A stretch of DNA of 43,186 nt, taken from contig JAWABU010000013.1 of NCBI GenBank assembly GCA_038884455.1, positions 1-43,186 on the forward strand, read 5' to 3'. A model generated the notes under the pieces. The model ran no database searches and was not told the DNA's origin. It saw nothing but the letters and a program-made list of their open reading frames with translations. Position 1 is the stretch's first letter; every line of letters starts with the position of its first letter. A program made the position numbers and the translations under genes. Positions 1 through 43,186 of the stretch are shown piece by piece. The DNA is from Candidatus Thermoplasmatota archaeon (lineage in GTDB: Archaea > Thermoplasmatota > E2 > DHVEG-1).

Positions 1-123
1 TGGTTTTGTTGAAAAAATCTGTAAAAAAGCTTGTTGAATTATGATTTTTTCTGTTTGCTGTGCGTGATTCTCACAGCAAAATGAGACGTTATGCTGAATT
101 TATGGATTCATTTCGGGATGTAG

Positions 124-444
124 CCTGATCTGAAAGATGTTCACAGCGACAGAGAGCAAGGTCTTAAAACGCTCCCTTTATTTTTTGGAAAGAAAAGATT
201 TTTACTCTTTTTGCATGGTATTAATGTGGTTTTGTTGATGCTTATGGTGTTTGCATGTTGTTATGGTTTAACCTCAAGGTATGTTCTTCTTTTTTCCATA
301 TTTGTCTTTATGTATCATTTTTATTATATACAAAAAGCATACAATCTCAAAGCAAATTTCCAATTTCTATCTAGTGTTGTAGCTGATGGAGAATTTATTT
401 TTTGGCCGGTTATATTAACGATTGGTTCTTTCTTAACACTATAA
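124..444 (+). pseudogene. UbiA-family prenyltransferase, C-terminal remnant
   Basis: The open frame begins just after a TAG at 121-123 and encodes about 106 residues. It opens with DLKDVHSDREQGLKTLP, which matches the second Asp-rich motif of UbiA membrane prenyltransferases (D-x-x-D-x-x-x-D, then a G-x-K-T-L-P turn). Three or so hydrophobic helices follow, as in the C-terminal half of the family. Intact UbiA proteins have about 280-300 residues and nine helices; here the N-terminal half, including the first Asp motif, is absent. Upstream (1-123) the frames are interrupted by stops and contain no recognisable UbiA sequence, so this looks like a deletion or frameshift relic. An internal TTG at 211 could start a 77-residue peptide, but that would not make an enzyme. 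UbiA enzymes attach polyprenyl chains to quinones, haem or archaeal lipids; the substrate of the lost gene cannot be told. Confidence 0.6.
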
Positions 445-461
445 AAAACCAAGGATGTGAT

Positions 462-1310
462 TTACGTATTGCGCTTGTGTGGTTTTTTTGCTTCGATTTT
501 GATGCTGATAACATTTGAGGCTAACATTTTTTGTTGTTCTTCAGAAAAATGTTCTTTGTTGAGTGCTGCCTGTACGGTTTCATCCTGGAGGATAAAATCA
601 ATTGGATATTTAGTTTCGTCAACAACAGTAACATCTTTAAAACCTGCTTTCTGAATAAGTTTAATATATGTTTTTTTGAGTTCTGCTCCTGAGACGCAAC
701 CAACATACGCAGTGACAGATTTTTGTAGTGCCTCTGGAAGTTGTCCGAGTAATACGATATCAGAGATCATAAGTCGTCCACCTGGTTTTAACACCCGAAA
801 TGCTTCTTGAAAAACAGTTTTTTTGTCAGGTGATAAATTAATCACGCAATTGGATAGTATTACATCAATGCTGTTATCAGCAATAGGGAGATGTTCGATT
901 TCTCCAAGTCGGAACTCGACATTCGTATATCCGCCTTTTTGTGCGTTTGCTCGTGCTTTTTCAAGCATTTCTGGTGTCATATCAACACCGATTACTCTAC
1001 CGGTTGGCCCTACTCTTTGTGCTGCGAGAAAACAATCAAAACCTGCACCAGATCCAAGATCAAGAACAATTTCTCCTTTTTTGAGTGACGCTACTGCAAC
1101 AGGATTACCGCAGCCTAGGCCAAGGTTTGCACCCTCGGGAACTGCTTTGATATCCTCATCGGAATAACCAACCTTTTTACCCATGTGTTCAGCTTGTTGT
1201 GATCCTCCACAGCATGAAGAAAAATTTGGTCCGCACCCGCAGGTTTTTTGTGTTGCTATTTCGGCATATTCTTTTCGAACTATTTTTCGTATGTCGTGGT
1301 CTTTCATCAT
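462..1310 (-). CDS. arsM: ArsM-like arsenite S-adenosylmethionine methyltransferase
   Basis: This 282-residue protein is a class I SAM-dependent methyltransferase. The SAM-binding motif [11 protein letters not shown] is near residue 83 and is followed by [15 protein letters not shown]. Conserved Cys residues occur where ArsM enzymes bind As(III): CGCG and SCCGG in the N-terminus, LGLGCGNP near residue 66, and AYVGCVSGA near residue 180. The family methylates arsenite to mono-, di- and trimethyl species in the cytosol as detoxification. A TATA-like AGTATATTA at 1328-1336 sits about 20 bases upstream, so the mRNA is probably almost leaderless. The gene is last in a leftward cluster, 89 bases after the Dus gene. 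No arsR or ars transporter is visible nearby, so arsenic as the true substrate is an inference from the Cys pattern. Confidence 0.85.
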
Positions 1311-1399
1311 TTGAAAATAGTAAAGGAGTATATTAGTTTTGATTATGGTTCTTTTTAAGCAGAAAAACAGTAATTAACATGGGGTAACAACGTATTTGT

Positions 1400-2407
1400 T
1401 CACTTGTTAATATACACAATACTTGAACCATCACAACGTATATATTCAAGAAGAAAGGCAATATCTGGTTCGGTTTCTGCTCGTAGAACATCCTGTTTAA
1501 GATTTTTAAGATTGGCAATCGAGGAAAAATATTTCGGGAGGATCTTGCGCATGTGAAGAACACCACGTCGTTCACCGTAGTAATCACAAAGCTCCTGAAG
1601 ATGCCACAAGCAGATTTTTTTCTTATCCTGGAACGTTGGTGGTCGATATGGTTTCTGTTCAATAGCATTAAGGATCTCTGGGATAATCCATGGGTTTCCA
1701 ATAAGACCTCTGCCAGGCATAACCGCACATGCCCTGGTGTATTTGAGAACGTACTCTGCATCTGCACCGGTGAAAATACCTCCGTTTGCAATCACCGGAA
1801 TTGAAACTTTTTCTACGACGTTGTTGATGCTGGTGTAGTCAGGGGTTGTAGCAAATTTTTTTTCACCACTTCGTGCATGAATTGTAATTGCTGCTGCTCC
1901 TGCATCTTCAAGTTTTTGTGCTAGCGAGTGAATGGTTATGTTGTTTTTTGTTATTCCGAGTCGTAGTTTTACAGTGACTGGTAGATCAACCGTGTTTGTG
2001 ACTGTTCGAACAACGGCATATGCTTGTTGTTCATGCGCCATAAGTGCAACTCCTTCCCCTCGGCTGGTGACCTTTTTTACGGTACATCCCATGTTGATAT
2101 CAATATAATCAAATCCTTGATCTTGCAAAACATGTGCTGCATCTGCCATGATTTTTGGATCTCTGCCAAGCAGTTGAACACCGTGCAGATGCGTACCCGG
2201 CGTTTTTTGTATCATGTGCAGTGTGCGTTTGTTGTTTTTTACAAGTGCTTGTGCATTGATCATTTCAGTCATGAGAAACGGTGGATGAAAATCTGAGAGA
2301 ATAACCCGATAGGGATAGTCAGTGTAACCGGTGAGCGGGGGAAGCATAAGATGCGTGGTTTGTAAACGCTTGTGAAAGACAGAGTCGCGCATAGAACCAA
2401 AACTCAT
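1400..2407 (-). CDS. tRNA-dihydrouridine synthase family protein (Dus)
   Basis: This 335-residue TIM-barrel flavoprotein matches the Dus family, which reduces uridine to dihydrouridine in the tRNA D-arm using FMN and NADPH. Visible motifs are the N-terminal MLPPLTGYTDYPYR, the active-site segment DINMGC (Cys at about 108), VKLRLG in the middle barrel strand, the HARSGEKKF segment, IPVIANGGI, and MPGRGLIGNPWI for FMN phosphate binding. The residue after the catalytic Cys is Thr (GCT), where most Dus proteins have Pro (NMGCP). The sequence most resembles the DusB/NifR3 group. It lies 36 bases downstream of an RlmN-like radical SAM gene in the same orientation, which suggests an RNA-modification operon. 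The upstream ATG at 2407 was kept; a second Met five codons in is an alternative. Confidence 0.85.
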   Translation of the reverse strand: MSFGSMRDSVFHKRLQTTHLMLPPLTGYTDYPYRVILSDFHPPFLMTEMINAQALVKNNKRTLHMIQKTPGTHLHGVQLLGRDPKIMADAAHVLQDQGFDYIDINMGCTVKKVTSRGEGVALMAHEQQAYAVVRTVTNTVDLPVTVKLRLGITKNNITIHSLAQKLEDAGAAAITIHARSGEKKFATTPDYTSINNVVEKVSIPVIANGGIFTGADAEYVLKYTRACAVMPGRGLIGNPWIIPEILNAIEQKPYRPPTFQDKKKICLWHLQELCDYYGERRGVLHMRKILPKYFSSIANLKNLKQDVLRAETEPDIAFLLEYIRCDGSSIVYINK

Positions 2408-2443
2408 CCTGAGAATTCTAAGGTTGTTTTCTTGATTCTTACG

Positions 2444-3448
2444 TTATTGATCATGGTGCAGGAATCCATACTGTTCAATCTCATAGCTATGTTGTGGACG
2501 TGTAAACGCGGTGAGTGCACGTTGTACAAACTGACCGCAGTTGCTCCCAATCTTATTTTCCTCGAGTTCACCAATGCTAAGAATCACATCATAACCATGT
2601 TTTTTAAAATCAGCAAGAAGCGTATCTGCAGATTGGATATTGGTCGGATTGATCGCTGAGATCAAATGCTGTTCATGGGATCTCACCGTTGGGTTAACCG
2701 GAGTAAGTTTGATGAGAAAATATGCTGGATCAAAAAATTCTGCGAGTTTTTCAACATCAATCTGATATCCTTGAACTGGTGCGAAATTCAAGGTAATTTT
2801 TTTATCCATGTGTTCAGGATGTGAAAACTTTTTCCCGTATGTAGCGATTTCTGTAAACGACCATTTTTTAACGGGTATAAGTCGGTTTCTTGCAAGTTCA
2901 TCGGTTGTGTGAATTGAGAATTGAAGTTGAAATCTGCCCTCAGTGTAGTACGTATCTTTTATGGCTCGAAGTTGATCGAAGAAACGAAGAACGCGAGGTG
3001 TTTGCGGTGCAACAGTGGAAAGAGAAATATGGAGTTGCTCCTGAGGATAATACGTTGGAAGTCTCTTGAGAACTTCTAGAACTGCAGGATTAAGTGATGG
3101 TTCTCCCATGCGGGCAAATTGAATTTTGAATTTTTCTGTGGTCGGTCTGCCCGTCGGATACCGTTTTACGACAAGATAGTTAATTTGTGCAAGGATTTCA
3201 TCAGCGGTGAGAAGATCAGCAAAATCACCCCCTGCATCACACATTTGACATTGAATTGGACAACCGATCATTGATGAAACAATAAGAACCCATTTTTTCT
3301 CTCGAGGATACGGGGGTTGAATGGATTCAACGAACTCAATCAGATGTTGTTGTGACACCGCTGTATAAGTTGTTGATCCTCGAATTTGAGCAACATAGAC
3401 TTTTGCCAGATCCTCTCTACCATATTCAGCAATAATGTTCATCAACAT
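2444..3448 (-). CDS. RlmN/Cfr-like radical SAM protein lacking the resolving Cys
   Basis: This 334-residue protein has the radical SAM cluster motif GCPIQCQMC (Cys 63, 67, 70), a MGEP segment, a SIHTTDELARNRLIP segment and a C-terminal NCGQF (Cys about 304). These line up with RlmN/Cfr, the dual-cysteine 23S rRNA/tRNA adenosine C2/C8 methyltransferases. In that family the C-terminal Cys of CGQL carries the methyl group, and a second Cys seven residues before the cluster motif resolves the protein-RNA adduct. Here that position is Ile 56 (LIVSSMIGC), so only one of the two catalytic cysteines is present. The protein is also about 50 residues shorter than RlmN at the N-terminus. The ATG overlaps the stop of the upstream flavoprotein gene by 7 bases, with GGAAGGG just ahead, which implies translational coupling. 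The RNA target and the reaction are unknown. Confidence 0.75.
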   Translation of the reverse strand: MLMNIIAEYGREDLAKVYVAQIRGSTTYTAVSQQHLIEFVESIQPPYPREKKWVLIVSSMIGCPIQCQMCDAGGDFADLLTADEILAQINYLVVKRYPTGRPTTEKFKIQFARMGEPSLNPAVLEVLKRLPTYYPQEQLHISLSTVAPQTPRVLRFFDQLRAIKDTYYTEGRFQLQFSIHTTDELARNRLIPVKKWSFTEIATYGKKFSHPEHMDKKITLNFAPVQGYQIDVEKLAEFFDPAYFLIKLTPVNPTVRSHEQHLISAINPTNIQSADTLLADFKKHGYDVILSIGELEENKIGSNCGQFVQRALTAFTRPQHSYEIEQYGFLHHDQ

Positions 3449-4356
3449 CCCTTCCGTGTATCGAGATATTCTAGGGCATGCATTGCTGCATGAATCCCAT
3501 CGCCAACCGCAATTCCAACTTGTCGATGAGTCATCCGGGCAACATCACCTGCAACATACAAACCAGAAATCGTAGTTGCTGGAAATGCCGAAGTGATTTG
3601 GAATGCGGTTTGGAGTTCTGACGTAAGAAATCCGCTATTTGGTATTCTTCCATATGCAACAACAATGAAATCAGCAACAAAATCAAAGGTTTTATGTTGA
3701 TGAGTACATGTGAGAATGAGTTCATGATTTTGAACGAGTATTTCTTGTGGTTGATGTTTGGTAAACAGAGGAATACCTTTTTCACAAACTCGTTGTTGAA
3801 GGATACCGAGAGCTTTTGGTTCTGACCGCAGAAGTAACGACACCTGAGCACCAGCTTCATACAGTGAAAGGCTGTAATCAAAGGCTGCATCGCCACCGCC
3901 AAGAACGAGGATACGTTTCTTTGTAAGGTTGTTATTTTTGAGAAGGAAGTAAACGTCATAGAACAGCTTGGTTCCTTCAAGGTTTTCTGATCCTGGAATT
4001 GTGATTTTTTTAGGTATCGTTCCTGAAGCAAGGATGACAACATCAGCGGTATAGTGAGTTGTCTTCGTTTGGATGGAGAAATGATCATTTAACTTGCTGA
4101 TACAGCACACCTCTGCAGGATGAAGAGTACCACCGATTCGAATGAATTGTTGTAGAAATAAATCGACAAGTTCAGAACCTTTGATGCCGTATGGAAAACC
4201 GAGGTAGTTTTCAACGCTGTGCGCGTTCAGAAGAAGGCCACCAGGTATGTTTTTTTCAAAAACTAATGGGTGACGTCCTGCTCTGACAAGATAGGTTGCA
4301 GCAGCAAGACCTGCAGGCCCAGCACCGATAATACTTACTTGGTGATGTTTGTGCAT
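3442..4356 (-). CDS. Thioredoxin-reductase-like FAD/NAD(P)H oxidoreductase without CxxC
   Basis: This 304-residue flavoprotein has the thioredoxin-reductase fold. It shows an FAD dinucleotide-binding GAGPAGLAAA at the N-terminus, a second nucleotide-binding motif LVLGGGDAAFDYS near 155, and the C-terminal FAD motif GLYVAGDVA near 267. Genuine thioredoxin reductases carry a redox-active CxxC just before the NADPH domain. Here that stretch (GSENLEGTKLFYDVYF) has no Cys, so the protein should not reduce thioredoxin. It resembles the ferredoxin/flavodoxin-NADP+ reductase branch of the fold instead. It overlaps the isochorismatase-like gene by about 20 bases and the radical SAM gene by 7 bases. 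That tight packing makes it a candidate electron supplier to the adjacent 4Fe-4S enzyme (inference). Confidence 0.85.
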   Translation of the reverse strand: MHKHHQVSIIGAGPAGLAAATYLVRAGRHPLVFEKNIPGGLLLNAHSVENYLGFPYGIKGSELVDLFLQQFIRIGGTLHPAEVCCISKLNDHFSIQTKTTHYTADVVILASGTIPKKITIPGSENLEGTKLFYDVYFLLKNNNLTKKRILVLGGGDAAFDYSLSLYEAGAQVSLLLRSEPKALGILQQRVCEKGIPLFTKHQPQEILVQNHELILTCTHQHKTFDFVADFIVVAYGRIPNSGFLTSELQTAFQITSAFPATTISGLYVAGDVARMTHRQVGIAVGDGIHAAMHALEYLDTRKGC

Positions 4357-4955
4357 TTGAGAACCTCATGTGTTGTGATCATGGTTGCACAAGCATCAGA
4401 TAGTGTTAGGATGCTTGCGGTATGAAATTGTTGATCATCTGAGGCAGTGGCATCGGTGACAAAAAAAACATCATATCCATGCATAAATGCATCACGTGCA
4501 GTCGTATCACAGCACAGATGCGTCAAAACCCCAGTGATAACAACCGCGGTACTCTTCTGCTGTTGTAACTGGTGATCGAGAGATGTATGAAAAAAAGCAC
4601 TGTATTGCGTTTTTCGAAGAACAATATCGTGTTTTTCAGGTTTTAGTTCATCAATGATCTGAGAGAAAGGGTGATCATCGTATAGCACATCATGCCACCA
4701 TCGCCCCATAGTTCCTGGTGATTCAGAATGAAGAAGAGCGTATCTGGTATAGATAACTGGGAGATTGTGTTTTTTATACCAGAGAATAAGCTTTTGAATA
4801 TTTGGTATAATTTTTTGTGCATCGGGAAAATATGCATGTGATTGTGGATTGCAAAAGAAGTGTTGCATATCAATGACAAGTAATGCTGAATGTTTCAAGC
4901 ATGTCGGCTGGAAGTTTTTTGCAGGTATCATCTGCATGGTCGTTGTCTCTACCAT
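4335..4955 (-). CDS. Isochorismatase-family cysteine hydrolase
   Basis: This protein of about 206 residues has the isochorismatase-like fold and its Asp-Lys-Cys triad: LLVIDMQHFF (Asp), VLRKTQYSAF (Lys) and THLCCDTTARDAF (nucleophilic Cys). Family members hydrolyse isochorismate, nicotinamide, N-carbamoyl compounds or similar amides; the sequence does not fix the substrate. A longer frame begins at a TTG at 4970. I chose the ATG at 4955, and Met codons at 4937 and 4931 are also possible. It is the first gene of the overlapping leftward set with the flavoprotein and the radical SAM protein. No menaquinone or siderophore genes are nearby, so classical isochorismatase activity is unlikely. Confidence 0.82.
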   Translation of the reverse strand: MVETTTMQMIPAKNFQPTCLKHSALLVIDMQHFFCNPQSHAYFPDAQKIIPNIQKLILWYKKHNLPVIYTRYALLHSESPGTMGRWWHDVLYDDHPFSQIIDELKPEKHDIVLRKTQYSAFFHTSLDHQLQQQKSTAVVITGVLTHLCCDTTARDAFMHGYDVFFVTDATASDDQQFHTASILTLSDACATMITTHEVLKCTNITK

Positions 4956-5073
4956 ACCTTCTATCCTCAATGACGTGTGATTTTCGGATTCGTTTCCTGG
5001 TTTTTCGGAGGCTGGAAACGAGAAAAAACAATGCCTCAGAATACACTAGCGAAATACATAGGATGATAAAAAA

Positions 5074-7680
5074 TTAATTGAGGATATCTTCTTGGTGACA
5101 TGGTCGTCGTCGGATGAGTTTAATCCAGAGAACACTCCCAAGACCGATAAGGAACACAATGACCAGATCAAGAACAGCTATCTCGGTAAAACGAAAGAGT
5201 TCTCGAAGAGAAGGTATACCAAGAATGAAAAATAAACTTGCAAATGCGCCAACGATTACGAGCCAGAATGCTTTGTTATGAGTTTTTATTGTTGTTCGAA
5301 GTGTTTGGGACCATGAAAGATTAACAACGATTAACATGACATTTGCAACAACAAGGGTGATGAAGGTGAGGGTACGAGCTTGATTTTCACTATATCCTGC
5401 AGCGGCTATCGACCAGATATACACTACGAGCACGGCAAGAAAAACACTTAAACCTTGAAGCGTGCTCCAGAATACATCTTTTCTACCGAACATCTTTTCT
5501 TTGATGTTTCGTGGTTGTTTGTGCATGATGTTTTTTTCCTCAGGTTCAGCCTCAAAAACGACAGAACACGCCGGATCAATGATGAGCTCAAGAAAAGCTA
5601 TATGAACGGGGAGCAACATGAGCGGCATTTTCATGAGAATAGGTGCAATAACCATGCCTGCAATCGGAATATGTACTGAAAAGATATAGCTGATAGATTT
5701 TTTGAGATTGTCAAAGATTTTTCTTCCCATGCGAACAGCGCGAACAATCAAAGAAAAATCATCGGTGAGGATGACGAGATCTGATGCTTCTCGAGCAACA
5801 TCAGTTCCGCGATGTCCCATCGCAATACCGATATGAGCTGATTTTAATGCAGGAGCATCGTTCACACCATCTCCAGTCATTGCAACAATGTCACCGTTTG
5901 CTTTGAGCGCTTCGACGATTCTGAGTTTCTGCTCAGGGACAACCCGAGCAAAAATATTGACCGTTGTAATGTGTTCTTGGAGCTCCTGGAACGAGAGGTT
6001 TCGAAGTTGTTCCCCGGTAATCACCTGATCAGAGTTGCGCAATCCAATCTGCCGAGCGATATGTTGAGCAGTACCTGGGTAATCACCTGTGATCATAATC
6101 ACTCGTATTCCTGCAGTGTAGCATTCTTTGATTGCATGAGCAACAGTTGGTCGCACCGGGTCGATAAAGCCAAGGAGGCCAAGGAAACGAAAGGCAAAAT
6201 CATGCTGTTTGTCAGGAAGTTCATCTTCTCGAAAGATTGCCTGCGCAACACCAAGAACACGTAAACCGTGCTCAGCCATTAGCTGAACCTGACCCATGAG
6301 TTCTTGTTTTTGTTCTGCAGAGAGATGACACAGATCAATGATTGCCTCTGGAGATCCTTTTGCTGCGATGGTATAGTGTCGTTTGTCTGAAGATTGCCAG
6401 ACGTGAGAAAGGGCAAGCAGATGTTGTGAGAGGGGGTATTCCCGCACGAGAATCCAGTTTTGATGAATGTGTTCTGTATTTGATAAAAATCTTTCTGTGG
6501 CTGCTTTGATTTCTTTTTCTAAAGGATCGAACGGATCTTTCTGACTGGTAAGATATCCGTATTCAAATAAATCATGAAATGATTCCGGGAGCTGATCAGT
6601 AGTGTTCTGGTTAAAAGTATACATCGACCCGTGACAATACGCATGGCTCAGAATCATTTTGTTTTCTGTTAATGTCCCTGTTTTATCGACACAGAGAACT
6701 GTTGCTGATCCAAGCATTTCGATTGCCTGAGGGGTTCTCGTCAACACCTGTTGTTTTGACATTCGCCATGCACCAAGGCTGAGAAAAACGAGAAGAACGA
6801 CCGAGAATTCTTCGGGAAGGAGCGCCATGCTCAAACTCAGCCCTGCGAGAAAACCTTCAATCCAGTTACCCCATGTTAATCCATACAGGATGATGACAAG
6901 AATGCAGAGTACTGCTCCAAAGAGTGTAATTGTGGTAATGATGTGGGTTGTTTCTTGTTTGATATGTGTTTCTTCCGGAGTTATTTCTTCAAGTGTTTTG
7001 CCGATTTTTCCCATTTCTGTGGCGAGACCAATAGCAGTGACCTGGGCGATGCCATGTCCTTGGACAACAAGTGTCCCTGAATAGACATAGGGTTGTTCGT
7101 CTCCACCTGGTTGCGTTGGCTGCTTATGCTCAGTCCAGGTGCATTTTCGAACAGGGATTGACTCACCGGTGAGTAATGATTCGTCAATGGTGAGATTTGA
7201 ACAGTACATAAGTTGTGCATCTGCAGGTACCCGATCTCCTTCTCGAAGGATGAGGATATCTCCCCTGACGATTTCTCGACCAGGGATTCTTTTCTGTTGT
7301 CCGTTTCTGATGACAAGGGCTCGAGGGCTTGCAAGGTTTTTTAAAGCTTCTAACGCTCGTTTGGTTTTCCGTTGCTGATAAAACGTGATGCCGATGACAA
7401 GAAGAACGAAGAAGAGAAGCATAAGCGCATCTTCTTTTTCACCGATGAAAAGATAAATGATACCAGCGATGACCAGGAGCAGCAGCATGGGCTCAAGGAG
7501 AACTGAAAGAAATATTGTGATGATGTGCTGCTGTTGTTGCGCAGGAAGTTCATTGTATCCTTCTTGTTGCAATCGTTTTGCTGCTTCCTGCTCTGAAAGC
7601 CCTTGAAGTTCTGATCCTAACGATGTTTTGAGGTCATGGAAGAAGGGAGGAGAAGAAAGAGGGTTCTGTTCTGCAGTCAT
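5074..7680 (-). CDS. Cation-transporting P-type ATPase (P2 type)
   Basis: This 868-residue membrane pump has all the hallmarks: an N-terminal cation-ATPase domain, the actuator TGES (about 171-174), M4 with PEEF (289-292), the phosphorylation motif DKTGTLT with Asp at about 332, the nucleotide domain KGSPEA, MITGDYPGTA, and the hinge TGDGVNDAPALK. Ten hydrophobic helices can be placed, four of them in the C-terminal cation-ATPase domain with ELIIDPACSVVFEAEP. The M4 sequence PEEF, instead of the PEGLP of SERCA/PMR1 pumps, marks a prokaryotic P2 subgroup whose ion is not established; Ca2+, Mn2+ or another cation are possible. A Na+,K+- or heavy-metal-type assignment is excluded, as there is no CPC motif and no N-terminal metal-binding domain. 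It is transcribed alone, leftward. A CAX antiporter and MgtE lie within 10 kb. Confidence 0.9.
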   Translation of the reverse strand: MTAEQNPLSSPPFFHDLKTSLGSELQGLSEQEAAKRLQQEGYNELPAQQQQHIITIFLSVLLEPMLLLLVIAGIIYLFIGEKEDALMLLFFVLLVIGITFYQQRKTKRALEALKNLASPRALVIRNGQQKRIPGREIVRGDILILREGDRVPADAQLMYCSNLTIDESLLTGESIPVRKCTWTEHKQPTQPGGDEQPYVYSGTLVVQGHGIAQVTAIGLATEMGKIGKTLEEITPEETHIKQETTHIITTITLFGAVLCILVIILYGLTWGNWIEGFLAGLSLSMALLPEEFSVVLLVFLSLGAWRMSKQQVLTRTPQAIEMLGSATVLCVDKTGTLTENKMILSHAYCHGSMYTFNQNTTDQLPESFHDLFEYGYLTSQKDPFDPLEKEIKAATERFLSNTEHIHQNWILVREYPLSQHLLALSHVWQSSDKRHYTIAAKGSPEAIIDLCHLSAEQKQELMGQVQLMAEHGLRVLGVAQAIFREDELPDKQHDFAFRFLGLLGFIDPVRPTVAHAIKECYTAGIRVIMITGDYPGTAQHIARQIGLRNSDQVITGEQLRNLSFQELQEHITTVNIFARVVPEQKLRIVEALKANGDIVAMTGDGVNDAPALKSAHIGIAMGHRGTDVAREASDLVILTDDFSLIVRAVRMGRKIFDNLKKSISYIFSVHIPIAGMVIAPILMKMPLMLLPVHIAFLELIIDPACSVVFEAEPEEKNIMHKQPRNIKEKMFGRKDVFWSTLQGLSVFLAVLVVYIWSIAAAGYSENQARTLTFITLVVANVMLIVVNLSWSQTLRTTIKTHNKAFWLVIVGAFASLFFILGIPSLRELFRFTEIAVLDLVIVFLIGLGSVLWIKLIRRRPCHQEDILN

Positions 7681-7783
7681 GTCGGTGGGGTATACCTTCC
7701 TTTTCGATATAGGTTTTTCTTTTTTTGAAAGATCTGAGCAAAGACGCTGAAAAAAGAAATAAAAAAGAAGCGCGTTTGTGCTG

Positions 7784-9454
7784 TTATTTCCGAATTTTCG
7801 TAAATATCAATATCTGCAGGCCGGATCTAGTTTCTTTATCCCATGATCCTTCATCACAGATTGCATAAAGTTGAAGATTAATGCGACCAAACCCAAACAA
7901 CCATCCTGAATGTAGGGCAAACGATTTTCCAGGTGCAACCAACGGGTACACACCCGTTGTTTTTTTGTGTATCCGCCCAAACAATCCACCGTGTATTTCA
8001 ATGAACCAGGAGACGTTCGTCGCATCTGCAGTTCCGCTATTCGTAACCGCAGCAAAAACACCAATCCCGCCTCTTCGAATAGTTATCTTGATGATCGGAC
8101 TTGGTGATGCGCCACCGATGTGATCATAGTAGACATCCGGGTTTTCAGATCTGATGTCAGTCCATAGAATATTCCCATCAGTGGTAATGTCACTGGTTCG
8201 ATATGAAACATCAACGGTTCCATTGTTATCATTGATTTGTATCGGTGAACTCCAACTTCCCCCTCCATCTCCAGTAGAAACCGAGTAAAGATTACCATTG
8301 GAAACATAAGTGCTGGTCGCTTCACGTCCGTAGGAAATCACGGTTGGATACAGTTCATCGTGTTCCACATCATCAGTAACACGACTCATATTCCACGTCA
8401 TTCCTCCATCTGAAGAAGTAATACAGACAATATCCTGAGTACCTGCAGCATCTGATTGACATACGATCTGGATATGATGTGCATGTGCACTCACATCAGG
8501 ATATTGTTCATTTGCATCAACCACACCCAATTGATACCAATCGACCTGCCAATTGTGCATCCACCAGTCATGCACATCAGCAATTGCAAGCAGAATATCT
8601 CGTTTATTTTCACTATTTCCACCGCTAGGGTAATCCCATACTGCATACAACTTTCCGGTAGTTCGATCGATACTAACTGAAGCATGAGCAGTATTGTTAA
8701 ATGCTGGCCACCACCAACACCATCCGCTGTTTGGATTTGTATACTCGGGGAAATAAAAAACCGGAATATGTTCCCCCGGATGCATTGGATGGGTACAACT
8801 TGCGGTAGTGGTTTGAACACCATACCACCATGTTGCCGCGCCAACGTCGCTATACCCTGCGATATCAGGACGTTCATTCTCACGAAGATAATATGATGAC
8901 CAATCCCAACAGGAAAGCAACCAGGATTCTGGTTGTAAAGGATCCTCTATATAAAGCAGATACTGTGCAGCTCCAGATAAATCATCATTGTCAGGTACAA
9001 AAGTTCCATAGAATGTTGTATCACCCCAGTAGATCAAACTTGGATAATCATATCTACCTTCAAGTGGAAAGTAGCATTGATCAATCCAGGTGTCACCCTG
9101 ATCAGTTGAGAGTGTATAGATGATGTTTGCTGAATATTTATCAGTCTCAAGGACATACGCTCCAAAGAGGAGATCATAATCATCTCGTGCGATAGCTGGA
9201 TGATATTCATGGTACTGAGTTGCTGCAACAGGAGTATCTGAATCTTTTGATACGAACGAAGTTTTGACAGGATTTCGAATGCAATAGTGACGTTGTTGTC
9301 GTTGTGGGTATACGCAAAGAGGCGGTTTCAGATGCATGATTTGAAATTCTGATTCTGGTGCATCGTACCAATGGGTTTGCGCTCTAAAGACAGGAAGAAC
9401 AGCTGCTGCAATAACAAACATGCATATAACGATACTGAAAAATTTCATATTCAC
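7784..9454 (-). CDS. Secreted Asp-box (BNR/sialidase-like beta-propeller) protein
   Basis: This 556-residue protein begins with a signal peptide (residues 1-26, hydrophobic core FFSIVICMFVIAAAVLP). Three Asp-box turns (S-x-D-x-G-x-T-W) are visible: STDQGDTW near 116-123, SSDGGMTW near 347-354 and a degenerate STGDGGGSW near 393-401. Such boxes mark sialidase-like beta-propellers. A C-terminal domain of about 100 residues (from about 455, with AAVTNSGTADATNVSWFIE) looks like a CARDB-type beta-sandwich often used for cell-surface attachment. The Arg triad and FRIP motif of true sialidases are not apparent, so enzyme activity is doubtful and carbohydrate or peptide binding is as likely. A GGGGAAGTGA Shine-Dalgarno region precedes the ATG. 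It is divergent from the asparaginase-like gene. Confidence 0.75.
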   Translation of the reverse strand: MNMKFFSIVICMFVIAAAVLPVFRAQTHWYDAPESEFQIMHLKPPLCVYPQRQQRHYCIRNPVKTSFVSKDSDTPVAATQYHEYHPAIARDDYDLLFGAYVLETDKYSANIIYTLSTDQGDTWIDQCYFPLEGRYDYPSLIYWGDTTFYGTFVPDNDDLSGAAQYLLYIEDPLQPESWLLSCWDWSSYYLRENERPDIAGYSDVGAATWWYGVQTTTASCTHPMHPGEHIPVFYFPEYTNPNSGWCWWWPAFNNTAHASVSIDRTTGKLYAVWDYPSGGNSENKRDILLAIADVHDWWMHNWQVDWYQLGVVDANEQYPDVSAHAHHIQIVCQSDAAGTQDIVCITSSDGGMTWNMSRVTDDVEHDELYPTVISYGREATSTYVSNGNLYSVSTGDGGGSWSSPIQINDNNGTVDVSYRTSDITTDGNILWTDIRSENPDVYYDHIGGASPSPIIKITIRRGGIGVFAAVTNSGTADATNVSWFIEIHGGLFGRIHKKTTGVYPLVAPGKSFALHSGWLFGFGRINLQLYAICDEGSWDKETRSGLQILIFTKIRK

Positions 9455-9540
9455 TTCCCCCAGATGGTATAAGGATGTTTGGTAATTTAAACATTTTCCT
9501 TAGAACTCATGCGATATATCCTGCGTACTTGAACCAAAGC

Positions 9541-9549
9541 ATTTAAAAA
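9541..9549 (+). promoter_or_regulatory. TATA-like box of the asparaginase-like gene
   Basis: ATTTAAAAA is centred about 29 bases before the ATG at 9574. This is the archaeal TATA-to-start distance expected if transcription begins at or just before the start codon. No Shine-Dalgarno sequence is seen in the short leader, in line with leaderless translation. Confidence 0.45.
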
Positions 9550-9573
9550 TGTCAAGATATACCACCAAAACCA

Positions 9574-10077
9574 ATGAGTATCAAGATTTTTGTCACCGGT
9601 GGAACATTCGATAAAGAATACGATGAGATAGAAGGGAAGCTTTTTTTTAGAAATACGCATCTGCAGGAGATGTTAACGTTAGGTCGATGTACCATTCCTG
9701 TTGATATTGAAGTATTGATGATGGTTGATAGTCTCCAGATGACTGAAGCTGACCGTCTGCTGATTCGGGATCGTTGTTTGACAACAGCTGAACATAAAAT
9801 TGTAATTACTCATGGAACTGACACCATGGTTGAAACCGCAAAGGTTCTCGCAGGTAAAATTACGGACAAAACCGTAGTGTTAACCGGTGCGATGATCCCC
9901 TACCGACTTGGAAGTTCAGATGGCTTGTTTAATCTTGGGAGTGCACTAGCATTTGTTCAAACACTTCCACCGGGTGTATATATTGCAATGAATGGAAAAT
10001 ATTTTACTTGGGATAATGTCCGAAAGAATAAACAAAACGGCATATTTGAAGAGTTACATGAACCTTTAAATAGGTGA
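9574..10077 (+). CDS. Short asparaginase-like protein (N-terminal domain only)
   Basis: This 167-residue protein matches the N-terminal domain of L-asparaginase I/II enzymes: FVTGGTFDKEYDE with the first catalytic Thr, ITHGTDTMVETA with the second Thr-Asp pair, and VVLTGAMIPYRLGSSDG. Full asparaginases have about 330 residues, with a C-terminal domain that completes the neighbouring active site. That domain is missing, and the frame ends naturally at a stop. Stand-alone proteins of this size occur in bacteria and archaea and have no settled function. The gene probably shares a transcript with the ligand-gated channel gene 40 bases downstream. An amidase acting on amino-acid amides is plausible but not shown. 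Confidence 0.8.
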   Translation: MSIKIFVTGGTFDKEYDEIEGKLFFRNTHLQEMLTLGRCTIPVDIEVLMMVDSLQMTEADRLLIRDRCLTTAEHKIVITHGTDTMVETAKVLAGKITDKTVVLTGAMIPYRLGSSDGLFNLGSALAFVQTLPPGVYIAMNGKYFTWDNVRKNKQNGIFEELHEPLNR

Positions 10078-10102
10078 TAATTTTTACCGTAGGGGCCATT
10101 AT

Positions 10103-10110
10103 GGAGGTGA
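10103..10110 (+). promoter_or_regulatory. Strong Shine-Dalgarno site fixing the GTG start of the channel gene
   Basis: GGAGGTGA is fully complementary to the archaeal 16S rRNA tail and lies 7 bases before the GTG at 10118. An ATG at 10101 is out of frame with the channel, so the GTG is the supported start. Confidence 0.65.
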
Positions 10111-10117
10111 AACTGAC

Positions 10118-11074
10118 GTGGTACAAAAACAAACGTTTCTTAGATTGATATACGGAGTAACATTAGCTCTAATTTTTTCATTCAGCGCCATTGTTTCCTC
10201 TGCAGAACAACCGACTACTACATCATATGAACACACTGCAGTTGATATTGGGATATATGCGATTTCGATTGGAAATTTTGAATTCAACAAGGGAACCTAT
10301 GTGATTGATTTTTATGTGATTCTCCACTGGAACGACAAGAATATTACACCAACAGGGTTTGAATTCATGAATGGTCGTCCGATGTCAAAGGAAAAAATTT
10401 TCGAGATGTCTGAAACTGGTCAAACCGAGGTGTGGTATCGCCTCCAAGCAAATCTGTTTATCACCCCGGATTTCACGAAGTATCCTTTTGACACACAACA
10501 ACTGAAAATCATTATTGAGGATTCAAAATTTAACACGTCATTTTTCCATTACACGCCAAATCTTGCTGTATGTGGTGTTGACGACGGGTTTCAGCTTGCA
10601 GGATGGGATGTTGAATCCTATTTGATCGAAGTCCATAACCATACGTATCCTTGGAATGAAACGTATTCACAGATGGTTTTTACGATCAATCTTGCTCGTG
10701 CAACCGGTCCGACAGCAGCAAAACTTTTGCTTCCCCCGATCATTTTCTGCATCGTTTCAGGGCTTTCATTTTTCTTCAAAGGAGATAAAATAACCCATCG
10801 GTTAGGTCTTGGAACCAGTATGCTTATCTCAGCAGTGATGTTCCATTTAAGTCAAACGTCGTCACTCCCAGCGCTCCCCTCACTCATTCTCATTGATAAA
10901 ATTATGATATCAGTGTATGCATTTCTTGCATCATCTCTGCTTGCAACCACCTTGATTTACATCGATGAGGAATACTGGAAAGATGTTGATTATACAAAAA
11001 TCGTGAATCGATTCGGAGCGATGATAACGATCATTTTGCCATTTGTTGTTTTCGCGATTTTGAACTTCGTGTAG
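10118..11074 (+). CDS. Pentameric ligand-gated ion channel (Cys-loop superfamily)
   Basis: The protein has 318 residues. After a signal peptide (about 1-29) comes an extracellular beta-sandwich ligand-binding domain with the WND motif near 71-73 and the signature YPFDTQQLKI at 122-131. That signature equals the (F/Y)PFDxQ segment of the Cys-loop; the flanking disulfide cysteines are absent, as usual in prokaryotic members. Four membrane helices follow: M1 about 200-220 with the conserved Pro, M2 about 229-248, a LPALPSL M2-M3 loop, M3 about 256-281 and M4 about 298-318. There is no large M3-M4 cytoplasmic domain. Topology and size match the bacterial channels GLIC and ELIC. Ligand and ion selectivity cannot be read from the sequence. 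The last 44 bases overlap the end of the convergent ygiQ gene. Confidence 0.9.
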   Translation: MVQKQTFLRLIYGVTLALIFSFSAIVSSAEQPTTTSYEHTAVDIGIYAISIGNFEFNKGTYVIDFYVILHWNDKNITPTGFEFMNGRPMSKEKIFEMSETGQTEVWYRLQANLFITPDFTKYPFDTQQLKIIIEDSKFNTSFFHYTPNLAVCGVDDGFQLAGWDVESYLIEVHNHTYPWNETYSQMVFTINLARATGPTAAKLLLPPIIFCIVSGLSFFFKGDKITHRLGLGTSMLISAVMFHLSQTSSLPALPSLILIDKIMISVYAFLASSLLATTLIYIDEEYWKDVDYTKIVNRFGAMITIILPFVVFAILNFV

Positions 11075-12638
11075 CAAACACTGGTTCACCAAGCAGAATT
11101 CGTTTCATCTTCTTTTTTGTTGCATAATCACAGACAACATCAACAGGTTCGAATGTGAAAGGATTCAGTTTCGTCCAGTACATACACGTTGAAATCGTCA
11201 TCGGCGTTGGTGTGAACAGCTGAAATTGTTCTACGTTTCGCAGTTTCATCTTCCGAATCATCTCGCGGAGGTATCTTGTATCCTCAAGCGTTTCTCCAGG
11301 ATGACCAATCATAAAATAGTACGTCAGAAACTGTTTTTTCTCAGCATTTATTTTGGTAAAAAAATCAAGAAACTCAGAAAATCGTGTGTTGTCTTTATGC
11401 ATCAATGCTGTTACCTTTGGTGAAAAATGTTCTGGAGCAATTTTGAGACATCCAGAGATATGATACTTGCTCAGTTCTTCGATATACCGAAGGTTGTATA
11501 GTGCAAGATCGTAACGGATGCCACTTCGGACAAACACTTTTTTCACTCCAGGAATCATCCGAACTTTTCTTAAAAGATTGATGAGTTTGAGATGACTACG
11601 GTCAAGCTTCTGGCAGTCGATGCAATGATGCAAACAATGATCTCTGGAGGTACAGTCCATGCCATACATATTAGCTGATGGACCGCCGAGGTCATCGATG
11701 TATCCTTTGAACTGTGGATGTTCAGTGAGACGTGTGATTTCCTCTAAAATATTTTGTTCAGATCGAGAAATAATTCGTTCACCTTGATGGAGTGCTAATG
11801 AACAAAAATGACAGAAACCAATACAGCCTCGATGGGTGACCACTGAAAACTGCGCCATTTTTAATGGTGATTGTGGATGCAACTTCCTGGTGTAAGGAAG
11901 TGAATATATCCAATCGAGATCCTTAAAGGTATATGTAGGATAGCGATACTGTACAACGTAGCTGTTTGTGTACTCCTGAGCAAGATTTTTATCATTTGAA
12001 AATGCCTGTTGCATCCGACAGAATTCAACCGGATCCGTACACACCTGCGTATACGATGGAAGTAGTTCCATAGAGTCATCTATGGTTCGTGAAAGGATAC
12101 AGGTCCCCGGGATGCCGATGAGATCAGTAGTATTGGCAAGTCGGTGGACAATATCAAGGAGTTGTTTTTCACCGTTTCCATAGACAAGGATGTTTGCCCG
12201 TGAATCAAGCAGAATGCTTCGTCGTAGTGCATTGTCCCAGTAGTCATAATGAGCAAAACGTCGTAACGATGCTTCAATACCCCCGATGACGAGCGTGGTT
12301 GACTTGAAGTATTCTTTAATTTTGTTACAATAATAAATAACTGCACGATCTGGAAGCTTTGTAATTTGTTTATATCCGGTATCTGCACGTCTGCGTTTTA
12401 AAGGGGTATAGTTATGGAGCATGCTGTCAATTGAACCAGAACTCACACAGAAACACAGCCGGGGGCTTCCAAGACAGGTGAAATCCTCCTTTGTTTCTGG
12501 TTTTTCAATGATGCCGACGCGATAGTTTTTTGCATCTAAGACTCGTGCAAGAATTCCAACTGGAGAGAGCGGATGATCATCATAGTATTCCCCGCTGACG
12601 AGAATCACATCAAAATCATGCCCAGTTTTCGAAATCAT
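11031..12638 (-). CDS. YgiQ/UPF0313 family radical SAM protein
   Basis: This protein of about 535 residues matches the YgiQ family. It has the N-terminal VSGEYYDDHPLSPVGILARVLDA and IGGIEASLRRFAHYDYWD segments and the radical SAM cluster motif GCIGFCHFC. It also has the DLGGPSANMYGMDC segment followed by additional cysteines, and a FMIGHPGETLEDTRYL segment. E. coli YgiQ is about 740 residues; archaeal members are often shorter at the C-terminus, as here. Biochemical function is not established for the family. The frame extends upstream to a TTG at 12662, but the ATG at 12638 has AAGGAGTGG directly ahead and gives the usual N-terminus. Its 3' end overlaps the channel gene by 44 bases. Confidence 0.88.
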   Translation of the reverse strand: MISKTGHDFDVILVSGEYYDDHPLSPVGILARVLDAKNYRVGIIEKPETKEDFTCLGSPRLCFCVSSGSIDSMLHNYTPLKRRRADTGYKQITKLPDRAVIYYCNKIKEYFKSTTLVIGGIEASLRRFAHYDYWDNALRRSILLDSRANILVYGNGEKQLLDIVHRLANTTDLIGIPGTCILSRTIDDSMELLPSYTQVCTDPVEFCRMQQAFSNDKNLAQEYTNSYVVQYRYPTYTFKDLDWIYSLPYTRKLHPQSPLKMAQFSVVTHRGCIGFCHFCSLALHQGERIISRSEQNILEEITRLTEHPQFKGYIDDLGGPSANMYGMDCTSRDHCLHHCIDCQKLDRSHLKLINLLRKVRMIPGVKKVFVRSGIRYDLALYNLRYIEELSKYHISGCLKIAPEHFSPKVTALMHKDNTRFSEFLDFFTKINAEKKQFLTYYFMIGHPGETLEDTRYLREMIRKMKLRNVEQFQLFTPTPMTISTCMYWTKLNPFTFEPVDVVCDYATKKKMKRILLGEPVFATRSSKSRKQQMAK

Positions 12639-12743
12639 ACCACTCCTTCTAGATAACAACAACAGCTATAAAAAGACATAGAACGAGTTGGAGAGACAGA
12701 TTTTTAAATCATGATGGGTTGCATCATTATATACATACAATGG

Positions 12744-13043
12744 ATGAACAAGTATATGGAACAGAAAAACAGAGAAAATAAAAAATACCACCAGGTTGGA
12801 TTGCTCGGAGTTGCTGTTGGCATCCTCAGTATCATTTTTATGTGGATTCCGCTGATGACAATCATTGCTATTGTGTTTGCAATTCTAGCAGTTGTGCTTG
12901 GATATATAGCAAAAAAACATGGAGATCGGTATGGATTCTACGGTTTTATTCTTGGGATTATTGCGATTGTTCTTGTCGTAATTCTGACGTTGCTCGCCGC
13001 AACACTATATGTCTACGTATCAGGTTTTGTCGGTGGGCAATGA
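12744..13043 (+). CDS. Small membrane protein, DUF4190-like
   Basis: This is a protein of about 99 residues with a hydrophilic N-terminus (MNKYMEQKNRENKKYHQ) and two or three hydrophobic helices (GLLGVAVGILSIIFMWIPL, AIVFAILAVVLGYIA, FILGIIAIVLVVILTLLA). The pattern of a short charged head, G-rich helix pair and a G-Y-I-A-x-K-H turn resembles DUF4190-type membrane proteins of unknown role. Start choice is uncertain: ATGs at 12711, 12744 and 12756 are in frame. A TATA-like TTATATAC at about 12728-12735 would suit a start at or after 12756. It is followed by surE 64 bases later. Confidence 0.6.
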   Translation: MNKYMEQKNRENKKYHQVGLLGVAVGILSIIFMWIPLMTIIAIVFAILAVVLGYIAKKHGDRYGFYGFILGIIAIVLVVILTLLAATLYVYVSGFVGGQ

Positions 13044-13107
13044 TATTGTTCGGTAATCGCCTACTGCTGAAAACTTCTTTAACCCTGGGGAGGTACGATA
13101 CCACGGT

Positions 13108-13893
13108 ATGAAGAGACTTCTGGTAACAAATGATGATGGTTATACTTCAGCTGGTTTTTTTCCCTTACTTGAAAAACTCTCTCGCAAGTTTTCATTAACT
13201 GTTGTTGCCCCGAGTAGTGAAAAAAGTTGGATTGGCAAAGCAATTACCACAAAAACAGAATTACAGATTCATGAGGTTGACTACGATGGTTTTCATATTT
13301 TTACAGTTGATGGAACACCTGCTGATTGTGTGCAACTTGGTATGTATACTATCATGGAAACGAAACCAGATTGCGTAGTCTCAGGTATTAATCAAGGGGA
13401 AAATGCAGGTCATGCTCGGATTTTAAGCTCAGGAACTGTTGGTGCAGCAATGGAGGCAGCATTTGAAGGTATCCCCGCACTTGCTGCATCCATCATGATT
13501 CCTTATGAATGTAAAGCTGGAATTGATTTGTTTGACAAAAAAAATCGATATGTGTTTGATAATGCTGCAATGATCACAGCAAAGATTGTTTCAAAGATCT
13601 GCGAACACAAGATGAAACATATTGATCTGTTTTCTGTCAATATTCCTTTTGACGCCACATGTTCTACTGATCTTGTAATTACGAAACCATTCAAAGACCC
13701 GTATGGAAAACTCTTTCATCGGACCAACAAGGGATATCTTCATCGAACGCCGCCGTTGGACTTTTCGATGATCCATCCGGGATCTGATCTCGAGACATTA
13801 CAGAAGAAAAAGATTTCTTTGACACCGCTGAGTCTTGATTTGGTAACATCGCAGTCACTGACTGAAGCACAGCAGCTCTTTGACTCATGGTAA
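13108..13893 (+). CDS. surE: 5'/3'-nucleotidase SurE
   Basis: This 261-residue protein matches SurE, a metal-dependent phosphatase that removes 5'- or 3'-phosphates from nucleoside monophosphates. The metal-binding N-terminus LLVTNDDGY has the Asp pair at 8-9. VVAPSSEKSWIGKAIT supplies the conserved Ser, VDGTPADCVQLG follows, and VSGINQGENAG gives the metal-binding Asn. The length agrees with the family (250-270). GGGGAGGT lies 13 bases before the ATG. Confidence 0.92.
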   Translation: MKRLLVTNDDGYTSAGFFPLLEKLSRKFSLTVVAPSSEKSWIGKAITTKTELQIHEVDYDGFHIFTVDGTPADCVQLGMYTIMETKPDCVVSGINQGENAGHARILSSGTVGAAMEAAFEGIPALAASIMIPYECKAGIDLFDKKNRYVFDNAAMITAKIVSKICEHKMKHIDLFSVNIPFDATCSTDLVITKPFKDPYGKLFHRTNKGYLHRTPPLDFSMIHPGSDLETLQKKKISLTPLSLDLVTSQSLTEAQQLFDSW

Positions 13894-13920
13894 AAAAAAG
13901 TATGAACGTGATTTTTTGTA

Positions 13921-15075
13921 TTAGTTTTTAATGAAAAAAAATGCTATGGCAATAATGAGATAGACGCTGAGGAGCTGGGCACCTTCAAGCCAGTTACATC
14001 TACCATCTGATGAAAGATAATTAATAATTAAAACGGCGAGAATCACCGCAAGGATTTCAAACATAGAAAACACCAGGGTGAATCCGAAGGAAAAGATACT
14101 ACTGACGATCATAATGATGGGGACGACAAACAATGCTATTTGAATAGCACTGTTTAACCCAATCTCAATAGAAACGTTGATTTTATTTTGAATGGCAAAA
14201 CGGATCGCTGTTGCATTTTCAGCAATGTTGGTGACGATGCCGACAAGAACGATACCGATAAAAGTCTGAGTGATACCGATTGTTGTGGCAACAGTCTCAA
14301 CAGTTTTTACGAGAAATTCGCAAATGATTGAAACAACAAGGACTGATAAAAATAGAATAAATGCTGCATACTGTTTGCTCAGAACAGGACGTTCTTGGAG
14401 TGATTTCACCTCGGAGCTGACTTCAAACATATCTTTATGAGTCCAGAGTGAAAACACCAATCCTGCAATGTAGATGATCGCCATGACCACAGCAACAGCA
14501 ACACTCATAAGATGTAAATGGTCAGGTTGCGGCTGCGGTGTTATGTAGACATAGACACTCGGTATTGCAAGCCCTGCAACCACTATGATCAACATCGTTG
14601 ATGAAACAGCAACTGCTTGGTTGTTGAAACGTTGATACCGATATCGTAAACCACCAACAAAAATACTCAGACCGACGAGGAGGAGAATATTACAGATAAT
14701 ACTACCAATAAGTGATGCTTGGATCAATGGGATAAGATGTTTTCCTTCTTTAAGTGCAAAAACAGCGATAAGGAGTTCAATCATGTTTCCGAACGTCGCA
14801 GAAATAAGACCACTAATCATAGGGTTACTCTGGAGTACTATTTCGTTTGCTGCATATCCCATAATTCGGGCAAGAGGAACCAACGAAAGAATCGCTGTGA
14901 CAAAGATAATGAGATGAAATTGTGTGAATATACCAAAAAAAATACATAGTGGGATAAAAACAAGAAGGTAATAGAAAATCCTCCCGATATTCATCCTCCG
15001 TCGGATAATCTTTGCAAAACTGACTGCGCGAATATCTCGCTCAAGATGATCTTTTTTAATAATCAAAGGGAGCAT
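13921..15075 (-). CDS. CAX-type Ca2+/H+ antiporter
   Basis: This is a membrane protein of about 384 residues with around eleven helices arranged as two alpha-repeats of the cation/Ca2+ exchanger superfamily. The first repeat is SATFGNMIELLIAVFAL, followed by QASLIGSIICNILLLVG. The second is GIVTNIAENATAIRFA, then VSIEIGLNSAIQIALFVVP. Both contain the acidic G-N-x-x-E or N-x-A-E-N residues that bind Ca2+ in CAX proteins, so the protein is predicted to export Ca2+ against protons. The open frame reaches a TTG at 15129, but the ATG at 15075 has GGAG five bases upstream and is preferred. A later Met near residue 46 of the longer frame is also possible. Confidence 0.88.
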   Translation of the reverse strand: MLPLIIKKDHLERDIRAVSFAKIIRRRMNIGRIFYYLLVFIPLCIFFGIFTQFHLIIFVTAILSLVPLARIMGYAANEIVLQSNPMISGLISATFGNMIELLIAVFALKEGKHLIPLIQASLIGSIICNILLLVGLSIFVGGLRYRYQRFNNQAVAVSSTMLIIVVAGLAIPSVYVYITPQPQPDHLHLMSVAVAVVMAIIYIAGLVFSLWTHKDMFEVSSEVKSLQERPVLSKQYAAFILFLSVLVVSIICEFLVKTVETVATTIGITQTFIGIVLVGIVTNIAENATAIRFAIQNKINVSIEIGLNSAIQIALFVVPIIMIVSSIFSFGFTLVFSMFEILAVILAVLIINYLSSDGRCNWLEGAQLLSVYLIIAIAFFFIKN

Positions 15076-15139
15076 ACATGCTCCGCATATCCAAGGGTAA
15101 CAATAAATCTTTCGAGAAAAAAGAATCAAAAAATATCAA

Positions 15140-15514
15140 CTAGAAACCGACAATGAAGCCGAAAATGGTAAGTGCTAAGGAGCCGAGATAGATGATAACT
15201 GATTTGAAGGTCGTATGTTTCCAGCAGTGAACACTTTGATTGAGAATGAAATTTGATGCCATGATAAAAAAACCTGTAATTGAAAGTAAGGGGATATACT
15301 GGATGATGAGTTTACAGAGCTCGTAGATGAGGGGTGTCGCAAGTCCGAGGATAACAGTTATGCCAAGGTAGATTGCAACTGATTGTTCTTTAGTTCGATA
15401 TTTCCCGAAAAACATGAAGCCTTTCGGGGTGATTTTATAGACCAGACTTGAGATAACGGTGACTATAATTCCGGTGAGAATAAGATTACTTGGTTCCTGT
15501 AGGACATCGAGCAC
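15140..15514 (-). CDS. Hypothetical four-helix membrane protein
   Basis: This is a 124-residue protein with a GTG start and four predicted membrane helices (about 12-28, 46-65, 70-90 and 104-122). A short basic loop contains KGFMFFGKYRTKE. I recognise no family. It lies 65 bases upstream of the antiporter start in the same direction and may be co-transcribed, which hints at a membrane accessory role but nothing specific. Confidence 0.5.
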   Translation of the reverse strand: MLDVLQEPSNLILTGIIVTVISSLVYKITPKGFMFFGKYRTKEQSVAIYLGITVILGLATPLIYELCKLIIQYIPLLSITGFFIMASNFILNQSVHCWKHTTFKSVIIYLGSLALTIFGFIVGF

Positions 15515-15668
15515 ACCAACCGGTATTTCGACAGGGATTTTTAAAGATGTTTACCGAAGATACTTGGCATTTCTTTGTTGTTGATGATCTTTATCTTCTG
15601 GGAATATGCTACAAATCAGCAGAAATGAAAAACAACGATTAGCTCCACAATATCTCACCAAAAAAATA

Positions 15669-17108
15669 TTATATGCCAAGGAGCATCGTTGCAATGAAGA
15701 GGTACAAAATGATTCCGACAATATCTGCAATTGACGTAATGAGCGGACCACTCGCAACAGCAGGATCCCAACCAAGTCGCGTGAACAGAAATGGTAAAGA
15801 AAGACCAATGAGACTACCAACAAATACAATTGCCATCATGGAAAGACCAACAACCAGGGCAATAAGCATACCTCCTCGGAAGATACCAAGTATAGAAACA
15901 ACCACACCCATGGTTAGCCCGATTGCCCCAGCGACAAGTACTTCTTTTCCAACACAGTAATACCAATCCTGAAGCTTTACATCTTTGATTGCAAGAGCAC
16001 GAACCATCAGGGTTGACGCTTGAGAACCTGCATTTCCGCCACAGTCAACAAGCAACGGCATAAAAAGAACTAAAACAAGGTATTTGGCAATAGTATCTTC
16101 AAAGAAAGCAATTGCAGCACCAGAAAAAATATTGACAAAGACTAGAAAAACTAACCATCCGATGCGTTTCTGATACAAGGTTCGAATAGGAGCATCACGA
16201 ATTCTATCGGGGAGCTTTCGTTTACTCATTGCAGCGATTTTATGAAAATCCTCTGTGGTTTCTTCTTCACCGACATCAATCAAATCATCAACCGTTACAA
16301 TACCTAATAAAACACCTTGTGAATCGACAACAGGTAATGCATACAAGTTATGTTCTTTGATGAGATGATATGCTTTTTCTTGATCATCGAAAGCACTAAT
16401 ACACACAAAGGTATAATTCATGATATCTGAAATTTTATCGGTTGGATTTGCTAGTATGATCTGACGAAGGCGAAGATCGTCTATGATTTTACCTTGTTCA
16501 TCAACAACATAAATCATCGCAAGAATCTCACTATCTTTTCCTTTATCACGGATATATGCTAAGGCTTGTTCTACCGTCCAATCAGCACGGATAGCTACAA
16601 AATCAGGTGTCATAAGACGACCGACGCTATCTTCAGGATAGCCTAAGAGTTGACGTGCTTCTTTGAGATCTTCAGGGCTTAACAATTCAAAGAGACGGCG
16701 GGTGACTTGTGCAGGTAATTCCTCAAACAACGCAGTTCTATCATCAGGGGTTAATTCGGAGAGGAGCGTCGACGTTTCTGAGTCTGTCAAATTTTTTAGA
16801 AGAATGTCCTGAGCCGCTAAATCCATTTCAGAAAAAACATCAGCGGCAAAATCACGGGGAAGAGAACGAAAAATGAAAATACAATCAACTTTTTCTGCGT
16901 CTTGTATGAGTTTTGCCACAGTCACTGGTGGTAATTTGACGAGAAGTTTTCTGAGATCATTCCATTTTCGTTCATTGATATACTTTTTTATGTCGCATTT
17001 TGTTTGTTCAGTAAGGACTCCATTTTTTCGAAAAAGTTTCTCCTTTGTAGAGCGAAGTGCATCATTATTTGTAGGTGAGGGATTGCAAGGATCGTTTGTG
17101 TTGCTCAT
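15669..17108 (-). CDS. mgtE: Magnesium channel/transporter MgtE
   Basis: This 479-residue protein has the full MgtE layout. The N-terminal superhelical domain (about 20-160) contains repeats such as LLSELTPDDRTALFEELP. Next are GRLMTPDFVAIR and a pair of CBS domains (about 165-280), then a linker helix and five membrane helices with the Mg2+-selective segment LLVDCGGNAGSQASTLMVRALA. The cytosolic N and CBS domains sense Mg2+ and close the pore when Mg2+ is abundant. The first membrane segment begins at RIGWLVFLVF. It is transcribed alone, leftward, and no riboswitch-like leader is apparent. Confidence 0.93.
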   Translation of the reverse strand: MSNTNDPCNPSPTNNDALRSTKEKLFRKNGVLTEQTKCDIKKYINERKWNDLRKLLVKLPPVTVAKLIQDAEKVDCIFIFRSLPRDFAADVFSEMDLAAQDILLKNLTDSETSTLLSELTPDDRTALFEELPAQVTRRLFELLSPEDLKEARQLLGYPEDSVGRLMTPDFVAIRADWTVEQALAYIRDKGKDSEILAMIYVVDEQGKIIDDLRLRQIILANPTDKISDIMNYTFVCISAFDDQEKAYHLIKEHNLYALPVVDSQGVLLGIVTVDDLIDVGEEETTEDFHKIAAMSKRKLPDRIRDAPIRTLYQKRIGWLVFLVFVNIFSGAAIAFFEDTIAKYLVLVLFMPLLVDCGGNAGSQASTLMVRALAIKDVKLQDWYYCVGKEVLVAGAIGLTMGVVVSILGIFRGGMLIALVVGLSMMAIVFVGSLIGLSLPFLFTRLGWDPAVASGPLITSIADIVGIILYLFIATMLLGI

Positions 17109-17244
17109 AGTGCCTTAGAAAAACTGTACAGCTCATTACATTATTTAGAATTTCCGATATTGTATTTTTCAACAGCCTATCTTTCTTTTTTTTGTTTACG
17201 GCGGGACCGAACGTAGACGATAAAAAATGTTCTATAAAAATATT

Positions 17245-17724
17245 TTATCGTTTCAGTGTTACTCCTCGTTGATTTTGATACGTACCTGAGCGTTCGTGAT
17301 ACAGAGCATCAGGAATTGTTGAAAGTTGTTCGAACACAATTTGACAGAACCGATCGCCAATATGAATCTGAACCGGTTCATGACTGGCGTTGAAACAACT
17401 AATGGTGAGAGTCCCATGGAAGCCGGCATCAACTTTCCCAAAACTTGTCATAATTCCTTTGCGAGCATAACTTGATCGAATCCAGAGCTGTGCTACGAGT
17501 TGTGGTCCCATTTTGATAAATTCTTTAGTGCTGATAGCAAACCATGTCACTGGCGGGATAATTGCTGTTCCTTGTTTGATGTGTTCATTGGTTTTTTTTA
17601 TGAGAATTTCATCGATGATGAGATCATAGCCGTTGGGTGTGATGTTTGTTTCATGAAAAGGTTCAATTCCTAGAAGTTGACTTTTCAATGCTGCGAGGAT
17701 GTCTCTATCAGAAAGTATGCTCAT
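17245..17724 (-). CDS. dCTP deaminase/dUTPase-fold protein lacking the Dcd catalytic Glu
   Basis: This 159-residue protein matches the Dcd family: SILSDRDIL at the N-terminus, ITPNGYDLIIDEI, WIRSSYARKGI, VDAGFHGTLTISCFN and the C-terminal YQNQRGVTLKR nucleotide-closing segment. Dcd enzymes deaminate dCTP to dUTP using a Glu in the segment G-F-x-G-x-x-x-L-E. Here that residue is Ser (about 109). dUTPases of the same fold also lack the Glu and keep the D-x-G-F/Y-x-G motif. The protein could therefore be a dUTPase or a nucleotide-binding homologue rather than a deaminase. The start was set at the ATG at 17724, with AAGGT before it, instead of the longer frame to 17748. It follows two cyclophilin genes closely. 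Confidence 0.8.
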   Translation of the reverse strand: MSILSDRDILAALKSQLLGIEPFHETNITPNGYDLIIDEILIKKTNEHIKQGTAIIPPVTWFAISTKEFIKMGPQLVAQLWIRSSYARKGIMTSFGKVDAGFHGTLTISCFNASHEPVQIHIGDRFCQIVFEQLSTIPDALYHERSGTYQNQRGVTLKR

Positions 17725-17759
17725 ATTTCGACCTTGTCTGCATAACAAAAATTTTCTGT

Positions 17760-18245
17760 CTAGCCAACAATCGTTATTTTATTGATGGTTATTTTTTCAA
17801 GTGGTCGATCGTTGCGATCAGTTTTTGCATTACCAATACTGTCAACAACATCCATACCTTCAACAACTTTCCCGAACACCGCATGTTTACTTGATGCTGG
17901 TTCTTTGTCGAAATCAAGATATGTGTTGTCGACGAGGTTGATGAAAAATTGACTTCCACCGGTGTTTGGTCCGCGGTTTGCCATTGATATTGTACCACGG
18001 ACATTACTCAGACTTTTATGGAATTCATCCTTGATCGTATAGCCAGGTCCTCCTGTTCCTGTGCCGTGGGGGCAACCACTTTGAATCATAAAATCTTTGA
18101 TGACTCGATGAAAAATCAAACCATTATAGAAACCGGTTTTTGCCAGGCTTATAAAATTTCCTGCAGTGATTGGTACTTTGTCTTCAAAAAGCTCTACTTT
18201 AAAGATCCCTTTGCTTGTCTCAAATGTTGCAATTTTATTTACCAT
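17760..18245 (-). CDS. Cyclophilin-type peptidyl-prolyl isomerase (cytosolic)
   Basis: This 161-residue single-domain cyclophilin accelerates cis-trans isomerisation of prolyl bonds during protein folding. Visible motifs are [17 protein letters not shown], the catalytic-site segment [13 protein letters not shown] with the Arg, [28 protein letters not shown] (Gln-Phe-Phe of the binding pocket) and [14 protein letters not shown]. There is no signal peptide, so it acts in the cytoplasm. AAGGAGG lies just before the ATG, 12 bases after the stop of the membrane-anchored paralogue, so the two form an operon. Confidence 0.93.
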
Positions 18246-18257
18246 ATTTTTTCCTCC

Positions 18258-18944
18258 TTAGGTTGCATATGTTATGGTGATGCTATTGATGATCACATCA
18301 GTTACCGGCCAATCTTGCATATAGGTGTACTTTGTGGTGGTTTCAACTGATGCAATCTCTCGTACGACATCGAGTCCTTCGATGACAACACCAAATGCTG
18401 CATAGTTATCGTCGAGGAAGGATTGTGGTCCATCACAGATGAAAAATTGACTTGTTGCACTGTTTGGATCATTGGTTCGCGCCATGGAAATCGCACCATC
18501 AACATGTCGTACCTCTGGATTGATTTCAAGATTAATGGGTCCATATGGGCTTTCTTTCGGTGTGCCGTCAGGATAAAATCCTCCACCTTGGATCATGAAA
18601 TTATCGATAACTCGGTGGAAAACTAATCCATTGTAAAATCCATCGTTAGCAAGTTTTACAAAGTTTTCTACAGTAGTTGGTACTTTGTCAGCAAAAAGTT
18701 CGACCCGGATCGTACCCATGGTGGTGGTAATTACTGCAATTGGATTGCCTTTCGGAGTTTCATTGTTTGATCCTGGCTGCTGCAACAGAATTACTAAGGA
18801 TAACCCAATGACAATTAATACTACAACAAACAGAATTATGCCGATTTTTTTGTTGTTATCTCCTTTTAGGGAAATCTCAGGGGTTTGCGTTTCCTTTTTT
18901 TTATGACCCATAATCTTGTTCACCAGCCCCAGTATATCGCCCAT
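18258..18944 (-). CDS. Membrane-anchored cyclophilin-type peptidyl-prolyl isomerase
   Basis: This 228-residue protein has a basic cytosolic head, one membrane helix (about 33-52, IGIILFVVVLIVIGLSLVIL), a short Gly/Asn/Pro linker and a cyclophilin domain (about 68-226). The domain contains FHRVIDNFMIQGGGF, ISMARTNDPNSATSQFFI and AAFGVVIEGLDVV. The single uncleaved helix should place the isomerase outside the membrane, where it would assist folding of exported proteins. It is the upstream partner of the cytosolic cyclophilin, 12 bases away. That arrangement looks like a tandem duplication in which one copy gained an anchor. Confidence 0.9.
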   Translation of the reverse strand: MGDILGLVNKIMGHKKKETQTPEISLKGDNNKKIGIILFVVVLIVIGLSLVILLQQPGSNNETPKGNPIAVITTTMGTIRVELFADKVPTTVENFVKLANDGFYNGLVFHRVIDNFMIQGGGFYPDGTPKESPYGPINLEINPEVRHVDGAISMARTNDPNSATSQFFICDGPQSFLDDNYAAFGVVIEGLDVVREIASVETTTKYTYMQDWPVTDVIINSITITYAT

Positions 18945-19238
18945 TGTTTATAGATTTTTTTTATATCTTTTCGAAAAAAAAGTTCTCTAGTATATTAGTG
19001 ATGCCTGGTTTTGCAGCAGTAATACATAGGTAAGTAAAAATTTGTAAATGACCAGGTATTGGTCTCCAGAACACGATCCCGTACAAATAAAGGTTTACGA
19101 TACCATTGGATAAACGGACATACTACTCAACTCCTTTTTACTGGTTTGTTGTATCTGTTAGATAAAATTATATTTTTATATAAAAAAGTATATATAACTT
19201 TGAATCCTATTAATATTATTGCCGGATAGGAAATAGAT
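18945..19238. other. Intergenic region between divergent genes
   Basis: No gene is visible. It is AT-rich and includes a probable TATA region (TATATTTTTATATAAAAAAG, about 19168-19187) for the gene at 19239. A 9-base near-complement, ATGCCTGGT (19001-19009) and ACCAGGTAT (19051-19059), could form a long-loop stem, but I see no further structure, tRNA T-loop or ORF. Confidence 0.3.
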
Positions 19239-20474
19239 ATGGCTTATCGTCAAAAAAAAATAATAGGCATAGCTATAGTTCTTGGTATCTTTACCTTTAT
19301 AAATATTCTTGCTGCGACCTTTATTTTTATTGATATCCGTGCAGTCGACATGCCAAAAACCATTCTTACTCTGGAGGTTGTTGAGATAACAACTGATGAA
19401 GCAGTACTGAAAGCAACCGTATTGATTGATAATCAAAATCCTTTTGATGTGATCGTCAAAGATTTAAAAATGATCACAAAAACAGACACTGGTGAGGAGA
19501 TACTGAAGTTTTCTATTCCCGGTGGAGACATACCATCGAAGAAAAATAAAACCTTTTCTACTGATATTCTTTTTTCTCTGAAAAACAAAATTCCAGATCG
19601 GTTAACCAGCGAGATAACAGGAACCATGGGAATTCGATTTTTTAGCCTGATTACGAAAACATTACCTGTTCAAGTGACGGTCATCACATCAATTGGTGAT
19701 AGTATACGATCATTATCGATGCCATTGATCCATGCAAATATCGAATTTGATAATATCAGTAAACACGGTGTGAATATCACCACAAAACTTGACATACAAA
19801 ATCCAAATTCTTTTGATTTGAGTTTTGATGATATATCGATTACTGCAGTAACTGATGCTGGAACAACTGTTGGAGTTGTAAATGTCGCTAGCGGGCTGCT
19901 GAAAGCTCACCAAACAACAACAATGCAGGGAAAAGGATCAATTCAACTCAAAGCATTAGATGCAAATGTTTTAACAGTAACTGTGAATGGAAATGTCAGC
20001 GTGCATATCGCCGGAGCAAAGAAAAAAATCCCATTAACTGTTGACGCTGACATCAACGTGCCACATCTCAGTGACATTTTTTCCTTAAACACACCAACTG
20101 ACATGATCATTAAATCTGATATGGAGCTGAAAGGTCGAGGTTTTATTGATCATATAACTCTTGAAATTATTAACCCAAATAACTTGCCGCTTGAAGCAAA
20201 AGATGTAACGTTTTCGATATATGTTGTCGCAAATGATGTTGAAGAACTGGTCGGTGAAACAGTTATTGAACGTGCATCAGTTCAAGCGAAAAATAAAACT
20301 TTTCTGAAAACCGAAATCTCCATGCCGTTTTCAAAGATTTTACGACCAAAAGGCGGTGGGTTTTTCCCAGACGCATTACTGGTTACCGTCCGAGCAAAAG
20401 TGACGATTGAAGGTCTTGATCAATGGTTCTGGCTTGGAGTGAGTGGATATCAGGACTTGCATATTCTCCGATAA
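19239..20474 (+). CDS. Membrane-anchored protein with three LEA14-like domains
   Basis: This 411-residue protein starts with a basic tip and one membrane helix (about 8-30, IGIAIVLGIFTFINILAATFIF). Three beta-rich repeats of the LEA14/WHy type follow. Each opens with the Asn-Pro hallmark: VLIDNQNPFDVIVKDL near 63-78, LDIQNPNSFDLSFDDI near 183-198 and LEIINPNNLPLEAKDV near 305-320. LEA type 2 domains are fibronectin-like sandwiches known from desiccation-linked plant proteins and many archaeal surface proteins; their role in archaea is not settled. The likely location is the outer face of the membrane. An SD-like GGATAGGAAATAG precedes the ATG. Confidence 0.8.
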   Translation: MAYRQKKIIGIAIVLGIFTFINILAATFIFIDIRAVDMPKTILTLEVVEITTDEAVLKATVLIDNQNPFDVIVKDLKMITKTDTGEEILKFSIPGGDIPSKKNKTFSTDILFSLKNKIPDRLTSEITGTMGIRFFSLITKTLPVQVTVITSIGDSIRSLSMPLIHANIEFDNISKHGVNITTKLDIQNPNSFDLSFDDISITAVTDAGTTVGVVNVASGLLKAHQTTTMQGKGSIQLKALDANVLTVTVNGNVSVHIAGAKKKIPLTVDADINVPHLSDIFSLNTPTDMIIKSDMELKGRGFIDHITLEIINPNNLPLEAKDVTFSIYVVANDVEELVGETVIERASVQAKNKTFLKTEISMPFSKILRPKGGGFFPDALLVTVRAKVTIEGLDQWFWLGVSGYQDLHILR

Positions 20475-20533
20475 CTTTTTAACAACCTGATGTCTCAGTA
20501 TATGTTTTTTGTTGAAAATGAGAGTTGAGATTG

Positions 20534-21586
20534 GTGAACATACTCTACGGTGTGTGTGGTGAAGGATTTGGTCATGCAAGTAGAAGTAGAATTCTAATGC
20601 GATATCTGCTCTCGCGGAATCATACCCTGTGTATTGTTGCTGGTGGCAAAGCATATCAGCTCTTATCATCAGAGTTCTCAGAGGTTCACAAAATCGAGTC
20701 AGCACATTTTGTGTACAAAAATAATGAGGTAAAACTGATTCAAACTTGCGGAAAAACACTGTATCAAACACTGTTCCGTGCTCCTCGATCATTACTCACG
20801 GTCAATCGGTGCATACAGCAATTTCAGCCAGATATTGTTATTACTGATGCTGAACCGTTGTGTCTGTTCGCAAGTAAATTCCACCGCATTCCTTGCGTAA
20901 GTATCGATAATCCTCATGCGTTACTTTTTCGAACATATCCTGTAAAATCTGGAGAGTTTTTTCCGTGGTTTCTGCTGATCATGGCGTTGAGGATGACGAT
21001 GCATGGTGCATCAAAATATCTAGTGTATGATTTTTTTGACCAGCCAAGCAGCGATGAACGTGTTGTATTTTTAAAACCGTTAATTCAGGAGGGGATACGT
21101 CGTCAGAAACCCTGCTATGGTAGGCACATTTTTGTGTATCATACGATTGGGTCTAATCCAGCAATCTTGGAAACGTTGAAGAAAACACAAGAAACCTATA
21201 TTATCTACGGGATGAAGAAAAGCGGCACTGAGAAAAATGTCGTATTCAAGCAATTCAATGAACATGATTTTTTTACAGATATCAGCACAGCAAAAGCTGT
21301 TATCACAAGTGGTGGTTTCACGGTGATTAGTGAAGCATTGTTTTTACGAAAACCGATATTCTGTCTGCCGATTAAAAATCAATTCGAACAAATGCTGAAT
21401 GGTTTCTGGGTTGAACAACTCGGTGCAGGAATTTCAACCTTCTCGATAACTGAGGAAAAACTGGCGGTGTTCTTGGGCAATCTTGAACAGTATCAGAAAC
21501 ATCTGAAATCGTATAATCCTGGAGATCAAGAAAAAACGCTGCAGACGATTGAACAAATCCTGATATCCTTGGTTCAAAAAAACTAA
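20534..21586 (+). CDS. MJ1255-like glycosyltransferase (GT28/GT1-type fold)
   Basis: This protein of about 350 residues has the two-domain GT-B fold. The N-terminal GVCGEGFGHASRSRIL is characteristic of the MJ1255/VC2487 group, and DIVITDAEPLCLFAS closes the first domain. The C-terminal nucleotide-sugar site reads ITSGGFTVISEALFLRKPIFCLP, then an Asn-Gln-Phe-Glu-Gln segment where the GT28 family has its donor-binding residues. It should transfer a sugar from a nucleotide donor to an unknown acceptor. The frame is open from a TTG at 20525; I prefer the GTG at 20534, which gives the usual N-I-L-Y-G-V beginning. It abuts the convergent sulfotransferase gene with no gap. Confidence 0.82.
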   Translation: MNILYGVCGEGFGHASRSRILMRYLLSRNHTLCIVAGGKAYQLLSSEFSEVHKIESAHFVYKNNEVKLIQTCGKTLYQTLFRAPRSLLTVNRCIQQFQPDIVITDAEPLCLFASKFHRIPCVSIDNPHALLFRTYPVKSGEFFPWFLLIMALRMTMHGASKYLVYDFFDQPSSDERVVFLKPLIQEGIRRQKPCYGRHIFVYHTIGSNPAILETLKKTQETYIIYGMKKSGTEKNVVFKQFNEHDFFTDISTAKAVITSGGFTVISEALFLRKPIFCLPIKNQFEQMLNGFWVEQLGAGISTFSITEEKLAVFLGNLEQYQKHLKSYNPGDQEKTLQTIEQILISLVQKN

Positions 21587-22561
21587 TTATTCGACTGCAT
21601 CTTTGGTATATGAAAACGTAGAGCAGTAACGTTTCATAGACCGATAAATAAATGATTGGAGTACAACGACACTTGGATGTAGATCTGTTTTTCGAGATCG
21701 GATGAAGGTGTCATATGATATCTTATGTTCTGTGGTGAGGTGTAACTTTTTCAGTATCTCAGAAATGATCTTTTCAGGGTGAGCACAGAGCTCATCATAC
21801 GTTATTGAAATATAATCATCAGCAGTTAGTTTGTTGATATTGCGCAGGTAATAACGTGTACCATGTGCAGTATACATCGTGAGCAGCATACAACTAAAAA
21901 CAGAGAGGTGTGAAAACAGCATACGAAGTGGCAACAACAGTAAGGGATTTTCGTAGATTTTTGTATACGTTTTTGAAAGTTGTGTTGTGTAGTAATTTTT
22001 CTGCTGGAGGAGAACATGCATCGCGTTAATTGTTGAGCTGATAGTCTTGAACGGGTGTCGATGAATGAAGATAAACTTTGCTTGAGGAAATCTCTTTTTC
22101 AGAAAGAGAAAATTGGAGAAATCATACGGATTCTTTACAAGAATTGGTTTGTTGTTTTCTGCAAGAAACTGGATTTTTTGACATAATGTTGTAAAAACAT
22201 CAATATTTGATGGTGAAAGCTTCATAGTATTTGAATATCGGTCAAGGAGAAAACCGTATTCTTCAGCAAAATCAGCAGTGACTTGTAAGGTATCGATTGC
22301 TCGGTCATCAAGACCATGCTGTTTGAAGGTATCAGTGAGATGGCGCTGTGCTTCTTTGGTTTTATTATGGAGATGCGTATCAATCAATGTTTCATAGTTG
22401 ATGATGTGATACGCTGTGACTGGATTGAAACATCCAGTTGCAGTCAGCATCTTGTAAAGGATGCTGGTTCCTGAACGGTGAAAACCAAGGATAAAAACTA
22501 GTTGTATGTTTTGATGTTTTATTTTTTCAAGATGCGGATCATCTATCCCCATAGCATCCAT
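21587..22561 (-). CDS. PAPS-dependent sulfotransferase family protein
   Basis: This 324-residue protein has the sulfotransferase fold. The 5'-phosphosulfate-binding loop is GFHRSGTSILYKML (about 27-40), and the 3'-phosphate-binding strand-helix is FIFIHRHPFKTISS near 170. A C-terminal ITYDELCAHPEKIISEI segment is typical of the family. It would move sulfate from PAPS to a sugar, lipid or protein. The neighbouring glycosyltransferase and the many exported proteins make a sulfated glycan a reasonable guess. The gene lies tail to tail with the glycosyltransferase. An alternative Met at codon 4 exists. Confidence 0.83.
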   Translation of the reverse strand: MDAMGIDDPHLEKIKHQNIQLVFILGFHRSGTSILYKMLTATGCFNPVTAYHIINYETLIDTHLHNKTKEAQRHLTDTFKQHGLDDRAIDTLQVTADFAEEYGFLLDRYSNTMKLSPSNIDVFTTLCQKIQFLAENNKPILVKNPYDFSNFLFLKKRFPQAKFIFIHRHPFKTISSTINAMHVLLQQKNYYTTQLSKTYTKIYENPLLLLPLRMLFSHLSVFSCMLLTMYTAHGTRYYLRNINKLTADDYISITYDELCAHPEKIISEILKKLHLTTEHKISYDTFIRSRKTDLHPSVVVLQSFIYRSMKRYCSTFSYTKDAVE

Positions 22562-22602
22562 GATAATACGTGAGTGTTTGAAAAAGATATCTCAAAAAAT
22601 GA

Positions 22603-23277
22603 TCAGAGAAGATGAACAGCAGTCAATACCGCGATAAGTACAGAATGGGTGACATAGATTGCAACTCCAACATAGGAAATCGAGAGAAACGAGATGAGAA
22701 GTTTTCGATTCTCAGAGATTGACGCATGATCAATGAGCTGGGTTGCAAGTGCCATAAAAAAAAGGATGATGAACCAGTCAAAAAAATTGGTTACGGGGAC
22801 GCCAAAGAATGATACAAACGGTGTTTGTTCAGTCCATACCCACCAGTGATTGCGATGGGCGATTGGGTCTTCAAGAAGATCCAGACAGACACCGATACAA
22901 CCGGTGAGACCAGAAATAAGAATCATTCGGGGGAGGGTTATTTTTGAAAACACTGATGCAACAAGGTGTTTTGCAAAGGAGAGAAATAAAAAAAGATTTG
23001 TGCTCCATCCAAGAAGTATAATAAGAGGGACACTTCCTCCGATAACTGAGAGGTAGATGTAATAGTTTGGGTAGAGATATCTGCCGTTTGCAACCGCTGA
23101 GGCTTCGATAAATAATGCTGCTCCCATCATTGGTAGAAAGTATCGAACGGTTTTTTTCCATCCGTTTTTTTTCCATGAGAAAAAAACAAGGAGTGACCAG
23201 ATGATTGTTATGGCACTCATAAAAAAAAGCATAGTGATTGAAATGTGTGCTGTCGTGTTGATTTGTACAAGGGACAT
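22603..23277 (-). CDS. CruF-like carotenoid biosynthesis membrane protein (PF04240-type)
   Basis: This multi-helix membrane protein of about 224 residues contains the family pattern CLDLLEDPIAHRNHWWVW followed by FFGVPVTNFFDWF. It corresponds to the D-P-x6-W-x-W and (Y/F)-x-G-V-P-x-x-N-F motifs of carotenoid 1',2'-hydratases (CruF, bisanhydrobacterioruberin hydratase). Such enzymes add water to the terminal double bond of acyclic carotenoids. The longer frame to 23349 overlaps the upstream gene; the ATG at 23277 lies only four bases after that gene's stop and is preferred. A terpenoid-synthase-like gene lies just upstream on the other strand. No phytoene synthase or desaturase is visible in the window. 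Confidence 0.7.
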   Translation of the reverse strand: MSLVQINTTAHISITMLFFMSAITIIWSLLVFFSWKKNGWKKTVRYFLPMMGAALFIEASAVANGRYLYPNYYIYLSVIGGSVPLIILLGWSTNLFLFLSFAKHLVASVFSKITLPRMILISGLTGCIGVCLDLLEDPIAHRNHWWVWTEQTPFVSFFGVPVTNFFDWFIILFFMALATQLIDHASISENRKLLISFLSISYVGVAIYVTHSVLIAVLTAVHLL

Positions 23278-23281
23278 ATCA

Positions 23282-23593
23282 TCATGGTTCCTTGAATCGA
23301 GATATAATAGTGCGGATTTCCTTAAGACCAAGAACTGGGAGAAACGCACAGAATATTCCGATAATAACCTCCCAATACGACTGAGATATCAGTCCGGCAG
23401 CTGTTATCATCACCAGGCGAAATAGATACAGAAGTACAACAATACTCAGGGTCATACCAAATAATTTGACCGTGCAGGACGTAGATGAATCGCTGGTTTC
23501 ACTGGTTGTCTTTTTTTCTGCTGTTTTCAGGATGATGATCGTAAGAATGATTCCTGCACCGGCGATAAGGAAAAATATGGGAAGATCAACCAT
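23282..23593 (-). CDS. Small membrane protein upstream of the CruF-like gene
   Basis: This is a 103-residue protein with an N-terminal membrane helix (about 5-23), a Lys/Ser/Thr-rich linker (KKTTSETSDSSTS) and two further helices (about 44-65 and 74-92). No family is recognised. Its stop is four bases before the ATG of the CruF-like gene, so the two are almost certainly co-transcribed and translationally coupled. Confidence 0.6.
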   Translation of the reverse strand: MVDLPIFFLIAGAGIILTIIILKTAEKKTTSETSDSSTSCTVKLFGMTLSIVVLLYLFRLVMITAAGLISQSYWEVIIGIFCAFLPVLGLKEIRTIISRFKEP

Positions 23594-23725
23594 ACTATTC
23601 TCTCGCGTCTTTTTTTATCAAAATGGTATATCATGAATGATATTAGAATGCTTGGTTTGGAGAGCAAGATGTTATAAACATGTGTATCTTTTCATAATAA
23701 CATAACGAAGTGGACGCAGAGCATC

Positions 23726-24718
23726 ATGAAGGAAAAAATCATGGAATATACGTATCAAGAGCTCGACCAGTTGCTTGATGCGCTCCTTGAAAAGAATCAT
23801 CTTCCCTCGTTGATCTCCTATAAAGATACACAAGTCCATTACCAGCGGAAACACCAGATGCGAATTATTTTCATTGCACTCTATCGATTATTTAAAGCTC
23901 AATACTTTTATATGAATTTACTGCAGGATCAGTTAAAAAAATTAAAGACTACGGGACCTGTGTATCATGAGTTAAAAAAAACCCGTTGTTTGAAAAATCT
24001 TCGTACGTATCTCTATCTTTCAAAAGTTGGTTTAACTGATCTAGCACAACATCTCAACGGCGCATTTGATTATGTTCTGTGCATGCATTTTGCGTTTGCA
24101 ACCATGCTCTACGATGCAGCATTTGATGTTCCGCTTTGTAGTAAATATCTCAAAGATTTTGATCAGTTTATCATGCAGAGGAAAAAAATAGAATCTTCTG
24201 ATCCGTATCTGCTGGTGTTTCAAGAGTCAGTTGATACTATTGAACAACGCATTGGTTCTGAACATTTTGATGTTTTTATGAGCTATGTTCAAATTGAGCA
24301 TATCAGCCAACTGATGAGCAGATATCAACGTTCTGATGTTTCTATTTCAAAAGGAGATCTCATGAAGATTACGTTTGCTAAAGGTGGCATCTCTGGGTTG
24401 GCATTGATGCATCTGTTCGTACCAACGATGAATCAAGAACAACGCGGTGCGATCTATGAGCTTGGTGCTGTGATGCAGCTGATTGATGATATCAGTGATA
24501 TTAAAGAAGATGTAAAAATCGGGATCCGGACTCTCCCGAATCAGCGTCTACTTTCTTTTCAAGAACTCCAAGAACTGTATTATGGCACCGTGAATCATCT
24601 GATTGATGCATGTAACATGGATCCGTACACACCAAACGGAACACTTGATATGCTCTGTTGGTTTTCAGAGATCATCCTGAATAAACGGTACCAGAAACTC
24701 ATGCATCATGTAGAATAG
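23726..24718 (+). CDS. Class I terpenoid-synthase-like protein
   Basis: This 330-residue all-helical protein has a strong second metal-binding motif: AVMQLIDDISDIKEDVKIG around 249-267, with the DDxxD at 254-258. It resembles the Q-L-x-D-D-x-x-D-x-x-E-D helix of squalene/phytoene synthases, polyprenyl synthases and DUF2600 proteins. The first Asp-rich motif seems reduced to YDAAFD (129-134), with Asp at two positions only. It could be a prenyl-condensing enzyme, a terpene cyclase of the DUF2600 kind, or a degenerate member. The CruF-like gene lies divergently beside it. An internal ATG at 23741, with AAGGA eight bases ahead, is an equally good start. Confidence 0.6.
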   Translation: MKEKIMEYTYQELDQLLDALLEKNHLPSLISYKDTQVHYQRKHQMRIIFIALYRLFKAQYFYMNLLQDQLKKLKTTGPVYHELKKTRCLKNLRTYLYLSKVGLTDLAQHLNGAFDYVLCMHFAFATMLYDAAFDVPLCSKYLKDFDQFIMQRKKIESSDPYLLVFQESVDTIEQRIGSEHFDVFMSYVQIEHISQLMSRYQRSDVSISKGDLMKITFAKGGISGLALMHLFVPTMNQEQRGAIYELGAVMQLIDDISDIKEDVKIGIRTLPNQRLLSFQELQELYYGTVNHLIDACNMDPYTPNGTLDMLCWFSEIILNKRYQKLMHHVE

Positions 24719-24721
24719 ACA

Positions 24722-27700
24722 TCATCCGTTGCTGAGCAATGCAACAAACGGGTCGATATCATTAAAGGTAATCTGCCCGTCTTGATTGATATCACCGTGT
24801 AAGGTTGCTTTGATGCGGTACTGCTGCTGATACCCATAGGGATCTGAGAGTGCAAGGACAAAAGGATCAATATCACCAAATGAAATCATACCGTCAAGGT
24901 TCAGATCACCGAGTTTGAATCGATGCATGAGTGGATACTGATCTTGGTTGTTGCCCCCAGCAATCGGATAGCTGCTGTCGCCGATGCCATCATAATTAGC
25001 ATCAACTCCAGTGTAATCATCATAGTAATTGCCTTCATTGTTTCGACTCCATTTGTTTCTGCATTCATCAATGGCATGGTAGGTGTTATTGTATAATGTG
25101 TTATGATAAATACTGTTGTTATCTGATGCGTAGTAGAGCGGATGTCCGATATACCGAATTCTGATACCGTAGACGTTATCTGCAATTATGTTTTCAGTCA
25201 GGGTATTCATCCGTGACCCATCGCGGTAGTCTAAGAGAAGCTCAGAGGAGACGTAGACGCCGTGGAGATTTCTCGTGATGGTATTTCTCGTGATGGTGTT
25301 TGATGAGGAGAGTTCTACTTGGATACCAGCGATAGTGTTCATATAGATGTGATTTGCTGAAATGGTGTTGTGGTGGGAATGTTTTGAGAGAAGAATGCCT
25401 TTTTCGTTGGAATGAATGGTATTTCGGGTGATGGTATTGTAGCTGGATGTTGGGTAGAGGTAGAAAAGATCAGCAGTTGAGAGAAGACCAATGGTATTGT
25501 TCGTGAGAATGCAGTTAGCCACGGTTGATTGAACGACTGAGCAAAGGAGTATTCCATATTTTGCATGATGGCTTCTGACGGTAGTGATGGCTACATTGCT
25601 GGTGTTGACAACTGCGATACCGTAAACATCGAGATTTTTTACTGAGATGTTACGACAGGATATCAATGCAAGATAACCGGCAGCTACCGCATCGAGACAA
25701 AGGTTACTGTGGTGTTTGAGATAGATGATTGGTTTACTGTTCACGGTATTAGACGCATCAATGTCATGGTCAAACTGTTCGATGTCGCCTTCAACGGTAA
25801 AATCATAGGTGTTCAACCGAATATGGTTCCGTCGGAGTTTACATCCCAGGGAGTACCAGAGGAAAACACCGTGATTTGTGTTGTGCTCAACAATATTATC
25901 AGAAAAGTTGCATGCATCTGCTGCGAAGCAGAGAACACCGTCAGTATTGTTCTCGATGGTACAATTGGTAACCGTACAGAACATGGTAGTTTCAGAAAAA
26001 ACAATGCCAACCTCGTTGTTTCTTGAAATGGTACAGTTTGAAATGATGGTTGATTGGGCAAGAGTACTTAGTTGTATACCTTGCGCATTATGCGTAACCA
26101 AAGAGTCTGTAATCATATTCAACTGAGCATGTTGTATGAGGATGCCGATCCTAGTGTCTTGTATAATGCACTGAGTAACAGTGTTCGAATCACCTGTGAT
26201 TCGGATGCCGCTGGTAAACTCACCATACGATCCATGTTGGATGGTAAAACCTTGGATGGTTGCTCCATCTGCTGACACGGAAACGATGCATGATGCAGTA
26301 TGTTTCCCATCAAGAATGGTTGAACGTGGATCTGCTCCTCGGAGGATAATTGATTTATCAAGAGTAATAACTTCAGAGTAGGTGTCGTCTTTGACAAGAA
26401 TCATATGGCCGTCCATGGTGTCAACATCGGTGATTGCTTGTTGGATCGTGAAAAATATTTCTCCGGTATTCGTATTGATAATGTTTCTATAGGGATGTAT
26501 CAATGGATAACGATCTTGATTACTTCCGCCAGCAATCTGATAGCTGCTGTCGCCGATGCCATCATAATTAGCGTCAACTCCAGTGTAATCATCATAGTAG
26601 TTTCCCCCACCAGATGGTCCATTGTCCCAAATGTTTGTTCCTTCATCATACGCATGCATAGGAGTATTGTCAAAAAAGTTGTTCAAAAATATCCTGTTCT
26701 GAGTTATCCCACTTCCAAGATACAGACCAGCATAGTCGTTCTGGACAAACACATTTCCAACAATCGTATTAGCATTACTCATTGACCACAATAGGAAACC
26801 AGAGTAGGTACTATTGGTTATCGTATTTGAAGAAAAGATATTCTGCGTGGTTTTAAATACAGAGACACCACTCCATCCGCTGTCATTGATTCGGTTATAC
26901 GAAATTGTATTCTTGGAGGATTCGTGGAGTGTGAACCCGTCAAAACTACTTCCCACAACCGTATTCTTTGAAACACAAGAATACATTGACTGGTAGAGAA
27001 GAAGACCGTATCCGGAACTCTGAAGCACGGTATTCTGAACGATCGTATTGTTCGTTCCTTTCAGCGATATCCCCCCGCCACATTGAGAGACTGTATTGTT
27101 TGTAATCCAGCTCCGGTCGCTCTGAATCACAATTCCTGATGCTTGACAATTGGAAACGTAATTATGTTCAATGCGGTTATGAACTGCGCATTGATCTTTT
27201 TGAATAAAAATACCATGGTATGAATGCGTGATATGGTTTGCAGAAATCGTGGTCGCTGATGGGGATATGATAAAAAGTCCAATCAACGCGTCAGTAATAT
27301 GATTGTTAGCGATGCGACTTTCTGAACAATTAACCAGGAGCAAACCTGTTTTTCCTTGTCCCTGAATCGTAAAACCAGTTATCTGAACTCTTCCCTGTTC
27401 TGCTTTAAGTACTTCTGGATAGATTGATGGGGCAGAAAGAACAACCACATCAGCATCCTCACCAGTAATGTTTGCAGATCGAACAATATTGATATGTTCT
27501 GTGTAAGTTCCAGCACGAACATAAATATCATCGGTTGACCCGGCAGCTTCAACAGCATCCTGAATGTATCGATAGGGGTGCTCATTGGTTCCTCCCCAGG
27601 GACCTTGAATGTTGTCATCATCAACGATAAAACAGGTATAGACATTATTCACAAACATCACGGTTGTATCTTGGTATATACCATCAGAACAATACACTGT

Positions 27701-29581
27701 TAAGCGAAGTGTGTAAACCCCATCTGGCAGCAATGTCGTATTAATCGTCCCAACAACTCCGTGTTGCACAGGGGCTGATGAGGTGTAAAGTTCAGTCCAC
27801 GTTGTTGGAGATCTGGTACTTCCAAGTTCAAGAGTGTATGATTGGAATAAAACACCCCATGCAGTTCCGTAAACATCGATAACGCCACAGGCTTCTCCTG
27901 TTGGAGAAATGGGGTTGAGCTTAGCGATAGCTGGCTCTCTGCTCAGTGCTTTTGATGCATTGATACGTCCATGACCAAAAGGTACTGAGACATTCAGAAC
28001 ATCAACTGCTTGCATTAGAATTGTTTGTGCTGACTGTTGAGTGTGATTTGTTGTTTTTGACAGCATCAAGCCAAGTAATCCTGCAACATGTGGGCAGGCC
28101 ATGCTTGTTCCATTCGCAACGTAATATTTCGCAGTGGGGTCATAGGGTGGAACGAAATGAGAACCAGGTCGTCCAAACAACGCATACATATCTGTATCTC
28201 GTGCTCGCAGAGAAAGGATTTCAACACCTGGTGCACTGACATCAACCAGGTTTCCCCAATTTGAGAACACTGCTTTCTGATCAAGGTGGTCAACCGCAGC
28301 AACTGTAATCACCTCTTCTTTCATATTTTGAGGGCTGTAAAATTGAACATCATCATTACAGTTACCTGCAGCAAACACTACAAGGCAACCAGCTGCATAG
28401 GCGTATCGAACTGCTGTTTCAAGAACAGGATCAGATGGAAATTGAAATGGATACCCCCAGCTATTACTGAGGATCTGAGCACCGTTATCTGCAGCATATT
28501 GAATTCCTGCAGCAAGATCCTCAGGCCATCCTGATCCTTCATAATCTAACCCTTTCACTGGCATAACTGAACAGTTCCACATAACTCCGACGATTCCTCG
28601 TGCATTGTTTCCGACTGCTGCAATGGTTCCAGCACAGTGCGTTCCATGGCCATGGTCATCGATTGGATCATTGTCATGGTTGACAAAATCCCAACCAATA
28701 ATATCATCAACAAATCCATTGTGATCATCATCAATACCATTAAAATCCATATCATCAACAACATGATTCTGATTGATATCCTCACCATGATTAATCCATA
28801 TGTTTTCATGAAGATCTTCATGGTTGTAATCAACACCGGAGTCAATCACTGCAACCACAACATTTTCTGAACCTACTGTTGTGTCCCATGCGCTGCGTGC
28901 TTGAATATTGTAAAGCCCGTAGAGATCTCTGAAATTTTGACCCCAACTTCCACTGGTAGAGTAGTAGGGATCATTAGGGATATCATATGCTTTCACAGCA
29001 TAGCTTGGTTGTGCATACTCAACACCGGGGAGTTGTTGGTATTTGAGAACCTCAGCTGGTATATCGATGTTGGGAGGCACCTTTAAAACAAACCATTGGC
29101 TAAGACCGCATGCTTCTTTTGCTGCACTATTCTTTGGTTGGTTATGCAAAGAAAATAACGGTTTCACCGATTGAATCGGTGCAAAAGACTGCTGGTCAAA
29201 ACCTTGCATATGTTTGATTATTGCTATACTATCTTCTGATGAACTATAAGGAGATAAAGACACATCAGAGGTAAATTTAATAAGAATTGTTCCGGGAGCA
29301 TATCTATCCGTGTTGCGAAATGAGAACTCAGGAAATTTGTTTTCACTGTTGTCTTCACATCTAGTTGTTTTCGAAAAACATGGATGGGTGTCTGGCAGTG
29401 ACCTCATATTCTGACTGAATGTACCAGCAGTGTTTTTGTAGCAAATAAACTCATCGTTGAACGGAGCTTCTGTTTTCGCAGTTGAAAAAGGTATAATTCC
29501 TACCGTGAGTATAATACTCAGGATCGTTGCACTTGCTTTCAAAAGTATAGATTTTCTTCTTTGTAAAAAAGTTGTTCTCAT
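24722..29581 (-). CDS. Giant secreted subtilisin with NosD-like beta-helix and dockerin-like tail
   Basis: This 1619-residue exported protein has four parts. (1) A signal peptide occupies about 1-36 and an inhibitor-like prodomain about 90-200 (PGTILIKF to VEYAQPSYAV). (2) The S8 peptidase domain spans about 205-550 with the catalytic triad AVIDSGVD (Asp 247), DHGHGTHCAGT (His about 312) and GTSMACPHVAG (Ser about 493). It also has an Asp-rich insert that probably binds Ca2+. (3) A short beta-sandwich linker is followed by two blocks of right-handed parallel beta-helix repeats of NosD/PbH1 type. Each block ends in the same NYYDDYTGVDANYDGIGDSS segment. (4) The C-terminal 60 residues hold two dockerin-like Ca2+ loops (GDLNLDGMISFGDIDPF and GDINQDGQITFNDIDPF). 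It is predicted to be a cell-surface or released protease that binds polysaccharide or a cohesin-like partner. A run of Gs, GGGGG, acts as a Shine-Dalgarno site before the ATG. Confidence 0.93.
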   Translation of the reverse strand: MRTTFLQRRKSILLKASATILSIILTVGIIPFSTAKTEAPFNDEFICYKNTAGTFSQNMRSLPDTHPCFSKTTRCEDNSENKFPEFSFRNTDRYAPGTILIKFTSDVSLSPYSSSEDSIAIIKHMQGFDQQSFAPIQSVKPLFSLHNQPKNSAAKEACGLSQWFVLKVPPNIDIPAEVLKYQQLPGVEYAQPSYAVKAYDIPNDPYYSTSGSWGQNFRDLYGLYNIQARSAWDTTVGSENVVVAVIDSGVDYNHEDLHENIWINHGEDINQNHVVDDMDFNGIDDDHNGFVDDIIGWDFVNHDNDPIDDHGHGTHCAGTIAAVGNNARGIVGVMWNCSVMPVKGLDYEGSGWPEDLAAGIQYAADNGAQILSNSWGYPFQFPSDPVLETAVRYAYAAGCLVVFAAGNCNDDVQFYSPQNMKEEVITVAAVDHLDQKAVFSNWGNLVDVSAPGVEILSLRARDTDMYALFGRPGSHFVPPYDPTAKYYVANGTSMACPHVAGLLGLMLSKTTNHTQQSAQTILMQAVDVLNVSVPFGHGRINASKALSREPAIAKLNPISPTGEACGVIDVYGTAWGVLFQSYTLELGSTRSPTTWTELYTSSAPVQHGVVGTINTTLLPDGVYTLRLTVYCSDGIYQDTTVMFVNNVYTCFIVDDDNIQGPWGGTNEHPYRYIQDAVEAAGSTDDIYVRAGTYTEHINIVRSANITGEDADVVVLSAPSIYPEVLKAEQGRVQITGFTIQGQGKTGLLLVNCSESRIANNHITDALIGLFIISPSATTISANHITHSYHGIFIQKDQCAVHNRIEHNYVSNCQASGIVIQSDRSWITNNTVSQCGGGISLKGTNNTIVQNTVLQSSGYGLLLYQSMYSCVSKNTVVGSSFDGFTLHESSKNTISYNRINDSGWSGVSVFKTTQNIFSSNTITNSTYSGFLLWSMSNANTIVGNVFVQNDYAGLYLGSGITQNRIFLNNFFDNTPMHAYDEGTNIWDNGPSGGGNYYDDYTGVDANYDGIGDSSYQIAGGSNQDRYPLIHPYRNIINTNTGEIFFTIQQAITDVDTMDGHMILVKDDTYSEVITLDKSIILRGADPRSTILDGKHTASCIVSVSADGATIQGFTIQHGSYGEFTSGIRITGDSNTVTQCIIQDTRIGILIQHAQLNMITDSLVTHNAQGIQLSTLAQSTIISNCTISRNNEVGIVFSETTMFCTVTNCTIENNTDGVLCFAADACNFSDNIVEHNTNHGVFLWYSLGCKLRRNHIRLNTYDFTVEGDIEQFDHDIDASNTVNSKPIIYLKHHSNLCLDAVAAGYLALISCRNISVKNLDVYGIAVVNTSNVAITTVRSHHAKYGILLCSVVQSTVANCILTNNTIGLLSTADLFYLYPTSSYNTITRNTIHSNEKGILLSKHSHHNTISANHIYMNTIAGIQVELSSSNTITRNTITRNLHGVYVSSELLLDYRDGSRMNTLTENIIADNVYGIRIRYIGHPLYYASDNNSIYHNTLYNNTYHAIDECRNKWSRNNEGNYYDDYTGVDANYDGIGDSSYPIAGGNNQDQYPLMHRFKLGDLNLDGMISFGDIDPFVLALSDPYGYQQQYRIKATLHGDINQDGQITFNDIDPFVALLSNG
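24959..25027. repeat. 69-bp intragenic repeat, copy 1
   Basis: This stretch is repeated at 26531-26599 with two mismatches. It encodes the NYYDDYTGVDANYDGIGDSS motif that closes the second beta-helix block of the giant protease. Near-identity at the DNA level, not only in protein, suggests a recent duplication or gene conversion inside the gene. Confidence 0.85.
26531..26599. repeat. 69-bp intragenic repeat, copy 2
   Basis: This is the counterpart of 24959-25027, in direct orientation and about 1.57 kb away, at the end of the first beta-helix block. The spacing equals the length of one complete beta-helix module, so recombination between copies would delete or add a whole module in frame. 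Confidence 0.85.
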
Positions 29582-29678
29582 TATTTTCCCCCTATCAAAA
29601 AAACGTAGTATTACCTACATTTTTTGCTAAGCTTTTATCTAATTAGATGTATATAAACTATGTGATTCAAATATTAGA

Positions 29679-29890
29679 TTAGTTATATGTGGTTGTCTGA
29701 GGAAGAGGGTCATCAAGCATCAATTTCAACTGTTTTAGAGATTTCAATGGCACAATAGGGCTTGTTCTGAATTATAATACTCAGAAATGATCTCTGCAAA
29801 TTGATACCCAAGATTTCTGATTTCTTCATATGTTAAATCAAATGTATCGTCATCCAGATTTTTTGCAGATGAATCACTATATTTTTCCAT
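29679..29890 (-). pseudogene. Group II PLP decarboxylase, frameshifted N-terminal fragment
   Basis: The ATG at 29890, preceded by GAGGATGT, opens a 48-codon frame (to 29744). Its protein contains FDLTYEEIRNLGYQFAEIIS, which resembles the N-terminal helix of group II pyridoxal-dependent decarboxylases (aromatic amino acid, glutamate or tyrosine decarboxylases). After YYNSEQ the match continues in the -1 frame as TSPIVPLKSLKQLKLMLDDP followed by LPQ. That fits the next family segment (P-V-x-P-x-x-x-P-x-x-L then L-P), and the frame ends at a TAA at 29679-29681. The remaining 350 or more residues, including the PLP-binding Lys, are absent. It is therefore a remnant. Its position beside an insertion sequence suggests transposon-associated deletion. 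Read alone, the 48-residue ORF could pass as a small gene. Confidence 0.55.
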
Positions 29891-30012
29891 ATTTACATCC
29901 TCTGAGATTCGAAGTCAAGCAAAATGATCACTCTTTCTGCACCATATATGTATGAGACTCTCATTTTATACTGTTTTTCTTCAAAGAAAAAAGTGTTGCA
30001 TAAAAGAGAGAC

Positions 30013-30721
30013 TGTCAACTTAAGACACCTCCAAGAGAAGATTATACAAACCAGTCCAAGCAATAGACCATTGATTAATACTCTGTAAAGAGCTACGATG
30101 TGGAAAACGCTTCCAGAAGCGTTTCACACGGGCTTTATACTGATTATACCACTGCTCAATATGATTTCTTTCTCCAAAAGTTTGGTGTTCCCATTCCAGA
30201 CCCAATCTCTGTAAAGCCCAGCGATACCAAGGACCACCATCAACCAGGATTTTAGGTTTATCCTCACAAGTATTCAAAACAAGTTTCAGAAAGTAGAGTG
30301 CATCAAAAGATGTCCTACTAACTGAGATATAAACCGCGAGGACAACATGATCCTCAATATCAATTGCATTCCAAATATAGATCTGTCGTCCTTCCCAGTT
30401 AACCTTGGTTTCATCCACAGCGATGACCTTTCGTTGTTTATTCTCAGGACAAAAAAATGTGGCACATCTTTTGTACCATTTTCGTAATGCCTCATATGAA
30501 AATGGTTCTAGATTTCCGATGATTTTACTGGTTTTCCTATAGGAAAGACCAGCGTGATAGATAAGTATTGCTATCACTTTTGTTTCGTGGCTTGTCCTTT
30601 GCATCACAAAGATTTTTCTATCTTCTAACAATTCTACTATTCGATTGAGCATACCCATCCTCTGTTTGCTTATAGAGTGGAATGGGTTGCTCAATTAAAA
30701 AAATAATTCCTTAAGTTGACA
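30013..30721 (-). mobile_element. IS6/IS240-like insertion sequence, about 709 bp
   Basis: The element is bounded by 12-bp perfect inverted repeats: TGTCAACTTAAG at 30013-30024 and its complement CTTAAGTTGACA at 30710-30721. An imperfect GAGAG/CTCTC pair lies just outside. It carries one DDE transposase whose stop codon lies inside the left repeat. The size and single-ORF layout fit IS6-family elements. The 8 bases flanking each side do not match, so no target-site duplication is visible. This suggests old insertion followed by change, or recombination between copies. Confidence 0.8.
30020..30694 (-). CDS. IS6/IS240-like DDE transposase
   Basis: This protein of 224 residues (from a TTG; an ATG at 30658 is an alternative) has an N-terminal helix-turn-helix (LSYRKTSKIIG) and an RNase H-like DDE core. 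The first Asp is in VIAVDETKV, the second in ILVDGGPWY, and the Glu in ERNHIEQWYNQYKARVKRFW. These segments are typical of archaeal IS6-type transposases, which move the element by a replicative or cut-out-paste-in route. The frame looks intact, so the element may still be active. Codon use is similar to the left half of the window. Confidence 0.88.
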   Translation of the reverse strand: MSNPFHSISKQRMGMLNRIVELLEDRKIFVMQRTSHETKVIAILIYHAGLSYRKTSKIIGNLEPFSYEALRKWYKRCATFFCPENKQRKVIAVDETKVNWEGRQIYIWNAIDIEDHVVLAVYISVSRTSFDALYFLKLVLNTCEDKPKILVDGGPWYRWALQRLGLEWEHQTFGERNHIEQWYNQYKARVKRFWKRFPHRSSLQSINQWSIAWTGLYNLLLEVS

Positions 30722-30777
30722 CTCTCACAACCAGCAAGAGTTAATTATAAAAACCAGGATATGATTTGATACATACA

Positions 30778-32688
30778 ATGGAACCTGTATGCTCTAACAC
30801 CCGTATTCTTCTCCTATCAATGCCATATGCTCAAATCGACATACCCAGCATACAACTACCCCTACTCAAAACATATCTTCAGCAAAGAAACATACCAGTT
30901 CACACACAACATCTGTACCTCAAAGCAGCAGAAATCTACGGCTTATCCTCCTACCTTTCACTCATCACACCACCCCATACACCATACACCTCTCAAATGA
31001 TTTTTACCAAATACCTATTCCCTGATCACTGGTCCGTCACAAAAGATCAAATACAACAAAAATACGAACAACAAAACGCTATAAAAAAAGACCAACAAAA
31101 CAATCTAACCTTTGATGATTACGAACAACGAACCGATCAATTCTACCACTGGACTCTCAACAACATTAGCTGGCAAAACTATGATCTCATTGGTTTTACC
31201 GTAAACTACGGTCAACTTCTCCCCTCGCTAGCACTAGCACATACCATCAAACAACGATGGCCTGATAAAAAAATCATCCTCGGCGGGAGCAGGACAACAG
31301 CAGATCTCGGCATCGGAATCCTTAAAGCATTTCCTTTTATTGACTATGCTGTTTCTGGAGATGGAGAAGAGGCACTCTACCAACTTGCTACAGCACAGCC
31401 AGAAAACACAATCCCTGGTTTAATCTACCGCTCCAACAACACCGTCGTATCAAACTCCATGCAAACAACACTTGACCTCAACACACTCCCCATACCAGAC
31501 TACACAGATTTTTACCACGACATCTCCCAGGTAACCGATGATATCGCCTGCTATTTCCTCTACCATGGCAAACTCCCTGTTGAAATATCACGAGGCTGCC
31601 AATGGAACAAATGCACCTTCTGCAACCTAGCATTCCAGCATAAAAACTACCGAGAAAAAAAAACAGAACGAATCATCGAAGAAATACAGACGCTATCACA
31701 AACCTATCAAATGCTCCAATTTCACCTCATCGGAAACACACTGCCGAAAGAAAACCTCCACCTGCTCGTAGAAAAACTCAAACCCCTCAACCTGTTCTTC
31801 TTTGCAGAAGCACGGGCAGACCAACTCACCCGCGACGACTACACCTTACTCAAAGAAGCAGGATTCAACACAATCCAAACAGGAATCGAGTCATTCAGCA
31901 AACACTACCTCAAAAAAATGAACAAAGGAACCCGCGTCATCGACAACATCGCAGCACTCAAATACTGTCAAGAAAACCACATCACCAACCTCTACAACCT
32001 CATAATCCACTACCCAAACGAAGACCGTCAAGACTACGAAGAAACCAAAAAAATCGTTGAAAAAATACAAACCTATCTTGACCCGCCGCAACTCGCTGAA
32101 CTTTGCATCCTCTACGGAAGTAAAATCTACCAGCACCCAGAACAATTCAACATCCAAAAACTCGAACCAACAAGCCACGACACCCTCATGTTCCCACCAG
32201 ACATACTCAAAAACAATTTTTCCTTTGTCTACACCGCTACACCAATAATTCCAAACCCGCCACAAAACGACTGGGACAACCTTATCACCACGTGGAATAA
32301 CCATGCCCATCAACGAAAAGAAAAAATCAATACCAGTACCAATCCGTTTAGCCGGTATGTTTTTTACTATGTAGATGTTCATTCATTTCTCAAGATATAT
32401 GACCATCGCGACCCAAAATTTTTCAAATACTATGTCCTTGAAAACATAGAGAGAGATATTTTTCTCACCTGTACCACAATCACAAGCCTTACTGAACTTC
32501 ACGACAAATACCCAACACTTCCGGACTACGAACTCGCAGCGATACTTAATACATTCGAACAGCAAGACCTCCTCTACCACGAAGACAATTACTACCTATC
32601 ATTACCTTTAGATTTCATGAAACTCAACCACCGGACAAGACCACAACCTACAAAACAACCAGGCCTGCTCCTCGCGACACCTGCTTAA
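30778..32688 (+). CDS. Cobalamin-binding-type radical SAM protein, RiPP-maturation-like
   Basis: This protein of about 636 residues has an N-terminal Rossmann region as in B12-dependent radical SAM enzymes: ILLLSMPYAQIDIPSIQLPLL, then IGFTVNYGQLLPSLALAHTI, KKIILGGSRTTADLG and YAVSGDGEEAL. The radical SAM domain follows at about 265, with the cluster motif SRGCQWNKCTFCNL. The spacing is C-x4-C-x2-C instead of C-x3-C-x2-C. The order of segments, including a C-terminal NLIIHYPNEDRQDYEET and a PPQ-x-x-x-L-C-I-L-Y-G-S stretch, resembles the RiPP-maturation radical SAM C-methyltransferase group. I see no precursor peptide gene next to it. The ATG at 30778 is preferred over a TTG at 30766; a TATA-like TTAATTATAAAAA lies about 30 bases upstream, only 20 bases beyond the insertion sequence. 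Confidence 0.75.
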   Translation: MEPVCSNTRILLLSMPYAQIDIPSIQLPLLKTYLQQRNIPVHTQHLYLKAAEIYGLSSYLSLITPPHTPYTSQMIFTKYLFPDHWSVTKDQIQQKYEQQNAIKKDQQNNLTFDDYEQRTDQFYHWTLNNISWQNYDLIGFTVNYGQLLPSLALAHTIKQRWPDKKIILGGSRTTADLGIGILKAFPFIDYAVSGDGEEALYQLATAQPENTIPGLIYRSNNTVVSNSMQTTLDLNTLPIPDYTDFYHDISQVTDDIACYFLYHGKLPVEISRGCQWNKCTFCNLAFQHKNYREKKTERIIEEIQTLSQTYQMLQFHLIGNTLPKENLHLLVEKLKPLNLFFFAEARADQLTRDDYTLLKEAGFNTIQTGIESFSKHYLKKMNKGTRVIDNIAALKYCQENHITNLYNLIIHYPNEDRQDYEETKKIVEKIQTYLDPPQLAELCILYGSKIYQHPEQFNIQKLEPTSHDTLMFPPDILKNNFSFVYTATPIIPNPPQNDWDNLITTWNNHAHQRKEKINTSTNPFSRYVFYYVDVHSFLKIYDHRDPKFFKYYVLENIERDIFLTCTTITSLTELHDKYPTLPDYELAAILNTFEQQDLLYHEDNYYLSLPLDFMKLNHRTRPQPTKQPGLLLATPA

Positions 32689-32724
32689 CCAAAACAAAAA
32701 AAAACATACCCACGGGAAAAAAAG

Positions 32725-33852
32725 ATGAACCATGAAATCATCATCATCGGTGCAGGACCTGCTGGAGCATATCTTGGATATCTACTCGCATCCCAAGGCT
32801 ATACCCCTCTTCTTTTTGATCATACCCACCCACGAGAAAAACCCTGTGGAGGGGGACTTACTGCACTAGCGGTGAGAAAATTTCCTATACTTCAAAAAAC
32901 ACCGAACAAAAAACTCCTTGATGATCCAATTACTCTCATCGCTCCTGATGGAACAGCTGTATCTACGTATGGGAAAAAAGACTGCATCCTCATCTCACGG
33001 TTAGATCTTGACACGATGCTGGTCACTGAAGCACAAAAAAACGGATGCATCCTTATCAAAGAACGCGTTGAAAACATCACCTATGCAAACAAAACCTGGA
33101 CGCTTCATACACCACAGAAAACCTATACCAGTACTCTTATTGTTGGTGCCGATGGAGTTCAGAGCATTCTGCGAAAAAAAACAACCGGTCCCATACCACA
33201 CCAGCATCTTGGCGTCTGTTACGGCTGCTTTGCAACAACCACGACACCACAACCAGGAAGCATACGTTTTTTCCCAGGCATCAAAGGCTACGCCTGGTGT
33301 TTTCCAGCAAAAGACCGCTACAACCTCGGAATCGGCGTACCATATTCCCATGCATCACACCTCAAAACCTTATTTCACCAGTTTCTCACCACCCATTATC
33401 CCGCCATGAACCTTCAAAAAACATGGGGGGCATATATACCTTCAGCCTCATCAAGTGATTTTTTCACAACACCGTGCGCTGGAAAAAACTGGATGCTTCT
33501 AGGCGATGCAGCAGGACATGTTGATCCTATTATGGGCGAAGGAATAACCTATGCACTCTGGTCAGCAGAACAAGCAAGCATCGCCATTCAAAACAATGAT
33601 ATCCTGTCGTATGATCGATTATGGAGAAACGCATACGGTAAAAGGCTTGTTACTAGCTGTCAACTCAGAAACTATTTCTATCACCAGTGGTTTCTCAACA
33701 ACCTCATACATCTGGCAGCCACCAGTGAAACACTGACTGATCTTATCTATAAAAAAATGATGAACTGGTACAGTTTCGAAGAGTTTTTCATTCGCCTGCT
33801 CCTGAAAACACCACGTATCACACGTCAATACCTTAGCATGCACACTAAATAA
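32725..33852 (+). CDS. Geranylgeranyl-reductase-family FAD oxidoreductase
   Basis: This 375-residue flavoprotein has the p-hydroxybenzoate-hydroxylase-type fold. Motifs are the FAD-binding GAGPAGAYLGYLL at the N-terminus, the PCGGGLT loop typical of geranylgeranyl reductases near 40, LIVGADGVQSILRK near 140, GYAWCFPAKDRYNLGIGV near 190, and LGDAAGHVDPIMGEGI near 255. In archaea such enzymes saturate the isoprenoid chains of ether lipids, quinones or other prenyl products. Several diverged paralogues usually occur per genome, so the substrate here is open. It starts 36 bases after the radical SAM gene on the same strand and is likely co-transcribed. Confidence 0.85.
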   Translation: MNHEIIIIGAGPAGAYLGYLLASQGYTPLLFDHTHPREKPCGGGLTALAVRKFPILQKTPNKKLLDDPITLIAPDGTAVSTYGKKDCILISRLDLDTMLVTEAQKNGCILIKERVENITYANKTWTLHTPQKTYTSTLIVGADGVQSILRKKTTGPIPHQHLGVCYGCFATTTTPQPGSIRFFPGIKGYAWCFPAKDRYNLGIGVPYSHASHLKTLFHQFLTTHYPAMNLQKTWGAYIPSASSSDFFTTPCAGKNWMLLGDAAGHVDPIMGEGITYALWSAEQASIAIQNNDILSYDRLWRNAYGKRLVTSCQLRNYFYHQWFLNNLIHLAATSETLTDLIYKKMMNWYSFEEFFIRLLLKTPRITRQYLSMHTK

Positions 33853-33864
33853 CACGTCTCTGAG

Positions 33865-35253
33865 TTACCGCAGAAACGTGCTGACAAACTGATCAACCTC
33901 AGGAACACCACCTTGAAGAATAATATATCCATTATGCGGCTCACGTTCAGTAATCTCACCAGCAATCGGAGTCAACATCATCTTTTTAACTTCATCAGGA
34001 TTCGCCGTATGCCCAAGCACCCAACACAGCTTCATATACGCAACCTCCGGCAGCATATTCTGCGCAGGAACAACCCCAAGCTTCATCAAATCACGACCCG
34101 TATCATACACATACATCTGTACATATCCCCACAACGTCTGAACCGTCATATACACTGCAATTCCCTCCTCCACAGCACGTTGCAACGGTGCATACAACGG
34201 TTTATTCACATGACCAAGACCAGTTCCTGCAATCACAATCCCTTTATACCGATGATCAATCAACGACTCAATCATATCAGGATGCATATTTGGATAATAA
34301 TACACAATTGCAACTTTTTCTTCAAACGCAGTATCGATAACCACCTCACGGTCGTTCCGACGTTTATTGTAATCCTTCCGGAAATACCGAAACTCCGTCG
34401 GACTCACCATCCCGAGAGGTATGTCACCAATTGTTCGAAACGTACTCCGATAACTACTATGCATCTTCCGAACCCGCGTGCCCCGATGCAGCAGGTTATA
34501 CTGATCACTCGTCGGGCCAAACATACACACCATCACCTCAGCAATGTCACAAAACGCTGCTGTCCGCGTCCCATTAATCAAATTTAATGCTGCATCACTC
34601 GACGGCCGGTCCGATGACCGCTGCGAACCAACCAACACGATCGGAACTGGTGGTTTCTGCACCATAAACGAAAGAATCGCACCGGTATGATGCATCGTAT
34701 CAGTCCCATGACCAATGATGATACCATCAACACCAGCTTCAATCTCCTGACCGATTGCTTTTGCCAACGTGATATACTGTTCAGGCCCCATATTCTCACT
34801 AAAAATACCAAACAACTTCTCAGTTTTCAAATTACAAATACCAGCCAGTTCAGGAACAGCACCATACAACTCACCAGGAGAAAACGCAGGAATTACCGCT
34901 CCAGTTCGATAATCAAGACGAGATGCAATCGTTCCCCCAGTTCCAAACAAAGTCACATTTGGTTTATTCGGATCCTTCGGAAACTCAGACTCCGGAATCT
35001 TATAATGTCCCTCCTTATACCCAACCTCTTCGACCGCCTGAATCGAATCAACCTTGATCCCAACATTATACCCATTGTGAAGCTTTAACACGATATGCTG
35101 ATCATCCTCAATCTCAGCACGAGGGAGAATAATACCTTGAAACGTACCACGAGATGACGTAATTACGACATCACTCCAAACTTTCACTCCAAACTGCATG
35201 AGTTTTTCTTTTGCAGCACCACGATACCCTTTATAGAGATCATCACGAACCAT
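33865..35253 (-). CDS. gatD: Glutamyl-tRNA(Gln) amidotransferase subunit D
   Basis: This protein of about 462 residues is the glutaminase subunit of the archaeal GatDE complex, which converts Glu-tRNA(Gln) to Gln-tRNA(Gln). After an N-terminal beta-barrel domain comes the asparaginase-like core. It contains FGTGGTIASRLDYRTGAV with the catalytic Thr (about 108), IIGHGTDTMHHTGA with the Thr-Asp pair, and VGSQRSSDRPSSDAA. C-terminal segments such as VIAGTGLGHV follow. The frame extends to a TTG at 35265, but the ATG at 35253 has GGTGAT just ahead. It is divergent from gatE and convergent with the reductase gene. Confidence 0.95.
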   Translation of the reverse strand: MVRDDLYKGYRGAAKEKLMQFGVKVWSDVVITSSRGTFQGIILPRAEIEDDQHIVLKLHNGYNVGIKVDSIQAVEEVGYKEGHYKIPESEFPKDPNKPNVTLFGTGGTIASRLDYRTGAVIPAFSPGELYGAVPELAGICNLKTEKLFGIFSENMGPEQYITLAKAIGQEIEAGVDGIIIGHGTDTMHHTGAILSFMVQKPPVPIVLVGSQRSSDRPSSDAALNLINGTRTAAFCDIAEVMVCMFGPTSDQYNLLHRGTRVRKMHSSYRSTFRTIGDIPLGMVSPTEFRYFRKDYNKRRNDREVVIDTAFEEKVAIVYYYPNMHPDMIESLIDHRYKGIVIAGTGLGHVNKPLYAPLQRAVEEGIAVYMTVQTLWGYVQMYVYDTGRDLMKLGVVPAQNMLPEVAYMKLCWVLGHTANPDEVKKMMLTPIAGEITEREPHNGYIILQGGVPEVDQFVSTFLR

Positions 35254-35358
35254 CTCAATCACCAAAGCTATTTACTGCATACCACCGATAAACGAACAAG
35301 ACCTATAAAGAAATACTGCCCTCAGAAAAAAACCAAAAAAACACGAGGAACATCGGCG

Positions 35359-35367
35359 TAATATTTA
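35359..35367 (+). promoter_or_regulatory. TATA-like box of gatE
   Basis: TAATATTTA is centred about 34 bases before the gatE ATG. No Shine-Dalgarno sequence is seen before the start (CCCCGTACCGATG), so a very short leader is likely. Confidence 0.4.
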
Positions 35368-35396
35368 GATAGACTCATCGCATTTGCCCCGTACCG

Positions 35397-37334
35397 ATGA
35401 ACCAAACATATCACCTCGATGATGATGCCTACTTTAAACACCTCGGATTACAATGCGGTTTAGAAATTCATCAACAGCTCAATACTGATAAAAAACTGTT
35501 CTGTCGATGTCATGCAACCCTCCGCCGAGACAAACCAGACTCTCTCATTCTTCGACATATGCGACCAACTCTTTCAGAACTCGGTGAATACGACGGTACT
35601 GCACTCATGGAATTCAAAACCAAAAAAAACGTCATCTACCAACTCTACCACGATACCGTCTGCACCTACGAAATGGACGACACGCCGCCATTTCACCTCA
35701 ACCCGCACGCATTGGATATTGCCCTCGAAATCGCCCTCCTTCTCAACTACAGCATCGTTGATGAACTCCACATCAGCCGTAAACAATACCTCGACGGCAG
35801 CATCCCAACCGGCTTCCAACGAACTGGTATTGTCGGCGTTGAAGGATGGATTCCCTACAAAGATCGAAAAATACGACTCATCCAACTCGGACTTGAGGAA
35901 GACGCCTGCCGAGAAATCAGCGACCAAGGTCATCAGATCGTTTTCAAAACCGACCGTCTCAGCATCCCTCTTGTCGAAGTAGTAACCTACCCCGATATCC
36001 AAACACCGCAAGAAGCTGGAGACGTTGCACGTCTCATCGGACGAATCCTTCGGTCAACCGGCAAAGTACGACGAGGACTTGGCAGTATCCGTCAAGATGT
36101 CAACGTCAGCATCACGGGTGGCACACGTATCGAACTCAAAGGCATCTCAAAACTCCAGTACATACCTCGCGCAGTAGCTATTGAAGCACAACGACAAAAA
36201 GCCTTGCTTACGATCCGCGACGAACTCAGACTTCGTGGTATCACTGACAAAACCTTTTCAAGTGAACACAAAGACGTCACCACCCTCTTCAAGCACACCC
36301 GCGTTCCACGATTCAAGGAAACATTACGACACAAAGGTATCATTGCCGGCATCCTACTCCGAAATTATGCCGGCATCCTTGATATGCCAACACAACCTGG
36401 GAAAACATTTGCAGATGAACTTGCAGGTCGCGTCCGAGTTATCGCCTGCCTTGACAGTATGCCGAATATTCTTATCAACACCAAGTTTCAAAACTTTGGC
36501 GTAAGTACCAAAGAAATCAAAACCCTAGAACGTCTCTTCTCTATGAAACCAACTGATGCATTGGTTCTCGTTTGGGGTCCTCCTGATGATGTGCACACTG
36601 CACTTGAAGAAATCAAACAACGTGCCGTCGAAGCAACCAATGGCGTCCCCTCTGAAACAAGACAAGTTTTCCCAACAGGCATCAACGACTTCGAACGCAT
36701 TCTTCCCGGACCCAATCGGATGTATCCAGATACTGACACGCCACCGACATCGATACCACAAAACAGACTTGAAACCATCCGAAAAAACATGCCTCAGCAC
36801 CTCTGGGAAACAGAACGTCAACTCCGCGACCTAGGAATACCCTCGTTTCTTGCAACAAAACTGAGCATTTCAAAGAACCTGTCGCTTTTTCAAAAAATTA
36901 TCAAAGATTTCAACCTGCAGCCAATGCTTGTTGCAGTTACTCTTGAAGAAACACTCACGTTTTTACGTAGAAAAGGAACACCAGTTCACCAGCTATCAGA
37001 TCAGACGCTCTATCAGGTTTTTCAAGGATATCATGACAAAAAATTCAGCAAAGAAGCACTCCCTGTACTTCTCGAGTTTCTCGCGAACCATCCAGACACA
37101 ACAGTTTCTGAAGCCCTCACAACATTACAGATAACACCGCTCTCACATCAAGATCTTGAAAAACTTGTTGAGAAAATCGTAGCACAATACAAGCAGTCTT
37201 CCCGAACTTCGCTTTCTTTTCATCACATCATGGGCGAGGTCATGAAAGAAGCACGCATGCGCATCGATGGAAAAACAATAAGCGACCTGGTGTATAAAAA
37301 ACTCCAACACGATCGCAGAACAAAAACCACATGA
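35397..37334 (+). CDS. gatE: Glutamyl-tRNA(Gln) amidotransferase subunit E
   Basis: This 645-residue protein is the tRNA-binding and kinase/transamidase subunit of GatDE. It opens with GLQCGLEIHQQLNTDKKLFCRC, which includes the metal-binding cysteines of the GatB/GatE cradle. It continues with EMDDTPPFHLN, HISRKQYLDGSIPTGFQRT and VRRGLGSIRQDVNVSI. The AspRS-like insertion domain characteristic of GatE (about 270-410) follows, then RMYPDTDTPP. A helical YqeY-like tail (about 500-645) recognises the tRNA. Length agrees with archaeal GatE. With the divergent gatD it makes a complete archaeal amidotransferase. Confidence 0.96.
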   Translation: MNQTYHLDDDAYFKHLGLQCGLEIHQQLNTDKKLFCRCHATLRRDKPDSLILRHMRPTLSELGEYDGTALMEFKTKKNVIYQLYHDTVCTYEMDDTPPFHLNPHALDIALEIALLLNYSIVDELHISRKQYLDGSIPTGFQRTGIVGVEGWIPYKDRKIRLIQLGLEEDACREISDQGHQIVFKTDRLSIPLVEVVTYPDIQTPQEAGDVARLIGRILRSTGKVRRGLGSIRQDVNVSITGGTRIELKGISKLQYIPRAVAIEAQRQKALLTIRDELRLRGITDKTFSSEHKDVTTLFKHTRVPRFKETLRHKGIIAGILLRNYAGILDMPTQPGKTFADELAGRVRVIACLDSMPNILINTKFQNFGVSTKEIKTLERLFSMKPTDALVLVWGPPDDVHTALEEIKQRAVEATNGVPSETRQVFPTGINDFERILPGPNRMYPDTDTPPTSIPQNRLETIRKNMPQHLWETERQLRDLGIPSFLATKLSISKNLSLFQKIIKDFNLQPMLVAVTLEETLTFLRRKGTPVHQLSDQTLYQVFQGYHDKKFSKEALPVLLEFLANHPDTTVSEALTTLQITPLSHQDLEKLVEKIVAQYKQSSRTSLSFHHIMGEVMKEARMRIDGKTISDLVYKKLQHDRRTKTT

Positions 37335-37383
37335 CCTCTTGAAAAAGAATGTTTGTTCGCACCATCTGCTTTTTCCTTTACCC

Positions 37384-38067
37384 TCAACTCATCTTCTTTT
37401 TCTCATACAGACTTCGCGCCCAGTAGACAAACGGGGTATCGCAAACACCAATAACAACTTTCATGATCATCGACGTGCTAAAAATCTGAAGGATAATCTC
37501 TGGTGAAAACACACCAACAAATGCAAGTACGGTAAACATACTCGTATCAATACTCTGACTCAGAAACGTTGAAAAATTATTTCTAAACCACAAATATCTT
37601 CGGCGATGTCTATCTTTCAACTTCGCAAAAAGATACACATCAAGAGTTTGCGACACGAGATACGCAGTTAAACTTGCAAAGGTAATACGAGGCAAAAACA
37701 CAAACAGCGCAGAAAGATGATCACTGACAAAATCAGATTCATCAGGAATAAATGTAATCGTCATCTGCATCAATACGGTCACACAGATCAAAACAAAAAA
37801 ACCAATCAAAACTGCTTTCTGCGCCTCTTTTTTTGAATAATTTTCTGTAAGAATATCTGTCGTTAAAAACAACGACGAATACACTACATTCCCAAGCGCG
37901 GTAACCATCCCAAAAATCTCAACAGTTTTCATCACCTCAATATTTGCAACAATAACAACAACTGCCATCCAAACAAATAAACCATTTTTACCAAACAACC
38001 GATAGGCAGCAATCACCATACAGAAACAGAGAAGAATCGACCCAATCCACAACAACTCGTTGATCAT
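37384..38067 (-). CDS. YhhQ/VUT-family queuosine-precursor transporter
   Basis: This 227-residue protein with about six membrane helices has the YhhQ pattern: NIEVMKTVEIFGMVTALGNV, then FLTTDILTENYSKKEAQKAV in the first third. SLTAYLVSQTLDVYLFAKLK and FLSQSIDTSMFTVLAFVGVF follow in the second half. YhhQ/QrtT proteins import 7-deazaguanine precursors (preQ0, preQ1 or queuine). The gene is divergent from a bacterial-type tgt across only 44 bases, which supports the assignment. The ATG at 38067 has no Shine-Dalgarno site and a TATA-like box about 25-32 bases upstream, so the mRNA is probably leaderless. Confidence 0.88.
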   Translation of the reverse strand: MINELLWIGSILLCFCMVIAAYRLFGKNGLFVWMAVVVIVANIEVMKTVEIFGMVTALGNVVYSSLFLTTDILTENYSKKEAQKAVLIGFFVLICVTVLMQMTITFIPDESDFVSDHLSALFVFLPRITFASLTAYLVSQTLDVYLFAKLKDRHRRRYLWFRNNFSTFLSQSIDTSMFTVLAFVGVFSPEIILQIFSTSMIMKVVIGVCDTPFVYWARSLYEKKKMS

Positions 38068-38111
38068 CCACAGACGAAAATATTTATTTTACTTATATTT
38101 TTCTCCTCAGC
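38068..38111. promoter_or_regulatory. Bidirectional promoter of the transporter/tgt pair
   Basis: This 44-base AT-rich spacer separates the two divergent start codons. TATTTATT at about 38081-38088 lies 24-31 bases before the tgt ATG. On the other strand, AATATAAG (about 38092-38099 in window coordinates) lies 25-32 bases before the transporter ATG. Both positions predict transcription starting at or beside the start codons. The two TATA boxes are so close that both promoters may compete or share a regulator. Confidence 0.55.
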
Positions 38112-39305
38112 ATGGGTTTCTTACAGTTCACAGTCAAAGCAACAGATGGCAACGCCAGAACCGGCATCCTTCGCCTTCACCATGGAACCGTCCACACACC
38201 AGAACTCATACCAGTTGCAACCAAAGCAACTGTCAAAGCACTCTCAGTTGATGATCTCAATGAAATCGGAGCACAAATCCTCATCTGCAACACCTACCAT
38301 CTCATGCTGCAACCTGGAGCAGATATCATCGCAGATCATGGTGGCCTGCATCGTTTCATGAACTGGAATAAACCACTCATCACCGACAGCGGTGGATTCC
38401 AAGCATTCTCCCTAGGTTTAGGCAAAGAACATGCTGTTGGCAAACTCTTTTTTCCCGGCGAAGAATATACCCACAGCAAGCCGTCTGGTAAATCAATCGT
38501 CACCATCACAGATACAGGGATACACTTTCGATCAATTTACGACAATTCACGACAATTTTTGTCACCTGAAAAATCAATAAAAATCCAAGAAAAACTCGGT
38601 GCAGACATGATTTTAGCTTTAGACGAATGCACCTCGCCACTATCGTCAAAAACATACACTGCACAAAGCCTTCACCGGACCCATCAATGGGCACAGACAT
38701 GCCTCAACACACATACCACGAAACAGGCACTCATCGGCATCGTCCAAGGTGGACACTGGAAAGACCTTCGTCTCAGCAGTGTTCATCATCTCGTTTCACT
38801 CCCCTTTGACGGATACGCAATCGGCGGTTCTCTTGGAAAATCAAAAAAAGATATGTACCGAATTCTCAACTGGGTTACTCCAAATCTACCTGAAGACAAA
38901 CCACGACATCTCCTCGGCATCGGCGTCGTTGAAGATATCTTTGAATCAGTTGAACGAGGTATTGATCTGTTTGACTGCGTATCACCAACTCGAATGGCAC
39001 GGAGTGGTTTTGTCTCTTTGACGCCACCCCTTGGAACCAAAACCAACAAATATCGACTGCAACTTGCATCATCAAAATACCGTAACGATAAACAACCGCT
39101 CGACCCCCACTGCACCTGCAAAGTATGTGCCTCATATTCTCGAGCGTATCTCCATCATCTCTTCAAAACCCAAGAACTACTAAGTTTTCATCTCCTCAGT
39201 TACCACAACCTCTATTTCATGCTCAACCTCATGCGTGACATCCGAGAAGCAATCAACACTGGTACATACCAACAGCTGAAAAAAACATGGATAAAAATCA
39301 AATAG
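38112..39305 (+). CDS. tgt: Bacterial-type tRNA-guanine (queuine) transglycosylase
   Basis: This 397-residue TIM-barrel enzyme exchanges guanine 34 of GUN-anticodon tRNAs for a 7-deazaguanine. It has RTGILRLHHGTVHTP, LITDSGGFQAFSLG with the catalytic Asp 92, and LIGIVQGGHWKDLR. The GIDLFDCVSPTRMARSG segment (283-299) includes the nucleophilic Asp. The zinc site is HCTCKVC (Cys 334, 336, 339) plus His 365. It lacks the C-terminal PUA-type domains of archaeosine TGT (ArcTGT), which has about 500-650 residues and modifies G15. The substrate-selective loop reads GGSLGKSKKDM, which differs from the GGLAVGE of model bacterial enzymes. It is paired with the YhhQ transporter and overlaps, or is 23 bases from, the PIN gene. 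Confidence 0.92.
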   Translation: MGFLQFTVKATDGNARTGILRLHHGTVHTPELIPVATKATVKALSVDDLNEIGAQILICNTYHLMLQPGADIIADHGGLHRFMNWNKPLITDSGGFQAFSLGLGKEHAVGKLFFPGEEYTHSKPSGKSIVTITDTGIHFRSIYDNSRQFLSPEKSIKIQEKLGADMILALDECTSPLSSKTYTAQSLHRTHQWAQTCLNTHTTKQALIGIVQGGHWKDLRLSSVHHLVSLPFDGYAIGGSLGKSKKDMYRILNWVTPNLPEDKPRHLLGIGVVEDIFESVERGIDLFDCVSPTRMARSGFVSLTPPLGTKTNKYRLQLASSKYRNDKQPLDPHCTCKVCASYSRAYLHHLFKTQELLSFHLLSYHNLYFMLNLMRDIREAINTGTYQQLKKTWIKIK

Positions 39306-39328
39306 CGATACTGGATAAAAGGTCTCAT

Positions 39329-39910
39329 ATGAAAGTAACTTGCCCGCGATGCAGCAGAAGAGTCACCCTCCAAGGAAGAAAAAACAGGGTATGTGCTTGT
39401 GGTGAGCTGCTCAACTATCGACATTTTTTACATGAAAAAATCACCTACGATGTGTACCTTGCTGACGCAAATGTGTTGATCTACGCGTTTGAGAAAAGAA
39501 GCCACCAGCGACGGTATTGTTACACTGTTGTCATGCTCCGATCTCCATCCATAGTAATCGCAACAACACAACACATCATTGACGAGGTAGGTCCTGTTAT
39601 TCAACAGTATCTCCCAGCAACATTTCTGGTTTATACCGTCCGAAAAATTCCTCCTGAACTCCAAGAAATTAAAACCAATGTTTTTAAACAACCATCACTC
39701 TCTGATTTCTCCTTGATACAAGCAGCCTGTGAACATCCTGAAGTCAAAGGAATTATCACCTATGATCGTGATTTTGGTCGAATTGCAACCTCAGGTTTTA
39801 TAGAGAAAAAATCCTCGGTGAAGTTTTGGTTAGGCGATGCTCAAGAATTTATAGAAAAACATAGGATCGCCATCAAACGCCAGGATGAACATCTAAGATA
39901 TGACCAATAA
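39329..39910 (+). CDS. PIN-domain nuclease with N-terminal zinc ribbon
   Basis: This protein of about 193 residues starts with a small zinc ribbon (MKVTCPRC, then VCACG near residue 20). A PIN domain follows with the usual acidic residues: DANVLIYAFEK, IIDEV, LSDFSLI and ITYDRDFGRI. PIN proteins are metal-dependent RNases. In the archaeal rRNA nuclease Nob1 the ribbon follows the PIN domain; here the order is reversed. A longer frame starts at an ATG at 39287, inside the end of tgt. The ATG at 39329 begins directly at the ribbon, with AAAGGT seven bases ahead. No antitoxin gene accompanies it, and the link to tgt suggests RNA processing. Confidence 0.72.
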   Translation: MKVTCPRCSRRVTLQGRKNRVCACGELLNYRHFLHEKITYDVYLADANVLIYAFEKRSHQRRYCYTVVMLRSPSIVIATTQHIIDEVGPVIQQYLPATFLVYTVRKIPPELQEIKTNVFKQPSLSDFSLIQAACEHPEVKGIITYDRDFGRIATSGFIEKKSSVKFWLGDAQEFIEKHRIAIKRQDEHLRYDQ

Positions 39911-39957
39911 CTAAACTTAGAATCCAACACTCTCTCGTAGTATTGTTTTAAACCTTG

Positions 39958-40152
39958 TTATATAACACCGTGAAGGATTTTTAAGATGAGGGTTGTTTTT
40001 CCCCGCGTCTCAGCCGGTAATTGCAATGATCTGAGGAAGGGGAAAAGATATTTAGTAATTTGAGAACAACGGTCTCGTTCTTTGTATTCTATTGTCGTTG
40101 GACCTTTCCACCAGGGATTGGACTCTATGAGAATGTCATGGATGTTTGGCAT
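39958..40152 (-). pseudogene. AAA/DUF4143-type ATPase, N-terminal fragment with disrupted Walker A
   Basis: The 64-codon frame begins ESNPWWKGPTTIEYKERDR, which matches the N-terminus of archaeal AAA ATPases of the AAA_14/DUF4143 group (N-P-W-W-x-x-x then Y-x-x-R). Just before the nucleotide-binding loop the expected P-Q-I-I-A-I-T-G appears in another frame, interrupted by TGA. The first frame resumes with RGKTTLILKIL, so the Walker A motif is split by at least two frameshifts. The frame then stops at 39958. No DUF4143 C-terminus follows to the left. This is a dead gene fragment whose intact relative may be the gene at the right edge. Confidence 0.6.
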
Positions 40153-40176
40153 GTTCGTTTAACCTATATTCTATTT

Positions 40177-40198
40177 TACGTTAAATGTAATTAACGTA
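40177..40198. repeat. Perfect 8-bp inverted repeat upstream of the ATPase fragment
   Basis: TACGTTAA (40177-40184) and TTAACGTA (40191-40198) are separated by 6 bases. They lie 25 bases beyond the start codon of the ATPase fragment at 40152, where an operator or promoter would be expected. The GTTAA/TTAAC core also appears in the AbiE palindrome at 40331-40374. Confidence 0.35.
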
Positions 40199-40315
40199 GA
40201 TTCCTTCGATCTTTTGATGGAAAAAACATTATTCAACCATCGATCATGAGAAAGTAATGTATGGACCCGGTAGATTTTAGTTAATCAATTGAAGATGGTT
40301 TTTTCAGCACAATCC

Positions 40316-40323
40316 TTAAATAT
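40316..40323 (+). promoter_or_regulatory. TATA-like box of the AbiE operon
   Basis: TTAAATAT would direct initiation at roughly 40344-40350, within the palindrome that precedes the antitoxin start codon. Confidence 0.4.
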
Positions 40324-40330
40324 TCTCAAT

Positions 40331-40374
40331 TATATACACCAAAGTTAACAATAATGTTAATCATGGTGTATAAA
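40331..40374. promoter_or_regulatory. 44-bp imperfect palindrome, probable AbiEi operator
   Basis: TACACCAAAGTTAACAAT (40335-40352) is directly followed by AATGTTAATCATGGTGTA (40353-40370). The second is the reverse complement of the first with four mismatches, and symmetry extends outward through TATA/TATA ends. The dyad ends one base before the ATG of the AbiEi gene and covers the predicted transcription start. AbiEi antitoxins of the characterised bacterial systems repress their operon by binding inverted repeats in the promoter, so this is the natural candidate site. Confidence 0.6.
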
Positions 40375-40375
40375 A

Positions 40376-41122
40376 ATGAGAAACAACCTCGTTGAAAAAC
40401 TTGCTAACAAAAAAACGTTCACCATAGAAGATGCACAAAAAACAAGTTCTATCAACAAAGCAGTCCTCAGAGTAATTCTCTCCCGGCTTCAGAAACAAGG
40501 ATACATCGAACGCATAGAAAAAGGAAAATACATGATCATCCCGCTTGGAGCCAAAAAAGGAGCCTACACCCTAGATGAATTTGTCATCGGTTCCCTACTG
40601 GTTACTCCCAGTATTGTTGCCTATTGGTCAGCATTACACTATCACGGACTTACTGAACAAATCCCACGTACCGTCTTCCTTCAAACAACCGCCCGAAAGA
40701 AAAAACAAGAGATCATCATCTTTGGCGTCACCTACAAAATCGTACGAATCAAAAAAGAAAAAATCTTCGGAACTGAATATGCCTGGTTCGAAGATAAAAA
40801 AATCACTATCACCGATAAAGAAAAAACCATTATCGACTGCCTTGACAAACCGCACTATAGCGGCGGCATCATCGAAGTAGCAAAAGCACTCAAAACGCAA
40901 GACTACGACACACAAAAGCTTTCTGTCTACGTACAGCAGTTAAAAAACACGGCAGTTCTCCGAAGGCTCGGTTACCTCTGTGATACATTACATATATCGA
41001 TACCATTGCCAACAATACAAACAAGAAACTACGTGATGCTTGACCCAACACAACCAAAAACAACTACTACTCATAAGAAATGGAGACTTATCATAAACGA
41101 AGATATCGAGGTATTGGAATGA
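40376..41122 (+). CDS. AbiEi-family antitoxin/transcriptional regulator (type IV TA)
   Basis: This 248-residue protein has an N-terminal winged helix (about 1-65, TIEDAQKTSSINKAVLRVIL, then GYIERIEKGKYMIIP). An AbiEi-like domain follows: SIVAYWSALHYHGLTEQIP, then VFLQTTARKKK, ITDKEKTIIDCLDKPHYSGG and a helical C-terminus. In abortive-infection AbiE systems this protein represses the operon and counters the nucleotidyltransferase toxin without forming a stable complex. Its stop overlaps the toxin ATG by 4 bases (ATGA). A large palindrome ends just before its start. Confidence 0.85.
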   Translation: MRNNLVEKLANKKTFTIEDAQKTSSINKAVLRVILSRLQKQGYIERIEKGKYMIIPLGAKKGAYTLDEFVIGSLLVTPSIVAYWSALHYHGLTEQIPRTVFLQTTARKKKQEIIIFGVTYKIVRIKKEKIFGTEYAWFEDKKITITDKEKTIIDCLDKPHYSGGIIEVAKALKTQDYDTQKLSVYVQQLKNTAVLRRLGYLCDTLHISIPLPTIQTRNYVMLDPTQPKTTTTHKKWRLIINEDIEVLE

Positions 41123-41880
41123 TCCCTGAGAATGAAATCAAAGCATTCGCACGTACCTTCGAAATACCAGCGAGCACAATTGAACGAGACTACGCACAAA
41201 ACTGGTTACTTGCGTTTCTTCCTACAATGGCGTTGAAGGGGGGAACCGGATTACAAAAATGCTACTTCAAAAATTATCGATTCTCTGATGATCTTGACTT
41301 CACGCTTCTCGAACCTGTACCCCTAGAAAAGATGAAAAAACAAATCAATGACACCATCAACAAAGTAAAAAACGAAGCAGGTATCAACTTCTCACAACAA
41401 ATAGAAACAGAAGAAGTAGAAAACGGCTATCTCTTCGTTGTCTACTTTCGAATACTTAGAAAAACAGGTGATCCTCTCAAGATAAAACTCGATATCACGA
41501 AAAAAGAAAACGAATGCATTATGACACCGGTACAACAAAAGACCATTCTCCAAACATATTCCGATAGATTGGATATACGAACAACAGTCTATTCTTTAGA
41601 AGAAATGTTCGCGGAAAAAACTAGAGCACTCTTCGAACGAACACGGCCCCGGGATCTCTACGATGTTTGGTACCTTCGTAAGAACACAACATTCGATTCA
41701 GAACTGTTCAAAAAGAAATGTGAGTTCAGACATCTTACCTTAGATATCAATGACATAATTTCCAGAAAGCAAAAATTTGAAAACGCTTGGAAAAACTCAC
41801 TGCAACACCAAATGAAAAATTTACCAAATGTAAAAATGGTGTTCGATGACGTGGTTCTATTTCTAAGGAAATATATCTGA
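41119..41880 (+). CDS. AbiEii-family nucleotidyltransferase toxin
   Basis: This 253-residue protein matches the AbiEii/AbiGii group of the DNA polymerase beta-like nucleotidyltransferases. It has LKGGTGLQKCYF, FSDDLDFTLLE (the Asp-x-Asp metal site), KIKLDIT with the third carboxylate, and EEMFAEKTRALFERTRPRDLYDVWYL, the conserved Lys and Arg-Asp-Leu-Tyr-Asp region. Studied relatives add nucleotides to tRNA or bind GTP and halt growth during phage infection. The frame opens at 41080, but the ATG at 41119 overlaps the antitoxin stop as ATGA and gives the standard coupled arrangement. Confidence 0.88.
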   Translation: MIPENEIKAFARTFEIPASTIERDYAQNWLLAFLPTMALKGGTGLQKCYFKNYRFSDDLDFTLLEPVPLEKMKKQINDTINKVKNEAGINFSQQIETEEVENGYLFVVYFRILRKTGDPLKIKLDITKKENECIMTPVQQKTILQTYSDRLDIRTTVYSLEEMFAEKTRALFERTRPRDLYDVWYLRKNTTFDSELFKKKCEFRHLTLDINDIISRKQKFENAWKNSLQHQMKNLPNVKMVFDDVVLFLRKYI

Positions 41881-42129
41881 GATTATAGGCCTGGGAGTAT
41901 TCACCGTTTTCTAGGAGAAAGCCGTCCAAGGAAAACCTCTATTATTAGCATATCTTGGACTCGGGAGATGACGTGCTCGAACCTTCTAAGACGAGAAAGA
42001 TAGAGCTTTTGGATGACTCGGTACTTACTTCAGAAGTGAGTAAAAAGACAAGAAATATCTCTGAAAAGTTGCGGTTGAGGAACATGATATCCGAAACATG
42101 AGAAGATCGGGCATAACCCTACCAAGATT
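41881..42129. other. Intergenic region with possible coding debris
   Basis: No convincing gene is present. On the + strand, KAVQGKPLLLAYLGLG reads in one frame from about 41920. A shift then continues as DDVLEPSKTRKIELLDDSVL and on to a TGA near 42100. Together they look more protein-like than random, but I cannot name a family. It lies between the convergent AbiE toxin and DUF4143 ATPase genes. Confidence 0.2.
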
Positions 42130-43186
42130 TCATGAGGAAAGAAGCCACTTCCAAAGAGGAATATGGTATATCTGCTTTCCATCAATGGTTTTTTTTGCTT
42201 CATAATCCCAAGTTATCACAAGAAGATTGTTACAATGCAGATCCTTCGATGAACTCAATAACGCAGTGTACTCTCTATCAGCTACTTCTCCCTCATCTGA
42301 AGCCGAGGTAACCTGAATTGCTTGTTGTACGCGAGGACCTTTTTTTATAACGAAATCTACTTCCCGTTGCCTATGATCCTTCCAGTAATACAGTTCTGAC
42401 TCTGGATCCCAGTACGATTTTCTTCTCAAAAGATCCACTGCAACCACGTTCTCCATGAGTTTTCCAAAATTCTCTGACACTTTAAACGAGACTGTATTGA
42501 TGATGCCTGTATCTATACAGTATATTTTTTTCGGTGCGATCATGTGATGTTTTAACTTAAACGAAAATCGCTCGATAATAAAAAAAAGGTAGGCAGTTGA
42601 TAAGTAATCAATGTAGTTTTTAATCGTATGAACATTTTTGACAGCAATGATGTTCTTTAATTTTGTAAAAGTTATCTCCTGAGCAACGTTCGACATCAAA
42701 TATTTACTCAACTCTTTGAACGTTGTTTTGTTTCTTATTCTATATCGGAGCAGAATATCCCTTTGGATGATATCTTCATAGGTTTTCAGGAGTATTGATT
42801 TCCCAAACTTGTGAACCTCTGGGAAACCGCCAAGGGAGATATAGTCTCTGACGAGGTTCTTAATTTCAGATATTTTTTTCGTTGAATACAGTGCTTCTCT
42901 CGATGGAGTTTTTCCTTTCAGAGCCAAAAATTCTTGAAACGAAAAAGGATACAGAGTGAAATCACTGTACCTTCCGGTGAGACGGGTAGCAAGCTCTCCA
43001 GATAAAAGTTTTGAGTTACTCCCTGTTAATATCACCTTTTTCGTTCGTCTCAACCGATTCGCGAAGAGTTCCCATCTCTCTACGTTTTGGATTTCGTCAA
43101 GGACAACATAGTCTATATTTGAACCGTAGAGCTCATAAAACGCTTGAAGAACGAGATCAAGTTTCTCAGGCTTGAAATCAACAAGT
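42130..43186 (-). CDS. AAA ATPase with DUF4143 domain (5' end beyond window)
   Basis: The window holds the C-terminal 351 residues or so; the reading frame is still open at the right edge. Near the edge is the Walker B segment DYVVLDEIQNVERW, then VILTGSNSKLLSGELATRLTGRY (sensor 1 and Arg finger region) and LYPFSFQEFLAL, the normal AAA_14 pattern. The DUF4143 domain (about the last 200 residues) contains IYCIDTGIINTVSF, LENVVAVDLLRRKSY-like text, LYYWKDHRQREVDFVIKKG (a nuclease-like Glu-Val-Asp-Phe) and IPLWKWLLS. These ATPases are frequent in archaeal accessory regions and have no settled role. Walker A must lie outside the window. An internal TTG at 43053 is not the true start. Confidence 0.85.
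   Translation of the reverse strand, partial: LVDFKPEKLDLVLQAFYELYGSNIDYVVLDEIQNVERWELFANRLRRTKKVILTGSNSKLLSGELATRLTGRYSDFTLYPFSFQEFLALKGKTPSREALYSTKKISEIKNLVRDYISLGGFPEVHKFGKSILLKTYEDIIQRDILLRYRIRNKTTFKELSKYLMSNVAQEITFTKLKNIIAVKNVHTIKNYIDYLSTAYLFFIIERFSFKLKHHMIAPKKIYCIDTGIINTVSFKVSENFGKLMENVVAVDLLRRKSYWDPESELYYWKDHRQREVDFVIKKGPRVQQAIQVTSASDEGEVADREYTALLSSSKDLHCNNLLVITWDYEAKKTIDGKQIYHIPLWKWLLSS

Follow-up and report, generated by a model that had tools for sequence, protein, structure and literature searches.

A 43,186-nucleotide stretch of archaeal DNA (referred to here as the window) carries a transporter gene and a gene for a bacterial-type tRNA-guanine transglycosylase (bTGT) that probably form a horizontally acquired, two-gene module for direct queuine salvage, serving tRNA position 34. 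The transporter (QPTR, of the YhhQ type) would bring a preformed 7-deazaguanine into the cell, with queuine as the most likely base, and the bTGT would swap this base for G34 in tRNA-Asp, tRNA-Asn, tRNA-His, and tRNA-Tyr in one step; neither QueA nor QueG/QueH would be needed for queuosine (Q) at position 34. Endogenous preQ0 would be used separately, by the archaeal TGT (ArcTGT) and then ArcS, for archaeosine at position 15. The first-pass annotation of this DNA had read the locus as one for queuosine salvage, and our analysis supported that interpretation; the modification itself is predicted from sequence.

The locus and its host

The annotation had described a YhhQ transporter gene divergent from a bacterial-type TGT gene. 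Profile scores confirmed both genes (Table 1), and the 44-base gap reported between them is exact. The spacer presumably holds putative back-to-back promoters; an Rfam search of the window detected no preQ1 riboswitch or other Rfam RNA.

TABLE 1 Features of the transporter-TGT locus (positions in the window)a
Feature	Position	Strand	Remarks
YhhQ/QPTR (COG1738), predicted 7-deazaguanine transporter	37384..38067	-	227 aa; PF02592 and TIGR00697 above curated cutoffs
Divergent intergenic spacer, AT-rich	38068..38111	.	44 bp, start codon to start codon
Bacterial-type tRNA-guanine(34) transglycosylase	38112..39305	+	397 aa; TIGR00430, AlphaFold2 model, trees
Asp92 (TDSGG)	38385..38387	+	Equivalent of general acid/base Asp102; invariant in two alignments
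Insertion of ~30 residues after FSL (residues 102-132)	38415..38507	+	Low model confidence; common to related bacterial TGTs
Substrate-pocket loop GGSLGKSKKDM (residues 238-248)	38823..38855	+	Without Glu235; one residue shorter than GGLAVGE type
Asp288 (FDCVSPTR)	38973..38975	+	Equivalent of nucleophile Asp280; invariant in two alignments
Zinc site C334, C336, C339, H365 (C-x-C-x2-C...H)	39111..39206	+	Alignment

a Equivalences follow Z. mobilis numbering (e.g., Asp92 as the equivalent of Asp102).

The host assembly (G000; 1.7 Mb in 61 contigs; completeness, 97.9%) is archaeal, and GatE and GatD, which are archaea specific, adjoin the transporter-TGT pair, in agreement with the archaeal host named earlier. 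This sediment archaeon is a relative of the Thermoprofundales/MBG-D: the metagenome-assembled genome (MAG) "Thermoplasmatales archaeon SG8-52-3," whose TGT contig is common to assembly G027 of the same family, is among the Thermoprofundales (MBG-D) (PMC6461988).

Several other genes were observed in the window. A 207-aa open reading frame (ORF; 39287-39910, +) overlaps the 3' end of tgt by 19 bases; by eye, it has an N-terminal zinc-ribbon-like part (CxxC...CxC) and is otherwise PIN-like, it had no match in Pfam and NCBIfam searches, and it was not seen beside the pair in the other carriers. Further downstream of tgt lies an AbiEi/AbiEii-type toxin-antitoxin pair (40376-41880, +). A B12-binding radical SAM protein is encoded at 30766-32688 (+) and scored above the cutoff of TIGR03975, a model of RiPP-maturation C-methyltransferases.

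The TGT is of the bacterial type

The TGT matched PF01702 (445 bits) and the G34 TGT model TIGR00430 (461.8 bits; cutoff, 306.75), while its score against the ArcTGT model TIGR00432 was just 147.7 bits (cutoff, 350). The domain search returned PF01702 alone, with no PUA or TGT_C2 domain, and a careful tree separated the TGTs of this kind from ArcTGT with support of 100/100, although the base of its bTGT part was without resolution. Membership in ArcTGT was rejected on these three grounds (i.e., profile score, absence of C2/PUA, and exclusion in the tree). The earlier description of a bacterial-type enzyme with a zinc site and no PUA extension is thereby upheld, as is the expected placement outside ArcTGT. 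Of its wider label, "bacterial/eukaryotic-type," the bacterial part stands, the nearest sampled kin being from a bacterial phylum of small genomes; the trees held no eukaryotic sequences.

An AlphaFold2 model gave a confident TGT fold (mean pLDDT, 91.5), with pLDDT values below 50 confined to residues 115 to 122, inside the insertion. The closest solved structures were those of Z. mobilis TGT (TM-score, 0.88 by query and 0.94 by target). In an alignment of 34 bTGTs, D92, D171, Q212, D288, and H365 were invariant, and the zinc cysteines C334, C336, and C339 were at least 90% conserved. From these sequence features, the enzyme is predicted to act at G34.

The pair is conserved and was probably acquired by transfer

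Among 79 genomes searched, four from three genera (G000, G019, G027, and G034) carried a bTGT of this kind, and in all four a divergent QPTR gene lay beside it across a partly conserved spacer of 44 to 46 bp. Amino acid identities among the carriers were 70 to 72% for the TGT and 60 to 65% for YhhQ. The recurrence of the same divergent pair in four genomes indicates that the arrangement is not due to chance. Because the flanks differ between genera, this recurrence also indicates that the pair is a real unit of archaeal chromosomes and moved as a pair.

The genes are bacterial in kind and the assembly is in 61 contigs, as would be expected if bacterial DNA had been binned into an archaeal MAG. 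However, GatD and GatE adjoin the pair, four assemblies contain it, and the G034 contig that carries it is 1.8 Mb long, with archaeal secY and the genes for adenylate kinase (adk) and CMP kinase (cmk) close by. Given this context in four assemblies, contamination was rejected, and we consider the probability of an artifact negligible.

The nearest sampled TGTs belong to a phylum of small genomes (0.5 to 2 Mb), by inference the Patescibacteria. One of them (L149) is 51% identical to the window TGT, with which it shares the insertion, and its loop reads GGSLGKTKKDM; another (L159; 43% identity) has the same insertion and a GGSLGQ loop, and its tgt is overlapped by a QPTR gene. Overlapping QPTR and tgt genes were seen in one bacterial genome, G127. 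In a quick tree, the four archaeal TGTs grouped with 21 TGTs from small-genome bacteria and one from Woesearchaeota (26 in total; SH-aLRT, 95). No QPTR was detectable in the three nearest bacterial genomes (G135, G098, and G117). The simplest reading of these sequence relationships is that the pair was gained by transfer from small-genome bacteria; both donor and direction are inferred. A single origin of all Thermoplasmata bTGTs was mildly rejected (AU test, P = 0.037, for a group named after the first tree). The Woesearchaeota bTGT (L039:3998-5128) has a short loop, GSIFGDPK, and its genome yielded no QueA, no QPTR, and no strong QueC match.

The host genome encodes archaeosine enzymes separately from the pair

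Gene content was established from targeted searches and selected stretches of the genome. Besides the bTGT, G000 encodes ArcTGT as a separate gene (546 bits; cutoff, 350), ArcS (503.5 bits; cutoff, 440), and QueC. Archaeosine synthesis therefore needs neither window gene, and the bTGT is an additional enzyme. A search of 45 family members returned no QueA, and neither QueH nor QueF was found in the four carriers. The genome check proposed in the first-pass annotation was thus carried through for ArcTGT, ArcS, and QueC (found) and for QueA, QueH, and QueF (not found). Assembly gaps are an unlikely cause, since the same genes are missing in four carriers, and with no QueA, QueH, or QueF found, the building of Q on tRNA from preQ1 is not expected. 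With respect to direct salvage, G000 has the TGT and the QPTR, and of the Q-building enzymes, QueA and QueH were searched for and not found.

The transporter groups with a tgt-linked bacterial QPTR

The transporter matched PF02592 (162 bits; cutoff, 27) and TIGR00697 (212.6 bits; cutoff, 50.95); its score against the Escherichia coli-type model PRK11212 (55.8) was far below the cutoff (252), and a structure search found no solved-structure relatives. It is therefore a member of the TIGR00697 family, for which Q-precursor transport is predicted. In the tree, it paired with the QPTR of bacterial genome G127, whose gene is linked to tgt (support, 99/99; long branches), and the other QPTRs from its archaeal family fell elsewhere.

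QPTRs are also encoded by bTGT-less archaea of this family or class (L115 to L117, L119 to L122, and L125); they form a group separate from the window QPTR and may import preQ0 for archaeosine synthesis. Such a role has been proposed for archaeal QPTRs (PMC5372724), and this proposal, together with the presence of QPTRs without bTGT in other family members, would fit a scenario in which the window transporter feeds the archaeosine pathway with preQ0 and the neighboring TGT is unrelated or decaying. We regard that scenario as very unlikely: the bTGT-less QPTRs form their own group, the pair with its short spacer is kept while the flanks change, G000 has its own QueC, and the catalytic residues of the TGT are intact.

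The substrate loop and the choice of base

In the studied preQ1 enzymes, Glu235 is kept. The first-pass annotation had set the pocket loop apart from the GGLAVGE of preQ1 enzymes, and correctly so: Val233 and Glu235 are both replaced, with GGSLGKS in place of the preQ1-type GG(L)(A/S)VGE. Absence of the preQ1-type loop makes a preQ1 enzyme less likely and leaves the assignment as a G34 TGT unaffected. Imported preQ1 could be the final modification at G34, as in Bartonella henselae, for which preQ1 at G34 has been reported in trace amounts (PMC11570991). The failure to find QueA and QueH in the carriers agrees with this alternative; with both loop residues replaced, however, we consider it, and preQ1 as the base, quite unlikely.

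The loops of preQ1 enzymes read GGLAVG, and those of queuine-using TGTs typically read GG[LS][AS]G (PMC11570991). The GGSLG of the window TGT fits four of the five positions of the latter motif and has Gly at the Val233 position; its fourth residue is Leu, as opposed to Ala or Ser. Cys158 is bacterial-like. Considering this Leu, Cys158, and the loss of Glu235, the pocket is not a known queuine pocket.

QueA occurred in 0 of 13 bacterial genomes with short-loop TGTs (GGSLGK type, no Glu235) versus 45 of 77 others (Fisher P = 9e-5). After correction for relatedness (five supported tree pairs; median P = 0.5), this association was not significant and is unconfirmed, since the tree offers too few independent pairs. 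We accordingly rejected the idea that loop type cleanly predicts QueA throughout the phylum, in which many other loop types occur. The TGT pocket loops of these bacteria (L189 to L248) are highly diverse (e.g., GGVANGGE, GGWPLD, and GGELQEKG), which suggests several undescribed substrate preferences.

The base had earlier been left open among queuine, preQ1, and preQ0. Queuine is favored by the gene content and by the Gly in place of Val233, and we take it to be the likely base; the loss of Glu235 leaves room for preQ0. In the latter case, the TGT would insert the cell's own preQ0 at G34, giving preQ0-34 or, via ArcS, archaeosine, and the transporter would top up preQ0. QueC and ArcS are present in the cell, and QueF was not found; Glu235, which hydrogen bonds the pocket peptide in preQ1-bound Z. 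mobilis TGT, is missing from the window loop and likewise from ArcTGT, a preQ0 enzyme. Against this, no strong QueC match was obtained in 11 searched of the 13 short-loop bacterial genomes, so endogenous preQ0 is unlikely in those 11; a conserved transporter would be superfluous; and the Gly suggests a larger base. We judge insertion of preQ0 at G34 to be unlikely, and wobble-position archaeosine, in which ArcS would convert preQ0 inserted by the Glu235-less TGT so that four anticodons carry archaeosine/preQ0, to be very unlikely.

A second queA-tgt system in the class

Two other families of the class, f7 and f10, include 15 genomes in which a shorter bTGT with a canonical GGLCIGE-type loop is encoded directly after QueA. 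This bTGT branch is separate from the window enzyme in the trees. QueF and QueH were each present in 9 of 10 tested genomes, and QueC was also present. Since these genes mostly accompany queA-tgt, a complete de novo queuosine pathway is predicted for those genomes. In L249 (2992-5514), and likewise in L250, L251, and L252, a cysteine-rich protein of ~180 aa with no Pfam match, queA, and tgt form a conserved arrangement.

Comparison with known systems and implications

In Chlamydia, a TGT and a transporter without QueA constitute direct queuine salvage (PMC11570991). The window locus resembles that of Chlamydia trachomatis in pairing a transporter with a TGT, with neither QueA nor QueH found for the building of Q on tRNA, and in having Gly at the Val233 position. 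Unlike C. trachomatis, the host is an archaeon with its own preQ0/archaeosine pathway, and the TGT has a loop one residue shorter, without Glu235, and a ~30-residue insertion. The small-genome bacterial TGTs (L149/L159) share the insertion and loop type, but their hosts are bacterial and show no strong QueC match. ArcTGT (TgtA) shares the TGT catalytic domain and the lack of Glu235 but also contains C2 and PUA domains, modifies G15 using preQ0, and is ~24% identical.

Bacterial Q genes in archaea are already known: complete or partial Q pathways have been reported from 34 archaeal genomes, and in DPANN the genes for QueA, QueH, and Tgt are colocalized (Castelle et al. 2021; PMC8204110). The window shares a bacterial-type Tgt with these pathways of DPANN and some Euryarchaeota; unlike those loci, in which Tgt accompanies QueA and QueH, it has a transporter, and neither QueA nor QueH was found. 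In the open-access literature searched, we found no report of an archaeon that has a QPTR-bTGT pair but no QueA.

In the usual account, 7-deazaguanines occur only at position 15 in archaea and only at position 34 in bacteria and eukaryotes. The present genome encodes both position-15 machinery and predicted position-34 machinery, plus a transporter. Its TGT belongs to a group with a pocket unlike those of the enzymes studied so far, whether they use preQ1, queuine, or preQ0. The pair points to an exchange of genes between archaea and small bacteria that are probably symbiotic, and this uncultured archaeon may need other community members to supply an anticodon base.
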